Shown in pieces: positions 1 through 64,000 of a stretch of 64,000 bases of DNA. The notes below the pieces were generated by a model. It was given only the letters and a program-made list of their open reading frames with translations. It searched no databases and was not told the DNA's origin. The DNA is from Paucibacter sp. DJ2R-2. Its GTDB lineage: Bacteria > Pseudomonadota > Gammaproteobacteria > Burkholderiales > Burkholderiaceae_C. The first letter of the stretch is position 1. Each line of letters opens with the position of its first letter. The translations under genes and the position numbers were made by a program. The stretch lies in assembly GCF_025717675.1 (NCBI RefSeq), contig NZ_JAJIRT010000001.1:1178001-1242000 (forward strand), read 5' to 3'.

Positions 1-535
1 TGATGCGATGGATCTTGGTGGCGACATGGCGGGCGTTGAGGCCGGTGACCTCGCCGATGGCGGCGGCGTCCAGGCCTTCGAGGTAGAGCAGCATCACCTC
101 GCGGTCGGGCATGCGCAGGCGGTGGATCCAGGCCAGGATGCGGTCCAGGTCCAGGCGGCGCTCGGTGCTGTGCACGGCGGCGCCCTGGTCGCTGAGCATC
201 TGGGATTCGGCCTCCTGCAGCTGTTCCAGATCCAGGCACAGGCCCTGGCGCTCGAAGCGACGCAGACTGGCCTGCACATGGCTGGCGCCAACGTTGTGCG
301 CCACGCGGTAGACCCAGGTGCGCAGGCTGCAGCCGCCCTGGAAGGCCGCCAGGCTTTGCCAGAGGGCCAGCTGCAGTTCCTGGTTCAGCTCCTGGCGTTT
401 GGCCTCGTCGCGCTCGTAGCCCACCATGAAGCGGGCCAGTTCGGCGCCGTGCAGGGCCAGGGCCTGGCGGTAGCGCTCGGCCTGCAGCTCGGCGCTGGCG
501 AGTGGCGGCGGAGACTCGGGATTGTTGTTCTTCAT
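1..535 (-). CDS. ECF-type RNA polymerase sigma factor, 3' end cut by window edge
   Basis: The reverse strand reads openly from an ATG at 535 to the window edge (178 codons, no stop), so the C-terminus is missing. Residues about 20-95 look like sigma region 2, with the segment SLRTWVYRVAHN typical of region 2.3/2.4. Residues about 125-178 look like region 4, with the helix-turn-helix start LEGLDAAAIGEVTGL and then KIHRI. The size and two-region layout fit an extracytoplasmic-function (group 4) sigma factor, which directs core RNA polymerase to a small regulon. It is divergent from the thioredoxin gene at 674. Any anti-sigma partner would lie beyond the left edge. No strong ribosome binding site is visible before the ATG. 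Confidence 0.85.
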   Translation of the reverse strand, partial: MKNNNPESPPPLASAELQAERYRQALALHGAELARFMVGYERDEAKRQELNQELQLALWQSLAAFQGGCSLRTWVYRVAHNVGASHVQASLRRFERQGLCLDLEQLQEAESQMLSDQGAAVHSTERRLDLDRILAWIHRLRMPDREVMLLYLEGLDAAAIGEVTGLNARHVATKIHRI

Positions 536-673
536 GCAAGGGTCCAGGCTCGGGCGTTGAACACGGGGCGCGCAAGCGCCATCGAATCAGGCAGTCCCCA
601 GCCCGCGCGATTTCTTACACCGAGTGGTGCGGGGCTTGAAATGACCCCGCCCAGCCTCACGTCCCTGAGCATC

Positions 674-1093
674 ATGCTGATCACCTGCCCCCACTGCCTG
701 AGCAAGAACCGTGTGCCCGACGAGCGCGCGGCCCAAGACCCGGTCTGCGGCCGCTGCGGCCAAGCCCTGCTCAGCGGCGAGGTGCTGGCGCTGACCGAGG
801 CCAACTTCGACCGCGTCGTCAGCGGCAGCGAGCTGCCGGTGCTGGTCGACTTCTGGGCGCCTTGGTGCGGGCCTTGCCGGCAGATGGCGCCGCAGTTCGC
901 CGAAGCAGCCCGCCAGCTCAAAGGCCGCGCCTTGTTTGTGAAAGTCAACAGCGACGAGGCGCCGCAGCTCTCGCAGCGTTACGCGATCCGCAGCATTCCG
1001 ACCCTGATCCAGCTGCAGGGCGGGCGTGAAGTGCAGCGCATCAGCGGGGCGCTGTCGGCCGCGCAGATCCTGGGCTGGATCCAGCGCGGCTGA
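674..1093 (+). CDS. trxC: Thioredoxin 2 (TrxC), zinc-ribbon thioredoxin
   Basis: This 139-residue cytoplasmic protein-disulfide reductase has the TrxC layout. An N-terminal zinc ribbon (CPHC at residues 5-8 and CGRC at 25-28) is followed by a thioredoxin fold with active site WCGPC (64-68) and the cis-proline motif RSIPT near residue 108. TrxC of E. coli starts similarly, with the ribbon at the extreme N-terminus, so the ATG at 674 is preferred over the in-frame ATG at 641 and over the longer open frame that runs antisense through the sigma factor. TrxC proteins take electrons from thioredoxin reductase and are often induced by oxidative stress. The neighbouring divergent sigma factor could be its regulator, but nothing in the sequence proves that. 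Confidence 0.93.
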   Translation: MLITCPHCLSKNRVPDERAAQDPVCGRCGQALLSGEVLALTEANFDRVVSGSELPVLVDFWAPWCGPCRQMAPQFAEAARQLKGRALFVKVNSDEAPQLSQRYAIRSIPTLIQLQGGREVQRISGALSAAQILGWIQRG

Positions 1094-1114
1094 AGCGACT
1101 GAGGCCTCGCCGCA

Positions 1115-2587
1115 TCAAGCCCAGCGTCCCACCGGCATGGCCGTTGGCGCCTGCAAGACCAGGCGCTGCCAGCGCCAGGCCACCAGGCCGACAAAGAGCA
1201 AGGCCATGAGCAGGAACTGAGCCAGGATGGGCAGGCCCAGCCACTGCAGGCCTTGCAAGCTCCCGACCAAGACCAGTGCCAGCAAGAGGGGCAGCAAACT
1301 GCCATTGCTATTGGGCATGCTCTGGCGCGACCAGTCGCGCAGCAACACAAAGGCGCCGAGGATCAGATAGGCCAGACACAGGTGCACGCCCAGCCAGTTC
1401 AAGGCGCGCGGCCCCGGCAGGAGCTGCAGGCCCAGGCACAGCAGCGTGGCCACACCGACGCCGCAAAGCAGCTGGTTCAGCAGACGCCGACCCAGCAGCT
1501 GGTTCAGCTGCCGGCCGCGCGGCGCACCGGGCAGCAGCATCAGCAGTGCCTGCTCACGCCGGCTGCGGTAGAGATTGGCAGGCACCGTCAGCAAAACGCC
1601 CAGGCAGATGCTGGCCAGGCCGAAGGACAGGCCCATGGAGCCATGCTTGAGAAATTCCCCCCAGAATTCGCCGCGGTTCCAGCCGAGCGCCAGGAACACC
1701 AGAAACAGCAAGGGCAGCACCACCGAGACCGAACTGAGCTGGCAGCTCCAATGCGCCTGGCCCAGAGTCACCAGATCCAGACGGGCCATCACGCTGGCCG
1801 GCGTCGGCTGGGCCTGGCGCAGCACATGGCGCATCCAGCGCGGCTGCATCCAGCGGAACAGATGGGCCAGGCGCTCGGCCGGGCCGCTCAGCTCGACGAA
1901 GGACGAGTGGCCTTGTGACTGCGCCTCGAACAGGCGGCGCAGCTTTTGGCGCGCCTGGTAGTAGGCCAGGTGCTCACTGCCGCCGGTCTGGATCAAACGC
2001 GTCAGCCCCCAGGGCAGCAGCAAGAACAACACCAGGCTCAAGCTCCAGGGCTGGCTGTTCTGCCAGCTGAGCAAGGCACTCCAAACAAACAGCACGGGCA
2101 TGAACTGGCTCCACCAGGGGATCGAGAAAAGGACCAGGCTGACCACAAACCAAGCGCGGTACCAGCGCGCCAGCAAGGCCATGCCGAAGAGCAGCAGGGC
2201 CACGCCATGCAGCCAGGCCAGGCCGCCACCGAACTGGCTCGCCAGCACCGCAGCGGCCAGCACCGTGGTCAGGCCATAACTGAGCAGCGCCACGTGCCGC
2301 AAGCGCGCCACATGGCCGGGCACGAGGCGGGCGGCATGGGGATGGTTCTGGGCCAGCAGGCCGGCAAAGCTGGTGATCCAGGGCAACACGAAGGCTGAGG
2401 ACAGCAAAACGGCGGCCAGCTTGGCGGCGCTGGCCGCATCGGCAAACCAGGCCGTCAGGACCAGGGCGACGCTGTAGCCGAGCAGGCAGAAGCCCCAGCC
2501 GAGATAGAAGCCCCAGGGCGAGGCATTGCGCTGCATCTGCCAGGGGGCGGCCAGCAAAGGCCGATAGAGCGACCAGAGCGAGGCCAT
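1115..2587 (-). CDS. ABC transporter permease-like membrane protein (GntR/ABC operon, third gene)
   Basis: A 490-residue very hydrophobic protein with roughly ten to twelve predicted membrane segments and no catalytic motif seen. Its ATG at 2587 lies two bases after the stop of the ATPase gene, so the two are cotranscribed and it is the natural membrane partner of that ATPase. The arrangement GntR regulator, ATPase, permease resembles the ytrABC-type operons that answer cell-envelope stress in Firmicutes, although substrate and direction are unknown here. The family assignment rests on hydrophobicity and context more than on sequence motifs. The gene converges on trxC with only about 20 bases between the stops. 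Confidence 0.75.
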   Translation of the reverse strand: MASLWSLYRPLLAAPWQMQRNASPWGFYLGWGFCLLGYSVALVLTAWFADAASAAKLAAVLLSSAFVLPWITSFAGLLAQNHPHAARLVPGHVARLRHVALLSYGLTTVLAAAVLASQFGGGLAWLHGVALLLFGMALLARWYRAWFVVSLVLFSIPWWSQFMPVLFVWSALLSWQNSQPWSLSLVLFLLLPWGLTRLIQTGGSEHLAYYQARQKLRRLFEAQSQGHSSFVELSGPAERLAHLFRWMQPRWMRHVLRQAQPTPASVMARLDLVTLGQAHWSCQLSSVSVVLPLLFLVFLALGWNRGEFWGEFLKHGSMGLSFGLASICLGVLLTVPANLYRSRREQALLMLLPGAPRGRQLNQLLGRRLLNQLLCGVGVATLLCLGLQLLPGPRALNWLGVHLCLAYLILGAFVLLRDWSRQSMPNSNGSLLPLLLALVLVGSLQGLQWLGLPILAQFLLMALLFVGLVAWRWQRLVLQAPTAMPVGRWA

Positions 2588-2589
2588 GA

Positions 2590-3513
2590 TCAGGTCAACT
2601 CCACGAACAGGTCTTCGAGATTGAGCTCGGCCACGCTGAGCTCGCCATGGAGCAGCGGCACCTGGCCGGGAGCAAAGCGCAGCACGCAGCGCTCACGCCC
2701 GGCGGCCTCGGGCTGGCGGCGCAGCAGCTCGGCGCCGCTACCGGCCAGCAAGGCCTGGATCGCCGCGCTGGGGCCGCTGACCAGGCGCACCTCTTCGATC
2801 AAGCTGTCCAGCGGCGCCTGCACGGCGATGCGGCCGTTCTGCAGAAAGGCCAGGTTGAAGGCGACCCGCTCCAGATCGGACAGGATGTGGGTGGAGAACA
2901 CCACGGTCGTGCCGCGGTCCAGCACCTGGTCCACCAGCTCGCGCAGAAAGTCGCGCCGACCGACCGGGTCGAGGCTGGCGACCGGCTCGTCCAGCACCAG
3001 CAGATCGGGTTCATGCGCCAGCGCGCGGATGATGGACAGACGCTGCTGCTGGCCGCCCGAAAGGCGCGAGATCATCTGATCGCGTGGGATGTCCCAGCGT
3101 GACAGCAGACCCTCGACCTTGGCCTCGTTCCAGCGCGGGTAGAAACTCTTGAAGTAAGCCAGCAACTGGCGCGCCGTGAAGCCCTCGAACAGATCGCTGT
3201 GCTGCGGCACATAGCCGATGCGGGCGCGGGCGGCGTCGTCCAGCGCCGTGGCCGCCTGGCCAAACAGCTGCACCTGGCCGGCCTGTGGCTCGCGCAGGCC
3301 CAGCAAGGCTTCCAGCAAGGTGGTTTTGCCCGCGCCGTTGCGGCCCAGCAGACCGACCACCTGGCCCGGCAGCAGCTGCCAGCTCAGCGCTTGCAGCACC
3401 GGTTTGCTGCCGTAGCTCAGAGACACAGTGTCGAGTCGGGCCGTGGCGCCGGGCAGGTCTGCGGCCAGGCTGGTGGCGCCGGGCAGGGCCTGGGAAGAAA
3501 GGACTGCGCTCAT
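2590..3513 (-). CDS. ABC transporter ATP-binding protein (YtrB-like)
   Basis: A 307-residue ATPase with all the motifs of an active nucleotide-binding domain: Walker A GRNGAGKTT (57-65), Q-loop region near 104, signature LSGGQQQ (151-157), Walker B LLVLDEP (171-177) and H-loop histidine at 209. The last ~70 residues form a C-terminal extension typical of exporter-type ATPases. The chosen ATG at 3513 overlaps the TGA of the GntR gene (ATGA, 3510-3513), which indicates translational coupling. A longer open frame runs upstream to about 4170, but that part is the antisense/out-of-frame shadow of the regulator gene. It should energise the permease encoded directly downstream. Confidence 0.93.
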   Translation of the reverse strand: MSAVLSSQALPGATSLAADLPGATARLDTVSLSYGSKPVLQALSWQLLPGQVVGLLGRNGAGKTTLLEALLGLREPQAGQVQLFGQAATALDDAARARIGYVPQHSDLFEGFTARQLLAYFKSFYPRWNEAKVEGLLSRWDIPRDQMISRLSGGQQQRLSIIRALAHEPDLLVLDEPVASLDPVGRRDFLRELVDQVLDRGTTVVFSTHILSDLERVAFNLAFLQNGRIAVQAPLDSLIEEVRLVSGPSAAIQALLAGSGAELLRRQPEAAGRERCVLRFAPGQVPLLHGELSVAELNLEDLFVELT

Positions 3514-3923
3514 TGGGACTCTCCCTCTTTCAGAATGGTTTCGAACAAATGCAAGGCGGCGCTGGCGGGCAGCTCCAGCTGACGCGCCTGATCGGCCGCC
3601 TGGCCCAGCACGGGGCGCAGGAGCTCGATGCGCTCGGCCCGCGGCTGCGCCCGCTGGTGCTGGGCCGCCACCCGCATGGCCAGGCCGCGGCGGCGCTCCA
3701 GCAAGCCCTCGGCCTCGAGCAGGCTGTAGGCCTTGGAGACCGTCATCGGATGGACGGCCAGCTGCAAGGCCACCTCGCGCACCGAGGGAATCTCCTGGCC
3801 GGCCACGAGCTGCCCGCTGGCCACGCAGCGACGCAGCTGCTCGACCATCTGGCGATAGATGGGCTCGGTCGATCCGGTGTTGATGCGGAACGCGAACGGG
3901 CCGTGATTCTGGGACTGCGACAA
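3510..3923 (-). CDS. GntR-family transcriptional regulator, YtrA subfamily
   Basis: A 137-residue regulator: an N-terminal winged helix-turn-helix (about residues 10-80, with EPIYRQMVEQL and IPSVREVALQLAVHPMTVSK) followed by only a short C-terminal helix pair. This is the small YtrA architecture without a large effector domain. I place the start at a TTG (3921-3923) because GGAGG sits four bases upstream of it. The open frame extends to another TTG at 3980, but no ribosome site precedes that one. It is the first gene of the operon, and a perfect 8-bp inverted repeat at 3982-4003 lies about 60 bases upstream, consistent with autorepression. Confidence 0.9.
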   Translation of the reverse strand: MSQSQNHGPFAFRINTGSTEPIYRQMVEQLRRCVASGQLVAGQEIPSVREVALQLAVHPMTVSKAYSLLEAEGLLERRRGLAMRVAAQHQRAQPRAERIELLRPVLGQAADQARQLELPASAALHLFETILKEGESQ

Positions 3924-3981
3924 GTGACCTCCGCTGCTGGTGCTGCTGCTGCAAGCACGCCGGCAGGCCTTGCCTGTCAAC

Positions 3982-4003
3982 GTGTACTAGTATCGTAGTA
4001 CAC
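3982..4003. promoter_or_regulatory. Palindromic operator of the GntR/ABC operon
   Basis: GTGTACTA (3982-3989) and TAGTACAC (3996-4003) are perfect reverse complements separated by six bases. The palindrome is A/T-richer than its surroundings and sits just upstream of the GntR gene. GntR proteins of the YtrA type bind symmetric sites of this general form, so it is most likely the autoregulatory operator. Binding is inferred, not shown. Confidence 0.75.
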
Positions 4004-4162
4004 ATAGACGGAGGGGTGCAAGCGGATTTTTGCGGACGGCACGCGGCCCGGCAGCCCTCTGGCTGTGCATCGAGCTGCTGGGTTGCCGGGCCGTTGAGCC
4101 GGTGGCTCGCCATGGAAGTCGGCGACCCGAACCCTTCCGGCCCGGCTGCTTTGACTCGTCGC

Positions 4163-4184
4163 TTGTGCAATCAAGATTGCACAA
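4163..4184. promoter_or_regulatory. hipBA operator, 22-bp palindrome
   Basis: TTGTGCAATC (4163-4172) and GATTGCACAA (4175-4184) are perfect 10-bp reverse complements around a two-base centre. The site lies 28 bases before hipB. A related half site, GTGTAATCTTG, follows at 4197-4207. HipB-type antitoxins repress their own operon by binding such palindromes, so this is the likely autoregulatory site. Confidence 0.8.
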
Positions 4185-4205
4185 AAGTGGCGCTATGTGT
4201 AATCT
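4177..4205 (+). promoter_or_regulatory. Predicted hipBA promoter
   Basis: A -35-like TTGCAC (4177-4182) and a -10-like TAATCT (4200-4205) are separated by 17 bases. The -35 box lies inside the right arm of the palindrome, so repressor binding would block polymerase. Transcription would begin about at the hipB ATG (4212), and no Shine-Dalgarno sequence is present, which suggests a leaderless message. Prediction by eye only. Confidence 0.5.
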
Positions 4206-4211
4206 TGCTGA

Positions 4212-4538
4212 ATGCCTAAGGCCGCCAACTCCGTCAATAGCCTGCCCAGCTCGGTCCAAGTTTCCTTGGAAGTGCTGGGCAATCACCTGCGCTTGGGACG
4301 CAAACGCCGCAAAGAGTCTCTGCGGTCGTGGGCCTTGCGCATGGACGTGTCGGTGCCGACCTTGTCAGCGATGGAGAAGGGCGACCCTCGCGTCAGCATG
4401 GGGGTATACGCCACGGCGCTTTGGCTCATGGGGCGAGATGACGAATTGCGGGAGCTGGCTGCCCCAGAAAACGATGCGCAGGCCTTGGCGCAAGAGATGC
4501 TGGTGATTCAGAACGCGGGAAAGCGTCGCCATGGATGA
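4212..4538 (+). CDS. hipB: HipB-like antitoxin, helix-turn-helix regulator
   Basis: A 108-residue protein with an Xre/Cro-type helix-turn-helix at about residues 22-80 (LGNHLRLGRKRRKESLR, then SVPTLSAMEKGDPRVSMGVY). It precedes hipA and overlaps it by eight bases, the classic antitoxin-toxin order. HipB neutralises the HipA kinase and represses the operon through the palindrome at 4163-4184. The ATG at 4212 has no ribosome binding site upstream and lies about seven bases after a -10-like box, so translation may start on a leaderless transcript. The C-terminal ~25 residues after the DNA-binding domain are where toxin contact would be expected. Confidence 0.88.
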   Translation: MPKAANSVNSLPSSVQVSLEVLGNHLRLGRKRRKESLRSWALRMDVSVPTLSAMEKGDPRVSMGVYATALWLMGRDDELRELAAPENDAQALAQEMLVIQNAGKRRHG

Positions 4539-5772
4539 GGTTTACGTACCGCAGGACGCCATGAGCCTTTGGTGGCTGGGTCAGGGGCGCCAGTCTCCAC
4601 AACTGATTGGCCAGATCTTCCTGGCCGAAGGCAATCGCAAGGTCGGCTTGGAGTATTCGCCGATGTGGCTTCAGCAGGGTTTCGCATTGAGCGAGGACTT
4701 GCCCTTGGGCCGCGGGGTCTCCTTGCCCAAGGAACGCGACATGGCGGCCGGGGCGGTCGACGACGCCCGCCCGGACCGCTGGGGCGAGCGTGTGATTCGC
4801 AAGCTGTACCGGCCATCAAGGCTGTCGGTGTTGGAGTACCTCTACTTCGCCGGAGACGACCGCTTCGGCGCCTTGGGTGTTTCAAAGGCCGCCGATGCTT
4901 ACCAACCGAGCGGGGGCGGGGCTATGGCCAAGTTGGCCAACCTTGGCGAGATGGAGCAAGCCATTGCGGCTGTCCTGGCTGATGAAAAGCTCGATGAACG
5001 GCTGGTGCGGCTGATCAAGCCAGGCCCATCCTTTGGCGGTGCGCGCCCGAAGTCCTTGATCGAGATGGACGGGTGTCAGTGGGTGGTGAAATTCTCCGAG
5101 GGTGAAGACTTCGATACCGAGCTGGTCGAGCACGCCACCATGTGCCTGGCTGCGGAGTGTGGTTTGAATGTGGCTGAAACCCGTGCCTTGCAATTGGCGC
5201 GAGGCCATGCTGTCGCCATCAAGCGCTTCGACCGAGAGGGCGAACAACGGTCCCACGTGATTTCTGCGAATTCCGTGCTGCGCGCCAATGGGATGCCCAT
5301 GGGCTATCCCGAGTTGGCGCAAAGTCTGCGACGGATCGGCCGGCCTCAGGCCATCCGGGGGCAGCAAAAGGAGTTGTTCGAGCGGATGGTGTTCAACATC
5401 CTGATGGACAACACGGACGACCATGAGAAGAACCATGCATTCGTTCGCTCAAGCGATGGGTTCTACGACCTGTCCCCCGCCTATGACGTCGTGCCGTCCG
5501 TCCAGGGCCTGGGCCAGCAACAGCTCAGGGTGGGCAAGGCCGAGGCCGAGTCTTCGATGGAAAACGCCTTGACGGAGGTTCAGGCTTTTGGATTGAGCAA
5601 AGACGCTGCGCTCGCGTCCATCAAGAAGATCGCCGCCGCGGTCGACGGTTGGAAGGCGTTCTTTCAAGCTCTTGGTGTTGCCGACAGGGATCTCCAGCGG
5701 CTGGCGCAATACATCGATGGCCCGACGCTGAAGACGCAGCGGAGAGAGTTTCTGAAACGCCCGCAAAGCTAA
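4531..5772 (+). CDS. hipA: HipA-family serine/threonine kinase toxin
   Basis: A 413-residue full-length HipA. The N-terminal subdomain (about 15-120) contains DDARPDRWGERVI. The kinase core has the glycine-rich loop SFGGARPK (167-174), whose serine 167 matches the autophosphorylated serine 150 of E. coli HipA, and an ATP lysine in WVVKFS (K187). It also has the catalytic segment NTDDHEKN with D296 and N301, and the metal-binding D319 in LSPAYD. The spacing between D296, N301 and D319 equals that of D309, N314 and D332 in E. coli. HipA phosphorylates glutamyl-tRNA synthetase (other substrates in some homologues), stopping growth. All catalytic residues are present, so the toxin should be active and controlled by HipB. 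Confidence 0.93.
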   Translation: MDEVYVPQDAMSLWWLGQGRQSPQLIGQIFLAEGNRKVGLEYSPMWLQQGFALSEDLPLGRGVSLPKERDMAAGAVDDARPDRWGERVIRKLYRPSRLSVLEYLYFAGDDRFGALGVSKAADAYQPSGGGAMAKLANLGEMEQAIAAVLADEKLDERLVRLIKPGPSFGGARPKSLIEMDGCQWVVKFSEGEDFDTELVEHATMCLAAECGLNVAETRALQLARGHAVAIKRFDREGEQRSHVISANSVLRANGMPMGYPELAQSLRRIGRPQAIRGQQKELFERMVFNILMDNTDDHEKNHAFVRSSDGFYDLSPAYDVVPSVQGLGQQQLRVGKAEAESSMENALTEVQAFGLSKDAALASIKKIAAAVDGWKAFFQALGVADRDLQRLAQYIDGPTLKTQRREFLKRPQS

Positions 5773-5843
5773 ATTTCGAGGTGATGGCGCCCCGATTCAA
5801 AATGACTGGATTTCGACAGTCGCACGGAATTGAGGTCAGCTCA

Positions 5844-5893
5844 GAAAAGTGGGGTCAGAGTGCATTTTCAATGGCACTCTGACCCCACTTTTC
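5844..5893. repeat. 50-bp palindromic repeat, copy 1
   Basis: Two perfect 20-bp inverted arms (5844-5863 and 5874-5893), each containing GGGGTCAGAGTGC or its complement, flank the 10-base loop ATTTTCAATG. An identical copy lies at 5931-5980. It sits between the convergent ends of hipA and the acetyltransferase gene, as REP-type elements often do. Confidence 0.9.
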
Positions 5894-5903
5894 ACACAGA
5901 AAC

Positions 5904-5925
5904 TGGGGTCAGAGTGCATTTTCAA
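5904..5925. repeat. Half copy of the 50-bp palindromic repeat
   Basis: TGGGGTCAGAGTGC and then ATTTTCAA repeat the left arm and loop of the flanking copies, but no right arm follows. It lies between the two full copies. Confidence 0.8.
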
Positions 5926-5930
5926 CAGCA

Positions 5931-5980
5931 GAAAAGTGGGGTCAGAGTGCATTTTCAATGGCACTCTGACCCCACTTTTC
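5931..5980. repeat. 50-bp palindromic repeat, copy 2
   Basis: Identical to 5844-5893, with 20-bp arms at 5931-5950 and 5961-5980 and the same 10-base loop. The transcript would form a strong hairpin on either strand and could also stop convergent transcription, although no long T-run follows. Confidence 0.9.
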
Positions 5981-6024
5981 AGCCCCACGCAATGTCCCGC
6001 ACCGACTGGGCTGTGAAACGCCCT

Positions 6025-6549
6025 TCAGCGCCAATGCTCCAGATACGCCGCTTGCGGCCCATAACTGGCCAGCTTGACGCGCAGCGCCGGGGTCTGCGGC
6101 GCAGGCTGAAAGCCCCAGCGGCCCCAGAACTCAGCCGAGTTCTGCACCGCAATCAAGCAGGCCCGGTCCAGGCCGCTGGCAGCCAGCCCATCCAGAAAGC
6201 GCTGCACCAGGGCTTGCGCCAGGCCACAGCCGCGCGCCTGCGGGTCGACCGACAGATCATGCAGGTAGAGGCAGTCGGCTTGCACAGGCAGCACGCAATC
6301 GGCCGCATCCAAGGCCGGCGGTGACTCGGCGCGCCAAGGCAGGGCGAAGAGGTAGGCGGCGAGCGTGAGGCCGGGCTCAGCCGTGGCTGCCGCCACCCAG
6401 CAGTGCGAGGGCGCCGCCTGCAGCTTGGCCGCCAGGGAGGCCTCGGACTCCGGCAGCAGCTCGGTGAAACAGGCTGCCTGGATGCGCAGCACCTCGGGCA
6501 AGTCGGCGGGCTGCATGGGGCGGATCAGGTACTTGGGGGAGGACAACAT
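6025..6549 (-). CDS. GNAT-family N-acetyltransferase
   Basis: A 174-residue single-domain GNAT enzyme. It starts with the first strand and helix typical of the fold (YLIRPMQPADLPEVLRIQ) and has the acetyl-CoA loop LSVDPQARGCGLAQALV (motif A, R/Q-x-x-G-x-G/A). The segment LIAVQNSAEFWGRWGF is the usual end of the fold (motif B, with N-S-x-x-F-W). It would transfer an acetyl group from acetyl-CoA to an unknown small molecule or protein. The frame opens further upstream to 6636; I chose the ATG at 6549 because the conserved domain begins directly after it. It is convergent with hipA, and the palindromic repeats lie between the two. Confidence 0.85.
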   Translation of the reverse strand: MLSSPKYLIRPMQPADLPEVLRIQAACFTELLPESEASLAAKLQAAPSHCWVAAATAEPGLTLAAYLFALPWRAESPPALDAADCVLPVQADCLYLHDLSVDPQARGCGLAQALVQRFLDGLAASGLDRACLIAVQNSAEFWGRWGFQPAPQTPALRVKLASYGPQAAYLEHWR

Positions 6550-6673
6550 CGAACAGGGCAAGTCATCGAAAGCGCCGCCGAGAATGAGCAGGCGCCGGGC
6601 AAGGGCCCGCATTGTCGATGACGGCGAAGACCGCAAAGCTGGCCAGCGGCTGCGCCACCCTCCCCTAGATCAA

Positions 6674-7516
6674 TCAATCCGGCACCTGCACCCGCTCGCG
6701 AATGTGCTTGAGCTGCACCACCAGGGTGAAGCTGATCAGCACCAGCAGGCTCCAGGAGCTCCACTTGCTCATGTGCACACGAGCCCAGGCGCCCAGCTGG
6801 TGCGGGTAGGACCACAGCCCGAAGAAGGTGCCCAGGTTCTCGGCCAGCCAGATGAAGAAGGCCACCAGCACCAGGCCCAGCCACAGCGGCATGCTCAACT
6901 CGCGCTGTTGCGGCCGAAACAGGATCTGGCTGCGGGCATACAGCCCCATGGCGCCCGCGGCCAGGTACCAGCGCACATCGCCCCAGACATGCTGGGTGAA
7001 GAAGTTCAGGTAGATCGCCAGGGCCATCAAGCCGGCCATCCAATACGGCGGGTGGTGGATGACACGCAGCTGCAGCAGGCGCCAGGCCTGGATGATGTAG
7101 CTGCCCACCGCCGCGTACATGAAGCCGGCGAACAGCGGCACGCCGAACAGCTTGGTGTAGGCGAAGTCGGGGTAGGACCAGGACTGCACCGCGGCCGAAG
7201 TCTTGAACACCTCAAGGGCAAAGCCGAGCAGGTGAAACAGGCCGATGGCCTTGAGCTCATCGCGTGACTCGCGCCCGCTGAGCACCATGCCGGCCTGGAT
7301 CAGCAAGGCAATCAGCAAAAGCAAGTCATAGCGCGGCAGGCCCCACCAGCCGGCGCGCGGCACGCAGAACACCGCCGCGAAAAACAGGCCCGCGAACAGA
7401 CAGGCCTGCGCCTCCTTGCTGACAAAGCCCCAGAACTCCCAGGCCCACAGGCCCCAGGGTCGGCCTGGCGCCGCACGGGATGAGCCACCCGCCGCCGAGT
7501 GAGCCGGGCGATTCAA
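6674..7516 (-). CDS. DUF817 family membrane protein (YoaT-like)
   Basis: A 280-residue integral membrane protein with about seven or eight hydrophobic segments. Conserved-looking polar motifs inside the membrane region include WEFWGFVSKEAQAC, SWSYPDF and FFTQHVWGDVRWYL, which fit the DUF817 (YoaT) family of unknown function. The preceding aldolase-like gene ends in TGA at 7513-7515, and an in-frame TTG at 7514-7516 gives a four-base TTGA overlap, so I take that as the start. The open frame continues to 7663, but that part lies within the aldolase gene. The overlap suggests translational coupling. No reaction can be assigned. Confidence 0.8.
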   Translation of the reverse strand: MNRPAHSAAGGSSRAAPGRPWGLWAWEFWGFVSKEAQACLFAGLFFAAVFCVPRAGWWGLPRYDLLLLIALLIQAGMVLSGRESRDELKAIGLFHLLGFALEVFKTSAAVQSWSYPDFAYTKLFGVPLFAGFMYAAVGSYIIQAWRLLQLRVIHHPPYWMAGLMALAIYLNFFTQHVWGDVRWYLAAGAMGLYARSQILFRPQQRELSMPLWLGLVLVAFFIWLAENLGTFFGLWSYPHQLGAWARVHMSKWSSWSLLVLISFTLVVQLKHIRERVQVPD

Positions 7517-8634
7517 GGCTGGCGCCCTTGTGCATCTACCAACACCGCCTCGAACCCGGCGCGCACCCGCGCGTTGTCCAAGGCCAGCAGATGCTCGCCC
7601 ACGGTCAGCTCGGCATAGCTCCAGCCGGGCACCTCGCTGGGCCGGGCGTTGCCGAAGAGCCAAATTCCCTCGGCCTGGGCCAGCGCGTCGCGCGCGTCGT
7701 TGATGGCTTCGGCCGGTGCGTCGAAATGGAGGTGCAGCATATTGGTGTGCGGGCGTGCCGGGTTCAGGCGCAGGCCACGGACGCCAGCCAAACCGGCCTG
7801 CCCTTCCGCCAACAGCAGGGTGCGCTGATAGCAGGCATCCTGCACGGCCAGGCGCTGCTCAAAGCGCATCCAGGCCGAGGCTGCCGGCGCCGTCTGCTGG
7901 ACCAGATTGCCGCCCATGCGGCGCAGCCAAAGCCGAGCCTGGGCGATGAAATCGGCATCGCCGGCCAGCATGGCGCCCGACAGCCCGCCAATGTCCTTGT
8001 AGAAAGACACGTAAACGGACGTGAAACCGGCCACGATCTCCGCGTAGCTGCGCTGCTCGTAAAAGCTGCGGCATTGCCAGAGCCGGGCACCGTCCAGATG
8101 CAAAGGCAGGCCACGCTCGGCCGCCAGGGCCTGCAACTGGGTCAGCTCGTCCCAGCTGGGCAGCTGGCCGCCGATCTCGCGCATGGGCAGCTCAACCAGC
8201 AAGCAGGCCAGAGGCTGGGCCACGGCCTGCAAGTCCGCCGCGACGATGGGCCGCAGGCGCGAGCCCACCGGCACACCATGCAGGCCCCAGAGGCTTTCGA
8301 AAGCTTGTTCCTCATGCAAGAGCAAGTGCGAGTTGGGCGACAGGCCGAAGCGATTCAGGCGCGCCTCCTCGGTGTGCAAGCGCACGGCGATCAGTTGCGC
8401 CATCACGCCGCTGGGCATGAAGCAGGCGGCCGGCTTGCCGAGCAGGGCCGCCACCTCTTGTTCAAACTCGGCCAGCAAGCCGCCCTGGCCATAGCTGTCG
8501 CCCTGCACCTCGCGGGCGCGGCACCAGTCGGCCAGGGCGGCAAATTCCTCGGCGGCATTCAGGCTTGGATAGCCCGGCACCACGGTCGTGCAGCGGCGGC
8601 GCAGTTCGGCTCTTTGCAAGGCATTCAGGCTCAT
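7513..8634 (-). CDS. Threonine aldolase-like PLP enzyme (beta-eliminating lyase family)
   Basis: A fold-type I PLP enzyme of about 373 residues. Seen are the N-terminal substrate loop GDSYGQGG, LPLHLDGARLWQ with the aspartate expected to pair with the pyridine nitrogen, and SFYKDIGGLSGAML with the probable Schiff-base lysine in YKD. This matches the family of low-specificity L-threonine aldolases, which split threonine/allothreonine into glycine and acetaldehyde, and related beta-eliminating lyases; the exact substrate is uncertain. The start may be ATG 8634 or ATG 8652 six codons upstream (the longer version begins MKEASP). It is divergent from rlhA and coupled to the DUF817 gene by a four-base overlap. 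Confidence 0.85.
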   Translation of the reverse strand: MSLNALQRAELRRRCTTVVPGYPSLNAAEEFAALADWCRAREVQGDSYGQGGLLAEFEQEVAALLGKPAACFMPSGVMAQLIAVRLHTEEARLNRFGLSPNSHLLLHEEQAFESLWGLHGVPVGSRLRPIVAADLQAVAQPLACLLVELPMREIGGQLPSWDELTQLQALAAERGLPLHLDGARLWQCRSFYEQRSYAEIVAGFTSVYVSFYKDIGGLSGAMLAGDADFIAQARLWLRRMGGNLVQQTAPAASAWMRFEQRLAVQDACYQRTLLLAEGQAGLAGVRGLRLNPARPHTNMLHLHFDAPAEAINDARDALAQAEGIWLFGNARPSEVPGWSYAELTVGEHLLALDNARVRAGFEAVLVDAQGRQP

Positions 8635-8707
8635 GGGGGATGCTTCTTTCATGCGGGTTTGAGCCCGCAGCTTAGCCGCCTTGGCGTCTCTAGAATCAGC
8701 GCCCATC

Positions 8708-10699
8708 ATGCAATGCCACCCACTCGAACTCCTGGCTCCGGCCCGTGATGCCGACATCGGCATCGAAGCGATCAACCATGGCGCCGACGCCGTCTACATC
8801 GGCGGCCCCGGTTTCGGCGCGCGCGACAAGGCACCCAACAGCGTGGCCGACATCGAGCGACTGTGTCGCCATGCCCACCGCTTCGGCGCGCGCATCTTCG
8901 TGACCATGAACACCATCCTGCGCGATGACGAGTTGGAGGGCGCGCGCCGCCAGGCCTGGCAGCTGTATGAAGCCGGCGTGGATGCGCTGATCGTGCAAGA
9001 CATAGGCCTGCTGCAGCTGGACCTGCCGCCGCTGCAGCTGCACGCCAGCACCCAGACCGACATCCGCACGCCCGAGAAGGCTCGCTTTCTGCAAGACGTG
9101 GGCTTCTCGCAAATGGTGCTGGCGCGCGAGCTGGACCTGGGCCAGATCCGCGCCATCCGTGCCCAGGTGCAAGAGGCCACGCTGGAGTTCTTCATCCACG
9201 GCGCGCTCTGCGTGGCCTACAGCGGCCAATGCTTCATCAGCCATGCCCACAGCGGCCGCAGCGCCAACCGCGGCAATTGCTCGCAAGAATGCCGCCTGCC
9301 CTATACCGTGACCGATGCGCAAGGCCGCGTGATCGCGCACGACAAGCATGTGCTCAGCCTCAAGGACAACGACCAGAGCGCCAACTTGGAGCTGCTGGCC
9401 GATGCCGGCATCCGCAGCTTCAAGATCGAAGGCCGCTACAAGGACATGGCCACGGTCAAGAACGTCACCGCGCACTACCGCCTGCTGCTGGACGGGCTGA
9501 TGGAGCGCCGCAGCGACTACCGCCGCAGCAGCAGCGGGCGCTGCCGCTTCACCTTCACGCCGCAGCCCGAGCAGGGCTTCAACCGCGGCGGCACCGATTA
9601 CTTCGTCAACGGCCGCAAGATTGACATCGGCGCCTTCGACAGCCCCAAACACGCCGGCCTGCCGGTGGGCCATGTGGTCGCCGTGGCCGAGCAGCATTTC
9701 GATGTGGATACGGGTGACGCCACCATTGCCCTCAACAACGGCGACGCCCTCACCTGGTGGGACCGCCAGGGCGAACTGCAAGGCGTGCCCATCAACACGG
9801 TGGAGCCCCTGGGCGGCACCCGCTGGCGCGTGACGCCCAATCTGCACGGCAATCAGGAAGCCCAAAGCGTGACCGAGCTCAAAGACCTGCGCCGCGATCT
9901 GGCCCTGAGCCGCAACCGCGACATGGCCTGGGAGCGCCTGCTCGCCAAACCCTCTGCCGAACGCCGCATCGCCGTGGACCTGAGCCTGGCCCAGACCTGG
10001 GTGGACGGCCAGCCCGGCTTCGAGCTCAGCCTCAAAGACGAAGACGGCCACCGCGGCGTGGCCCGCGTCCAGCATGCCCACGAGCCCGCGCGCGATGCCA
10101 AGCAGGCCGACGCCACGCTCAAGGATCAGCTGAGCAAGCTGGGCACCACCATCTTCGAAACCCGGCGCGTGCGCCTGGCCTGGCGCGAGAGCTGTTTTCT
10201 CCCCGCCTCTTTGGTCAATCAGCTGCGCCGCGAAGCCGTCAGCGCACTCGAAGAAGCCCGCGCCCAGGCCTTCGAGCGCCTGCCCCGCGCCACGCCGGTG
10301 GAGCCGCCCGTGCCCTACCCCGAAGACACGCTCAGCTACCTGGCCAATGTCTACAACAGCCAGGCCGCCGCCTTCTACGCCAAGCATGGCGTCAGGCTCG
10401 TTGGCGCGGCTTACGAGAGCCACGAGGAGCTGGGCGAAGTCAGCCTCATGATCACCAAGCACTGCGTGCGCTGGAGCCTGAGCCTCTGCCCCAAGCAGGC
10501 CAAGGGCGTGACCGGCGTGCAAGGCACGGTGCGCGCCGAGCCCCTGGTGCTGCAGCATGGCGACGACCGCCTGACCCTGCGCTTCGACTGCAAGCCCTGC
10601 GAGATGCATGTGGTCGGCGCCATGCGCAAGAACGTGCTCAAGCAGCTGAAGGCCGAGCCGGTGACTTTCTATCGAACGAGGCCAGCGGCGAGGGTGTGA
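8708..10699 (+). CDS. rlhA: 23S rRNA C2501 5-hydroxylase RlhA (U32 family)
   Basis: A 663-residue protein that can be followed along nearly its whole length with E. coli RlhA (YdcP, about 650 residues). Shared segments include HGADAVYIGGPGFGAR, FVTMNTIL, LHASTQTDIRT, EFFIHGALCVAYSGQC and SFKIEGRYKDM. The N-terminal U32 domain is followed by the DUF3656-type C-terminal part that separates RlhA from the shorter TrhP. Cysteines in GALCVAYSGQC, GNCSQECRLPY, ITKHCVRWSLSLC and FDCKPCEMH are candidates for the iron-sulfur cluster of this family. RlhA makes 5-hydroxycytidine at C2501 in 23S rRNA using prephenate-dependent chemistry. The ATG at 8708 aligns with the E. coli start; a few extra codons upstream are also open. 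Confidence 0.93.
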   Translation: MQCHPLELLAPARDADIGIEAINHGADAVYIGGPGFGARDKAPNSVADIERLCRHAHRFGARIFVTMNTILRDDELEGARRQAWQLYEAGVDALIVQDIGLLQLDLPPLQLHASTQTDIRTPEKARFLQDVGFSQMVLARELDLGQIRAIRAQVQEATLEFFIHGALCVAYSGQCFISHAHSGRSANRGNCSQECRLPYTVTDAQGRVIAHDKHVLSLKDNDQSANLELLADAGIRSFKIEGRYKDMATVKNVTAHYRLLLDGLMERRSDYRRSSSGRCRFTFTPQPEQGFNRGGTDYFVNGRKIDIGAFDSPKHAGLPVGHVVAVAEQHFDVDTGDATIALNNGDALTWWDRQGELQGVPINTVEPLGGTRWRVTPNLHGNQEAQSVTELKDLRRDLALSRNRDMAWERLLAKPSAERRIAVDLSLAQTWVDGQPGFELSLKDEDGHRGVARVQHAHEPARDAKQADATLKDQLSKLGTTIFETRRVRLAWRESCFLPASLVNQLRREAVSALEEARAQAFERLPRATPVEPPVPYPEDTLSYLANVYNSQAAAFYAKHGVRLVGAAYESHEELGEVSLMITKHCVRWSLSLCPKQAKGVTGVQGTVRAEPLVLQHGDDRLTLRFDCKPCEMHVVGAMRKNVLKQLKAEPVTFYRTRPAARV

Positions 10700-10775
10700 A
10701 GAACGAAAGAGCGGCGATGGGCAGGCTCCGAAGCAGGCATGATCCGCGCCCGAGGCAATCAGCGCTTTCGCACCC

Positions 10776-11837
10776 ATGCTCAAACTTCTGAAAACCCTGA
10801 TCGGCACCACGAAAGACAAAGCTGCAGTGCGAGCTGACTCCGATGCGGAGACAGATGCGCAGGCGCCGCCGCCAGCTGTGATCCACGCACCGGGCGCTGA
10901 ACCTTTCGATCTGTCGGCAGCGCTGATCGATGCTGGCGGCTTCCCGCTCACGGATTGGGACGCGGTGAATCGCTGGATTGCCAACGTGCCAACCGAGGCC
11001 GCCAAGGCGCAGGCCTGGGCCGCTTGCGAACAGGCTTGGCTGCAGCACCTCTGCCGCGCCCTGGGGCCGGCCTACCGCTTGCGATCACAAGGCTCGGCCC
11101 TGCTGATCTCCACCCTGCCCGAGCATGTGGCGGCAGCGACGCTGAGCTTCGTGAGCAAGACCGTGCAGCGGATCGTCCATCTGCTGCAGGGGCTGGCTGC
11201 AGCGCCAGAGTGGGGTCATGACATCCTGATCGTCTTCGATGATGACGACAGCTACTACCGTTATGTCGCGCACTACTACCCCGAGGCCGGAGAGTTTGCG
11301 GCCAGCAGCGGCATGTACATCGACGGAGGCTGCGGCCACTTTGTGACGGTGAAAGCCGACCTTCGCTCGGTGGAGCCGGTCATCGCGCATGAGCTGACCC
11401 ATGCCTGCCTGAGCCACTTGCCCATCCCTGCGTGGCTGAACGAAGGCCTGGCCGTCAACACGGAACTGCGGCTGTGCCCTCCACCACAAGCCCCAAGCAA
11501 CCCTTGGGATTTGCACGCCCGTCATCTGAAGTTTTGGGGGGCTGCGGAGATTCAAGAGTTCTGGTCCGGCAAATCCTTTCTCCGGAACGACGATGGGAAC
11601 GAGCTGTCCTACGACCTGGCCAAAGTGCTGGTGTCTCAGTTCGCCGCCGATTGGCAAACGTTCCGCCAGTTTGCGCTCGCTGCCAACTTAGCGGATGGGG
11701 CTGCGGCAGCGGCTCAGCTTCACCTGGGCATCGATTTAGGAGCGGCGGTCTGCGCGATTCTGGAGCGGGAGCCGGACGCATCGTGGGCACCGAGACCGGA
11801 GGCATGGGGGGAGGCACCCGAGCGAGGTTCGTTTTGA
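10776..11837 (+). CDS. HExxH zincin-like protein of unknown function
   Basis: A 353-residue soluble protein with no signal peptide. The clear feature is HELTHACLSHLPIPAWLNEGLAV at about residues 208-230: HExxH followed by a glutamate in NEG, the gluzincin pattern seen in peptidase MA-like proteins. Upstream lies an acidic stretch (IVFDDDDSYYRYV) and a segment that could be the beta-strand edge of the active site. It is therefore a probable metalloprotease or metalloprotease relative, but the substrate is unknown. It stands 76 bases after rlhA on the same strand; no shared function is evident. Confidence 0.75.
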   Translation: MLKLLKTLIGTTKDKAAVRADSDAETDAQAPPPAVIHAPGAEPFDLSAALIDAGGFPLTDWDAVNRWIANVPTEAAKAQAWAACEQAWLQHLCRALGPAYRLRSQGSALLISTLPEHVAAATLSFVSKTVQRIVHLLQGLAAAPEWGHDILIVFDDDDSYYRYVAHYYPEAGEFAASSGMYIDGGCGHFVTVKADLRSVEPVIAHELTHACLSHLPIPAWLNEGLAVNTELRLCPPPQAPSNPWDLHARHLKFWGAAEIQEFWSGKSFLRNDDGNELSYDLAKVLVSQFAADWQTFRQFALAANLADGAAAAAQLHLGIDLGAAVCAILEREPDASWAPRPEAWGEAPERGSF

Positions 11838-12085
11838 AGGCCTCGGCAATGGGGAGGACGCTTTGAGGCTAGCGCTGTTCGTTCCCCTGGTGAGCGAAAT
11901 CTGAGGGTTAGGCCGAAATCCCATGAAGTTGGAGGACTGACCCCGCGGGCACATGAGGCGCCGCCAAGGATTCGAACTCTTCTTGGTGAACCGTCCCTAA
12001 GACGGGAAGAATCCCCGAGCTACGGGTACTGCCTGGTGGCAGCATCGACGAGAATTTTCAGTTCAGAACCAAAGGGAGATTAAGA

Positions 12086-12646
12086 GTGAAGGTCAAGAAT
12101 CTTATCGTCGCGTCGGTACTTGGAGCGCTCCATAGCGGGTTCGCATCTGCGGGTCCATTGACGGGTGATTTCGTTGACGTTGCTATGCTCAGAACCATCG
12201 ATACAGGCTACGGGCTCGGTCGCATTACGGGCTACGGCCTTGATTCGCCTTTCCAAGTCGTTGAAGGCGACGCGGACAAGAAGCAATACTCGTCCTCCTT
12301 CACCATAGACGTTGACGGCGCTGGCTTCGAGATCTTGTTTATTTCGACTGCAGGCTGGCAAGATGGCATCGTCTTGCGTCTATCTGATCTGGACTTCGCG
12401 CCAGGATCTAGCTTCAGTTCGTTCAGCCTTCTCGCAGATTCAAATCTGCTTGGGTATACGCTGTCATTTGGCAAGGACTTTGTCGACATCGGTCTCGGAG
12501 GAACTAGCTATGGTCCCTCCACATACTTCCGTGGTACGTTCATCGTCCCGGAACCTTCAACCACCGCAATTCTTGGCATTGCCCTGGCTGCACTAACCTT
12601 GACTCGGACGAGGCGCGGATTGGCCACAAAGAGAGCTGAGGCCTAG
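12086..12646 (+). CDS. PEP-CTERM sorted exoprotein
   Basis: A 186-residue exported protein. The N-terminus is a signal peptide (MKVKNLIVASVLGALHSGFASA). The middle is Gly/Ser/aromatic-rich beta-type sequence, and the C-terminus is a complete PEP-CTERM tag: VPEPSTT, a hydrophobic stretch (AILGIALAALTL) and arginines (TRTRR). Such proteins are recognised and cleaved by exosortase (EpsH/XrtA type), usually in organisms with large exopolysaccharide loci. I place the start at GTG 12086, with GGGAG eight bases upstream. The base composition is visibly richer in A/T than the neighbours, which suggests transfer or fast evolution. A UUCG-loop terminator follows at 12694. Confidence 0.88.
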   Translation: MKVKNLIVASVLGALHSGFASAGPLTGDFVDVAMLRTIDTGYGLGRITGYGLDSPFQVVEGDADKKQYSSSFTIDVDGAGFEILFISTAGWQDGIVLRLSDLDFAPGSSFSSFSLLADSNLLGYTLSFGKDFVDIGLGGTSYGPSTYFRGTFIVPEPSTTAILGIALAALTLTRTRRGLATKRAEA

Positions 12647-12693
12647 CCCATCTACGAAGACTATCCATCGTTTCAAGCTCCATGAGCAAGACC

Positions 12694-12714
12694 TGACCCT
12701 TCGGGGTCATTTTT
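12694..12714 (+). terminator. Rho-independent terminator after PEP-CTERM gene
   Basis: TGACCC (12694-12699), loop TTCG, GGGTCA (12704-12709) and then TTTTT. The UUCG tetraloop and T-run make a good intrinsic terminator about 48 bases after the stop codon. Confidence 0.8.
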
Positions 12715-12848
12715 CATTTGTAGAGCTGTGTTCTGAACGACGGCAACGCAAGGAGGACCAGACCGCGCATCATGGGTTCAGGCCTCAAATCCGTAGATAA
12801 CTCGCTTAGGCTTGGCGATTCGCTCTAAAACGAAAGTTGGCCAAGACC

Positions 12849-13061
12849 ATGCTCCTCAAGCTGATCATGTTGCTTTTCGGCCTGGCTGCCATTGCCTTGG
12901 GCGTAAGGAGCATCCTCAAGCAAGAAGCTAAGCTCAGGGGCTCGGAAGACGGGGACGACCATCGCGTCGTTGAAGGACTACCGGCGGTACTTGTTGGCGC
13001 GCTAGAGGTCGCCATTGGCATCTACATTGTTGTTTACCAGCGGTACCCATCGCTGTTCTGA
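12849..13061 (+). CDS. Small two-helix membrane protein, unknown
   Basis: A 70-residue open frame starting with a hydrophobic helix (MLLKLIMLLFGLAAIALGV). A charged middle (KQEAKLRGSEDGDDHR) and a second hydrophobic helix (AVLVGALEVAIGIYIVV) follow. This alternation looks like a real small membrane protein. No ribosome site is obvious, and a TTG at 12837 could add four residues. It converges on the dioxygenase-rhodanese gene. No family recognised. Confidence 0.5.
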   Translation: MLLKLIMLLFGLAAIALGVRSILKQEAKLRGSEDGDDHRVVEGLPAVLVGALEVAIGIYIVVYQRYPSLF

Positions 13062-13099
13062 GCGCTGGCCAGTTGCCTTCTGCTCTTCCCCACGTTCAA

Positions 13100-14191
13100 T
13101 CAATCCACCCCACCCTCCACCGGCAGCCTCTCCGCCCGCCAGCGCAACATCCCCCCCGCCAAATTGGCCACACGCTTGCAGCCCGATTTCTGCAGCAGCA
13201 CCGTGGCCTGGGCCGAGCGGGTGCCGGAGCGGCAGACGGCGACGACGGGGCGCGTGGGGTCGATTTCGGCTGCCATACGGGCGCTCAATTCGGACAGGGG
13301 CAGCAGGCGGGCGCCCGGGATGTGGCCCAGGGCGTCGGTGAACTCGGGGGCTTCGCGCACATCGATCAGCTGCAGTTCGCCACTGCGGGCTTCGGCCAGG
13401 CGCTCGGCCAGGCTGGCGGCCTGGATTTCCCAGATGCCGCTGAAACTGAAGGTCAGTGGCGCCCAGCTGCTGTCCTGGCCTTCGGCGCCATGCGCGCCGG
13501 GCTGGCCGCAGCACAGATTGGCAGGCACGGCGATGTCCATCTGCTTGGGGTGGGGCAGGCCCAGGTGGTTCATATAGCCGGCGAAATCGCCCTCGTTGGC
13601 GTCGCCGCCCAGGCGCGGGTTGTAGCGGAGCTCCTCGGCCACGCTGGTGACCGTGAGGCCGCGGTAGTCATGGCCAGGGTAGAGCAGGCAGGTCTGGGGC
13701 AGGCTCAAGATCTGCTCGCGCACCGAGCGGAACAGCTGGCCGGGGCTGCCTTGCTGGAAATCCGTGCGGCCGCAGCCGCGGATCAAAAGGCTGTCGCCGG
13801 TGAAGGCCATGCTCAAGTCATCCAGCACATAGCTCAGGCAACCGTTGGTGTGACCGGGCGTGGCGCGGACTTCCAGGTAGCGGCGGCCAAAAGCAACCCG
13901 GTCACCATGGCGCAGCGGCCGGTCCACCGGACTGGCGCCGGCATGCTCGGACAACAGGATCTGGCTGCCGCAGCTCTGCTTCATCAACCAGGCGCCGGTG
14001 ACATGGTCGGCATGGACATGCGTATCCAGCGTGGCCAGCAGGCGCAGGCCCAGCTCGCGCAGCAGGGCGCTGTCGCGGCGGTGGTGCTCGAACACCGGGT
14101 CGATCAAGACCGCCTCGCCGGCCTCGGCATCGCCGAGCAGGTAGGTGTAGGTGGACGAGACAGGGTCAAAAAGCTGACGGAAGACAAGCAT
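13100..14191 (-). CDS. Persulfide dioxygenase-rhodanese fusion (PRF/Blh type)
   Basis: A 363-residue fusion. The N-terminal metallo-beta-lactamase domain (1-~230) carries the iron ligands of the ETHE1 family: THVHADHVTGAW (HxHxDH), ATPGHTNGC, FTGDSLLIRGCGRTDF and LYPGHDYRG. The C-terminal rhodanese domain (~255-363) has the active-site cysteine in VCRSGTRS. Known fusions of this type oxidise glutathione persulfide to sulfite and pass sulfur between thiosulfate and persulfide. I chose the ATG at 14191, with GGGGGTG eight bases upstream, over the frame extension to 14233. It is followed in transcription order by nothing close, but two YeeE/YedE genes lie just upstream in the same direction, forming a sulfide-detoxification set like those controlled by BigR elsewhere. 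No BigR-like gene is present here. Confidence 0.93.
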   Translation of the reverse strand: MLVFRQLFDPVSSTYTYLLGDAEAGEAVLIDPVFEHHRRDSALLRELGLRLLATLDTHVHADHVTGAWLMKQSCGSQILLSEHAGASPVDRPLRHGDRVAFGRRYLEVRATPGHTNGCLSYVLDDLSMAFTGDSLLIRGCGRTDFQQGSPGQLFRSVREQILSLPQTCLLYPGHDYRGLTVTSVAEELRYNPRLGGDANEGDFAGYMNHLGLPHPKQMDIAVPANLCCGQPGAHGAEGQDSSWAPLTFSFSGIWEIQAASLAERLAEARSGELQLIDVREAPEFTDALGHIPGARLLPLSELSARMAAEIDPTRPVVAVCRSGTRSAQATVLLQKSGCKRVANLAGGMLRWRAERLPVEGGVD

Positions 14192-14262
14192 GGGAACACC
14201 CCCGGGTGTGGGTTGGTGGAAAACGCAATTCACAGGAAAACAGCGAGAAATCGGCCGATCGC

Positions 14263-14700
14263 TCAGACAGCTCTCGCAAGAAAGCGGTCATGAAACCACA
14301 TGCCGGCAAGCATGGAGGCGACAAAGATCAAGGCGGATTCACTGCCGGCGCTGAGCGCGCCCAGGGCGACTAGGGCCGGCCCCGGGCAAAAGCCCGCGAT
14401 ACCCCAGCCCACGCCGAACAGCAAGCCGCCCAGCAGCAGCCGCCCATCGACATGGCCGGGCGGCGGCAGCTCCATGGCCTCGCCGGTCCAAGCGCGCTCT
14501 CGCCGCGCGGCGCGGGCAAAGGCGATCAGGCCCACGGCCACGGCGCCGCCCATGACCAGGGCCAGGCTGGGGTCCCAGGCGCCGAAGAGGTCGAGAAAGC
14601 CTTTGACCTTGGCCGGGTCGCTCATGCCGCCGACGATCAGGCCCAGGCCGAAGAGCAAACCGCTGGCCAAAGCCAGGAGGTGGCGAATCAATGCAGACAT
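14263..14700 (-). CDS. YeeE/YedE (DUF6691-type) sulfur-transport membrane protein
   Basis: A 145-residue membrane protein with about four hydrophobic segments. It has the family features GLGLIVGGMSDPAKV near the N-terminus and GIAGFCPGPALVALG with a conserved cysteine in a Gly/Pro-rich kink. YeeE/YedE proteins conduct thiosulfate or related sulfur species through a cysteine relay, and in sulfide-detoxification loci they occur as half-size pairs. This is the second half; the partner half is the gene at 14745-15203, whose stop lies 44 bases upstream. The ATG at 14700 is chosen because the first membrane segment begins directly after it and GGAG precedes it. Confidence 0.88.
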   Translation of the reverse strand: MSALIRHLLALASGLLFGLGLIVGGMSDPAKVKGFLDLFGAWDPSLALVMGGAVAVGLIAFARAARRERAWTGEAMELPPPGHVDGRLLLGGLLFGVGWGIAGFCPGPALVALGALSAGSESALIFVASMLAGMWFHDRFLARAV

Positions 14701-14744
14701 ACGCGTCGCTCCGAGAACAGCCGATCCATCATTCAATCAGTCAA

Positions 14745-15203
14745 TCACGCCAAGCCATGGCGCATCAGCCACACGGTGGCGAAACCCGCGGCCATGAAGA
14801 CCAGGACATTGGCCAGCGAGCGCAGCGACAGCCGGCTCAGCCCGCAGACTCCATGCCCGCTGGTGCAGCCATTGCCCATGCGCACGCCCACACCCACCAG
14901 CAGGCCGGCCAGCACCAGGCCCAGCGGGCCCACATCGACCGTCAGGCCCGGCCAAGGCGCAAACAAGCGCCAGGCCCAGGGCGCCAGCAGCAGGCCGGCC
15001 AGAAACATCAGGCGCGAGCGCTCGGCCGCGCCGCTGAAGCCCGCCCAGCCGCGCTGCCGCAGCGCCCGCCAGGGGCTGGCCAGAATGCCGGCAATGCCAG
15101 CGATGCGGCCATTGCCCAGCAGGAACAAAGCCGCGGCCAGGCCGATCAGCAGGCCGCCGAGCAAGGCATGTAAAGGAGTGAAGGAGGGCCAGTCGATATG
15201 CAT
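14745..15203 (-). CDS. YeeE/YedE family sulfur-transport membrane protein
   Basis: A 152-residue membrane protein with four hydrophobic segments. The YeeE signature VGVRMGNGCTSGHGVCGLSRLS (two cysteines, at about residues 110 and 116) is complete, and an earlier GGLLIGLAAALFLLGNGRIAGIAGI resembles the first half-repeat. It should pair with the neighbouring DUF6691-type half to form a full channel for thiosulfate or another sulfur compound, feeding or relieving the persulfide dioxygenase-rhodanese. It is the first gene of the minus-strand set and is divergent from the ligase gene at 15304, so the promoter must lie in the ~100 bases between. Frame extension to 16475 is only antisense shadow. 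Confidence 0.9.
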   Translation of the reverse strand: MHIDWPSFTPLHALLGGLLIGLAAALFLLGNGRIAGIAGILASPWRALRQRGWAGFSGAAERSRLMFLAGLLLAPWAWRLFAPWPGLTVDVGPLGLVLAGLLVGVGVRMGNGCTSGHGVCGLSRLSLRSLANVLVFMAAGFATVWLMRHGLA

Positions 15204-15303
15204 GAGTGCTTGCAGTACGAGGAGCAGGCGCCGAAACGAGGCGCCCGCCGAAAGCGCCATCTTAGCCAGGGCACTGCAGCGACTCATGTGATGATTCGGC
15301 CCC

Positions 15304-17082
15304 ATGTCGTCCGCCCACTCCACTCCACAAGCCGCCGCGCTGGCGGCGCCAATCGGCCCGCTCTGCGTGATCGCCCTGCTGCTGGCCAACGCTGTGCCGC
15401 CCTTGGTCGCCTTCAGCCTGACGCCGTCCGCCACCTTGTTCAACCAGCTGGCCGCACTCGGTGCCTGGGGCCTGGTGTTGCTGGCCCTGCGCAGCGAACT
15501 CGGGGCCGGCGCGCTGCAGCGCCAGCATGGGCCGGCTGTCTGGGCCCTGCTGCTGCTGCTGGCGGCGCCCTGGCAGGCTTGGGCCTGGGCCGGCCTGCCG
15601 CTGTCCCTGGCCCTTGCGAACAGCGGCATGATCGCCGCGGCCCTGGCCCTGCTCTGGGTCGGCCAGGGCTTGCGGGGGGGCCAGCGCGCGGCCTGGTTCG
15701 AGGCCTTGTGCTGGGGCCTGTTGATGGCCGGCCTGCTGAGCCTGCTGGTCAGCGTGGTGCAGGTGTTCGCGCCCAGCCTGGCCGATGGCACGCTGATCGC
15801 CCGTTCGGGCGTGCCCGGCCGTGCCGTCGGCAATATGCGCCAGCCCAACCACCTCGCCAGCCTCTTGATGTGGGCCAGCGTGGCGGCCGTGTTCCTCGGC
15901 AACCAGCGGCGCTTCGCCTTTGCTGGCGGCCGCCTGGCCTTGCCCCTGCTGCTCTTCGGTTTCGTCTTTGCAGTGGTGCTGACGGCGTCTCGCACCGGCA
16001 TGATCGGCGTGCTGATCCTGGCGCTCTGGGGCATCCTGGACCGCAAGCTGGAGCGAGATGCCCGCCTCAGCCTGCTGGCCACGCCGCTGATGCTGGTGCT
16101 GAGCTGGTGGCTGATGTCGATCTGGGCCAGCCACGGCGCCCATGCCTTCGGCGCCGAGTCTCGCCTCAGCGAGGGCGCGGGCTCGCCCTCGCGCATCGCC
16201 ATCCTGCTCAACGCCTGGGAGCTGCTCAAGCTCAACCCCTTGAGCGGCGTGGGCTGGGGTGAATTCAACCTGGCCTGGAGCATGAGCGAGTTCCCCAAGC
16301 GCCCGGTGGCCTTTTTCGACCACACCCACAACATCGCCATGCAACTGGCCGTCGAGCTGGGCCTGCCGCTGGCCGGCCTGATCCTGGGGCTGCTGGGCTG
16401 GTCGCTATGGCAGGCTCTGCGTCTGAGCCGCGCGGCCAGTGGCGAAGACGGCGTGGCGCGCCGCTGCGCCTTCATGCTGGTGCTGATGATCGGCCTGCAC
16501 AGCCTGCTCGAGTACCCGCTCTGGTACGCCTACTTCCTGCTGCCCACCGCCTTCATGCTCGGACTGGCCCTGGGCCGCGCATCGGCGCAAACAACAACAC
16601 CAGACGGTGCCGGTCCAGGCAAGTCCCTGCCAGCGGTCGGCTTGGTCGGCGCTTTGCTGCTGGGCGGCAGCCTGCTGGCGGGCTGGGACTATCTGCGTGT
16701 GGTTGCCATCTACCTGCCGGGCGCCGATGCGCGGCCGCTGAACACCCGCATCGAAGAGGGCCGGCGCTCGATCTTCTTTGCCACCCAGGCCGACTACGCC
16801 GCCGCCACCAGCGGCCCGCCGGGCGCAGCGGCCCTGGCCGCCACGCGCAGCACCGCGCACAACCTGATCGATGTGCGCCTGATGATGGCCTGGGCCAAGT
16901 CCCTGCACGCGGTCGGTGACGACGAGCGCGCACGCCATGTGGTGCAGCGCCTGCGCGAGTTCCACTACCCGGTCTCCGAGGAGTGGCTGGCCGAATGCCA
17001 GCAGGCCGGGCTCAGCGAAGCCGAACAGCCCTTCCAATGCCAGGCGCCGAGCCGGGTGGTGGATTGGCGGGAGATGCGCTGA
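15304..17082 (+). CDS. PglL/Wzy/WaaL-type O-oligosaccharyltransferase or O-antigen ligase
   Basis: A 592-residue polytopic membrane protein with about eleven or twelve hydrophobic segments. The large loop before the last helices has the motifs GVGWGEFN and FDHTHNIAMQLAVELG (the conserved histidine), then LLEYPLWYAYFLLP, which together are characteristic of the PglL branch of the O-antigen ligase superfamily. A soluble C-terminal tail (about 455-592) follows. PglL enzymes move lipid-linked oligosaccharide onto proteins such as pilin in the periplasm; O-antigen ligases move it onto lipid A core. Motifs favour PglL, but the acceptor cannot be read from sequence. No glycan synthesis genes adjoin. 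Confidence 0.85.
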   Translation: MSSAHSTPQAAALAAPIGPLCVIALLLANAVPPLVAFSLTPSATLFNQLAALGAWGLVLLALRSELGAGALQRQHGPAVWALLLLLAAPWQAWAWAGLPLSLALANSGMIAAALALLWVGQGLRGGQRAAWFEALCWGLLMAGLLSLLVSVVQVFAPSLADGTLIARSGVPGRAVGNMRQPNHLASLLMWASVAAVFLGNQRRFAFAGGRLALPLLLFGFVFAVVLTASRTGMIGVLILALWGILDRKLERDARLSLLATPLMLVLSWWLMSIWASHGAHAFGAESRLSEGAGSPSRIAILLNAWELLKLNPLSGVGWGEFNLAWSMSEFPKRPVAFFDHTHNIAMQLAVELGLPLAGLILGLLGWSLWQALRLSRAASGEDGVARRCAFMLVLMIGLHSLLEYPLWYAYFLLPTAFMLGLALGRASAQTTTPDGAGPGKSLPAVGLVGALLLGGSLLAGWDYLRVVAIYLPGADARPLNTRIEEGRRSIFFATQADYAAATSGPPGAAALAATRSTAHNLIDVRLMMAWAKSLHAVGDDERARHVVQRLREFHYPVSEEWLAECQQAGLSEAEQPFQCQAPSRVVDWREMR

Positions 17083-17105
17083 GGCGCGCGCGGCCTACCT
17101 ACAGC

Positions 17106-17495
17106 TCAGTCAGGGCAGCTGAAGGCCCGGCCGGAACCCCAAGCTTCGGTCTGGCGCGGCGCCTGGTAGGGCACTCGCCACTTGGGATCGGTGTACCAGC
17201 TCGGCCAGGCGAAGGGGTTGTACCAGTTGAAGGCCGTGGTGCGGACCAGTGAGGCTGAGGTCTTCGGGCACGCGGCCCGGAAGCGTCGCTCGATGAGCTC
17301 GAAGTCGACGCCTTTGTAGAGGATTTCGCTGTCCGCCCATTGGCCAGCACTGCTCTCAAAAGTCACATCCACACGACCCAGCAGCTTGTTGAACAACAAG
17401 CCCAGCAGCAGAAGCCCTGCGAGGATCGCCCAATGAGCGGCGGTGATGCGAGGCCTGCGGGCCGGCGTCTGCGATGAAGCCAGTTCCTGCTTCAT
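17106..17495 (-). CDS. Hypothetical single-pass membrane protein
   Basis: A 129-residue protein: a short basic N-terminus, one membrane helix (AHWAILAGLLLLGLLFNKLL) and a soluble domain with AACPKTSAS and a Trp/Pro/Tyr-rich end (NWYNPFAWPSWYTDP). The soluble part would face the periplasm. Its ATG at 17495 lies eight bases after the stop of moaC on the same strand, so the two are probably cotranscribed, but no molybdenum-cofactor role is implied. I do not recognise the family. Confidence 0.6.
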   Translation of the reverse strand: MKQELASSQTPARRPRITAAHWAILAGLLLLGLLFNKLLGRVDVTFESSAGQWADSEILYKGVDFELIERRFRAACPKTSASLVRTTAFNWYNPFAWPSWYTDPKWRVPYQAPRQTEAWGSGRAFSCPD

Positions 17496-17502
17496 GCCGG
17501 CC

Positions 17503-17985
17503 TCAAACCGCAGCCACCCAATCCCCACTCTTCCCCCCATGCTTCTCCAGCACCCGGATCTGCCCCATGACCATGCCGCGGTCGGCGGCTTTGCACATGT
17601 CGTAGATGGTCAGCAGGCCGATCTGGACGGCGGTCAGGGCCTCCATTTCGACGCCGGTGCGGCCCAGGGTTTCGACCTGGGCGCTGCAGTGCACGGCGTT
17701 CTCGGCGGCGTCGATTTCAAACTCGACAGCCACGCGGGTCAGGGGCAGGGGGTGGCACAAGGGGATCAGGTCGGCGGTGCGCTTGGCGGCCTGGATGGCG
17801 GCGATGCGGGCAATGCCGAGCACATCACCTTTCTTGGCCGTGCCGCCTGTGATCAGGGCCAGGGTGGCGGCCTGCATGACGATGCGGCCGCTGGCGCGGG
17901 CGATACGGTGGGTCACGTCCTTGGCCGCGACATCGACCATATGGGCTTGGCCTTGGGCGTCGAAATGGGTCAGTGGAGAGCTCAT
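17503..17985 (-). CDS. moaC: Cyclic pyranopterin monophosphate synthase MoaC
   Basis: A 160-residue protein of normal MoaC length. Conserved segments are [16 protein letters not shown] at the start, the [16 protein letters not shown] helix, the active-site [11 protein letters not shown] and [17 protein letters not shown], and then [13 protein letters not shown] with [10 protein letters not shown] at the end. MoaC acts after MoaA in the first step of molybdenum cofactor synthesis, making cyclic pyranopterin monophosphate from 3',8-cyclo-GTP in the cytoplasm. The ATG at 17985 gives the standard N-terminus. It is divergent from the BepA-like gene; the ~150-base gap should hold both promoters. 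Confidence 0.96.
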
Positions 17986-18133
17986 GGCAGCGGATTCGGT
18001 AGAGGCGAGGGAAAGACCAGATGGGCGCAGGCCGCAGCACCGGCAACAATGCGGCAATGTGGCGCGGCGATAAAGCGGCATCATAGTGAGCCGCTTCCTG
18101 TATCGCGGCCCTCGGAGACTTCTGTTGTTGAAC

Positions 18134-19747
18134 ATGCGCATCCGCACCGACTCTCGCTCGCCCCGTGGCTCCGGCCTGCGGCGCAGCCTGCTCGCCATCG
18201 CCGCCAGCTGCCTGCTGTGCAGCAGCCCTGCCGGCCAGGCCCAGGTGGCGCTGCCTTCGCTGGGCGATTCGGTGTCGCAAGACCTCGATGTCGGCAGCGA
18301 GCGCCATCTGGGTGACCAGGTGATGCGGCAGATCCGGCCGGACCCCGATTTCCTCGACGACCCGCTGCTGCAGGAATACCTGCTCGGCATCTGGGACCCC
18401 TTGGTCGTCTCGGCCAAGCTGCTCGGCAATATCAGCGACGAGACCATCGACCGTTTCGCCTGGGAAATCTTTCTGGTGCGCGACCGCTCGGTCAATGCTT
18501 TCGCCCTGCCCGGCGGCTTTGTCGGCGTGCACCTGGGGCTGATCGCCATGACCAGCTCGCGCGATGAGCTGGCCTCGGTGCTGGCCCATGAGCTCTCGCA
18601 TGTGACCCAGCGCCACATTGCCCGCCGCATTGCCGGCGACTCGCGCAACAGCATGCTGGCCATGGCGGCCATGCTGGCCGGCCTGATCGCGGCCTCGCGC
18701 AGCGGCAGCATCGACGCGGCCAATGCCGCCATCGTCGGCCCGCAGGCCCTGGCCGCTCAGGCCTCGCTCAACTTTTCGCGCGATATGGAACGCGAGGCAG
18801 ACCGCGTCGGCTTCCAGGTGCTCAGCTCTGCCGGATACACACCCTCGGGCATGTTCAGCATGTTCGAGAAGATGGAGCAGGCCCACCACCTGATGGATTC
18901 GGGCAGCTACCCCTATCTGCGCACCCACCCTCTGACCAGCGAACGCATCGGCGATGCGCGCACCCGGCTGGGGGCGGGCGATTTTCAACGCCCGATCAAC
19001 CTGGCCGAGCATGCGCTGATGGCCGCACGTTCGCGCGTGCTGATGGACCCGCGCGCCGAGGTCTGGGCGCAGCTGCAGAACCTCGACGCCGGTGCGCGCG
19101 AGCAGCGCGGCCCGACCGTGGGCCGGGGCTTCGAGCAGCTCAGTGCGCGCTACACCAGCTGCTTGGCCTCGATCAAGATGCGCGATTTCCCGCGCGCCGC
19201 GCGCGCCCTGGAGAGCGCCGAACAGCAGTTGCAGCAGCTGGGCAATGACCCGAAAGCGCTGCGCCTGCTGCACTATCTGCGGGCCGAGCTGGCCCAAGCC
19301 CAGGCGCGCACTGGCGAAGGCTTCGCGGCGCTGGACAGCCTGCCCCGGGAAAAGAGCCGGCCGCTGCTGATGGAACGCAGCCGCCTGGCCCTGGTGGACC
19401 CGCGCGGGCCCGATTCAGCCCGCGAAGTGGCCGATGCGCTGCAAACCTGGGTCAGCCTCAATCCCAAGGATGTGCTGGCCTGGAGCCAGCTGGGCCTCTT
19501 GTGGGAAAAGCTGGAGCAGCCCCTGCGCGCCGTGCGCGCTCAGGGCGAAGCACGCTATGCCATGGGCGACCTGGGCGGCGCCATCGACCGCATGCGCTCG
19601 GGTTTGCGCCAGTCGCGAGGCCGCGACGCCGACCCGGTGGAGGCCTCCGTCATCGATGCGCGCCTGCGCACCATGTTGTACGAACGGCGGCAGATACTCA
19701 GCGATATGTACCCGCGCGGCATTCCGCCCGGCGCCGAGTTGCCCTGA
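18134..19747 (+). CDS. Periplasmic M48 metalloprotease with TPR repeats (BepA/YfgC-like)
   Basis: A 537-residue exported protease-chaperone. After a signal peptide ([19 protein letters not shown]) comes the M48 domain with [17 protein letters not shown], the zinc motif HELSH in [13 protein letters not shown] and the third ligand in [13 protein letters not shown]. The region from about 300 to the end is alpha-helical with TPR-like repeats. This is the architecture of BepA, which degrades or rescues stalled LptD and other outer-membrane proteins at the BAM complex. The ATG at 18134 is chosen because the signal peptide follows it; the frame also opens at a GTG 16 codons earlier. BepA identity rather than another YfgC relative is likely but not certain. 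Confidence 0.88.
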
Positions 19748-19754
19748 AAGGTTC

Positions 19755-20114
19755 TTAATCTTGGGGCGGGAAGATGCGCTCCATCAGAACATCAATACCC
19801 ATGCCGCAAAGGCTGTAGATCAAGGAGCCGACCAGGGCGGCAAAGAAGCTCTCAACCGCCAGCCCTTCCAGCAGATGCGCGGCCGCCCAGAACATCAGGG
19901 CATTGATGACGAACAGGAACAGCCCCAGGCTGATCACCGTGACCGGCAAGGTCAGCAGCACCAGAATCGGCCGCAACAAGGTGTTGAGCAAGCCCAACAC
20001 CAAAGCCGCGATCAGGGCGGAGCTGAAGCTCTTGACCACAACACCTGGGTAGAGATGCGCGACCAGCAAGAGGGCAGCAGCGAGCAGGAGCCAGCGAATC
20101 AGGGTTTTGAACAT
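19755..20114 (-). CDS. Phage-holin-family-4/YvlD-like small membrane protein
   Basis: A 119-residue protein with four hydrophobic segments, starting MFKTLIRWLLLAAALLLVAHLYPGVVV and containing NTLLRPILVLLTLPVTVISLGLFLFVINALMFW. This pattern (LRP-x-L-x-x-LTLP) defines the YvlD/phage holin family 4 superfamily. These chromosomal proteins are common membrane proteins of unknown function, often linked to envelope stress, and do not indicate a prophage. The ATG at 20114 begins the first helix. It is convergent with the BepA-like gene, with seven bases between stops. Confidence 0.85.
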   Translation of the reverse strand: MFKTLIRWLLLAAALLLVAHLYPGVVVKSFSSALIAALVLGLLNTLLRPILVLLTLPVTVISLGLFLFVINALMFWAAAHLLEGLAVESFFAALVGSLIYSLCGMGIDVLMERIFPPQD

Positions 20115-20221
20115 GGTCTGGGTGCGAGGGTGAGGCCGGGGCAGGCAAGCTGCGATGGCCGCGAGATTAAACCCATTGCCACGCAAGAATCATGACTTTG
20201 TACAGTCATTGACCACATGAC

Positions 20222-20232
20222 GGGGTCAGACC
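20222..20232. repeat. Decayed GGGGTCAGA repeat motif
   Basis: GGGGTCAGACC matches the core of the palindromic repeats near 5.9 kb. No second arm is seen. Confidence 0.4.
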
Positions 20233-20260
20233 TTGCCCAACCCTGGCACAATGCCACCAT

Positions 20261-20404
20261 CCGCAAGGGGAGTAGCTACACGGCACCGCGCCGTGGCGAC
20301 GGTCCGTCAGTACGGTGCTTCTGCCAAGAACACCCGGGCCCCGCAGCTGGAAGGTGAGACCGCCCTGGTCCAACATACACCTCCCGTCCCGCAAGACCTT
20401 TCGG
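20261..20404 (+). ncRNA. Manganese-sensing yybP-ykoY riboswitch
   Basis: The 5' segment CCGCAAGGGGAGTAGC (from 20261) contains the diagnostic GGGGAGTAG of this riboswitch class, and the 3' segment GCAAGACCTTTCGG (to 20404) is its second diagnostic half. CCGcAAGG at 20261-20268 pairs with CCTTTCGG at 20397-20404 to close P1. The internal region forms further helices (GGTGAGACC and CAACATACACC lie near the 3' arm). It lies 100 bases upstream of a TerC/Alx gene, the classic target. In this family Mn2+ binding turns expression on. Assigned by motif and context without a covariance search. Confidence 0.88.
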
Positions 20405-20504
20405 TGCAACACGCGCTGTTCCCGCCTTGGTTTGGCTCTATTCTTGGGCCCCACCGAAGCGGTGAGCAGTTGAGTTCAACATTTCTTGCGGGAGTCTCTT
20501 CTTC

Positions 20505-21470
20505 ATGAGCACGATTGCGCCCCTGTGGCTATGGTTTTTCTTTGGCGGCTCCGTCCTGGTCGCCCTCTTTGTCGACTTCGTGGTGCTGCGCAAGCAGGGC
20601 GCGCATGAGGTGTCGGTCAAGGAGGCCATCAACTGGTCTCTGGTCTGGGTGGCCTTGAGCATGGCCTTCAACGGTCTGTTCTGGTGGGCCGTCAAAGACA
20701 CCTCCGGTGATGTCGCCCTGGCCAATACCAAGGCGCTGGAGTTCCTGACCGGCTATCTGATCGAGAAGTCGCTGGCGGTGGACAACATCTTTGTCTTCCT
20801 GATGATCTTCACCTACTTCTCGGTGCCCCCGGCGTATCAGAAGCGGGTGCTGATGTACGGCATCATCGGCGCCATCGTGCTGCGCACGGTCATGATTCTG
20901 GTGGGTGGCTGGCTGATTGCCGAGTTCCACTGGGTGCTCTATCTGTTCGGCGCCTTCTTGCTGATCACCGGCATCAAGATGTGGTGGGCCGCCGGCCAGG
21001 AGCCGGATCTGGAAGCCAACCCGGCACTGAAGCTGCTGCGCCGCACCATGCCGGTCAGCGACCGCTTTGACGGCGAGCGCTTCTTCACCGTGCAGAACGG
21101 CAAGCGCATGGCCACGCCCCTGCTGCTGGTGATCGCCCTGGTCGGTATGACGGATGTGATCTTCGCGGTCGACTCGATCCCGGCCATCTTCGCCATCACC
21201 AACGACCCCTTCATCGTCCTGACCTCCAACATCTTCGCCATCCTGGGCCTGCGCGCCATGTACTTCCTGCTGGCGGCCATGGCCACGAAATTCCACCTGC
21301 TGAGCTACGGCCTGGCTGTGGTGCTGGCCTTCATCGGCACCAAGATGATGCTGATCGATGTGATCAAGATCCCGGTGCTGCTGTCGCTCGGCGTGGTGGT
21401 GGCCATCCTGGCCGTGACCATGGTCTGGAGCCTGCGCACCGCGCCACGCATCAGCCCCAAGGCCGAGTAA
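20505..21470 (+). CDS. TerC/Alx-family membrane protein, probable Mn2+ exporter
   Basis: A 321-residue membrane protein with about nine hydrophobic segments. Conserved acidic motifs in the membrane include FVDFVVLRKQGAHEVSVKEA, EKSLAVDNIFVFLMIF and GMTDVIFAVDSIPAIFAI, the pattern of the TerC family. Length and motifs fit the Alx branch, which exports manganese and is controlled by a yybP-ykoY riboswitch; such a riboswitch sits directly upstream. The ATG at 20505 has GGGAG about ten bases before it. A strong terminator at 21517-21552 closes the transcription unit, so it is monocistronic. Confidence 0.92.
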   Translation: MSTIAPLWLWFFFGGSVLVALFVDFVVLRKQGAHEVSVKEAINWSLVWVALSMAFNGLFWWAVKDTSGDVALANTKALEFLTGYLIEKSLAVDNIFVFLMIFTYFSVPPAYQKRVLMYGIIGAIVLRTVMILVGGWLIAEFHWVLYLFGAFLLITGIKMWWAAGQEPDLEANPALKLLRRTMPVSDRFDGERFFTVQNGKRMATPLLLVIALVGMTDVIFAVDSIPAIFAITNDPFIVLTSNIFAILGLRAMYFLLAAMATKFHLLSYGLAVVLAFIGTKMMLIDVIKIPVLLSLGVVVAILAVTMVWSLRTAPRISPKAE

Positions 21471-21516
21471 TCCCCGGCCCGAGCGCCCGCGCCACCCCTG
21501 CGGTGGCCGGCCTCAG

Positions 21517-21552
21517 AAAAACCCCGGCCGCCGCCCGCGCCCGGGGTTTTTT
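21517..21552 (+). terminator. Rho-independent terminator after TerC gene
   Basis: AAAAACCCCGG (21517-21527) pairs with CCGGGGTTTTT (21541-21551) around a 13-base C-rich loop, ending in six T residues. It lies about 45 bases after the TerC stop. Confidence 0.9.
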
Positions 21553-21586
21553 CATGTCCACCCAATCCATTCAATCAATGAAATCA

Positions 21587-21605
21587 AATAAGAATTGTTC
21601 TCATT
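21587..21605 (+). promoter_or_regulatory. Predicted Fur box
   Basis: AATAAGAATTGTTCTCATT matches the 19-base betaproteobacterial Fur consensus AATGAGAATTATTCTCATT at 17 of 19 positions. It lies ahead of tonB and the siderophore receptor, exactly where iron repression is expected. Confidence 0.82.
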
Positions 21606-21790
21606 AGTGTTAAGATCTTCATCAGTTTGATTGATCTGCCGCAGCCTCGCGCGGCCTCCACCTTGTGACCTCCGCACTCCTCAGCCCCATCTCCCTCGGC
21701 GTCCCGGCGTCGGCCGGTCAGGCCGGCTTTGTGGCGAGTCACAAGTCGAGCAACTCAGCCAGCAAGCCCACAAAGCCGGCCGGCCCACCC

Positions 21791-22495
21791 ATGCTGCAGT
21801 CCATGGGTTTGCCCGTCGACCCGCAAGCCGCACGCCGCAAGCGTGGCTTTCTGCTGGCGGTGCTGGGCCTGCATCTGCTGTTCGGCGCCGGGCTGATAGT
21901 GCGCCGGGTGTTGCCCGCGCCGGAAAAGCCGGCGCCGATTCAGGTCAGCCTGATCGCCACCCCCGCCAAGCCCACGGCCCCGGCACCGCTGCCCACGCCG
22001 CCGGCCCCCCATCTGCCCAAGCTGGCGCCCATGCCGGCGCCGGTGATTCCGCCCCTGGTGACGCCGCCCGTCACCGCCCCGGCGCCCATGGCAGCCCAGA
22101 TCATCAGCAACGAACCGCCGGCCGCCCGCGCCCAGGCGCAAACGGCCGCTGCCGCGCCGAACCCGGCACCGGTGCTGGCTGTGGTCACCCCGCCGGCGCC
22201 ACCCGCCGTGCACCAGATTCCACCCAACGCCGTGCGCTACCTGGCCGAGCCGCGGCTGAACATGCCCCTGCTGTCGCGCCGCGCGGGTGAGCAAGGCCTG
22301 GTGCAGCTGCGCATCCTGGTCGATGCCCAAGGCCGGCTCAAGGACGCCTCCGTCAAAAAGAGTTCCGGCTTCGAGCGCCTGGACAAGGCGGCACTGGAAG
22401 ACATCAAGAGCGCACGCTTCTCGCCCTATCTGCTGCAAGGCCAGCCCGTCGAGTGGGAAACCATCGCCCAGCTGTCCTACGAGTTGGAGCGTTAG
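21791..22495 (+). CDS. TonB family energy-transducing protein
   Basis: About 234 residues: a short basic cytoplasmic part (ARRKRG), one membrane helix (FLLAVLGLHLLFGAGLIV) and a long Pro/Ala-rich periplasmic spacer. The C-terminal TonB domain (about 150-234) has AGEQGLVQLRILVDAQGRLKD and SSGFERLDKAALEDIKSARF. TonB carries proton-motive energy from ExbBD to outer-membrane receptors such as the one encoded next. The start is uncertain: the frame also opens at GTG 21665, which would add 42 mostly non-conserved residues, and neither start has a good ribosome site. ExbB and ExbD are not in this window. Downstream of a Fur box. Confidence 0.88.
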   Translation: MLQSMGLPVDPQAARRKRGFLLAVLGLHLLFGAGLIVRRVLPAPEKPAPIQVSLIATPAKPTAPAPLPTPPAPHLPKLAPMPAPVIPPLVTPPVTAPAPMAAQIISNEPPAARAQAQTAAAAPNPAPVLAVVTPPAPPAVHQIPPNAVRYLAEPRLNMPLLSRRAGEQGLVQLRILVDAQGRLKDASVKKSSGFERLDKAALEDIKSARFSPYLLQGQPVEWETIAQLSYELER

Positions 22496-22689
22496 CCCGC
22501 AACAGCCCCGCTCGACCAGCCCGCAGCTTGCGGCGCCCCCCCTGTTTTTTTCTGAAGCCAGCCAGCTCGCGCCTGCGAGCCAGCCCGCCACACCTTACGG
22601 ATTCGCAGCTCGCCCGAAGCCACCAAAGCTCGGGGCTGGGCTGCGCCATGTTCCACATTGATTGATTGAATGATTCAGGAGTACCTCCC

Positions 22690-24936
22690 ATGACCCGCCT
22701 CAAGTCCCGTCAAGCGCTGCTGCCCCTGGGTGCCCTGGCCGCCGGTTTCGGCCTGGCCAGCGCCAGCCTGGCCCAGACCGCCACGCCGCCGGCCGAACCG
22801 GCCAAGGCCGAGAACGCCCTGCCCATCGTGCGCACCAAGGCCAGCGCCGAACCCACGGGCATGGACGCCTACCAAGCCACCGACAGCCGCATCGGCAAGG
22901 GCAAGCAAGAACTGCGCGACATTCCGCAATCGGTCACCGTGGTGACCGAGAAGCTGATGAATGACCGCAATCTGGACAATCTGAAAGACGTGCTCAAGAA
23001 CACCGCCGGCATCACCTTCATGGCCGCCGAAGGTGGCGAAGAAGACATCCGCCTGCGTGGCTTCTCGCTGCAAGCCACCGGCGATGTCTTCATCGACGGC
23101 ATGCGCGACCCGGCCTTCTACGAGCGCGACACCTTCTTCCAGGACCGCGTGGAGTTGTTGCGCGGCTCGGCATCGCTGCTGTTCGGCCGCGGTTCGACCG
23201 GCGGTGCGGTCAACCAGGTCAGCAAGGAAGCCCGCCTGATCGACGTCAACGAAATCAGCGCCAGCGTCGGCAGCAACAGCCTGGTCCGCACCGTGGGCGA
23301 TTTCAATGTGCGGCTCGGTGACTCGTCGGCCGCACGTGTCGGCGTGATGTTCAACGCCGCCGAGAACGACGGCGCCGGCGCCAAGATCGACAAGCAAGGC
23401 ATTGCCGGCAACTACCGCACGGGCATCGGCGAGCGCGACGAGTTCTCCTTCAGCGCCTACTACCTGAACAACGAAAACGGCATGAACTACGGCATGCCCT
23501 GGATCCGCCCGACCGCCACCTCGCCGACGGCAGACATCACCTTGCTGCCCATCGACCCCGCCTCCTACTACGGCATGGCCAGCGATGTGAACAAGGGCAG
23601 CGCCGGCTGGGCTGTGCTCAAGCACATCCACCGCTTCGACCAGAACACCGAGTTGGTGACCACCGTGCGCAAGGCCGACTACAGCCGCGACCAACGCTCG
23701 GGCACCGTGCGCTTCGCCGCCGCCAACCTGCAGCCGGGCGGCAAGCCCGTCACGCTGGAGACCTTCGGCCCGAACACCGTGGTCGGCCGTGGCACCCACC
23801 TGAAGACCCAGGACATGCAGACCCTGAGCGTGCAGAGCGATCTGGACGGCAAGTTCAAATGGCTGGGCCTAGAGCACAAGGTGCAAGCGGGTGTGGACGC
23901 TTCCGAAGAGAAGAAGCAGGTCTACGCCGCCCGCAGCGCCGCGCAAGGCGGCGTCAACCTGAGCAAGCCCACCACCACCATCGGCCGCCCCAACGACGGC
24001 GCCTGGATCGACGAGTCGCAACGCGCGATGCGCAAGGCCAACGAGTACACCTCGCGTGCCTACGGTGTGTACGCCCAGGATCTGCTGGCACTGACCCCGC
24101 AATGGAAGCTGCTGGCCGGCCTGCGCTACGACAAGGTGCGCGGCGACTACGACACCTTCAGCATCCCCGGTCAGGCGGCCGGCCCGGAGACCATGGCCAG
24201 CTACCGCATGAACATCAGCCAGTGGAGCAAGCGTGCGGCCGTGCTGTTCCAGCCGACCGAGACCATGTCCTTCCACTTCGGCGGTGCCACCTCCTTCAAT
24301 ACCTCGGGTGACACCTATTCGCTGAGCCCGGCGAACGTCAACATCCCGCCCGAGAAGGCCGTCAATATCGAGTTGGGCGCCAAGATCGAAACCAACGAGG
24401 GCAAGCTCAGCCATCGCTTCGCCCTGTTCCGGAGCACCAAGACCCATGAGCGCAACACCGACCCGCTGACCGACCTGGTCACGCTCTCGGGCAAGCGCCA
24501 TGCCTCGGGCTTTGAGTACGACGTGATGGGCCGCATCAACGCCGACTGGGAGATCTTCGCGTCCTACACCTACATCCCGAACGCCAATATCGACGTCGGC
24601 GTGGCCGGCTCCGAAGGCCAGGGCACCCGCCCCTCGCTGACGCCGCGCCACTCGGGCACGGTGTTTACGACCTACAAGATCACGCCGCAGATCCGTGTCG
24701 GCGGTGGCGTGACGGCGCGCAGCGGCTACCAACCCAACCGCAACCCGGGCTTCTACGTGCCGAAGTTCGCCACGCTGAGCCTGCTGGCCGAGTACGAGTT
24801 GCTCAAGGACAAGCTGACGCTGCGCGCCAACCTCAACAATGTCACCGACAAGCTCTACGCCGAAACGGTTTACACCGGACACTATGTGCCGGGCAAGGGC
24901 CGCACCTTTGCCTTGACCGGCAGCTACAAGTTCTGA
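22690..24936 (+). CDS. TonB-dependent siderophore receptor (Fiu/PiuA-like)
   Basis: A 748-residue outer-membrane receptor. A signal peptide (residues 1-~29, ending SLAQ) is followed by the plug domain (about 60-190) with [28 protein letters not shown] and [23 protein letters not shown]. The 22-strand barrel ends in the aromatic tail LTGSYKF, as outer-membrane proteins do. Plug and barrel sequences are of the TonB-dependent siderophore receptor type, nearest the catecholate receptors Fiu/PiuA. The ATG at 22690 has AGGAG nine bases upstream. PiuC, its usual companion, follows, so the ligand is probably an iron-catecholate or monomeric phenolate; this is inferred from context. Confidence 0.93.
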
Positions 24937-24962
24937 CCCATGGTCCGCTTGTGATTTGAGAG

Positions 24963-24987
24963 GCCCGGGTTCGCTCGGGCTTTTTTT
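24963..24987 (+). terminator. Rho-independent terminator after siderophore receptor
   Basis: GCCCG (24963-24967) pairs with CGGGC (24976-24980) and is followed by seven T residues. It sits only 20 bases before the piuC start, so it may attenuate rather than fully stop transcription into piuC. Confidence 0.75.
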
Positions 24988-25006
24988 CATCTTTACCCTG
25001 ATCACC

Positions 25007-25690
25007 ATGCTGTTGAAAATCGCCGAGCTCCTGAGCCCCGCGGACTTGGAGCAAGCCCGCAGTCTCTTGGACCAAGCCGACTGGCAAGACGGCCGCAACA
25101 CCGCCGGTGCACAAGCCGCGCAGGTCAAGAACAACCAGCAGCTCCTGCTAGGCAGCGAATCGGCGCGCGCGCTGCAGGCCTTGCTGCTGAAAGCGCTGGA
25201 GGGCCACGCGACCTTCTTCTCCGCCGCCCTGCCCAAGCGCCTGCTGCCGCCCATGTTCAACCGCTATGCCGGCGAGGCCAACACCTACGGCAATCACATC
25301 GACCAGGCGATCCGCTATGTGCCCGGCACGGGCCAGCGGGTGCGCACCGACATCTCCTGCACCGTCTTCCTCAGCGGACCCGAGGAGTACGAGGGCGGCG
25401 AGCTGGTGATCGCCGACACCTACGGCGAGCAGCGCGTCAAGCTGGCCGCCGGCGACGCCGTGCTTTACCCCGGCACCAGCGTGCACCGGGTCGAGCCGGT
25501 CACGCGCGGCGCGCGCCTGGCCAGCTTCTTCTGGATCGAGAGCATGGTGCGCAGCGACGAACAGCGCCGCCTTTTGTTCGAGATGGACCAGGCCTTGATG
25601 CAGCTGCGCAGCGAGCACGGCGATGGTGACGCCGCCGTCCAGCTGACCGGCACGTACCACAACCTCTTGCGCATGTGGGCCGACACATGA
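25007..25690 (+). CDS. piuC: Fe(II)/2-oxoglutarate-dependent PKHD-type hydroxylase PiuC
   Basis: A 227-residue dioxygenase of exactly the PiuC/YbiX length. The iron triad is visible: H97 and D99 in NHIDQAI and H160 in TSVHRVEP, with the 2-oxoglutarate arginine R170 in [13 protein letters not shown]. These positions are within one residue of those in YbiX. PiuC accompanies Fiu/PiuA receptors in iron-regulated loci; its substrate is not established. The ATG at 25007 gives the usual N-terminus ([10 protein letters not shown]). Its stop overlaps the ATG of the next gene (ATGA, 25687-25690), so it is translationally coupled to the FMN oxidase. Confidence 0.92.
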
Positions 25691-26847
25691 GCACCACCCA
25701 GCCCGAACTCTCGCCGCTGCAGGACATTCCCGCCGGCATCGCCAACCTCGCAGATTTCGAGGCCCATGGCCAGGCCGCCGTCGCGCCCGAGCACTGGGCT
25801 TACCTGAACGGCGGCGCTGGCGACGAAATCACGCTGCGCGGCAACCGCAGCGCCTGGGATGCCATCCAGCTGCAGCCGCGCGTGCTGCGCGATCTGGCCG
25901 GTGGCCACACCCGCAGTGAGTTGCTGGGCCGGACCCTGGCCCACCCCATCCTGCTGGCCCCCATCGCCTACCAGCGCCTGGCCCATGCCGATGGCGAGCT
26001 GGCCAGCGCCTACGCCGCCGCTGCTCAACAAGCCGGCATGGTGCTGAGCGCGCAGTCCAGCATGCCGATGGAGGCGATTGCCCAGGCCTTTCACGACGAG
26101 CCCAGCAGCGGCCCGCTGTGGTTCCAGCTCTACTGGCGCGACGACCGCGACTTCATGTTGCAGCTGCTGCGCCGTGTCGAGGCGGCGGGCTTTCAAGCCT
26201 TGGTGCTGACCGTCGATGCGCCCGTGCATGGTGCGCGTGACCGCGAGCGCCGCGCCGGCTTCCAGCTGCCGGCCGAGATCCGAGCGGTCAACCTCGGCGG
26301 CATCAAGAAGCCCCTGAACTTGCAGCCGGGCCAGAGCGAGCTGTTCGACGGCCTGATGCCGCGCGCCGCCACCTGGGCCGAGATCGACTGGTTGCGCGCG
26401 CACAGCCATCTGCCCCTGCTGCTCAAGGGCGCCAACCACCCCGAAGACGCGCGCGAGGCGGTGGCGCGCGGTGTGGCCGGCCTGATTGTCTCCAACCACG
26501 GCGGCCGCACGCTGGACACGCTGCCGCCCACCGCCGCGCTGCTGCCGCGTGTGCGCGCTGCGGTCGGGCCCGAGCTACCCTTGCTGGTCGACGGTGGCAT
26601 CCGCCGCGGCAGCGATGTGCTGAAAGCCCTGGCCCTGGGGGCGGATGCAGTGCTGCTGGGCCGGCCCTACATCCATGCTCTGGCCACCGCCGGCGCGCTC
26701 GGCGTGGCGCGCGCGCTGCGTCTGCTGCGCGACGAATTCGAAATCGCCATGGCCTTGTGCGGCTGCAAGACCCTCGCAGACATCGGCCCTGCGCAGCTCT
26801 GGCGCGCCGAGCCCGACGCCGGGTTTACACGCACTGGCGGGCCCTGA
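25687..26847 (+). CDS. FMN-dependent alpha-hydroxy acid dehydrogenase/oxidase (lactate oxidase-like)
   Basis: A 386-residue TIM-barrel flavoenzyme. Conserved points are [30 protein letters not shown], the QLYWRDDRD strand, KGANHPEDA, the catalytic histidine-arginine region [10 protein letters not shown] and the FMN phosphate site [27 protein letters not shown]. Family members oxidise lactate, glycolate, mandelate or similar acids to keto acids, passing electrons to oxygen or a quinone. Substrate not predictable. It overlaps piuC by four bases and so belongs to the iron-regulated unit. Its presence beside a 2-oxoglutarate hydroxylase could mean processing of a siderophore, but that is speculation. 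Confidence 0.88.
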
Positions 26848-27044
26848 ATGACGCAAGCCCGCGACACCAAGGGTAAACAAGCGTCATTTCCGCGTGAGAT
26901 ACGAGTGCCAGCCCCTGGCAAAGCCTTCTCAATGCCATAGGTGCGCAGTACCATCATCCCTGCTCGGTGCTAGAGAGAATTGAAGGCTTATGCGGCCTTC
27001 ACCCGGACCCGGCACATCAACAACTTTTGATGGAGAGAATTGAA

Positions 27045-27491
27045 ATGGCAACTGCGAAGAAGGCCGCACCCGCGAAGAAGGCGGCTCCGGCAACCAAGGC
27101 CGCTCCGGCAAAGAAAGTAGCCGCGGCGCCTGCCGCCAAGAAGGCTGCTGCGCCGGCCAAGAAGGCAGCTCCTGCAAAGAAGACTGCACCGGCGGCCAAG
27201 AAGGCACCTGCGGCCAAGAAGGCTGCAGCTCCTGCCAAGAAGCGCACGCCCAATGCGGCGTTCATGAAGGCCCTGACCCCCAGCGCCGCTCTGGCCGCCA
27301 TCGTCGGCGCAGCACCGCTGCCGCGCACCGATGTGACCAAGAAGGTCTGGGAATACATCAAGGCCAACAAGCTGCAGGACGAAGTGCAAAAGCGCATCAT
27401 CGTTGCCGATGCCAAGCTGAAGGAAATCTTCGGCAAGGCCAAGGCCGATATGTTTGAGATGACCAAGCTGATCAACAGCCACCTGAAGTGA
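27045..27491 (+). CDS. Lys/Ala/Pro-rich histone-like tail fused to SWIB domain
   Basis: A 148-residue DNA/chromatin-type protein with two parts. Residues 2-~66 are almost only Lys, Ala and Pro in AAPAKK-type repeats, like bacterial histone H1 homologues. Residues ~67-148 form a SWIB/MDM2 domain, with AFMKALTPSAALAAIVG, TDVTKKVWEYIKANKLQD and KRIIVADAKLKEIFG. Such fusions occur in betaproteobacteria and chlamydiae; a role in nucleoid organisation is likely but unproven. AUG 27045 follows the sequence GAGAGAATTGAA, which is also found 61 bases upstream. A palindromic terminator follows at 27550. Confidence 0.92.
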   Translation: MATAKKAAPAKKAAPATKAAPAKKVAAAPAAKKAAAPAKKAAPAKKTAPAAKKAPAAKKAAAPAKKRTPNAAFMKALTPSAALAAIVGAAPLPRTDVTKKVWEYIKANKLQDEVQKRIIVADAKLKEIFGKAKADMFEMTKLINSHLK

Positions 27492-27549
27492 TGCGGCTTC
27501 GGTGGCGGCCGGCATGCCCGGCCACCGCCGCTGCACTGCAGAAAATGAC

Positions 27550-27575
27550 AAAGCCCGGCATGCCGGGCTTTTTTT
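27550..27575 (+). terminator. Rho-independent terminator after SWIB gene
   Basis: AAAGCCCGGCA (27550-27560) and TGCCGGGCTTT (27561-27571) are perfect reverse complements and run into a T-tract ending at 27575. In practice a tight hairpin with an AT loop. Because the palindrome is symmetric and A-flanked it could act on both strands; the minus-strand response regulator ends at 27600. Confidence 0.9.
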
Positions 27576-27599
27576 CGTCCCTCCGCCGTAGGCCGCGTT

Positions 27600-28004
27600 T
27601 CAGCGCGCCATGCGCGCCGCCGTGGCCTGCAAGGCCTCGCTCAGACGCAGCACATCGATGGGCTTGACCCAGTAATCGCTGAAACCAGCGGCACGCGCGG
27701 CCTCGACCTGGCTGGCATGGTCATCGGCCGACAAGGCCACACAGGGCAGGAGCGCCAGGCGCGGGTCGGCGCGCAAGGCCTCGATCAGGCTCAAGCCGCT
27801 CATATCGGGCAGGTTCATGTCGATCAACAGCAGGTCGGGCAAGCCGCCCGCGGCCGATTCGGCCAGCAGGGTCAGGGCTTGCTCGCCGTCCTCGGCACAG
27901 TGCAGCTGCCAGCCGGGCAGGCGCCGGAACACCTCTTCCATCAAGACGATATTGATGCGGTCGTCTTCGACGTAGAGCACCTGGAGGGCGGGGGCTGGAG
28001 ACAT
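27600..28004 (-). CDS. Single-domain response regulator (CheY-like receiver)
   Basis: A 134-residue stand-alone receiver. The acidic pair is in YVEDDRIN, the phospho-acceptor aspartate in LLIDMNLPD (about residue 61), the conserved Ser in VALSADD and the lysine in YWVKPID. With no output domain, it would act by protein contact, as CheY or Spo0F do. No histidine kinase is adjacent, so the partner is unknown. The ATG at 28004 gives a normal N-terminus. It is convergent with the SWIB gene. Confidence 0.9.
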   Translation of the reverse strand: MSPAPALQVLYVEDDRINIVLMEEVFRRLPGWQLHCAEDGEQALTLLAESAAGGLPDLLLIDMNLPDMSGLSLIEALRADPRLALLPCVALSADDHASQVEAARAAGFSDYWVKPIDVLRLSEALQATAARMAR

Positions 28005-28310
28005 GGGAAAGGCTGGGATGGCAAGAAACTGCGTTGCTGCCGCGAACGATAGCAGCGAAACCGGCCGCGACCCGCCAGCGCCCTATGGCTGGGTGAAAAA
28101 ACCGGCGCCACAGCTGCCCTGCGTGGAGCGCACCCCACAAGTTGCGCCTATCCGTGAAATCCGCATCAGCGCGACCCACCAGTCGAGGGGGGCGGCGCCG
28201 GTTCGAGCGACCTAGGGTAACTACACTCTTGACAGTGCCACAGGTTTTCAATTCGAGCGGAACTATTTCACGCTTGAAACCCGTCCACCACGCTCCACGG
28301 ACCATTCCAA
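28005..28310. other. Intergenic region between response regulator and MHFG gene
   Basis: About 306 bases holding the divergent promoters of the two flanking genes. A -35-like TTGACA occurs at 28229-28234 about 75 bases before the + strand gene, but no convincing -10 follows at the right distance. A sigma-54 site was looked for and not found. Confidence 0.4.
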
Positions 28311-29117
28311 ATGCCCTTGCTCGCCACGCTCGCTCTCGCTGCATCCGGCGCCACGCTGCCCCACTGTTCGTGGGATCGGCCCGGCGTGAACCCCTTCATG
28401 GGCGATGTGGTCGCGGCGGTGGACCGCTACCAAGACATCCCGGCGGCGGTGCGTGCCACGCTCAAGGCGCGCATGCAAAAGCGTGATTACGACGAAATCG
28501 TCACCATCCAGCGCGACGAGATCAAGGGCAGCAAGGCCATGTATGGCAGCACGATCAGCGAGATGCATTTCGGCGCCAACAATGTCTGCAAGACGGTCAG
28601 CCGCGCCAAATGGACGCAGAAATACGAAGAACGCGGGCTGGTCTATTGCGAAGAAGGCCAGTGCATTCTGGTGCCCACGGTCTGCCGCAACGTCAGCCGC
28701 ATCCAGCGCCTGACGCCGCGCGCCTCGGCACCGGCAGCGGCGGTCAACGTCGCTTCGGCAGCCCAGGAAATTGACGACCCGCAAAGCCAGCTCGAGATGG
28801 ACCCGCCTTCGGCCGGTGCGCTCGGCGGCGGTGGGCCCGACAGCGGCCGCAACAGCTTCTCCCAGCTGGCCAGCGGCGCCAACAGCGGCCTCGACGGCGG
28901 CAGCGGCGCCACCCCGGGCAGCGTGATGCCGAGCAACCCACCCACCTTCAGCGGCAACAATCCCGGCCCCTCGCCGAGCGGCTTCAGCGTGCCCTCGCTG
29001 CCGCCCAGCGTGGTGATCAACAACCCGCCGGCCATTCCCGAGCCCAGCAGCTGGGCCATGTTTGGCGCTGGACTGCTGGCCCTGGTGTTCGTCGCCGCGC
29101 GCCGCCGCCGCCACTGA
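28311..29117 (+). CDS. MHFG-type PEP-CTERM exoprotein
   Basis: A 268-residue exported protein. A short N-terminal hydrophobic stretch (LLATLALAASGATLP) precedes a globular domain with the diagnostic segment EMHFGANNVCKTVSR and three further cysteines (YCEEGQC, VCRN). A long Gly/Ser/Pro-rich linker follows, and the C-terminus is the PEP-CTERM tag: IPEPSSW, AMFGAGLLALVFVA and a RRRRH end. The NCBI family called MHFG PEP-CTERM matches this layout as I recall it. It should be sorted by the same exosortase as the protein at 12086. Convergent with uvrA. Confidence 0.87.
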   Translation: MPLLATLALAASGATLPHCSWDRPGVNPFMGDVVAAVDRYQDIPAAVRATLKARMQKRDYDEIVTIQRDEIKGSKAMYGSTISEMHFGANNVCKTVSRAKWTQKYEERGLVYCEEGQCILVPTVCRNVSRIQRLTPRASAPAAAVNVASAAQEIDDPQSQLEMDPPSAGALGGGGPDSGRNSFSQLASGANSGLDGGSGATPGSVMPSNPPTFSGNNPGPSPSGFSVPSLPPSVVINNPPAIPEPSSWAMFGAGLLALVFVAARRRRH

Positions 29118-29140
29118 TCACCAAGGCCAAAGCCATGAAA

Positions 29141-29168
29141 GCCGGTCCAGCGATGGACCGGCTTTTTT
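29141..29168 (+). terminator. Rho-independent terminator after MHFG PEP-CTERM gene
   Basis: GCCGGTCCA (29141-29149) and TGGACCGGC (29154-29162) enclose the loop GCGA and are followed by six T residues. Confidence 0.9.
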
Positions 29169-29176
29169 ACTTCGGC

Positions 29177-32152
<2,976 letters not shown>

Positions 32153-32425
32153 GGTGGGCGGCAGCTGTACGGGAAAACCCACCATCATAGGTCGGGCGGG
32201 TCAAAACAGCCCCTTTGCGCTCTGGGCGGGCGACTCCAGGCCGGAAATAGCCCGATTGCGTTCGTCTTTCACGCCTAGGGTTAACCCCTTGTCGGCGCCG
32301 GCGGCGATTCAATCGCTCGCGCCCGCAGTTCGTCGCACTGCCATGGCCGATGGCCCCCGGGTTTTCGATACTGAGTCCAACGAAGCAGCAATGGGCCGCT
32401 TCGCAAACCGCAAGGAAGCCACATC

Positions 32426-32695
32426 ATGAAGACCACCACCACCCTGATTCGCATCGCTGGCGCCGCCCTGGCCACCAGCCTGCTGTTCGCCGCCACGGCC
32501 GCCTCCGCTGCCGACAGCGCCGTCAAGACCGAACTGCCGCGCGTCGTCGTAACCGGTAAGTCCGCCGGCCCCGCCCCGGTCGTGCAGCAACTGCCGCGCG
32601 TCGTCGTCTCGGGTCTGAGCATCAACACCCAGATGCAACAGCTGATGCTGGCCGCCGCCAAGAGCGATGGCAAGGCCGCAGGCCGCAACAGCTGA
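32426..32695 (+). CDS. Small secreted protein with LPRVVV repeat
   Basis: An 89-residue protein with a clear signal peptide ending SAASAAD. The mature part has two copies of a short repeat, [10 protein letters not shown] (about 37-46) and [10 protein letters not shown] (about 56-65), separated by nine residues, then a helical Met/Gln/Ala-rich tail. The repeats resemble the plug-side motif seen in some TonB receptors, but this is only a similarity. The ATG at 32426 has AAGGAA about ten bases upstream. Unknown function, located between uvrA and the cyclase-like gene. Confidence 0.72.
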
Positions 32696-32904
32696 GACGG
32701 TAGCTCGTGATGCAGAAGCGATGCCCCGCCAGAGGCAGCTGCCCCACCGCCCGCTCTGAAACCAGCCGAGCCGAGCCATAGACGCATGGAACGCCGCCGT
32801 CCCCCCTGAATGGACGTCCGCGAACCGTGTTTCTCTGCCTCGGCTTGGCGTTTTGCCGAGCCACATCTCCGACAATGCCGCCAACAATCGTTGGAGGTGA
32901 TGGA

Positions 32905-34128
32905 GTGAGCGAAGAATCCCGCAAGCGCAGATCATGGCTTGACGGCTTCATGGCCTATGCCCTGCCCACAGGGCTGGCCGAAGCCCAGGTGCGCGACAAC
33001 ATCGTCGTGCTCGACCAGCTGCTCTACGCCCTGTGGAATCTGGGCGAAAACCTGGTGTTCGCCTGGACCCCACAGCCACAAGGCCTGAGCCTGCTGGTCG
33101 CACCTCACCCCCTGCTGACCGAATTCACGCAGGCCGCCGGCACGGCCGCCGCCGAGGTGCAGCGCCGGGCCCAGCTGCTGGACGAGTTGCTGGCCCACCA
33201 GAACCACCTGAGTGCCGAGCAGTTCGCGCAGACCGCGACCGAGCTGGGCATCACGCCTCAGCACATCAGCCTGCCTTTCGCTCCTGACGCGGGCCTGGGC
33301 CTGGATTTGGTGGCGGCCATCATTGCCCGTTACGGCATTCGCCTGGTGGAAGACCGGGCGGTGATCCTGTTCGACGCGGTCGGCTTCTCCCTACTCAGCC
33401 CGCTGCAGCAGGTGGTGCAGCTGAACAGTCTGTCCTGCTCGGTCAATGCGGCCTATGCCAAGCTGCTGGACCGCGAGATCAACATCAACTTCGCCCGCAC
33501 CACCACCGGCGACGGCTTCTACATCTGGAACCGCATGCGCGGCATCGAGGCCAATGTCGAGCTCTACCAGCTGCTGCAGTTCATCCTGGCTGACAACGCC
33601 CTGGCCCGCGAGCGCGCCAGCCGACCCGACTCGGTGCCACTGCTGCGCGCAGCCTTCCATGTCGGCTCGCACTATGAGTTCTACCAATCCGAGGGCCTGA
33701 ACCCGACTTCCTTCAGCTATTTGGTCGGCCAAGTCACGATCGAGCTGGCGCGCATGATCGACCGCGCCCTGCCGGGCCAGATCCTGCTGGGCAAGTTCAA
33801 CACCTTGATGCGCGACGAGCACAGCGGCGAGGAGCAGCGCATCGCCAGCATCGACTTCGTCGAGCGCACCCGCCGCCCGCTCAAGGCCTTGAATGGCCTG
33901 AGCCTGGCCGGCGCCGAGATCGACGAAATCGCCTGCTACCTGACCGGCCGCCGCAACGCCCAGGGCGAGTTCGGCATCAGCGAGTTCGAGATCCTCGACA
34001 AGCATGGCCGGGCCCACCGCGTCTACAACGCCAAGATCAACATCCACCGGCGCGCCGGGGAGCCGATTTACCTGGGCCTGCGCGAGGAAGACCTGCCCGC
34101 ATTCCCTGCACCTGTTACGGTTTGTTAA
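32905..34128 (+). CDS. Protein with class III nucleotidyl-cyclase-like domain
   Basis: A 407-residue protein, start GTG 32905 with GGAGG seven bases upstream. Residues about 150-340 resemble a class III cyclase fold. The first metal aspartate lies in VILFDAVGFS, and TTGDGFYIWNRM has the second aspartate in GDG. Residues around 235-345 carry a long insert-like middle. The N-terminal 140 residues have no known domain. It may be a divergent adenylate/guanylate cyclase or a non-catalytic relative; it lacks the obvious N-x-x-x-R transition-state pair seen in the next gene. It lies 62 bases before the cyclase-ATPase-TPR gene on the same strand, so they probably act together. Confidence 0.65.
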   Translation: MSEESRKRRSWLDGFMAYALPTGLAEAQVRDNIVVLDQLLYALWNLGENLVFAWTPQPQGLSLLVAPHPLLTEFTQAAGTAAAEVQRRAQLLDELLAHQNHLSAEQFAQTATELGITPQHISLPFAPDAGLGLDLVAAIIARYGIRLVEDRAVILFDAVGFSLLSPLQQVVQLNSLSCSVNAAYAKLLDREININFARTTTGDGFYIWNRMRGIEANVELYQLLQFILADNALARERASRPDSVPLLRAAFHVGSHYEFYQSEGLNPTSFSYLVGQVTIELARMIDRALPGQILLGKFNTLMRDEHSGEEQRIASIDFVERTRRPLKALNGLSLAGAEIDEIACYLTGRRNAQGEFGISEFEILDKHGRAHRVYNAKINIHRRAGEPIYLGLREEDLPAFPAPVTVC

Positions 34129-34190
34129 CTACGGATCATCCTCAAGCGGTAGGATGGCCTGAACCCGCGACGTCGAAGAGCGCCCAGGCC

Positions 34191-37100
34191 ATGACCGACA
34201 CCCTCGATCGCGCGCCCGCGCCACCAGCACTGGGCCTGCGACGCCATCTCACCATCCTGTTTTCGGACCTGTCGGAATCCACCCGGCTGTCCGATGCCAT
34301 GGAGGCAGAGCATTACGCCGCCATGCTGGCCGAGGTGCGCGGCCTGTACCAGAACCTGATCGCCAAACATGGCGGCACGGTGGTGCGCATCCAGGGTGAC
34401 GGCGTGCTGGCCATCTTCGGCCACCCGCAAGCGCGCGAAGACGACGGCCGGCGTGCGACCGAGGCTGCCCTGGAACTGCACAAGGCGGTTCGCCTGATGC
34501 AACCCCAGTCGGCCGCGGCCGCCTGGCCTGGCGCGCAGGGACTGAGCCTGCACACCGGCATCCACGCCGGCATGGTGCTGATCGAGGAAGGCGACGCCAT
34601 GCGCGGCCGCTTCGAACTGCTCGGCAACACACCCAATGTCGCCGCTCGACTGGCCGACGAGGCCTGCGCGGACGAGATCCTGGTCAGCGCCGAAACCCTG
34701 GGCCCGCTGCGCCCCTTTTTCCAGACCAGCGAGCGCCGCTTGGTGCCGCTCAAAGGCCGCGCCACGCCGCTGGCGGTCTACAGCATCCTGGGCCAGGTCA
34801 GCATCGGCCGGCGCTTCGAGGCCAGCAAGCGCCGCGGCCTGGCGCCTTTTGTCGGCCGCGCCACCGAGCTCGCCTTGATGGAGCAGCGCCTCGATCAAGC
34901 CTGCGCCGGCCAGCCGCAATGGCTGAGCCTGCGCGCCAGCGCCGGCGTGGGCAAGACCCGGCTGACCGAGGAGTTCCTGCGCCGCGCCGCCGATCGCGAC
35001 TGCCGCGTGCTGCGCGGTTACTGCGAGAGCTACCTCAGCGCCGAGCCCTTGCAGCCCTATCTGCAAATGCTGCGCACCCTGCAGCGCCAAGGCTCCGCCG
35101 AGGCCGACGCTGTGCTGCGAGGCCCGGCCAAAGAACGGCAGGAGGCCGTCCTGCAGCTGCTGCTCCAGCTGGCCAGCCAGGGGCCGCTGCTCTTGCTGAT
35201 CGACGATCTGCAATGGGCCGATGACGCCAGCCTGGCCCTGCTGCACCGCCTGCGCGCCGAGGCTGAGCGTCGGGCCCTGCCATTGATGCTGCTGAGCGCC
35301 ACGCGGCCCGCGGCGGTGACGGAAACCCCGGCCCTGCTGCTGCCCATCCACCACGGCCACGAGGCCGCCGAGGCCCTGCACCACCACGAACTGCTGCCGC
35401 TCAGCGAGGAGGAAGCAGGTCTGGCCATCGCCCAGCTGCTGCCCGGCACCGACCCCTTCATCAGTGCCGAGGTGCAGCGCCATGCCGGCGGCAACCCTCT
35501 GTTCATCGAAGAGCTCTGCCACGCCCTGGCCCACCAGCGCGGCCATGCCGGCCTGCGTGCCGCCGAGGAACAAGCGCCGTCGACCCTGAATCCGGCCAGT
35601 GGCGGCCATGCCTGGCTGGCCGCGCTGATCGAATCGCGGGTGGCACGCCTGCCACCGGCCCAGGCCCAGCTGCTGCGTGTGGCGGCGGTGATCGGCTCGG
35701 TCATTCCAACCTGGCTGTTCGAGCGCATCAGCGGCTGCTGCGAGAAAGACCCGGTGGTGCTGGAGCTGGCCGAGCTGGACTTCATCTTCCCGGCCGAACA
35801 ACCAGGCCTGCTGCGCTTCAAGCACGGCATCACCCGCGACGTCATCTACGACAGCACCGGCCTGCACGAGCGCCAGGCTCTGCACCGCCACATCACCGCC
35901 GAGCTGCGCGCCCAGCTGGTCCTGGGCGGCCAGGAGCCCGCGCACGAGCTGCTGGCCTACCACGGCGGCGCTGCCGGCCAGTGGCAAGAGGCCGCCCACC
36001 ATGCCGAGCAAGCGGGCGACCAGGCCCTGGCCAGCTCGGCCCTGGACCGGGCCAAAAAGCAATACCGCGCCGCACTGGCCGCCCTGGAGCACCTGCCACC
36101 CAGCGAGGAGGTGCACCAACGCTGGATCGCCATCGCCCAGCGCTTCGGCATGGCCTGCGTGTTCGACGCTTCAAGAGCCGACCTGCGCGTGCTGCAGCAC
36201 GCCACCGGCCTGGCCGCCCTCAGCGGCGACCCCGCGGCCATGGCGCGCGCCCAGTACTGGCTCGGTTATGTACGCTACGCCCTGGGCGAGGCCCGGGCCG
36301 GTCTGCAGCTCTGCATTCGCAGCGTCGATGTGGCGCTGACCGCCCGCGACCAAGGCTTGCTGGCCCAAATGCCCGGCACCTTGGGACAGATCCGCGCCGC
36401 CACGGCCGAGTACGGGCCGGCCCTTCAATTGCTCGATCAAGCCATTGCTCAGCTGCGCCCGCGCCCAAACGGCCACGTCTCGCGCCGCCCGCCCATAGGC
36501 CTGGCCTACTCCCTGGCCTGCCGCGCCTATGTGCTGGGCGACCAGGGCCATTTCCGCGCCGCCGAAGTGGCCTTCGACGAAGCGCTGAGTCTGATGCAAG
36601 GCAGCAACCATGCCGTCGAGGCTTCCATCCAGGGCTGGCGCGCCGCCGTGCTGCTCTGGCAAGGGCGCTGGGCCGAGGCCCAAGTCTGCGCCGCCGAGAC
36701 CCACCGCATCGGCGCCCAGGTGCGCAGCCTCTTCACCTTTGCCATGGGCCACGCAGCCGGAGCCTACGGCGCCTGGATGGGCGGCGGCTGCCCCCTGGCG
36801 CGCCAGGCCCTGGAAGAAGCCGTGGCCTGGCTGACCCCGCGCGGCGGCGGCCTGTTCAGCTCACTCAATCACGGCTGGTTGGCCGAAATTCTGGTGCAGC
36901 AAGGCGAGTCGAACCTGGCTCGACAACACATGGCCCTGGCCCTACGCCGTGGCCGGCAAAGCGACTGGATCGGCGTGGCCATGGCCTACCGCGCCGCCGC
37001 ACGCCTGGCGCAAAGCCAGGGGCAGCCCGAGCGGGTGACGCATTACCTGGCCGCCGCCCAAGCCGTGACGAAACGCCGTGGCTCCATGCACGAACGCGCC

Positions 37101-37250
37101 GTGACCGAACTCTGCGCCGCCGAGCTGGCCTTGCAGCGCGGGGAATCTGGGCGGGCCCGAGGCCTGCTGGACGAGGCGGAGGCCGCCTTCTTCACCATGG
37201 GCATGGATTGGCATTTGGCGAAGGCGCGGGCGTTGCGGCAGCAGCTTTGA
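34191..37250 (+). CDS. Class III cyclase-AAA ATPase-TPR signalling protein
   Basis: A 1019-residue multidomain protein. The N-terminal cyclase domain (about 15-200) has metal aspartates in ILFSDLSES and IQGDGVLAIFG, and the transition-state Asn/Arg in NTPNVAARL. An AAA/STAND-type ATPase (about 225-560) follows, with Walker A ASAGVGKTRL and Walker B LLLIDDLQWADD. The rest is alpha-helical TPR-like repeats, including EVAFDEALSLMQ. This is the layout of ATP-driven regulatory cyclases in which the ATPase-TPR part senses a partner. The ATG at 34191 is chosen; the frame is open 23 codons earlier. It is convergent with the DyP-P450 gene, with ~55 bases between stops. Confidence 0.88.
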   Translation: MTDTLDRAPAPPALGLRRHLTILFSDLSESTRLSDAMEAEHYAAMLAEVRGLYQNLIAKHGGTVVRIQGDGVLAIFGHPQAREDDGRRATEAALELHKAVRLMQPQSAAAAWPGAQGLSLHTGIHAGMVLIEEGDAMRGRFELLGNTPNVAARLADEACADEILVSAETLGPLRPFFQTSERRLVPLKGRATPLAVYSILGQVSIGRRFEASKRRGLAPFVGRATELALMEQRLDQACAGQPQWLSLRASAGVGKTRLTEEFLRRAADRDCRVLRGYCESYLSAEPLQPYLQMLRTLQRQGSAEADAVLRGPAKERQEAVLQLLLQLASQGPLLLLIDDLQWADDASLALLHRLRAEAERRALPLMLLSATRPAAVTETPALLLPIHHGHEAAEALHHHELLPLSEEEAGLAIAQLLPGTDPFISAEVQRHAGGNPLFIEELCHALAHQRGHAGLRAAEEQAPSTLNPASGGHAWLAALIESRVARLPPAQAQLLRVAAVIGSVIPTWLFERISGCCEKDPVVLELAELDFIFPAEQPGLLRFKHGITRDVIYDSTGLHERQALHRHITAELRAQLVLGGQEPAHELLAYHGGAAGQWQEAAHHAEQAGDQALASSALDRAKKQYRAALAALEHLPPSEEVHQRWIAIAQRFGMACVFDASRADLRVLQHATGLAALSGDPAAMARAQYWLGYVRYALGEARAGLQLCIRSVDVALTARDQGLLAQMPGTLGQIRAATAEYGPALQLLDQAIAQLRPRPNGHVSRRPPIGLAYSLACRAYVLGDQGHFRAAEVAFDEALSLMQGSNHAVEASIQGWRAAVLLWQGRWAEAQVCAAETHRIGAQVRSLFTFAMGHAAGAYGAWMGGGCPLARQALEEAVAWLTPRGGGLFSSLNHGWLAEILVQQGESNLARQHMALALRRGRQSDWIGVAMAYRAAARLAQSQGQPERVTHYLAAAQAVTKRRGSMHERAVTELCAAELALQRGESGRARGLLDEAEAAFFTMGMDWHLAKARALRQQL

Positions 37251-37306
37251 AGGGCTGGACGCTGAGGGAGTGAGCTCAGAGTTTGCTGCACCCCATCCGC
37301 GCGATC

Positions 37307-40300
37307 TCACCCCAGCTGCACCGCCAACACCGTCGGCGAAGGCGTCGCCCGCAGCACACCGGCTTCCAGCAGGCCGGCCGAGACGCCCAGCATCACGCCC
37401 ACGGCCATGGCGTAGCCGGGGCAGGCATGCAGGGGGGCGGGGTCGACGGCGTCATAACGGTCGCCGCCGAACATGATGGTGTGGTCACCGGGGTTCTGGG
37501 CCGCGCAAGAGACGATGCCGACGATGATCTTGTCACCCTCTTGCACCTCGACACCGCGCAGACGGTGCGTCACGCGGGCGCGGCGCCAGACGGCGGCGGG
37601 TACCGGCTGACGCATCATGGTGGCGAGCAGGGTGGGCCGCAGATGGGCCACGGCACGCGCGTACACCTGATCGGCGGCAGCGAGCGCGCCGCCCAGCCAA
37701 TCCTGCTGCAGATCCCACAGTTTCTTGGTGACCACCCAGGCGGCAAGGCTGGAGACCTGGTTGCCATGCACGGTGGGCGGGAAGCCGAGCATGATGCCGG
37801 CCAGGGTACGCGGGATGATGTCGGGGTCGAGCTTGGCGGCTTCGCTCAGCGAGTCCTTGATGGCCTGGCTGATGGCCGGCAAGGCGGGGTTGGTCTCCAG
37901 CCACTCGCGCACGGCGCGCTGCAAGCCCTGGCCCTTGGCGCTGGCCACCTGCTCGACCACAGGGCCGGGTTGCGGGCCGAAGACGTAGCGCGATACGGCG
38001 AAGAAGTCGCGCGGGCAGCGCGGCGCACTGTGGGCGGCGCCGGGCACATAGCCGGTGCCCAGCATCTGCTGATCGTTGGGCAGGCCGAACCAGACGGTGC
38101 AGAGCTTGTCCAGCACCACTTCGGAAAGCTTCTCAATGTCCAGCAAGGCTTCGCGCTGGCCCAGCTTCTGGTTGCCTTCTTTCAGGGCCGCTAGGTAGGC
38201 GCGCGCCACGCGGTAGCTGGCGGCAAAGGCCTCGGGCTCGCTGATGCTTTCGATGGCCGTGTTGATGGCCGGCGCCTGCTCGCGGTGGCCGCTGTCCTCG
38301 TCCATGCCGAGGTAGCCCAGACCGATGGAGCGCTGCATGCGCTCGCCGTAGCCGCGCACCGAGTAGCGTTGCTGCGTGTCGCGGAAGACTTCGAGCACGG
38401 CCGCGGCCTCCCCGACCAGCACGCCGTAGGCCGTGCGCAGCACGCCACCGGGTTGGGCGCGCACATAGGCCCAGGCAGCATCGCGGCTGCTGGAATCTTC
38501 CAACCATTGCTGCCAGGCGGCGGCGTTGTCCAGGGCTGGTGCGCGCTGCGGCGCCAGGCCGGCGGCCGGCAGGGGCTGCTCCACCAGGGCCGGCAGATGA
38601 CGCAGAGCGGGCAGGGAAGGCACGAAGAAGTAAGCGCCCCATTGCAGCTCGACAAAAGGTTGTTCGCCCAGGTCCAGGTGCACGCTGCGCGGGCCGGCTT
38701 CGGTCTGCTCCTCAAAACGGTAGACGCGCGGCTTGCCCTGGGTGGCCACGGCCAGGAAGGGGTCGGCCTGCTCGGCCAGGCCGCCGCTGGCATTGCCACC
38801 GGCGATCCAGCGCTGCAGGGTTTCGAACTGCTCGGCCAGATGGGCGTTGTAGGCCATGAAGATCAGGCCGCGGTCCTGGTCTTTCTCATCTGGCTCACTG
38901 GCCGGTTGAGCCAGGCTGCCGGTGGTGGCCGGGCCGTAGGACATGCCCCGGCGCAGCACGCGCGGCACCACGCCCTCGCGCGGGTTGACGCGGCGGATGT
39001 GCGCGTGGAAGGGGCAGGCGCTGCCCGCTGAATCCTGCTGGTAGGTGAAGGCATTGCTGGGGCCGCTGCCGGGCGCCGCCAGCGGCTCACCATCCAGGCT
39101 GCGGCCCATCATCTTGGCCAGCACGCGCTGCGGGTCCAGGCCGTGGATCTGGGCCTGCTCCTGCACGCGACGCTGCAGGCGCCCGACATGCTGGCGCAGC
39201 TTGCGCACGACCAGGAAGCTGCCCAGATCAAGCAGGGCATCGGCCTTCTCGGGCACGGCGTGGCGGTCGCGCGAGGTTGGGAAGCCCAACACCACCTCGC
39301 CGCGCGGCACCGCGTCCGACCAGGGCTTGCCCGGGGCCGTGGGCGGGTTGGCCAGCGGGCCGCCGGCGCGCTGCGGGTCCACCTGGGGTTGGCTGATGCC
39401 GTCGATGAAGCCGAAGTTCTCGCGCGTGGCGCCGCTGATCGGGTCGATATTGCGGCGCATGTCCTGCACGGCCAGCACCTGCAGGCCGCTGTCGCGCTCC
39501 AGGCTGGCGATTTCGGCATCCACCGTGGCTGCATCCACACCGGCACCGAAGCGCAGCTGCACCACCAGGTGCACGGCATTGAGGTCCACACGCGCCGCCA
39601 GGCTGGCGCACTCGGCCGCGCCGCGCGGCCAGTTGCGCTCGGGCAGCTTCCAGTAACGCGGGTGGTTGTGGCGCAGATCGCCGAGCACGCCGGCGCGCGC
39701 CTCCATGCCCTCCTGGAACGCTTGCGGGAAGCGCGCCAGGCGCGAGGCCGGCAGGCCCAGGGCGCGCAGGCCGGCCAGACTCAGGGCGACATTGCGGTAG
39801 AAGCCGCCGACCGGGGCTTCACCGAGCAGGGTCTGGGCCTCGCTGCTGGGTTTGAACTGCTGGCTGAGCCAGGCCACCGCCTGGCTGCGATTGGTCACGC
39901 GCAGCAGCACCAGGGCGCCACCGACCAGATCGGGGTAGGCGCTGAGCATGCCGCCCTGGATGTCGGCATCACGGTAGGCCAGGGCGCGCGGCTTGACCTC
40001 GGGCTGGGGCGGCACGGTCTCGAACCAGGCCAGCATCTTGTAATGCGTGGCGCGCAAGGCATAGCCGGCGGCCAGCAGGGGGTTGGCCTGGGCCTGCTCA
40101 GGCGTGGGCGGCAGCAGGGGGAAGCGCTTGAGGGTGTCCAGGCCGCGCAGCTCGAACAGCACATCGCGGCTGGCGCGCAGCAGGCAATACCCATCCGGCG
40201 CGCTGGGCAGAAAGTAGCGCTCCAGCGAGTACAGCGCCGCCAGCGCCGGCAGGCCGCGCACCGCCATGTCGAAGGCCGCACGCGGGTCGCTGGGCAGGGG

Positions 40301-40900
40301 CTTGCTCTCGCCCGGCAGGGGGCGGCGCAGCCGGGTCACAGCCAGATCACCGCCCTCGGGATGCAGGCGGCTTTGGCGCTCCAGCTCGGCCAGGTAGTCG
40401 TGGTCGCCGCAGCTGCGGCCCGATTCCAGGTAGAGGAAATCGGCCGAGAACTCGTTGGCGCGCACCCACTCGATATAGCGCTCAAACGAAGTTTCGCGCG
40501 AGAGACGGTAGCCCTCGCAGTGGCAGAGCATCAGGTCCAGCATGCTGCCCAGGTCATCCCAGATGACGCGCATATAGGGTTCCCAGCCGCCGTCGAAACA
40601 GACATTGAGCAGGAATTTGTGCGGCGTGCCTTCGGCGTCGATGCCCGGGCGCGGCTCGACGATGGCCCAGCGAAAGGAATGGACGATGCGGAAGCGGCTG
40701 ACCACATCGGTGAACAGCTCGGGCGTCTCGCTCGACTCGCGCGCCGACTGGCGCAGGGCGTTCAGTGTCTTGAGCACGCGGCGCAGGCGCTCGAGGTGGG
40801 TGATGGTCTCGAAGGCGTTGACGAAACCGGGCTTGATCGGCGTGAGCAGGCACAGATCGGTGATGCCCTGCAACTGGGTGTCCTGGCGACTGGTTGGCAT
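37307..40900 (-). CDS. DyP-type peroxidase fused to cytochrome-P450-like domain
   Basis: A 1197-residue protein with three parts. Residues 1-~390 are uncharacterised (contains FDGGWEPYMRVIWDD). Residues ~395-770 are a DyP-type heme peroxidase: GFIDGISQP (497-505) with the catalytic aspartate, CPFHAHIRRVNPR (629-641) with the proximal histidine, and DRGLIFMAYNAHLAEQFE. Residues ~800-1197 look like a P450: a helix with IMLGFPPTVHGN in the I-helix place and a C-terminal heme loop HACPGYAMAVGVMLG with the thiolate cysteine near 1160. The usual ExxR is TMMR (1094-1097) and the FGxG part is missing. Start ATG 40900 has CAGGGAG eight bases upstream. Such a fusion resembles fungal dioxygenase-P450 enzymes in logic. 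No ferredoxin or reductase gene is adjacent, so the P450 domain may work with peroxide. Confidence 0.85.
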   Translation of the reverse strand: MPTSRQDTQLQGITDLCLLTPIKPGFVNAFETITHLERLRRVLKTLNALRQSARESSETPELFTDVVSRFRIVHSFRWAIVEPRPGIDAEGTPHKFLLNVCFDGGWEPYMRVIWDDLGSMLDLMLCHCEGYRLSRETSFERYIEWVRANEFSADFLYLESGRSCGDHDYLAELERQSRLHPEGGDLAVTRLRRPLPGESKPLPSDPRAAFDMAVRGLPALAALYSLERYFLPSAPDGYCLLRASRDVLFELRGLDTLKRFPLLPPTPEQAQANPLLAAGYALRATHYKMLAWFETVPPQPEVKPRALAYRDADIQGGMLSAYPDLVGGALVLLRVTNRSQAVAWLSQQFKPSSEAQTLLGEAPVGGFYRNVALSLAGLRALGLPASRLARFPQAFQEGMEARAGVLGDLRHNHPRYWKLPERNWPRGAAECASLAARVDLNAVHLVVQLRFGAGVDAATVDAEIASLERDSGLQVLAVQDMRRNIDPISGATRENFGFIDGISQPQVDPQRAGGPLANPPTAPGKPWSDAVPRGEVVLGFPTSRDRHAVPEKADALLDLGSFLVVRKLRQHVGRLQRRVQEQAQIHGLDPQRVLAKMMGRSLDGEPLAAPGSGPSNAFTYQQDSAGSACPFHAHIRRVNPREGVVPRVLRRGMSYGPATTGSLAQPASEPDEKDQDRGLIFMAYNAHLAEQFETLQRWIAGGNASGGLAEQADPFLAVATQGKPRVYRFEEQTEAGPRSVHLDLGEQPFVELQWGAYFFVPSLPALRHLPALVEQPLPAAGLAPQRAPALDNAAAWQQWLEDSSSRDAAWAYVRAQPGGVLRTAYGVLVGEAAAVLEVFRDTQQRYSVRGYGERMQRSIGLGYLGMDEDSGHREQAPAINTAIESISEPEAFAASYRVARAYLAALKEGNQKLGQREALLDIEKLSEVVLDKLCTVWFGLPNDQQMLGTGYVPGAAHSAPRCPRDFFAVSRYVFGPQPGPVVEQVASAKGQGLQRAVREWLETNPALPAISQAIKDSLSEAAKLDPDIIPRTLAGIMLGFPPTVHGNQVSSLAAWVVTKKLWDLQQDWLGGALAAADQVYARAVAHLRPTLLATMMRQPVPAAVWRRARVTHRLRGVEVQEGDKIIVGIVSCAAQNPGDHTIMFGGDRYDAVDPAPLHACPGYAMAVGVMLGVSAGLLEAGVLRATPSPTVLAVQLG

Positions 40901-41165
40901 GCGCACTCCCTGAAAAATCTGCGAGGTTGGTGGCTGCGCACGACAGGCCGATGACAAGCCCCGGGCGCGCCGCAGACCATAGGGTCTGGCCGCGCTTCTG
41001 TCCTCGGGATTTCTAAGGAGAGGCGCCTCCTTTCGTCGCAGCGACTGGCGATTCGCGCGCCCAAAGCCGCAGCTCATCGCCTGACGCTGGCGAGCCCGGG
41101 CCGCAATGCCGACACTTCAATCATCGAAACAGAGGAGCCCCCTCACACCCAAGGAGTTATGCATC

Positions 41166-41369
41166 ATGGACACCCGCAACACCAGCCTTCTGACCACCTT
41201 GTTGACCGCCCTGGGCGCCGTCGCCGCTTCCGCCGTGCTGGCCCTGAGCCAGGCCGAACCGGCCGCGCTGCAGCAGCATCATCAACAACAGGATCAGCAG
41301 TCGCTGCGTGTCAGCGACAACAGCAGCAGCGAGCTCATCCTGAGCACACTGCCGGTTTCCAAGAGCTGA
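41166..41369 (+). CDS. Small exported or membrane protein, 67 residues
   Basis: A 67-residue protein with an N-terminal hydrophobic segment (LLTTLLTALGAVAASAVLALSQA), then a His/Gln-rich stretch (LQQHHQQQDQQ) and a short Ser-rich C-terminus (SSELILSTLPVSKS). AAGGAG lies about ten bases upstream of the ATG at 41166. It may be a small secreted protein after signal cleavage or remain membrane-bound. It is divergent from the DyP-P450 gene and ends two bases before the MFS gene stop on the other strand. Family unknown. Confidence 0.6.
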   Translation: MDTRNTSLLTTLLTALGAVAASAVLALSQAEPAALQQHHQQQDQQSLRVSDNSSSELILSTLPVSKS

Positions 41370-41371
41370 AC

Positions 41372-42646
41372 TCAGCGGAAAAGCTGCGGGTGCTGACGCG
41401 CGTACCAGCCCTCGGCCTGCTCATGCGGCAGGTTGAGGAAATCGCGGTAGCCCGGCACCCAGCGATAGCCCAGGCCAACCAGAAACAGGCCCAGGCCAAA
41501 GACGGCGTAAATCCAGTCGACGCCGATCTGCAGCAGGGCCACGCCGGCAAGACCTGGCCCCAGAACGCCGGAAACCTGCATCACCATCATGTTCACCGCC
41601 GTCATGCGTGAGCGGTAGGCCTGCGGGATGGCCAGCATGCGGTGGGTGTGCCCGACCATCTGCACAGTGGCAATGCAGGCGCCGAACACGGCAAAGCCGA
41701 ACACGATCAGCAGCGGCTGATGGGTCAGGCCGATACCGAGCATGCTGATGCCTTCGATCAAGATGGCCCAGAGGCTGGCATTGAAGCGCCCGATGCGCTG
41801 CGCCACCCAGACCGAGCCACCCAACGAGCCCAGCAACATGCCGGCCGACAGCCCCGCTTCACAAGCGCCCAACCAGGCACCGGACAAGCCCAGGGACTGG
41901 ACTTTCAAAGGCACCAGCATGCCGATGCCCGGGCTGAAGAAAATCATCACCAGGAAAGAGACGAAGGTCCAGCCGCGCTCCAGCGGCATCTTCCATTTAG
42001 CCGCCAGGCCGGCACGCAGGTCCTGAAGCCAATGGCGCTCGCTGGCACCTGGCGCAGGCGTGGCTGCCTTGATGCGCAAGGCCAGGGCCGCCGCCAGCGC
42101 CAGCAAGACCGCATGCAGCCAGAGCGCCGCTGCCGTGCCGGCCAGAGCCAGCACCGCGCCACCCAGAGCCGGCCCCATCAAGCGGCCGATGGCCTGCGCG
42201 CTTTTCTGCAAGCCCAGGCCTTCGGTCAGCTGGCTGGCAGGCAGCAGTTCGGCGACGATGCTGAAGGAGGCCGGCATGATGGCCGCCATGGCCACCACCG
42301 CGCACAGCTCCAGCGCCATGATCCAGCCCAGGTGATAGATGCCGGCCTGGGCCAACCCAGCCAGCACCAGGCCTTCGAGCGCCATCAAGGCCAGGCCGCC
42401 CGAGATCAGAAGTTTCTTGTCCACCCGGTCGCCCAAGGGCGAGAGCAGGGGCAAGGCAATGAAGGAGGCCCCGGCCATGCTGGCGGCGAAGATGGCCAGA
42501 TGAGCGGCGCCGCCCTCGCTGGCCACCCACCAGGGCACGGCGACATGGCCGACCATCAGCGACAGCAGCATCAGGGAATCACTGATCAGCAAGAGGCGGA
42601 AGGGCCCGCTGAAGGCGCCCAGGCGGCGGGCGGTCGCTTGTAACAT
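41372..42646 (-). CDS. MFS transporter, EntS-like exporter type
   Basis: A 424-residue membrane protein with twelve hydrophobic segments. The loop PLGDRVDKKLLISGG is the MFS motif A between helices 2 and 3, and helix 4/5 has FSIVAELLPASQLTEGLGLQ, a region typical of the MFS_3/EntS branch whose members export siderophores or other small molecules. Substrate unknown. It lies beside the DyP-P450 locus, on the same strand but upstream of it and separated by the 67-residue gene, so it is not in one operon. The ATG at 42646 precedes a normal N-terminus; frame extension is out-of-context. Confidence 0.85.
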   Translation of the reverse strand: MLQATARRLGAFSGPFRLLLISDSLMLLSLMVGHVAVPWWVASEGGAAHLAIFAASMAGASFIALPLLSPLGDRVDKKLLISGGLALMALEGLVLAGLAQAGIYHLGWIMALELCAVVAMAAIMPASFSIVAELLPASQLTEGLGLQKSAQAIGRLMGPALGGAVLALAGTAAALWLHAVLLALAAALALRIKAATPAPGASERHWLQDLRAGLAAKWKMPLERGWTFVSFLVMIFFSPGIGMLVPLKVQSLGLSGAWLGACEAGLSAGMLLGSLGGSVWVAQRIGRFNASLWAILIEGISMLGIGLTHQPLLIVFGFAVFGACIATVQMVGHTHRMLAIPQAYRSRMTAVNMMVMQVSGVLGPGLAGVALLQIGVDWIYAVFGLGLFLVGLGYRWVPGYRDFLNLPHEQAEGWYARQHPQLFR

Positions 42647-42736
42647 CGCGCCAGTTTGACATGGGGGGCCGGCCGCGCGGCGCGAGCAGCGCACGGCCGT
42701 GACCCCCCAGCATTTCCAACAGGGAGCCGCCAGGCC

Positions 42737-44734
42737 ATGAACACCTTCAAGATCCGCCGCCGCCTCGTTTGCAGCGCCGTTTGGTCCAGCCTCGCCTTGC
42801 TGAGCGCCTGCGGTGGCGGGGGGGGTGGCAGCGACAGCCCGGTGACGCCGCCTCCGCCCGCGGCCGAGGTGCCGGCGCTGAGCAGCCAGTGCCAGAGCAA
42901 TTCAGTGGCGCGCCTGGTGCAACCGGCCGCGCTGCAGGCGGGCCGCAACCAGGAACTCAGCCTGCTCGCCTGCGCCGGCCACCGCCTGAGCCAGTTGCGC
43001 TGGGAACAGAAGGAGGGCACGGCCTTGAACGCCCTGTCGGCGCGCTCCCAGTCCATCACTCTGGAGCCGGCCGCGGCCGGCAGCCATCGCTTCGAGCTCA
43101 GCTACCAAGATGAACTGGGCCGCAGCTTCAGCGCCAGCCTGCCGCTGACGGTCGCGGCCGACACCAACCCTGCGGCCCTGCGTGCGGTCCTGCGCGGTGA
43201 ACCCAGCGTGCATGCGGGCGGCAAGTTCTCGCTGCGCGCCTGGCTGCCGGGCCTGAGCGAGGCGGACCTGACCAAGGCCACATGGCGCTGGGAACAGCTG
43301 GAAGGGCCAAGCCTGGATCTGGGCGGCGCCAGCGGTGCTCGCCTGCTGGCCACGGCGCCGGCCAGCAGCAGCGACAGCCTGCTGCGCCTGCGCGCCAGTG
43401 CTGACCTTGGCGACGGCCGCAGCGCCAGCGGCGAGTTCAGCCTGCTGGTGCAAGCCCTGCCGCCCCTGCCCGCCAACCCGCTGTTCGCCAGCAACGAGAC
43501 GCCCAGCCGTGTCTACCCCTACAAGGCCAGCAGCACCCGGACCGCCGCCTTGAGCGAATGCATCTACCACCCTGGCCTGAGCTCCAGCAACCCCAACAAC
43601 CTCTGCACCCTGGGCAAGCTGCCCTTGCTGGGCAGCGCCAGCAGCAGCAACGGCACGCCGACGGTGGACGAGATCATGGACCGTGTGCTGGTGTCCAACG
43701 ACTGGATGGGCGCGAACTTCGAGCGCTTTCTGCGCGAACAGGACACGCACGGCGACTTCCGCCGCATGCTGGCCTCGGTCACGGCGGTGGTGATCGGCGG
43801 CCGGGTGCGGCCGGCTTTCTACTGGAGCGCCACCGGCGCCATCTACCTGGACGCCGCCAACCTCTGGCTGACGCCCGAGCAGCGCGACACGGTCAGCGAA
43901 ACCCCAGACCCGCGCAGCGACAACGGCAGCGCACTCAACTACGCCAGCCCTTGGCGTTATGTGAAGGACAACCGCCACGCCATCACCAGCCTGGCCGTGG
44001 CCAAGCGCGCCTCGCGCAACCTGGAGGATGTGCAGAACGCGCTGGGCTCCCTGCTGTACCACGAGCTCAGCCACGCGGCCGACTTCCTGCCGCCGCGCGT
44101 GCACGCCAGCTTGCTGGGCAGCAGCAGCCGGGTCTATGAGGCCGTGCCGGCCCAGACCGCCTCGGAGCAGCTGAACCAGCGCTACCCCTTCTTCTCGCTG
44201 GAGATGCGCGGTCTGGCGCGGGTGCTGTCCTATGGCGACACGCCCACGGCCGCCCAGATCGCCTACCAGCCCGAGGACGTGGTGCGCTTCTTCAGCCAAG
44301 ACCGCGTCAACGACGACTACAGCTATTCCGTCCCCAGCGGCGCCAACTTCTCGCGCGAGGACACGGCCATGCTGGTCGAGGAGGCCCTGATGCAGCTTCG
44401 TCTGGGCGTGTGGCGCGATTACGCCGTCACCAACAAGCTGAGCTCCGGCGGCAACAGCGCCGATCTGCTGGTCAGCTGGGGCCAGCGCGGCCGCATCGGC
44501 GAGGCGGCCATCCGACCGCGGCTCGATCTGGTGCTGAAAGAACTCATGCCTTGGCTGCCCGCCAACTTCAGCGCCGGCCTGGCCGCACCGCAGGCGCTGC
44601 GCGCTGGCGCCAGCTGGGGTGCCAACCTTGACCAGGCTGCCTTGCAAGCGGGCAAGATCAAGCCGCTGAGCGCGCAGCAGCGCTACAACGAGCAGGAGCA
44701 AACCACCCGCGCCCTGCTGCGTGGCAGCCGCTGA
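42737..44734 (+). CDS. Lipoprotein with HExxH zincin motif
   Basis: A 665-residue lipoprotein. The signal peptide ends in a lipobox (LALLSAC) followed by a Gly/Ser linker, so it is probably anchored in the outer membrane. Residues ~50-250 look like Ig-like beta-sandwich domains. The C-terminal half has LLYHELSHAADFLPPR, an HExxH motif plausible for a zincin metalloprotease, followed by a helix-rich end. The later glutamate or histidine that would complete the zinc site is not certain. No named peptidase family recognised. Divergent from the MFS gene. The ATG at 42737 is followed by a basic n-region, as expected. Confidence 0.8.
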   Translation: MNTFKIRRRLVCSAVWSSLALLSACGGGGGGSDSPVTPPPPAAEVPALSSQCQSNSVARLVQPAALQAGRNQELSLLACAGHRLSQLRWEQKEGTALNALSARSQSITLEPAAAGSHRFELSYQDELGRSFSASLPLTVAADTNPAALRAVLRGEPSVHAGGKFSLRAWLPGLSEADLTKATWRWEQLEGPSLDLGGASGARLLATAPASSSDSLLRLRASADLGDGRSASGEFSLLVQALPPLPANPLFASNETPSRVYPYKASSTRTAALSECIYHPGLSSSNPNNLCTLGKLPLLGSASSSNGTPTVDEIMDRVLVSNDWMGANFERFLREQDTHGDFRRMLASVTAVVIGGRVRPAFYWSATGAIYLDAANLWLTPEQRDTVSETPDPRSDNGSALNYASPWRYVKDNRHAITSLAVAKRASRNLEDVQNALGSLLYHELSHAADFLPPRVHASLLGSSSRVYEAVPAQTASEQLNQRYPFFSLEMRGLARVLSYGDTPTAAQIAYQPEDVVRFFSQDRVNDDYSYSVPSGANFSREDTAMLVEEALMQLRLGVWRDYAVTNKLSSGGNSADLLVSWGQRGRIGEAAIRPRLDLVLKELMPWLPANFSAGLAAPQALRAGASWGANLDQAALQAGKIKPLSAQQRYNEQEQTTRALLRGSR

Positions 44735-44743
44735 TCCTCAGGA

Positions 44744-45568
44744 TTAGAAGGTGTAGCCCAGGCCTAGCAGCACGGTGGGCGCGCCCTTGCGCTCAACCAG
44801 GGGGCTCTTGGCGGCATCGCCGAGCACGCGGTGGTAGCCGGCATGAGCCATCAGACTCAGGGAATCGCTGAGCTTGTAGCGCCCGGTCAGACCCAGGTCG
44901 GCACCGTAGAGGCCGGCCTTGGGATGGAACTCCTTGAAAGAGGTGGCCGCGGCCTGAGCCGCAGTGACGCCGTAGTAAGACTGCAGATAGCGCTTGTCGG
45001 CAAAGCCCAGCGAGGCCTCGGCGCCCAGCTCCAGCGGGCCACTGGCCAGCAGAGGCAGGCTGCTGCCGATGCTGGCCAGGGTGCCACCATGGCCCTGCTT
45101 GCCCAACGCTGTCTTCAGCTCGAAGTTCAGAGGCAGGCCCAGGCCGCTCCAGCTGCCGGCCACGCCGACTTCGGCGCTGCCCTTGAGCTTGCCCATGCCG
45201 CGCAGGCGATCGCTGCCGCTCTGACCCAGAAAGCCCTTGACCTTGTGGTCCTCGCGGCCGGCATCTCCGCTCAGAGTCAGTGCGAATTGAAAGTCTGGCC
45301 GCTCGACCGCCCAGTAGCGCAGGCCGCCCATGGTCGAGGCTTCGAAGGCGCCCTTGCGGTAGCGAAGATCGGGCAGCAAGACGGCATGGCTGCGGCTCTC
45401 CTTGGCACCGACATAGGTCGGGCTGTAGACGGCGCCGACGCCGATCAAGCCATGCAGGCCCTCGCTGGGTGAGGGCTCCGCGGCCTGAGCGCCGAAGCCG
45501 GCTGCGGCCAGCATGGCGAAGACCCAGGCGGCCTTGGCTTGGAGACGGTGGGTGCGTGCAGGATTCAT
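44744..45568 (-). CDS. MipA/OmpV family outer-membrane protein
   Basis: A 274-residue outer-membrane beta-barrel. A signal peptide (ending FGAQAAE) leads into alternating polar/hydrophobic strands such as GVGAVYSPTYVGAKESRSHAV, and the end is LLGLGYTF, the aromatic C-terminal signature for BAM insertion. The N-terminal GVGAVYSP-x-YVG is typical of MipA/OmpV, which scaffolds murein enzymes in E. coli; other members are porin-like. Convergent with the lipoprotein gene. Confidence 0.9.
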   Translation of the reverse strand: MNPARTHRLQAKAAWVFAMLAAAGFGAQAAEPSPSEGLHGLIGVGAVYSPTYVGAKESRSHAVLLPDLRYRKGAFEASTMGGLRYWAVERPDFQFALTLSGDAGREDHKVKGFLGQSGSDRLRGMGKLKGSAEVGVAGSWSGLGLPLNFELKTALGKQGHGGTLASIGSSLPLLASGPLELGAEASLGFADKRYLQSYYGVTAAQAAATSFKEFHPKAGLYGADLGLTGRYKLSDSLSLMAHAGYHRVLGDAAKSPLVERKGAPTVLLGLGYTF

Positions 45569-45818
45569 GGCGAGCGGGAGCTTGGGTGAGGTTGAACATG
45601 TGCCTGTCGGCCTGGCGGGTTAGGGCGGGCCGTGTGGCTGGCCGCACTGTGCGCATTCGCAGCGAAGGGCGCCAGGGAACTCCGCGAAGCGCCGCCGCAC
45701 GCACCGCGACGGCGCGGGCTTCAGGCTGGCGCTTCAAAACACCCATGACCAGCGGCACAGGCCTGAGGCAGGCGCCGCAGTGACAAAGTCACCCAAGGTG
45801 CCGTTCAGTCGAAATTTG

Positions 45819-45847
45819 TTGCACTACACAATAAATAGCGATAAATT
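45819..45847 (+). promoter_or_regulatory. Predicted promoter of TetR operon
   Basis: TTGCAC (45819-45824) and TAAATT (45842-45847) are separated by 17 bases in a strongly A/T-rich stretch, the best sigma-70 promoter by eye in this part of the window. Confidence 0.65.
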
Positions 45848-45848
45848 G

Positions 45849-45866
45849 CCAACAAACGATAGTTGG
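45849..45866. promoter_or_regulatory. Inverted repeat, probable TetR operator
   Basis: CCAAC (45849-45853) and GTTGG (45862-45866) form an inverted repeat with an eight-base spacer, just downstream of the -10 box and upstream of the TetR start. TetR proteins commonly bind such sites to repress their own operon. Confidence 0.55.
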
Positions 45867-45878
45867 TATTCATTAAAC

Positions 45879-46619
45879 ATGCGCATCAGCAAAACCCAGC
45901 AAGACAAAACCCGGCGCCTGCTCTTGCGCGTGGCCGTGGACCTGATGAGTCGCCAGGGCTTTGAAGGCACGACCATGAAAGAGATCGCCCGGGCCGCTGA
46001 GCTCGGCGACGCGACCATCTACAAGTACTTCCCCAGCAAAGAAAAGCTGGTGCTGGCCTATTTCGAGCAGCAGGCGGGCGACGCGATCGCCCTGATGCAG
46101 AAGACCCGCGGCCAGCAGGATTTCGGCCTGCAGGAACGCCTGCAGCTGCTGATGGACAGCCTGCTGGAGCTGCTGCTGGCCGACCGCGAGTTCGTGGCCA
46201 TCGCCCACCGCCTGATCCAAGGCGCACCCATGCTGCTGCTCAGCCAGACCTTGCCGGGCAAGGAGCTGTTGCGCCAGGCTTTCATCGCCATGCTGGAGCA
46301 GGCCGAGGCGGCCGGCGAGATCGCGCCCTGTGCCTTCAAACCCAGCCTGGGCGGCCTGCTGGCCGATGCCGTCTACGGCCTCGTGGCCTACTGGCTGCGC
46401 GACGATTCAGAAGAGTTCGGCAACACCAGCCAGCTGATCGACCTGAGCCTGGGCGTGCTGGTCCTGGCCCTGCAGAGCGGCGTGATCAACAAGCTGCTCG
46501 ATCTGGGCGGCTTCATGCTGCGCAGCCAGCTGGCGCGCCTGCTGCAGCCGCAGGGTGGCGGCCTGCTGGAACTGCTGGCCCTGGCCAAACGCGGCCTGAG
46601 CGCGGGAACCGGGCGATGA
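45879..46619 (+). CDS. TetR-family transcriptional regulator
   Basis: A 246-residue repressor. The N-terminal helix-turn-helix domain (about 10-60) contains KTRRLLLRVAVDLMSRQGF, TTMKEIARAAELGDATIYKYFPSKEKLV, the TetR signature. The C-terminal ligand domain is alpha-helical and unassigned. I start at ATG 45879, since the preceding 33 codons of open frame cover the promoter and operator. It begins an operon in which the next three genes all overlap by ATGA, so it controls or is co-expressed with two membrane/DUF proteins and an ABC1-type kinase. Confidence 0.9.
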   Translation: MRISKTQQDKTRRLLLRVAVDLMSRQGFEGTTMKEIARAAELGDATIYKYFPSKEKLVLAYFEQQAGDAIALMQKTRGQQDFGLQERLQLLMDSLLELLLADREFVAIAHRLIQGAPMLLLSQTLPGKELLRQAFIAMLEQAEAAGEIAPCAFKPSLGGLLADAVYGLVAYWLRDDSEEFGNTSQLIDLSLGVLVLALQSGVINKLLDLGGFMLRSQLARLLQPQGGGLLELLALAKRGLSAGTGR

Positions 46620-47062
46620 GAAGCATGCTCGGCGATCTCAATGTCTGGCTGCTGCTGGCCGCCAGCCTCAGCGGTGTCGCGGCCCTGCTCCATGTGCTGA
46701 TCGTGTTCGGCGGCGCGCCCTGGTACCGCTTCTTCGGTGCCGGCGAACACATGGCGCGCCTGAGCGAAGCGGGGCATTGGTGGCCGCCGCTCTTGACCAG
46801 CGGCATCGCCATGGTGCTGGGCCTGTGGGCGCTCTACGCGCTCGCGGCCAGTGGCGCGCTGAGCCTGCAGCTGCCCTGGCCCAAGCTGGCACTGTGCCTG
46901 ATCACGGCCATCTACTGCCTGCGCGGCCTCGCCATCCTTCCTCTGCAGGCCCTCGCGCCGGAGCGCGTGACGCCGTTTCTGCTCTGGAGTTCTGTGGTCT
47001 GCCTCGGCTACGGCATCGTCCATCTGATCGGCCTGAAGCAGGTCTGGGAGCAGCTGCGATGA
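46616..47062 (+). CDS. Hypothetical four-helix membrane protein
   Basis: A 148-residue membrane protein with four hydrophobic segments, for example LLLAASLSGVAALLHVLIVFGG and ALCLITAIYCLRGLAILP, and GAPWYRFFGAGEHMARL between helices 1 and 2. Its ATG overlaps the TetR stop by four bases (ATGA), and its own stop overlaps the next start in the same way. No family name can be given. Start could also be ATG 46625. Confidence 0.72.
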   Translation: MRSMLGDLNVWLLLAASLSGVAALLHVLIVFGGAPWYRFFGAGEHMARLSEAGHWWPPLLTSGIAMVLGLWALYALAASGALSLQLPWPKLALCLITAIYCLRGLAILPLQALAPERVTPFLLWSSVVCLGYGIVHLIGLKQVWEQLR

Positions 47063-47568
47063 GGCCGCGCGTGCAGGCCACGGCGCTGCCGGCCGCAAGC
47101 CGGATCGCCCGCACAATGGCAGGCGCCGACTTTGCCGACAGCTACTGCCTGGCCGACCCCCACCCCGAGCTCAGCGCCATGCAAAGCTACTTGGCCCTGG
47201 TGGCGCACACGCCGGGCTGGATGCACGGCTTGATGGCGCTGCGCAACCGCGCGGTCCGCCTGGTGGGCCTGAAGGACCTGGGCAGCCTGAGCCCGCACGA
47301 GCCGAGCAAGCCGGCCGAGGCCTACCGGGTGGGCGACCGAGTCGGCATCTTCCGACTGAACGAATTGCACCCCAAGGAGCTGATCCTTGGCGACGACGAC
47401 CGCCACCTGCGCGTGCAGGTCTCGCTTTACAAAGCCGAGGCCCGGCTCTGGCTCAGCACCGTCGTCCATGAGAAGCAGGCGCTGGGGCGGCTGTACATGA
47501 GCGTGGTGGGGCCGGTGCACCGGCTGATCGTGCCGCGCCTGCTGGCTCAGGCGCCGCGCCGCGCATGA
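47059..47568 (+). CDS. DUF2867-like protein
   Basis: A 169-residue soluble protein. The segment TPGWMHGLMALRNRAVRLVGLKDLG and the end region YMSVVGPVHRLIVPRLL fit my recollection of DUF2867, a SRPBCC-like family. Function unknown; some members are thought to bind lipid-like molecules. Overlaps both neighbours by four bases (ATGA), so its expression is coupled to the ABC1-like kinase that follows. Confidence 0.7.
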   Translation: MRPRVQATALPAASRIARTMAGADFADSYCLADPHPELSAMQSYLALVAHTPGWMHGLMALRNRAVRLVGLKDLGSLSPHEPSKPAEAYRVGDRVGIFRLNELHPKELILGDDDRHLRVQVSLYKAEARLWLSTVVHEKQALGRLYMSVVGPVHRLIVPRLLAQAPRRA

Positions 47569-48899
47569 ACAGCAAAGCACCGCGCACCGGCCGGCTGGCG
47601 CGCACGGCGATTGCCGGCACGGCGGTCGCGCGCGCCGGCATGGCGCAGCTGAGCCACCGACTGCAGTCCCGGGGGCAAGACCTGGCCCCCGGCAGTGAAT
47701 CTGCCCAACTGGCTCAGCACGCACATGAGGCCCAGCTGGGGCGCATCCTGTTCGGCGCCCTGAATCAGCTCAAAGGCACGGCGCTGAAAGCCGCCCAGCT
47801 GCTGAGCATGGAGCTGGACCTGCTGCCCGAGGGCTTGCGCCTGGAGCTGGCCAAGGCGCAGTACCAGGTCACGCCATTGAACCGGGCCCTGGTGATCAAG
47901 CTCTTGCGCCAGGAGTTCGGCGCCGGGCCCGAGACCTTGTTCGCCAGCTTTGAAACGCAGGCTTTCGCGGCCGCCAGCCTGGGTCAGGTGCATGGGGCGA
48001 CGCTGGCCGACGGCCGCGAGCTGGCCGTCAAGCTGCAGTACCCGGGCATGGCCGCATCCATCCACAGCGATATGCGGCTCTTGCGCCTGCTGCTGAGCAC
48101 GCTAGGGCCGAGCCAGGCCTTGCCGCGAGCGGCGGTGCTGGACAGCTTGCTGAACGACATCGAAGCCACGCTCGCCGAGGAGCTGGACTATCTGCACGAG
48201 GCTGAGCAGCTGCACTGGTTTGGTGAGCAACTGGCGGCCCAGCCGGCGCTGCGCCTGCCTCAGCCGGTGGCGGCGCTGAGCAGCCGACGCGTGCTGACCA
48301 TGGAGCGTTTGCCGGGCCTGCATCTGAAGGAGTGGCTGGCCACCGGGCCCAGCCAGGCCGAGCGTGACCGCTACGGGCAGCTGCTGTTCGACCTGTTCCT
48401 GCGCAGCGTCTTCGAGCTGCAGCGCCTGCAGGCCGACCCGCATCCCGGCAACAGCCTCTTCATGCCGAACGGGCAGCTGGGCCTGCTGGACTTTGGCTGC
48501 ACCCGCCGCCTGAGCCCTGCCTTCTGCCAGCACTTGCGTGCGGCCTGGTGCGGCCTGCTGCGCCGGCCCTGCGACACGGCGGCTCTGCATCAGGCCTATT
48601 TGGGCCTGGGCCTGCTCCAGCCCGAGCTCAGCCACGCGGCCTTTTGCCAGGAGCTGCTGCCGGCGCTGCAAGGGATTCTCGACTGGCAGCTGCGGCCCTT
48701 CACACAAGAGCTGTTCGACTTCGGCCTTCACCCGCCGCCGCCACGAACCAGTGCCGAGTACCAACGCACCGCCGTGGGCCATCTGCACACCATGGCCGCG
48801 GAGCTGCCCTATTTCGACCGTGCCTATCTGGGCCTGCTGCAAATGCTGCGCGATCTCGGCGCGCGCGTGCGCACGCAGAACGCCTGGATTCAGGCCTGA
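47565..48899 (+). CDS. ABC1/AarF/UbiB-family atypical kinase
   Basis: A 444-residue protein of the ABC1 (UbiB/COQ8) family. Family landmarks are LKGTALKAAQLLSMELDLLPE in the place of the KxGQ motif (here K-A-A-Q, with Gly replaced by Ala), the Ala-rich loop AAASLGQVH, LAVKLQYPG with the ATP lysine, EELDYLHEA, QADPHPGN and LLDFG. COQ8/UbiB proteins assist ubiquinone synthesis; this shorter form is not the canonical ubiB, which normally sits with ubiE and ubiJ. The KxGQ change is an interesting difference within an otherwise intact kinase-like set. Last gene of the ATGA-coupled operon. Confidence 0.87.
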   Translation: MNSKAPRTGRLARTAIAGTAVARAGMAQLSHRLQSRGQDLAPGSESAQLAQHAHEAQLGRILFGALNQLKGTALKAAQLLSMELDLLPEGLRLELAKAQYQVTPLNRALVIKLLRQEFGAGPETLFASFETQAFAAASLGQVHGATLADGRELAVKLQYPGMAASIHSDMRLLRLLLSTLGPSQALPRAAVLDSLLNDIEATLAEELDYLHEAEQLHWFGEQLAAQPALRLPQPVAALSSRRVLTMERLPGLHLKEWLATGPSQAERDRYGQLLFDLFLRSVFELQRLQADPHPGNSLFMPNGQLGLLDFGCTRRLSPAFCQHLRAAWCGLLRRPCDTAALHQAYLGLGLLQPELSHAAFCQELLPALQGILDWQLRPFTQELFDFGLHPPPPRTSAEYQRTAVGHLHTMAAELPYFDRAYLGLLQMLRDLGARVRTQNAWIQA

Positions 48900-48931
48900 G
48901 CAGTCCCCCTGCTTCTTGAAAGGAAACCCCC

Positions 48932-49336
48932 ATGAACCCCGCGTCTTCTGCTTCTGCTTCTACTTCTGCACTTACCGCAGCCACCACGCGCGCCTGGGTC
49001 GGCCATTGGCTGATGGCCGTGGCCGTGCTGCACACCTTGTTCGCGCTGGTCTTTCTGCACAAGCCACTGCTCGGCATCGTGCAGCGAGGCGTCTTCAACA
49101 CGGTAGGGCAGGATCCAATGACGGCCGCTGCCGTCTGGTTCCTGCTCTTCGCCGCGCCATTGGCTTTGCAGGCGCTGGCCATCACGTCCTTGGAGCGCAG
49201 CGGCCAGAACGCCGCGCTGCGCCAGCAAGCTTGGGGCCTGCTTGCCTTGTGTGCCTTGGGCGTGACGCTGATGCCCGACTCGGGCTTCTGGCTGGCGATT
49301 CCGGCCGGCATTGCCTTGCTGCGAAAGGGCCGCTGA
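48932..49336 (+). CDS. DUF6463-like small membrane protein
   Basis: A 134-residue protein with four hydrophobic segments; the start of the domain WVGHWLMAVAVLHTLFALVF and the QRGVFNTVG loop recall DUF6463. A Ser/Ala-rich N-terminal tail precedes it. GAAAGGAAA lies about eight bases before the ATG at 48932. It follows the ABC1-like gene by 33 bases, so it may be in the same transcript. No function known. Confidence 0.65.
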   Translation: MNPASSASASTSALTAATTRAWVGHWLMAVAVLHTLFALVFLHKPLLGIVQRGVFNTVGQDPMTAAAVWFLLFAAPLALQALAITSLERSGQNAALRQQAWGLLALCALGVTLMPDSGFWLAIPAGIALLRKGR

Positions 49337-49337
49337 G

Positions 49338-49778
49338 ATGCGCAGCTCACTTGTCTTTGTGCATTTGCTGTTTGTTGGCATATGGCTGGGCTGTGTGCTG
49401 ACCGAAGCACTGTTCGAACGCGCATTGTTGGGCCAGGGGCCGGCGCAGGAATTGCTTCTGGCCGGCCTGCACAAAAAGGTCGACTTGTGGGTGGAGATTC
49501 CCGCGTTCACGCTGGTGCTGCTCAGCGGCGCTGCACTCATGGCCTCCGCGTGGGCGCGCGCGCCGGGCTGGGCGCTGGCCATCAAGATCTGCTTGGGCCT
49601 ACTGGCGATGGGCGCCAACGCCTATTGCGTGCGCTTGGTCTGGCGGCGTGCGGCATATGCGCAGGCCGGGCAATGGGCGGCGTTTCGGGCCATTGACAAG
49701 CAACAGCACCGTTGGGGTGCGCTCGTGTTGTTCAGCATGTTGCTCGCCTTGCTGCTGGGCGGCAGCCTGCGCGCCTGA
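49338..49778 (+). CDS. Hypothetical four-helix membrane protein
   Basis: A 146-residue membrane protein with four hydrophobic segments, including SSLVFVHLLFVGIWLGCVLTEALF and FTLVLLSGAALMASAW. A helix with His and Trp at the start (VHLLFVGIWLG) is reminiscent of heme or copper-resistance CopD-like membrane proteins, but this is weak. Two bases after the previous stop, so cotranscribed with it and the preceding genes. Confidence 0.7.
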   Translation: MRSSLVFVHLLFVGIWLGCVLTEALFERALLGQGPAQELLLAGLHKKVDLWVEIPAFTLVLLSGAALMASAWARAPGWALAIKICLGLLAMGANAYCVRLVWRRAAYAQAGQWAAFRAIDKQQHRWGALVLFSMLLALLLGGSLRA

Positions 49779-49795
49779 GCTCGGTCGACATCCCC

Positions 49796-50791
49796 ATGAC
49801 GTCCAAACCAAGATCGTCAATCTTCGCGCGGCTTCGGCTGCAATCCCGCTGGCAGCAACTTCAGGCTGCGCTGTTTGCACAAGCCATGGCCCGTGAGCTC
49901 AGGCAAGCCGGCTTGAGCAAGCGAGTGCAAGAACTGCCCTTTGGCCGCATCGTCTATTTGGACAACGGCAAGACCCAGGCTAAAGACACTTTGCTTTTGC
50001 TGCACGGCGCCGGAGCGGACAAGAGCAGCTGGCTGCCTTGGGTCAAGGCATTCGGCCATGCCAGGCGTATCTTGGTCGTCGATCTGCCCGGCCATGGCGA
50101 AAGCACGCAAGACTTGACCCTTGGCTTCGAGCTGCCAGCCCAAGCGGAGCGCTTGATGCAGTTCATTTCCGCCTTGGGGCTAGGCCGGGTGTGCCTGATC
50201 GGCAATTCGATGGGTGCCGCGATTGCGCTGCGCCTGGCGTACTCGCACCCCGAAAGCGTCGCCGCCCTGGTGCTGATCGGCGCGCTCGGAGCGCCGAGTC
50301 GGCCGAGCTGGTTGCTGGAGCAAATGGCCAAGGACGGCAGCAATCCGATGTTGGACATCCAGAGCGTGGCCGACTACCGCCGCATGATGGCGGTGGGCAT
50401 GGTCAAACCCCTCTATATCCCTGGCTTCATGCTGCGCTTGTTGACCGAAGAAAAGATCCGCCGTGCGGCAGTCGACCGCAAGGTCTTGGCCGACATCGAA
50501 GTCAGTTTCGATCAGCGCACGCTGCTGGCCCACATCAGCGCCCCGACGCTGATCATTTGGGGCCGCGAGGACCGCGTCGTCCATGTCGACGACGCCGAGC
50601 TCTTGCATCGCTCCATCAAAGGCAGCCGCAAAGTCGTGCTCGACGGTGTTGGCCATGTGCCCATGGTCGAGCGTCCCGCCCAAGTCGCCAAGCTTTGCCT
50701 TGAATTTCTGCAAGAGAAGATGGCCTTGACGAGGCCGCCGCACAGCAGCTCCGAAACCGTGCCGGAAGTACAAGCAAAGACACGCTGCTAA
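49796..50791 (+). CDS. Alpha/beta-hydrolase
   Basis: A 331-residue alpha/beta-hydrolase. The oxyanion region LLLLHGAGADKSSW, the nucleophile elbow LIGNSMGAA (serine), the aspartate of IIWGREDRVVHVDD and the histidine of GVGHVPM form a complete catalytic triad. Substrate unknown (esterase, lipase or C-C hydrolase type). ATG 49796 lies 17 bases after the previous stop, so it is probably part of the same transcript. A repeat-bearing hairpin follows the stop. Confidence 0.88.
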   Translation: MTSKPRSSIFARLRLQSRWQQLQAALFAQAMARELRQAGLSKRVQELPFGRIVYLDNGKTQAKDTLLLLHGAGADKSSWLPWVKAFGHARRILVVDLPGHGESTQDLTLGFELPAQAERLMQFISALGLGRVCLIGNSMGAAIALRLAYSHPESVAALVLIGALGAPSRPSWLLEQMAKDGSNPMLDIQSVADYRRMMAVGMVKPLYIPGFMLRLLTEEKIRRAAVDRKVLADIEVSFDQRTLLAHISAPTLIIWGREDRVVHVDDAELLHRSIKGSRKVVLDGVGHVPMVERPAQVAKLCLEFLQEKMALTRPPHSSSETVPEVQAKTRC

Positions 50792-50794
50792 ACA

Positions 50795-50835
50795 CCCAAT
50801 TGGCGCCCCACGCAATTGGGGTCAGAGTCATTTTC
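50795..50835. repeat. Hairpin with decayed GGGGTCAGAGT repeat
   Basis: CCCAATTG (50795-50802) and CAATTGGG (50813-50820) are reverse complements, and GGGGTCAGAGTCATTTTC (50818-50835) resembles the left arm and loop of the 50-bp repeats at 5.9 kb. It lies right after the hydrolase stop. Confidence 0.6.
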
Positions 50836-50890
50836 TCAAGGGCTCGCTGGCCCCCCTCCCCATGCTCACTTCAAGCTCCACGCCACCATC

Positions 50891-51739
50891 ATGCTGACTC
50901 GTCTGCTCCTGATCCTCGCCGCCTGCATCGTCTTCAGCGGCGCCAGCCGGGCCCAGCCCTTTGACTATGAAGTCAGGCCGGTCCAATACAAAAACCTAGC
51001 CGCCCGTCTGTATCTGCCCAAGACCAGCGGCAAGGTGCCCGTGGTGATCGGCTTCGGCGGCTCAGATCCCAGCTGGGGCTTTGCCGATGCCAATGGCGCG
51101 ATGATGGCCGCGCGCGGCATTGCCGTGATCGGGCTCGTGTATTTCAAAACCGAGCCGGGCTTGCCGCCCAGCCTGGACCAGATTCCCATGGAGTACTTCA
51201 TCTCGGCGCTGGACTATGCGGAGACCGTGCCCGAGCTCGACGCGCGCCGCATGGGCGTGGTCAGCGGTTCGCGGGGCTCGGAGGCGGGCTTCCTGCTCGC
51301 CATCCTGGACGCGCGCATCAAGTCGGTGGCCATCACCACGCCCAGCAAGGTGGCCTGGGCCGGCATGACCTCGCCGCGCTCGGCCTGGACTTACCAAGGC
51401 CGGGACATTCCCGCCCTGAACCTGCCCGAAATGCCGGGCAGCACGCAAATTCAGCGCTTTGAAGCCGCCTTGGCGGAGACGGAGAAAGTCAAAGCCGCCA
51501 CCTTTGCCTTCGAGAAAATCCGCGGGCCGATTCTGCTGATTTCGGCCGAGAACGATCAAATCTGGCCCGGCACGGCCATGAGCCGAGATATTCTTGATTA
51601 TCTAAAGACCCATGGTTTTGCCTATTCGGCCGTGCACAAATCCTATCCGACTGGACATGCCTTCAGCCAGGCCACGGCACCAGAAATCAAAAACATGATC
51701 GTGGAGCATTTTGTGGCGACCTTGAAAAATCAACCTTGA
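50891..51739 (+). CDS. Exported acyl-CoA thioester hydrolase/BAAT C-terminal-like hydrolase
   Basis: A 282-residue exported hydrolase. A signal peptide (LLLILAACIVFSGASRAQ) is followed by an alpha/beta-hydrolase domain with VVSGSRGSEAGFLLA (nucleophile elbow G-S-R-G-S-E), ISAENDQIWPG with the acid residue and TGHAFS with the histidine. G-x-S-x-G-x-E is typical of the bile-acid-CoA amino acid N-acyltransferase (BAAT) C-terminal family of thioesterases. Substrate unknown. A periplasmic location makes a CoA thioester an unlikely substrate, so it may act on another ester. ATG 50891 precedes the signal peptide. Confidence 0.82.
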   Translation: MLTRLLLILAACIVFSGASRAQPFDYEVRPVQYKNLAARLYLPKTSGKVPVVIGFGGSDPSWGFADANGAMMAARGIAVIGLVYFKTEPGLPPSLDQIPMEYFISALDYAETVPELDARRMGVVSGSRGSEAGFLLAILDARIKSVAITTPSKVAWAGMTSPRSAWTYQGRDIPALNLPEMPGSTQIQRFEAALAETEKVKAATFAFEKIRGPILLISAENDQIWPGTAMSRDILDYLKTHGFAYSAVHKSYPTGHAFSQATAPEIKNMIVEHFVATLKNQP

Positions 51740-51746
51740 ACACACC

Positions 51747-52937
51747 ATGTTGACTCATTGGCGCGCCCATTCCGAGCGAGGATTCCCAAGGTTTCAGGCC
51801 TGGATGTTGGCACCGGCTCTCGTGGCCCTGGCCGGCTGCGGCAGCCCAGCCGTCGGTCCCTGCCAATCAGCCCCGGGTATCGAGGCCATCTGCGGTTTCA
51901 AAAATCCGGAAGATATGCGGCTGCTGCCCGATTCCAAAACCCTGCTCATCAGCCAGGTCGGCGCCTTGGGCCGCACAAGTTCGGGATCGTTGGTGTTTTT
52001 CGACACCCAGTCGCAACAAATCTCCGCGGCTTTTCCTCCTTCCAATCCGCTGGCTGACGCGAATTTCATGAGCGGCTCGCTGCCAAAAGACAGCAGCTGG
52101 GGAGCCAGCAACTGCCCCGGCCCGCCAGGCGCCGAGTTTTCGCCGCTGGGCATCTCGATCCAGCAGCGCCGGGACGGGCGTTGGCAGGTCGCGGCCGTCA
52201 ACCACGGCCTGCGCATGAGTGTCGAAATGTTTGAATGGCTTCAAGTTGGCGCACACTACCGTCTTGAGTGGCGTGGCTGCGTGCCAACTCCGGCCGAAGT
52301 CTCCATGAACAGTGTGGCCCTGCTGCGCCATGGCGGCTTTGTGGCCAGCCATATGTTTGATCGGACGGCGCCCAATGTCCTGGGCTTCAGCACCGGGCTG
52401 TGGAAATCGCAGCTGGGCTTTGATACCGGCTACGCCTTCGAATGGCAGCCCGGCCAGGACGGTGAATTTCGAGTGCTGAGCGGCAGCCCCGGGCCATTTC
52501 TGAACGGCATCGAATTGAGTGCCGATGAACGTGAGGTATTTGTCAGCGTCACCTCTGGAAATCAGATTCGCAAACTCGACCGTGCCAGCGGAAAGCTATT
52601 GGCCACGCTGGCCTTGGAGCGACCGGACAATCTGTCCTGGGACGCGCAGGGATATATGCTGGCCGCTTCGCTGACCGGCTCGCGCTTGCAGAATCTCATT
52701 TGCATTCAAAATACCGGCGAGAGTTGCGGTCTGGCATTTGAAATTGTGCGCATCGACCCGGCCGATATGAGTTCGGAGTTGGTTTTCAAACATGAAGGCG
52801 CTCCGATGGGCGCGGCCACCGTGGCGCAGCAGGTCGGTGATTTTCTGTATCTGGGCTCATTCACCGGGGACCGGATTCTGAAAATCCCTTATGCAAGAAA
52901 GAAGAAAACGCAGAGCGCGGATTTGAAACAGCGCTGA
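51747..52937 (+). CDS. Lipoprotein with beta-propeller (SMP-30/paraoxonase-like)
   Basis: A 396-residue lipoprotein. The lipobox ALAGCG is at residues 28-33. The mature protein shows repeated short beta-blade sequences, such as GFKNPEDMRLLPDSKTLLIS, LNGIELSADEREVFVSVT and RPDNLSWDAQGYMLAASL, which fit a six-bladed SMP-30/gluconolactonase/paraoxonase propeller. Enzymes of this fold hydrolyse lactones or esters, and many members are not enzymes. Only seven bases after the previous stop, so it forms a unit with the exported hydrolase. Confidence 0.8.
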   Translation: MLTHWRAHSERGFPRFQAWMLAPALVALAGCGSPAVGPCQSAPGIEAICGFKNPEDMRLLPDSKTLLISQVGALGRTSSGSLVFFDTQSQQISAAFPPSNPLADANFMSGSLPKDSSWGASNCPGPPGAEFSPLGISIQQRRDGRWQVAAVNHGLRMSVEMFEWLQVGAHYRLEWRGCVPTPAEVSMNSVALLRHGGFVASHMFDRTAPNVLGFSTGLWKSQLGFDTGYAFEWQPGQDGEFRVLSGSPGPFLNGIELSADEREVFVSVTSGNQIRKLDRASGKLLATLALERPDNLSWDAQGYMLAASLTGSRLQNLICIQNTGESCGLAFEIVRIDPADMSSELVFKHEGAPMGAATVAQQVGDFLYLGSFTGDRILKIPYARKKKTQSADLKQR

Positions 52938-53026
52938 GGCAGGATTCCCACATCGGGCCAGACCCAACTCATCGAGTGCATGAGCTTATCTGGCAGCTGG
53001 CCGGCGCTGCGGTAAGCACCAGACTC

Positions 53027-53917
53027 TCAGGCCGCCGCCAATATGGCCCCGTACAGCATCAAAAACACCGCCACGATCAGGCAGGCGCTGTAACTCAGAC
53101 CCACAAACAGGCTGCGCAGCGTGCGCGAGATCAGCGTGCCGCCATACACCCGGTGCTCGGCGCGGGCGCCCAGCCAGGCCAGGGGCAGCAGCACCAGCAG
53201 AGAGCCACCGCCGCTGGGCATCAGCAAGGCCAGGGGCACGAACAGGAAGACGCTGCAGTGCACATGGGTGGCATAGACCAGATGGGCGATATAGCCTTGC
53301 GGCCGGCCAGCCATGGGCACGCGGTAGTGGCGATGCGCCAGCTGCAGCAGGCCGGCGTACAGCGGCAGCAGGGCGACCAGGGCGTAGGAGCCATAACGCA
53401 ACAGGCCATCGCTCAAGATGCGAGCGCGCTGGGCCTGGGGCAAGGCCCGGAAATGCTGCAGGCGTTCGAGCGCCGGGCCGCGGAAGCGGCCATCGAGGCT
53501 TTGCTGCAGCCGGGGTTCGACCTGCTCGACCAGGCTCAGCGTCCAGTCCGTTTCAGCGCTCCCTGCGGCCTGAGCCTGCGGTGCTGCCGGAGCCGCCGGC
53601 GCGCTGAGGAACAAGGGCTCGGCGCCGAACTTCAGCGCAGCGAACATCAGCACCGACAGCGCGAAGAACAGACGGGCCGGTCGCACATAGTGCTTGCGCC
53701 GGCCGTTCAGGTATTCGACCGTCAGCTGGCCCGGACGAAAGACCAGCAGGAACAAGGTGCGCCACAGCCGGCCATCCACGGCCAGCAGCCGGCCGGTGGC
53801 CTCGCCGACGACCTCGCGCAGGGTGGGCAGCTCGACCCGCGTTTCCTGGCCGCACTGGGCGCAAAAAAGCCCGCTGACCTCGGCGCCGCAATTGCGGCAA
53901 TGGGTTAGCGGGCTCAT
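53027..53917 (-). CDS. DUF3667 family membrane protein with zinc ribbon
   Basis: A 296-residue protein. An N-terminal zinc ribbon with CRNCGAEVSGLFCAQCGQ (residues ~7-24) is followed by an amphipathic LREVVGEATGRLLAVDGRL-WRTL motif, and then about five hydrophobic segments. This is the layout of DUF3667, a widespread family of unknown function. The frame runs on upstream, but the ribbon is the usual N-terminus, so ATG 53917 is preferred. It lies about 75 bases downstream of the ABC ATPase stop on the same strand. Confidence 0.8.
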   Translation of the reverse strand: MSPLTHCRNCGAEVSGLFCAQCGQETRVELPTLREVVGEATGRLLAVDGRLWRTLFLLVFRPGQLTVEYLNGRRKHYVRPARLFFALSVLMFAALKFGAEPLFLSAPAAPAAPQAQAAGSAETDWTLSLVEQVEPRLQQSLDGRFRGPALERLQHFRALPQAQRARILSDGLLRYGSYALVALLPLYAGLLQLAHRHYRVPMAGRPQGYIAHLVYATHVHCSVFLFVPLALLMPSGGGSLLVLLPLAWLGARAEHRVYGGTLISRTLRSLFVGLSYSACLIVAVFLMLYGAILAAA

Positions 53918-53993
53918 GTCGGCGCTGGAGGCTTCGCGGGAGGCCGCCCCAGTGCCGGTGTCGGCAGATGGGGCGGTACCCGCGTTTTCATCC

Positions 53994-55712
53994 TCAGGCG
54001 GCAGCCACCGTGGCCACAGGCTCGCCCTGGTAGCCGCGCGGCACCGCACCGAGCAGCTTGCGGGTGTATTCCTGCTTGGGGGAGGCCAGCAGCGCCTGCG
54101 TCTCGCTCTGCTCGACCACATCGCCGTTCTGCATCACCAGCACCTCGTCGGAGATGAACTTCACCACGGCCAGGTCGTGGCTGATGAAGACATAGCTGAG
54201 GCCGAACTCGTCCTGCAGGTCCTTGAGCAGATTGAGCACCTGGGCCTGCACCGACACGTCCAGCGCCGACACGGCTTCGTCCAGCACCAGCACCTCGGGG
54301 TTGAGGGTCAGGCAGCGGGCAATGGCGATGCGCTGACGCTGGCCGCCCGAGAACTCGTGCGGGTACTTGTTCAGCACGGTGTCGTCCAGGCCCACCTTCT
54401 TGAGCAGGGCGCTGGCGCGGGCCAGGCGGTCCTCATGGTCCTTGCCGATCTTGTGAATCTCCATCGGCTCGACCAAGGTCTGGCCGATGGTGAAGCGCGG
54501 GTTCAGTGAGGCATACGGGTTCTGGAACACGACCTGGATGCGACGGCGCATCTTCTGCCAGTCATTGCCACTCATCTTGAGCAGGTCCTTGCCTTCGAAC
54601 AGCACCTCGCCGCCGCTGGGCTCATGCAGGCGCAGCAGGGTCAGGCCCATGGTGGTCTTGCCCGAACCGGACTCGCCCACCACGCCCAGGGTGTAGCCCT
54701 TGCGCAGCTTGAAGCTGACGTTCTTGACCGCCTTGAACTCTTTCTTGCTGAACAGGCCGGCCTTGAAGAAGAAACTCTTCTGCAGGCCGCGCGCTTCCAG
54801 GATGACCGGTGCGTTCGGATCCTTGGCCTTGCCAAGGGCTTGCACGCGGGCCTCGCCCTTCTGCGCGGCGATGTGGTCGTCGATGACCATCAGGCGCGCC
54901 GGGTTCTCGGTCAAGGACGGGCGGCAAGCCAGCAAGGCCTTGGTGTAGCTGTCCTTGGGGGCGCTGAAGATCTCGGCCACGGGCGCCTTCTCGCGGATCT
55001 CGCCATGGCGCATCACCACCACCTGGTCGGAGATCTCACCCACCACGCCCAGATCGTGCGAGATGAACAAGAGGCTCATCTTGTGCGTCTCTTTGAGCTT
55101 GGCCATCAGCTCCATGACCTGGCGCTGGATGGTCACATCGAGCGCCGTGGTTGGTTCGTCGGCAATCAGCAGCTTGGGGCTGCAGGCCAGGGCCACGGCG
55201 ATCATCACGCGCTGCTGTTGGCCACCGGACATCTCGTGCGGGTAGGCCTTGAGCCGGCGCTTGGGCTCGGGGATGCCCACTTCGTTGAGCAGCTCTTCGG
55301 CACGCACCAGGGCCTGCTTCTTGCTCATGCCCATGTGCTTGATCAGGGGCTCCATGATCTGGTCGGCCACGGTGAAGACCGGGTTCAGCGAGGTCATGGG
55401 GTCCTGGAACACGCAGGCGATATCACGGCCGCGGATGGCTTGTAGCTCGGGCAGCGAAGTCTGCAGCAGGTCACGGCCCTGGAACAGGATCTTGCCCTGG
55501 CGCTCGGCATTGCTCGGCAGCAGGTTGAGGATGGACATGGCCGTCACCGACTTGCCCGAGCCCGACTCACCCACCAGGGCGACGGTCGAGTTCTCGGGAA
55601 TGTCGAAGCTGATGCCCTTGACGGCCAGCGCGCGTTGCATCTGGCCGTTCACCTTGCCCATGCGGAAGGCGACCTTGAGGTCTTGAATGCTCAGCAACAT
55701 AAATGCTTTCAT
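53994..55712 (-). CDS. Double ABC ATPase of peptide-type importer (YejF-like)
   Basis: A 572-residue protein made of two ABC ATPase domains, like YejF and other fused Dpp/Opp ATPases. Domain 1 has Walker A GESGSGKSV, signature MSGGQQQRVM and Walker B LLIADEPTTALD. Domain 2 has Walker A GESGSGKTT, signature FSGGQRQRIA and Walker B VLVLDEAVSALD. Both have complete sites. It provides energy for the permeases encoded next in the operon (upstream on the minus strand). Start ATG 55712, with MLLS at 55700 as an alternative. A long hairpin lies in the gap to the permease gene. Confidence 0.92.
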   Translation of the reverse strand: MKAFMLLSIQDLKVAFRMGKVNGQMQRALAVKGISFDIPENSTVALVGESGSGKSVTAMSILNLLPSNAERQGKILFQGRDLLQTSLPELQAIRGRDIACVFQDPMTSLNPVFTVADQIMEPLIKHMGMSKKQALVRAEELLNEVGIPEPKRRLKAYPHEMSGGQQQRVMIAVALACSPKLLIADEPTTALDVTIQRQVMELMAKLKETHKMSLLFISHDLGVVGEISDQVVVMRHGEIREKAPVAEIFSAPKDSYTKALLACRPSLTENPARLMVIDDHIAAQKGEARVQALGKAKDPNAPVILEARGLQKSFFFKAGLFSKKEFKAVKNVSFKLRKGYTLGVVGESGSGKTTMGLTLLRLHEPSGGEVLFEGKDLLKMSGNDWQKMRRRIQVVFQNPYASLNPRFTIGQTLVEPMEIHKIGKDHEDRLARASALLKKVGLDDTVLNKYPHEFSGGQRQRIAIARCLTLNPEVLVLDEAVSALDVSVQAQVLNLLKDLQDEFGLSYVFISHDLAVVKFISDEVLVMQNGDVVEQSETQALLASPKQEYTRKLLGAVPRGYQGEPVATVAAA

Positions 55713-55774
55713 GGTGGATCGGTGTTCACTTCGTTCACACCGACCGACAAATACCTAACAGCTACAGTCACTTG

Positions 55775-55810
55775 GGGTCGGAGCTTGCCGAGTACGGCAA
55801 GGTCCAACCC
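55775..55810. other. Intra-operon hairpin between permease and ATPase genes
   Basis: GGGTCGGAGCTTGCCG (55775-55790) and CGGCAAGGTCCAACCC (55795-55810) pair over 14 of 16 positions around a four-base loop. There is no T-run, so it is more likely an RNA stability or processing element than a terminator. Confidence 0.7.
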
Positions 55811-55814
55811 ACAA

Positions 55815-56876
55815 TTACTCCAGCCCTCGCAATTTCGGATCCAGCGCATCGCGCAAGGCGTCGGTGAACAGCGCAAACGCCGTCACGAACACCGCCATCA
55901 AGGCGGTCACGGAAACCAGCTGCCACCAGTAGCCGAGGATCAGCTCGCTCTGCGATTCGCTCAGCATGGTGCCCCAGGAGACCTGGTCCACGCCCACACC
56001 CAGGCCCAGATAGGACAGGATGACCTCGCTCTTGATGAAGCTCACCACATGCAGGCTCAGCTGCACCAGGGCCACATGCGAGACATTGGGCAGGATGTGC
56101 TTGAACATGCGCGAGTAGCGCGAGGCGCCAATGGCCTCGGCCGAGCGCACATATTCGCGCACCGAGTGCTTCATGAACTCGGCACGGATCAGGCGGTAGA
56201 TGCCGGGCCAACCGGCCAGACCCAGAATCATCACCACCGAGAGCACGCCCTTGCCGAAGATCACCGCGAAGGCAAAGATCAAGAGGATGCTGGGGATGGC
56301 GGTGAAGACGTTGTAGAGCCACTCGAGGAAGTCGCCGATCTTGCCGCCGAAGAAGCCCGAGATCGCGCCCAGCACCGTGCCGATGATGGTGGCCACCACG
56401 GCCGCCAGCACGCCCACCAGGATGGACACTTCCGCGCCCTTGATCACTTTGGCCAGCACATCGCGGCCCAGGCGGTCGCCGCCCAGGGGCAGGGTCTCGG
56501 CCTTGACCACATCCTCGGTCTTGAACTTGCTGGCGCGCTCTTCCCATTCTTTGTACTTGGGCGCCAGCGGGTCGATGTCGCTGAGGTCGACATTGGGGCC
56601 TTTAGGCTGGGCGATCACGCCCGTGGCTTCGGCCGGGGCCGGGCCCATGAAGGTCGGCGGCGCATTGGGCACGCCCACTTCCTTCTGCCAATTCTTGGCC
56701 AGCAGACCGCTGGCCGAGGCGATCACCATCAGCAGGAAGAACGCGACGATGGCCATGGACACCATGCCCACCTTGTCGGCCTTCATGCGGCGCCAGGAAG
56801 CGGCCCACACGCCTTCAGATTTCTGCGCCTTGGGGTTGCCGGCGGAGGGGGTCGGAGAAGACATGACTGCACTCAT
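55815..56876 (-). CDS. ABC transporter permease (YejE/DppC-like)
   Basis: A 353-residue inner-membrane permease with six hydrophobic segments, including MVSMAIVAFFLLMVIASASG near the N-terminus. A cytoplasmic coupling loop with YVRSAEAIGASRYSRMFKHILPN is the EAA-type motif that meets the ATPase. An unusually long periplasmic segment lies between helix 1 and 2 (about residues 60-140), as in DppC/YejE. Pairs with the permease gene at 56920. Confidence 0.92.
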   Translation of the reverse strand: MSAVMSSPTPSAGNPKAQKSEGVWAASWRRMKADKVGMVSMAIVAFFLLMVIASASGLLAKNWQKEVGVPNAPPTFMGPAPAEATGVIAQPKGPNVDLSDIDPLAPKYKEWEERASKFKTEDVVKAETLPLGGDRLGRDVLAKVIKGAEVSILVGVLAAVVATIIGTVLGAISGFFGGKIGDFLEWLYNVFTAIPSILLIFAFAVIFGKGVLSVVMILGLAGWPGIYRLIRAEFMKHSVREYVRSAEAIGASRYSRMFKHILPNVSHVALVQLSLHVVSFIKSEVILSYLGLGVGVDQVSWGTMLSESQSELILGYWWQLVSVTALMAVFVTAFALFTDALRDALDPKLRGLE

Positions 56877-56919
56877 TTCGCATCTCCGAAGCGGAATGAA
56901 ACTGGAGAATTCTTGATTT

Positions 56920-57858
56920 TCATTTCAGCACCACGCGCGGGTCGACCAGCTTGTAGAGCACGTCGGTGATCAGGTTCACCACCATGGTCAGGAAGGCGAT
57001 GTAGATGGCGAAAGCCTGGATGACGGGATAGTCGCTGCGGTTCACCGCCAGCAGGATCTCGCGGCCCAGGCCCGGGATGGAGAAGAACACCTCGAGCAGG
57101 AAGCTGCCGACGAACACGCCGGGCAAGGCCACCGAGATGTTGGTCATGATGGGGATCATGGCGTTGCGCAGCACATGCTTGAGCAAGATGGTGCGCTCGG
57201 TCATGCCCTTGGCGCGCGCGGTGCGCACGTAGTCATGGCCGATCTCGTCGAGGAAGAAGGTGCGGTAGAGGCGCGTGTAGGGCGCAATCGCCACCGCCAC
57301 GGCCACCATGATGGGCAGGGGCGCGTAGGTGGTGAGGTTGGTCCAGACGCTGTCAGTCCAGCCCTGCACAGGGAACCAGCCCAGGCGGAAGGCGAACACA
57401 TACTGGCCCACGATCACGTAAACCAGCAGCGAGATCGACACCGCCACCGTGCTCAGGATCATGACCGTGCGGTCGGTCAGGCTGCCGCGCACGGCGGCCA
57501 CGGCCAGGGCGAAGGGGATCGCCAGCGAGACTTCCAGGATCAGGATGGGCAGCATCACCGTCAGCGTGGCCGGCAGGCGGCTGCTGAAGAGGTTGGCCAC
57601 CGATTCATTGGTCGCCCAGCTCTTGCCCCAGTCAAAGGTGACGATCTGCTTGATGAAGATCCAGAGTTGCTCCCAGACCGGCTTGTTCAGGCCCAACTGT
57701 TCGCGGATCGCATTGATCTGCTCGGGGCTGGCATTGAGGCCGCCCATGATTTCGGCGGGATCGCCACCGAAGTACTTGAAGAGGAAAAACACCAGCAGCA
57801 CGACGCCGAGCAGAGTCGGAATCATTTGCCACAGGCGTCTGAGCAGGTATGCCGCCAT
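56920..57858 (-). CDS. ABC transporter permease (YejB/DppB-like)
   Basis: A 312-residue permease of the DppB type with six hydrophobic segments. It has the family opening AAYLLRRLWQMIPTLLGVVLLVFFLF and the EAA-type loop YVRTARAKGMTERTILLKHVLRNAM. First gene of the minus-strand operon; the ATG at 57858 is preferred over 37 further open codons. It faces the divergent solute-binding-protein genes and together they make a complete importer. Confidence 0.92.
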   Translation of the reverse strand: MAAYLLRRLWQMIPTLLGVVLLVFFLFKYFGGDPAEIMGGLNASPEQINAIREQLGLNKPVWEQLWIFIKQIVTFDWGKSWATNESVANLFSSRLPATLTVMLPILILEVSLAIPFALAVAAVRGSLTDRTVMILSTVAVSISLLVYVIVGQYVFAFRLGWFPVQGWTDSVWTNLTTYAPLPIMVAVAVAIAPYTRLYRTFFLDEIGHDYVRTARAKGMTERTILLKHVLRNAMIPIMTNISVALPGVFVGSFLLEVFFSIPGLGREILLAVNRSDYPVIQAFAIYIAFLTMVVNLITDVLYKLVDPRVVLK

Positions 57859-58213
57859 TGCTGTCGGGCTCCAGTTAACGCGTCGTCGGTTCGACAAATA
57901 GAAACCCCGGACGCGGGTGGCGGACGGGGTTTGCGGGAAAAGTTGCGCGAGTCTAAGCGAAGCCAGCACGGGTTTTCAGGGCGTTTGCCCTGAGCGCCCC
58001 ATGGCCAGGGGGCAATACCTGGACAGGCTTGCCTGCACATGATTGAAAATTGCAGGACCTGATGCACGATCTGCATGACCCCAGGCTGCCCCAAGCTAGC
58101 GGCCAGGCCCTAGACTGCGCGGTTTTGCGCTCTGGGCTGCCAATCTGGCAAGCGCCAGTGCCAGGCCGCACTCTTGGGCCCTGTGCCCCCGCGAACTTCC
58201 TTCTTCACCGAGC
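57859..58213. other. Divergent regulatory region of ABC importer and SBP genes
   Basis: About 355 bases that separate the permease operon from the three binding-protein genes. It contains the hairpin at 57902-57932. Promoters for both directions must be here. I could not identify specific boxes or a regulator site. Confidence 0.55.
57902..57932. other. Hairpin in leader of permease operon
   Basis: AAACCCCG (57902-57909) and CGGGGTTT (57925-57932) are perfect reverse complements around a 15-base loop. It lies ~45 bases before the permease start and has no T-run. Confidence 0.6.
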
Positions 58214-60100
58214 ATGACCATGAGCAATCCGCAAGGACCGACCCCCACGCACCATGCCCGCAGCGGCGCCGTCCGGCGCGCCCTGGCTTGGCTGACCCTG
58301 GCGGCCGCCTGCGCTCCGGCCTGGTCGGCCGGCGACACCAAGGCCACGGCCGAAACCGCCAAGTCCGCGCCCAAGGTTCTTCGCTATGCCTTCCGCGTGG
58401 CCGAAACCGGCTTCGACCCAGCGCAGATCTCGGACACCTATTCCAAGACCGTGGCCGCCGGCATCTTCGACGCGCCGCTGAAGTTCGAGTACCTGGCCTC
58501 ACCGGCCAAGCTGGTGCCCAACACCTTGGTGGCCATGCCCGAGATCGCGGCCGACTTCAAGACTCTGACCTTCGAAGTGAAGCCCGGCATCTACTTCAAC
58601 GATGACCCGGCCTTCAAGGGGAACAAGCGCGAGCTGACCGCGGCCGACTACATCTATTCCATCAAGCGCCACTACGACCCGCAGTGGAAGAGCCCCAACC
58701 TCTACCTGCTCGAGAACGTCAAGATCCTGGGCCTCTCGGAGCTGCGCAAGGAGCTGATGGCGGCCAAGAAGCCATTTGACTATGACCGCCCGGTCGAAGG
58801 CCTGCAGCAGCTCAGCCGCTACAAATTCCAGATCAAGCTGGGCGTGAGCGACCCGCGCTTCATCAACCAATTCGCCGATTCCGGCTTCCTGGGCGCCGTG
58901 GCGCGCGAGGTGGTCGACGCCTACCACGACAAGATCATGGAACACCCGGTCGGCACCGGCGCATGGCGCCTGGCCGAGTGGCGCCGCAGCTCGCGCATCG
59001 TGCTCGAGAAGAACCCGAACTACCGCGAGGAGTTCTACAAAGAGCAGCCCCCGGCCGACAAGCCCGAGCTGGCCGCCCAGGTCAAGGCCTTGCAGGGCCG
59101 CCGCTTGCCCATGATCGACCGGGTGGAGATCGCCATCATCGAAGAGACCCAGCCGCGCTGGCTGTCCTTCCTCGGCAACGAGGCCGAAGTCCTGCCCGAG
59201 CTGCCCTTTGAGTTTGCCGGCATCGCCATCCCCAACAACAAGCTGGCGCCCAGTCTGGCCAAGAAGGGCGTGCAGATGACGCGCTTCGTCTACCCCGAGA
59301 TCGCCTTCTCCTACTTCAATATGGAAGACGCGACCGTGGGCGGCTACACGCCGGAGAAGATCGCGCTGCGCCGCGCCATCTCCCTGGCCATGGACGTGAA
59401 CAAGCAGATCCGCCTGGCCCGCCGCGGCCAGGGCATTCCCGCGCAAGGCCCGTCCATTCCCGGCGTGTTCGGCTATGACCCGAGCTTCAAATCGGAGATG
59501 AGCGAATTCAACCTGGCCAAGGCCAAGGGCTTGCTCGACCTGTACGGTTATGTCGACAAGAACGGTGACGGCTGGCGCGACATGCCCGACGGCTCGCCCC
59601 TGCGCATCGAGTACGCCACCCAGCCCACCACCGACAGCCGCCAGCTGGTCGAGCTCTGGCACAAGGGCATGGACGCACTGCAGGTCAAGATGGTTTTCAA
59701 GACAGCCAAATGGCCCGAGAACCTGAAGTCGGCCAATGCCGGCAAGCTGCAGATGTGGGGCGTCAGCTGGGTCGCCTCGACCCCGGACAACGACACCTTC
59801 CTGGCCCTGGGCGATGGCCGTGCCAAGGGCAAGGCCAACAAGGCACGCTTCGACCTGCCGGCCTTCAACGAGCTGTACCAAAAGCAAAAAGCCCTGCCCG
59901 ACGGCCCCGAGCGCCAGGCCGTGATGCGTGAAGCCCAGCGCCTGATGATTGCCTACATGCCCTACAAGATGGACATCCACCGCATCTTCACCGACCTGGC
60001 CCAGCCCTGGGTGATCGGCTACGAGCGCAATGTCTTCGTCCGCACCTTCTGGAACTATGTGGACATCGACCAGGAGCGCTTCCAGCGCGAGTCCAAGTAA
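58214..60100 (+). CDS. Family 5 solute-binding protein, first of three
   Basis: A 628-residue exported peptide/oligomer-binding protein (SBP_bac_5). A signal peptide (AWLTLAAACAPAWSA) is followed by the shared pattern LRYAFRVAETGFDPAQISD, SIKRHYDPQWKSPNLYLLEN and VGTGAWRLAEWRRSSRIVLEKNPNYRE, and the end has GYERNVFVRTFWNYVDID. It will deliver substrate to the YejB/E/F-type importer coded divergently. Longer than most family 5 proteins (~530) because of an insert-rich N-terminal half. Start at 58214; ATG 58220 (MSNPQ) is equally possible. Very similar to the two genes downstream. Confidence 0.92.
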   Translation: MTMSNPQGPTPTHHARSGAVRRALAWLTLAAACAPAWSAGDTKATAETAKSAPKVLRYAFRVAETGFDPAQISDTYSKTVAAGIFDAPLKFEYLASPAKLVPNTLVAMPEIAADFKTLTFEVKPGIYFNDDPAFKGNKRELTAADYIYSIKRHYDPQWKSPNLYLLENVKILGLSELRKELMAAKKPFDYDRPVEGLQQLSRYKFQIKLGVSDPRFINQFADSGFLGAVAREVVDAYHDKIMEHPVGTGAWRLAEWRRSSRIVLEKNPNYREEFYKEQPPADKPELAAQVKALQGRRLPMIDRVEIAIIEETQPRWLSFLGNEAEVLPELPFEFAGIAIPNNKLAPSLAKKGVQMTRFVYPEIAFSYFNMEDATVGGYTPEKIALRRAISLAMDVNKQIRLARRGQGIPAQGPSIPGVFGYDPSFKSEMSEFNLAKAKGLLDLYGYVDKNGDGWRDMPDGSPLRIEYATQPTTDSRQLVELWHKGMDALQVKMVFKTAKWPENLKSANAGKLQMWGVSWVASTPDNDTFLALGDGRAKGKANKARFDLPAFNELYQKQKALPDGPERQAVMREAQRLMIAYMPYKMDIHRIFTDLAQPWVIGYERNVFVRTFWNYVDIDQERFQRESK

Positions 60101-60281
60101 AGCCCGCGCAGCAAGGCCGGCTTGGGGTTCGACTGCATGGTCGGGCCCGGACATTCGCACTAGACTCGGGCCCTGTCCTGGACCTGGGCGCCTCAGGGTG
60201 CGTCCACCGGTTCCAGCCCCATCGAACGCGCCGCAGCCACAAGCTTGCCGGCGCGTTTGTTTGCCGAGGATGCCTTAGATC

Positions 60282-62129
60282 GTGCTGCGACATCGGGTGC
60301 TCTGTTTCTTGCTAGCCGGGCTGACGGCCGCCCCCTGCCTGGCCCAAGGCGCCGCCACGGAACCGCCGGCCAAGGTGCTGCGCTACGCCTTTCGCGTTGC
60401 CGAAACCGGCTTTGATCCGGCTCAGATCTCGGACCTGTACTCTCGCATCATCGCGGCCGGCATCTTTGAAGCGCCGCTGCAGTACGAATACCTGGCAAGG
60501 CCGCTGCGCCTGCGCACTGCCACCGCCGCCGAGATGCCCGAGATTTCGGCCGACTTCAAGACCCTGACCTTCCGCCTCCGGCCCGGCACCTACTTCAACG
60601 ACGACCCGGCTTTCGACGGCCTGAAGCCAGGGGAAAAGCGCGAGCTGACGGCGGCCGATTACATCTATTCCATCAAGCGCCATTTCGACCCGCGCTGGAA
60701 AAGCCCCAACCTCTACCTGCTGGAAAACGCCCGCCTGCCCGGCTTGAACGAGCTGCGCCGCGAGGCCTTGGAACAGAGAAAACCCTTCGACTATGAGCGC
60801 CCGGTGGCCGGGCTGCGCCAGCTCGACCGCTACACCTTCCAGGTGCGCACCGAGGCGGCCGACCCGCGCTTTGTGCACCAGTTCGCCGACCCCTCGGTGA
60901 TGGGCGTTGTGGCCCGCGAGGTGGTGGAGCGCTACGGCGACAAGATCATGGAGCACCCGGTGGGCACCGGCGCCTGGGCGCTCACCGAATGGCGGCGCAG
61001 CTCCCGCATGGTGCTGGAGAAGAACCCCAATTTCCGCGAGCTGCGCTATGACGAGCAGCCGCCGGCCGACAGCGAGGCACGCCTGAAAGCCCAGGCCGCA
61101 CGCCTGCAAGGCCGGCGCCTGCCCATGATCGACCGGGTGGAAATCGCCATCATCGAAGAGAACCAGCCACGCTGGCTGTCCTTTCTGCGCGGCGAGTTCG
61201 ACCTGGTGGACGAGGTGCCGGCCGAGTACGCACCGATCGCCTTCCCCAACAACAAGCTGGCGCCCAATCTGGCCAAGCGAGGCATGCAGATGGTGCGTTA
61301 CCCGCGCGCCGATGTGGCCATCTCCTACTTCAATATGGAGGACCCGGTGGTGGGCGGCTACACGCCGGACAAGGTCGCCTTGCGCCGTGCGATCTCGCTC
61401 GCCATCGACATCGACAAGGAAATTCGCCTGCCCCGGCGCGGCCAAGCCATGGCCGCGCAAGGCCCGATCAGCCCGGGCGTGTTCGGCTACGAGCCGGCGC
61501 TCAAGACCACCATGAGCGAGCACGATCTGGCCCGCGCCCGCGCCCTGCTCGACCTGTACGGCTATGTCGACCGCGACGGCGACGGCTGGCGCGATCAAGC
61601 GGACGGCAGCGACCTGACGATCGAGTACACCACCGAGCAGGACGGCGAGAAGCGCGCCCTGGCCGAGCTCTGGCAAAAGGCCATGGATGCGATCCAGATC
61701 CGCATCAAGTTCCGCATCGCCAAATGGCCCGAGAACCTCAAGGCCTCGACCGCCGGCAAACTGATGATGTGGGGTGTGGGCTGGAGCGCCGCTGCGCCCG
61801 ACGGCGACACGTTTCTGTCCCTGGGCTACGGGCCCAACAAAAGCCAGTCCAACAAGGCCCGCTTCGACCTGCCGGCCTACAACGCGCTCTACGAGCAGCA
61901 AAAGGCCTTGGCCAACGGGCCCGAACGCCTGGCGCTGATGACGGAGGCGCAAAAGCTGATCGTGGCCTATATGCCGATCAAAATGCATGTGCACCGCGTC
62001 TACACCGATCTGGCCCAGCCCTGGGTCAGCGGTTACCACCGCAATGTGTTTGTGCGAGATTTCTGGAAGTACATCGACATCGACGCCGAGGCCGCGCAGG
62101 CGAGCCCCAAGGCCGATGGAAAAAAATAG
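60282..62129 (+). CDS. Family 5 solute-binding protein, second of three
   Basis: A 615-residue exported family 5 binding protein, close relative of its neighbour (VLRYAFRVAETGFDPAQISDLYSR, SIKRHFDPRWKSPNLYLLEN, VGTGAWALTEWRRSSRMVLEKNPNF). It begins at GTG 60282 and has a signal peptide (VLCFLLAGLTAAPCLA). It probably arose by tandem duplication; the preceding gap (~180 bases) may hold its own promoter. Ligand unknown. Confidence 0.91.
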   Translation: MLRHRVLCFLLAGLTAAPCLAQGAATEPPAKVLRYAFRVAETGFDPAQISDLYSRIIAAGIFEAPLQYEYLARPLRLRTATAAEMPEISADFKTLTFRLRPGTYFNDDPAFDGLKPGEKRELTAADYIYSIKRHFDPRWKSPNLYLLENARLPGLNELRREALEQRKPFDYERPVAGLRQLDRYTFQVRTEAADPRFVHQFADPSVMGVVAREVVERYGDKIMEHPVGTGAWALTEWRRSSRMVLEKNPNFRELRYDEQPPADSEARLKAQAARLQGRRLPMIDRVEIAIIEENQPRWLSFLRGEFDLVDEVPAEYAPIAFPNNKLAPNLAKRGMQMVRYPRADVAISYFNMEDPVVGGYTPDKVALRRAISLAIDIDKEIRLPRRGQAMAAQGPISPGVFGYEPALKTTMSEHDLARARALLDLYGYVDRDGDGWRDQADGSDLTIEYTTEQDGEKRALAELWQKAMDAIQIRIKFRIAKWPENLKASTAGKLMMWGVGWSAAAPDGDTFLSLGYGPNKSQSNKARFDLPAYNALYEQQKALANGPERLALMTEAQKLIVAYMPIKMHVHRVYTDLAQPWVSGYHRNVFVRDFWKYIDIDAEAAQASPKADGKK

Positions 62130-62159
62130 TCCGCCCCAGTGGCAGGAGGAGATGAGATC

Positions 62160-63998
62160 GTGAGGACCCCCTGGAACGCCGGCGCCACGCTGCTGGCCGG
62201 CCTGCTCTTGTGTGCCAGCGCCGCTGTCGAAGCCGCAAATGCGGCGCCGGCCGCCGAAGCCAAAGGCCCCGCCCATGTCTTGCGCATGGCCTTCCCCATC
62301 GCCGAGACCAGCCTGGACCCGGCGCGCATCAATGACGAGTATTCGATCGAGATCGTCTCCAACATCTTCGAGTCGCCCCTGGCCTATGACTATCTGGCCC
62401 GGCCGGTCAAGCTCAAGCCGCTGACGGCCTCGGCCTTGCCGGAGGTGAGCCCCGATTTCAAGCAGTTCACGGTGCGCATCAAGCCGGGCATCTTCTTTGC
62501 GGCCGACCCGGCCTTCAAAGGCCTGAAACCGGGAGAAAAGCGCGAATTGGTCGCGGCCGACTATGCCTATGCGCTGAAGCGCCACTTCGACCCGCAGCTG
62601 CGCAGCCCCCATTACGCCAATCTGGAGAACGAGAAGATCCTCGGCCTGGAAGCGCTGCGCCAGCGCGGCCTCAAGAACGGCAAACCTTTCGACTACGACG
62701 CTCCGGTCGAGGGCCTGCAGACACCCGACCGCTACACCCTGGTCATCAAGCTGGGCCGTGCCAGCCCGCGCTTCGCCCACCAGCTGACGCAACCGCTGGC
62801 CCTGGCGGTGGCACGCGAGGTGGTCGAAGCTTATGGCGACGCGGTCAGCGAACACCCGGTCGGCACCGGACCTTTTGTGCTCAAGGACTGGCGCCGGGCC
62901 TCGCGCCTGGTGCTGGAGCGCAACCCGAGCTTCCGCGAGACCTATTTCGACGAGGAGGCGGCGGCCGACGATGCGGCAGCGCAGGCGGTAGCACGGCAGC
63001 TCAAGGGCCGACGCCTGCCCCTGGTAGACCGCGTGGAGGTGTCCATCGTCACCGAGAACCAGCCGCGCTGGCTGGCCTTCCTTGGCAATGAGTTCGATTT
63101 CGTCATCGTGCCCAATGAATACGCCAATATCGCCGCGCCGCGGGGGCAGCTGGCGCCCAATCTGGCCAAGCGCGGCATGGCCTTGCACCGCAATCTGCTG
63201 TCCGATGTGATCTTCAGTTATTTCAATATGGAAGATCCGGTGGTGGGTGGCTACACACCGGACAAAGTGGCCCTGCGCCGCGCCATCGGCCTGGCCTATG
63301 ACAACGCCGAGGAAGCACGCCAACTGCGCCGGCGCCTGGCGGTTCCGGCCCAAGGCATCGTCACGCCCAACACCTTCGGCTACCAAGCGGATTTCAAGAC
63401 CGAGATGAGCGAATACAGCCCGGCCAAGGCGCGCGCCCTGCTGGACATGTATGGCTATGTGGACCGCGACGGCGATGGCTGGCGCGACCTTCCCGATGGC
63501 AGCCCGCTGCGTCTGCAGTACCACACGCAACCGGACAGCAACTCGCGCGCCTTCAACGAACTCTGGCGCAAGCACATGGCCGCGCTGCAAGTGCGCATCG
63601 AATTCAAGTCCGCCAACTGGCCGGACAATATGAAGGCGGCCCGCGCTGGCCGGCTGATGATGTGGATGCTGAGTTGGACCTCCGGCATTCCGGATGCGGA
63701 TTCCATGTTGAGCACCGGCTTCAGCACGGCCAAGGGTGAAGACAATCTGAGCCGCTTTTCCTTGCCCGAGTATGACCGCTTGGTTCAGCGCATTCAGATG
63801 CTGGCCGATGGCCCCGAACGCCTGGCCCTGATCCAGGAAGCCGAGCGCCTGCTGACCGCTTACATGCCCATGAAAGCCCATGTGCACCGCATTCGCCTGC
63901 GCGTGGCGCAACCCTGGCTGCAGGGCTATCTGCCCCACCCCTTCATGACCGGCTACTGGCGATTCGTCGACAGCCAGCCGCCCGAGCGCAAGCCTTGA
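62160..63998 (+). CDS. Family 5 solute-binding protein, third of three
   Basis: A 612-residue exported binding protein, the most diverged of the three (VLRMAFPIAETSLDPARINDEYS, ALKRHFDPQLRSPHYANLEN, VGTGPFVLKDWRRASRLVLERNPSF). GTG 62160 is chosen because AGGAGG lies ten bases upstream and a signal peptide follows. Only 30 bases after the previous stop, so it is in one transcript with it. Stop TGA at 63996 leaves two bases of the window, so the operon may go on past the right edge. Confidence 0.91.
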   Translation: MRTPWNAGATLLAGLLLCASAAVEAANAAPAAEAKGPAHVLRMAFPIAETSLDPARINDEYSIEIVSNIFESPLAYDYLARPVKLKPLTASALPEVSPDFKQFTVRIKPGIFFAADPAFKGLKPGEKRELVAADYAYALKRHFDPQLRSPHYANLENEKILGLEALRQRGLKNGKPFDYDAPVEGLQTPDRYTLVIKLGRASPRFAHQLTQPLALAVAREVVEAYGDAVSEHPVGTGPFVLKDWRRASRLVLERNPSFRETYFDEEAAADDAAAQAVARQLKGRRLPLVDRVEVSIVTENQPRWLAFLGNEFDFVIVPNEYANIAAPRGQLAPNLAKRGMALHRNLLSDVIFSYFNMEDPVVGGYTPDKVALRRAIGLAYDNAEEARQLRRRLAVPAQGIVTPNTFGYQADFKTEMSEYSPAKARALLDMYGYVDRDGDGWRDLPDGSPLRLQYHTQPDSNSRAFNELWRKHMAALQVRIEFKSANWPDNMKAARAGRLMMWMLSWTSGIPDADSMLSTGFSTAKGEDNLSRFSLPEYDRLVQRIQMLADGPERLALIQEAERLLTAYMPMKAHVHRIRLRVAQPWLQGYLPHPFMTGYWRFVDSQPPERKP

Positions 63999-64000
63999 GA

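What the first reader, a model, noticed from the sequence alone, without database searches (positions are those of the whole stretch)
37307..40900. Trimodular DyP peroxidase-P450-like fusion with degenerate P450 motifs
One 1197-residue protein joins an uncharacterised N-terminal region, a complete DyP-type peroxidase and a C-terminal P450-like domain with the heme-cysteine loop HACPGYAMA. The ExxR is TMMR and the FGxG part is absent. Fungal fatty-acid dioxygenase-P450 fusions (PpoA/linoleate diol synthases) use the same logic: a peroxidase-like domain makes a hydroperoxide and an unusual P450 rearranges it without a reductase. No ferredoxin or reductase gene lies nearby, which fits. This may be a bacterial analogue with a DyP module, which I have not seen described.
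Basis: partly seen in the sequence, partly recalled or inferred. Interest (0 to 1): 0.82.

Follow-up and report, generated by a model that had tools for sequence, protein, structure and literature searches.

The report
Bacterial peroxidase-P450 double-haem fusion system
A bacterial protein that joins a dye-decolorizing peroxidase to a stripped-down P450-type domain is real and conserved, keeps company with a cyclic-nucleotide enzyme and sometimes with fat-splitting enzymes, and may be a bacterial counterpart of the double-haem enzymes with which fungi make lipid signals.

Summary

The larger find is a modular system. In 29 further loci found with that domain, a DyP is fused or close by in 29; 15 also have a P450 and 9 a catalase-related protein, never both. 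The P450 is fused in two different orders in separate clades. A lipase is fused or adjacent in some. A class III cyclase-ATPase gene lies near the fusion in 53 of 58 loci, and here.

Most likely it is a reductase-independent peroxide relay: DyP makes or activates a (hydro)peroxide and the P450 rearranges or uses it. Lipid substrate and signalling are inferred. The PpoA analogy is supported as mechanism, not homology. No listed paper describes such a protein.

The parts
37307..40900 (-). Whole fusion gene, 1197 aa, ABM-like / DyP / P450-fold
40406..40873 (-). N-terminal ABM-like alpha+beta domain (res. 10-165), motif FDGGWEPYMRVIW; D65, D103, Y109, R111, D122 61 of 61
39968..40405 (-). Helical linker region (res. 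166-311), least conserved part
38588..39967 (-). DyP-type peroxidase domain (res. 312-771)
39401..39403 (-). Asp500 of GXXDG (59 of 61 Asp, 2 Glu)
38999..39001 (-). His634, proximal heme ligand of the DyP (61 of 61)
38948..38953 (-). Arg650-Arg651, distal Arg of the DyP (61 and 60 of 61)
37310..38545 (-). P450-fold domain (res. 786-1197)
37772..37777 (-). I-helix Pro1042-Thr1043: Pro at the acid position of AGx(D/E)T (60 of 61)
37583..37585 (-). Arg1106, 61 of 61, probable heme-propionate Arg (role recalled)
37421..37429 (-). HAC: His1158 and heme-thiolate Cys1160 (both 61 of 61)
34122..37250 (+). Convergent neighbour: class III nucleotide cyclase + AAA_16 ATPase + TPR protein; start codon uncertain

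Best explanation
A cytoplasmic double-haem enzyme that works as a peroxide relay. The DyP centre makes or activates a (hydro)peroxide of a substrate, helped by the N-terminal ABM-like domain; the P450-fold centre, which keeps its heme thiolate but has lost the residues for activating O2 with a reductase, rearranges or uses that peroxide. The substrate is most likely a free fatty acid or other lipid, released in some relatives by a fused SGNH hydrolase or a neighbouring lipase. The nearby cyclase-ATPase-TPR protein probably senses the product or substrate, or the stress that calls for it, and turns it into a cyclic-nucleotide signal. Shown here: conserved architecture, P450 fold, conserved heme and DyP residues, loss of monooxygenase motifs, module linkage, cyclase linkage. 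Inferred: cytoplasmic place (no signal peptide by eye), both hemes bound, relay chemistry, lipid substrate, signalling.
For: Architecture in 60 full-length relatives plus the query. P450 fold. C1160, H1158, R1106 61 of 61; Pro at the acid position 60 of 61; ExxR Glu 0 of 61. In 15 of the 17 P450s of split or differently fused loci (two near copies left out) ExxR is kept in 15 and Pro sits at the acid position in 13 (my reading), consistent with the acid having gone before ExxR. Same modules in separate genes, or partly so, in L129, L130, L131, L166, L168, L176, L177, L178, L197, L198, and fused as P450-ABM-DyP in L163-L165, L191, L194-L196. The window type falls on one side of a branch with 100/99 support, apart from these. 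DyP in 29 of 29 ABM loci with a DyP model built only from the window family. P450 (15) and catalase-related (9) never together in 29 loci. Catalase-related profile: 32 of 32 PDB hits at E up to 0.1 are catalases, the allene oxide synthase-lipoxygenase protein or 3e4w. SGNH module fused in 15 of 60, GDS motif in 15 of 15, separate gene downstream in L054 and L074; patatin-like gene in the L131 row of genes. Cyclase homologue near the fusion in 53 of 58 loci; D49 and D93 in 52 of 52; similarity of cyclases tracks that of fusions in 31 loci, Mantel r 0.88, 0 of 2000 permutations as high.
Against: No activity or heme data exist. DyPs are known to reduce H2O2, not to insert O2 (recalled). The Thr-His hallmark of hydroperoxide-metabolising catalase-like proteins is absent in the 9 read here (motif place recalled), and one of them alone had no PDB hit at E 0.01. 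Some ABM-DyP loci have other partners: tyrosinase (L179), RoxA-like cytochrome (L180); 5 of 29 have neither P450 nor catalase-like protein. One of 11 P450 loci scanned (L164) has a plausible plant-type ferredoxin motif in a 420-aa frame about 2 kb upstream. Only a minority have a lipase, and of three fused modules scanned only one passes the Pfam cut-off. The cyclase also occurs without the fusion in 4 of 18 genomes of the genus, query counted (G001, G003, G005, G006), and is about 17 kb away in two more. Loci are related by descent, so counts are not independent.
Confidence: 0.5

Rival explanations
1. An H2O2-driven oxidative enzyme for aromatic or other non-lipid small molecules: the DyP oxidises a phenol-like substrate by one electron, the P450 acts as a peroxygenase on the same substrate; the cyclase only regulates the genes.
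For: Typical DyP chemistry (recalled). Tyrosinase at L179 and a GMC oxidoreductase at L170. P450 without the I-helix acid fits a peroxygenase.
Against: Catalase-related proteins take the P450's place, hard to explain if H2O2 must feed a peroxygenase (inference); SGNH and patatin modules in a minority point to lipids.
Confidence: 0.25
2. The P450-fold domain is no longer an enzyme but a heme sensor or scaffold that reports peroxide or gas to the cyclase partner.
For: ExxR lost in 61 of 61 rows and FGxG missing; cyclase homologue near the fusion in 53 of 58 loci.
Against: Heme-side residues invariant in 61 of 61 and a conserved I-helix; the domain is only a little less conserved than the DyP (0.40 against 0.46 mean identity over 36 non-redundant rows); split P450s keep ExxR and stand in the same place.
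Confidence: 0.15
3. Ordinary DyP with an accidental or mis-assembled P450 tail.
For: Pfam does not see the P450 part.
Against: Same architecture in dozens of genomes, Burkholderiales and Bradyrhizobium among them, in one frame; P450 fold.
Confidence: 0.01

Closest known systems
Fungal dioxygenase-P450 fusions (PpoA, linoleate diol synthases, DOX-AOS)
   Same: Peroxidase-type heme domain followed by a C-terminal P450 that keeps HxC but only part of the heme loop; diheme; self-sufficient P450 (PMC13049297: abstract, sections 24-27 and passages seen).
   Different: Their first domain belongs to the peroxidase-cyclooxygenase superfamily; here it is a DyP with an extra ABM-like domain, near a nucleotide cyclase.
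Oomycete CYP5619 peroxidase/dioxygenase-P450 fusions
   Same: P450 fused to a peroxidase/dioxygenase with a highly degenerate heme motif (PMC5919972: passages seen).
   Different: EXXR kept; no DyP (the word is absent from that text).
CYP74 clan and catalase-related allene oxide synthases
   Same: P450s and catalase-related proteins both do hydroperoxide isomerase or lyase chemistry in nature (PMC10813956: passages seen); here the two kinds occupy the same place beside ABM-DyP.
   Different: Partner is a DyP, not a lipoxygenase; Thr-His hallmark not seen; no activity known.
Deinococcus radiodurans DyP (8re2/8re3)
   Same: Nearest solved DyP by sequence; aligned Asp, His and Arg (PMC10820274: abstract seen).
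   Different: DyP alone in the solved chain; no ABM-like or P450 part.

Membership tests
DyP-type peroxidase | GXXDG Asp, proximal His, distal Arg | tested here: met
   D500 59/61, H634 61/61, R650 61/61, aligned to DrDyP
DyP-type peroxidase | family profile | tested here: met
   Dyp_perox_C 36 bits over cut-off 20; but DyP_N 11.8 under 27.5 and TIGR01413 94.8 under 100.5
Cytochrome P450 superfamily | P450 fold | tested here: met
Cytochrome P450 superfamily | Cys in HxCxG loop | tested here: met
   H1158, C1160, G1162 61/61
Cytochrome P450 superfamily | ExxR in helix K | tested here: not met
   Glu 0/61 at 1094
Cytochrome P450 monooxygenase | I-helix acid of AGx(D/E)T | tested here: not met
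   Pro 60/61
Cytochrome P450 superfamily | 450 nm CO band | not testable with these tools
   needs protein
Fungal DOX-CYP (PpoA/LDS) | cyclooxygenase-type peroxidase domain | tested here: not met
   domain is DyP
Fungal DOX-CYP (PpoA/LDS) | hydroperoxide made and rearranged by one protein | not testable with these tools
   needs assay
Catalase-related allene oxide synthase (the alternative third partner) | catalase-related sequence | tested here: met
   profile of 9: 32 of 32 PDB hits at E up to 0.1 are catalases, AOS-LOX or 3e4w; Pfam Catalase over cut-off in L174 and L169, not in the L170, L171, L172, L173, L192 or L132 proteins
Catalase-related allene oxide synthase (the alternative third partner) | Thr before the distal His | tested here: not met
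   Ala or Gln before His, or no His there, in the 9 sequences; motif place recalled
Class III nucleotide cyclase (neighbour) | two metal Asp, Asn and Arg of catalysis | tested here: met
   52 rows, query included: D49, D93 52, N172 51, R176 36 (His in 14)
Pycsar anti-phage system | PycC cyclase with an effector | tested here: inconclusive
   PycC models hit the cyclase domain (best 8e-17), none hit the fusion; effector not searched

The most novel reading that the evidence does not exclude
Bacteria hold a DyP-based oxylipin-like pathway unrelated to lipoxygenase and cyclooxygenase: lipase, ABM-DyP (new dioxygenase or hydroperoxide former), then an O2-independent P450 or a catalase-related isomerase, with the product read by a dedicated cyclase-STAND ATPase, a bacterial parallel to prostanoid-to-cAMP signalling.
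Probability: 0.2. Interest if true: 0.93.

Novelty: new variant of a known kind. Interest (0 to 1): 0.75.

Why it matters
The physiological substrates of bacterial DyPs are an open question (raised in the abstract of PMC10820274). A DyP tied by fusion, in two orders, to a P450 of O2-independent type, and by exchange to a catalase-related protein, gives a concrete testable chemistry. If the cyclase reads the product, it would be a bacterial lipid-mediator pathway built from other parts than the eukaryotic ones.

Tried and rejected
Assembly or frameshift artefact: rejected. Homology of the first half to fungal DOX-CYP: rejected, DyP not cyclooxygenase-type. Anti-phage defence: PADLOC gives no model for the fusion; not pursued. 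ABM-like domain in PDB by sequence: seven scattered hits at E up to 5, best 0.09, none convincing; by fold only weak matches. A strict P450 model built only from the window family finds 8 of 29 ABM loci, the broader one 15. Of 17 split or otherwise fused P450s, 11 were sent to Pfam on their own or within their protein and all 11 hit; L166, L168, L176, L195, L196, L197 were not sent. Pfam reaches its Catalase cut-off only in L174 and L169; the others are linked by phmmer and HMM. Crp/Fnr regulator: directly upstream of the fusion in 4 loci (L065, L074, L077, L084) and beside the cyclase in L020, further off in L054, L057, L068, L071: suggestive, not general. One weak catalase-model hit beside a window-type fusion (L038, E 2e-4) looks to me like a secreted catalase-family protein. 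The P450 profile searched over 398 Proteobacteria hit 6 genomes: two window-type frames and four weak matches to ordinary-sized P450 frames.
Full report
What is there. Minus strand 37307-40900 encodes 1197 aa in one frame, with GGGAG before the ATG. The genome is a Burkholderiales member close to Roseateles/Paucibacter, judged from the named relatives. 10 of 18 genomes of the genus, the query counted, hold the gene. A scan of genome contigs with the family alignment gave 66 loci: 65 relatives of this protein (some cut by contig ends) and one that is only a DyP (L086), in Roseateles, Pelomonas, Paucibacter, Rubrivivax, Variovorax, Ideonella, Piscinibacter, Bradyrhizobium and others. The scan's two patterns lie in the DyP part, so it could not find relatives without it. 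A shorter relative without the N-terminal domain lies on a Sphingopyxis plasmid.

Heme residues. In 61 aligned rows (query plus 60 relatives; five truncated family loci L021, L047, L066, L075, L080, the short plasmid copy L020 and L086 left out; near copies not removed) C1160, H1158, G1162 and R1106 are invariant, ExxR Glu is absent in all, Pro stands at the I-helix acid position in 60, Thr follows in 56. The mapping of that Pro to the acid rests on the profile alignment to EryK (2jjn). That R1106 and H1158 hold heme propionates is recalled from P450cam.

A modular system. Searching with the ABM-like profile in 398 Proteobacteria (26 genomes hit) and 369 of the class (6 hit, two of them repeats) gave 31 loci. 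Two are window-type frames: the window itself and a 1599-aa frame (G168:C105) that matches L061 in length and places. I fetched and read the other 29 (L130, L163-L180, L190-L199). A DyP is in the same or a nearby gene in 29 of 29. A P450 is there in 15, a catalase-related protein in 9, both in 0, neither in 5. If these were independent loci the chance of no overlap would be 0.0002, but they are not: several come from one genus, and on the DyP tree the P450 label needs 7 changes and the catalase label 5. Of the 17 P450s (these 15 plus L129, L131), 15 were aligned: ExxR is kept in 15, strict FGxG in 11, and 13 have Pro at the acid position (my reading). In seven loci the three modules are fused in another order, P450-ABM-DyP (L163-L165, L191, L194-L196; four of these from one genus), in a clade apart from the window type, which falls on one side of a branch with 100/99 support (root by midpoint). 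Fusion of the same parts in two orders argues that they work together. The catalase-related profile's 32 PDB hits are led by 3e4w and the allene oxide synthase-lipoxygenase protein.

Lipases. 15 of 60 relatives carry a fused C-terminal SGNH module; of three scanned, one passes the Pfam cut-off; GDS is present in 15 of 15 and GGGND in 12. In L054 and L074 a homologue is a separate downstream gene. In L131 the genes run cyclase, P450-ABM, DyP, patatin-like phospholipase. These are a minority but point to lipids. Other partners seen once, tyrosinase (L179) and a RoxA-like cytochrome (L180), do not all fit.

The cyclase neighbour. The gene at 34122-37250, tail to tail with the fusion, holds a class III cyclase domain, an AAA_16 ATPase and TPR repeats. 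Of 66 family loci (L020-L085), 8 with under 1.4 kb downstream were set aside (L062, which has a hit, among them); a homologue (tblastn E up to 1e-10) lies within the fetched flank in 53 of the remaining 58, in 38 of them within about 300 bp downstream and convergent (my count); it is upstream in two. The five without are L028, L032, L035, L039, L040. Metal Asp residues and Walker A Lys are invariant in 52 rows. Similarity matrices of fusion and cyclase agree in 31 non-redundant loci (r 0.88), as expected of a pair inherited together. Against exclusivity: four genus genomes have the cyclase orthologue without the fusion; in the one of these read closely (G005) it sits beside a GalNAc-type operon, as it does in G007, where fusion and cyclase lie about 17 kb apart, as in G012. 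Cyclase homologues also stand in 6 of the 29 ABM loci (four of them in one genus, with weak matches of E 5e-5 to 2e-7) and in L129 and L131.

Mechanism. The DyP residues suggest an active peroxidase centre. The P450 has kept what holds the heme and lost what serves O2 activation, as in P450s that need no reductase. One of 11 P450 loci scanned with two ferredoxin patterns (L164) has a plausible motif two genes upstream. The exchange of P450 for a catalase-related protein parallels hydroperoxide chemistry, where both kinds are known (PMC10813956, passages). I therefore favour a peroxide relay, probably on lipids, tied to cyclic-nucleotide signalling. Steps after the sequence and fold evidence are inference. 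The Thr-His hallmark test was not met, and none of the 12 papers listed of 373 is about a DyP turning fatty acids into hydroperoxides, by title and abstract start.

Literature. Searches for DyP with P450 fusion, multidomain, fused, adenylate cyclase, operon and the compound names gave no listed title or abstract start on such a protein (all hits listed, 10 of 44 and 20 of 242 listed); the library lacks most subscription journals. Seen: PMC13049297 (abstract, sections 24-27, passages), PMC10813956 and PMC5919972 (passages), PMC10820274 (abstract).

Noticed in passing
L088, L092 (G005, G007), beside the cyclase homologue: A GalNAc-type operon (GatZ/KbaZ-like, DeoR regulator, NagA-like amidohydrolase, MFS transporter) converges on the same cyclase gene in a genome where the fusion is absent (G005) and one where it is about 17 kb away (G007).
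   Followed up: partly
L180 3385-4779: RoxA-like diheme cytochrome beside ABM-like and DyP genes.
   Followed up: no
L179 5058-5873 and 9560-11002: Tyrosinase and an endonuclease/phosphatase-family protein flank ABM and DyP genes.
   Followed up: no
window 29177-32188: A 1003-aa UvrA paralogue; a UvrA-like gene also flanks the cyclase in G005 and G007.
   Followed up: no
L129 9061-12393: Cyclase-ATPase with an N-terminal SAM domain beside a split P450 and DyP.
   Followed up: no
L084: The record is titled as a Bordetella parapertussis metagenome bin; I suspect the label, which I did not test.
   Followed up: no
L020 (Sphingopyxis plasmid) 13360-14049: Crp/Fnr regulator directly upstream of the cyclase gene on a mobilizable plasmid that also bears a short form of the fusion.
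   Followed up: partly
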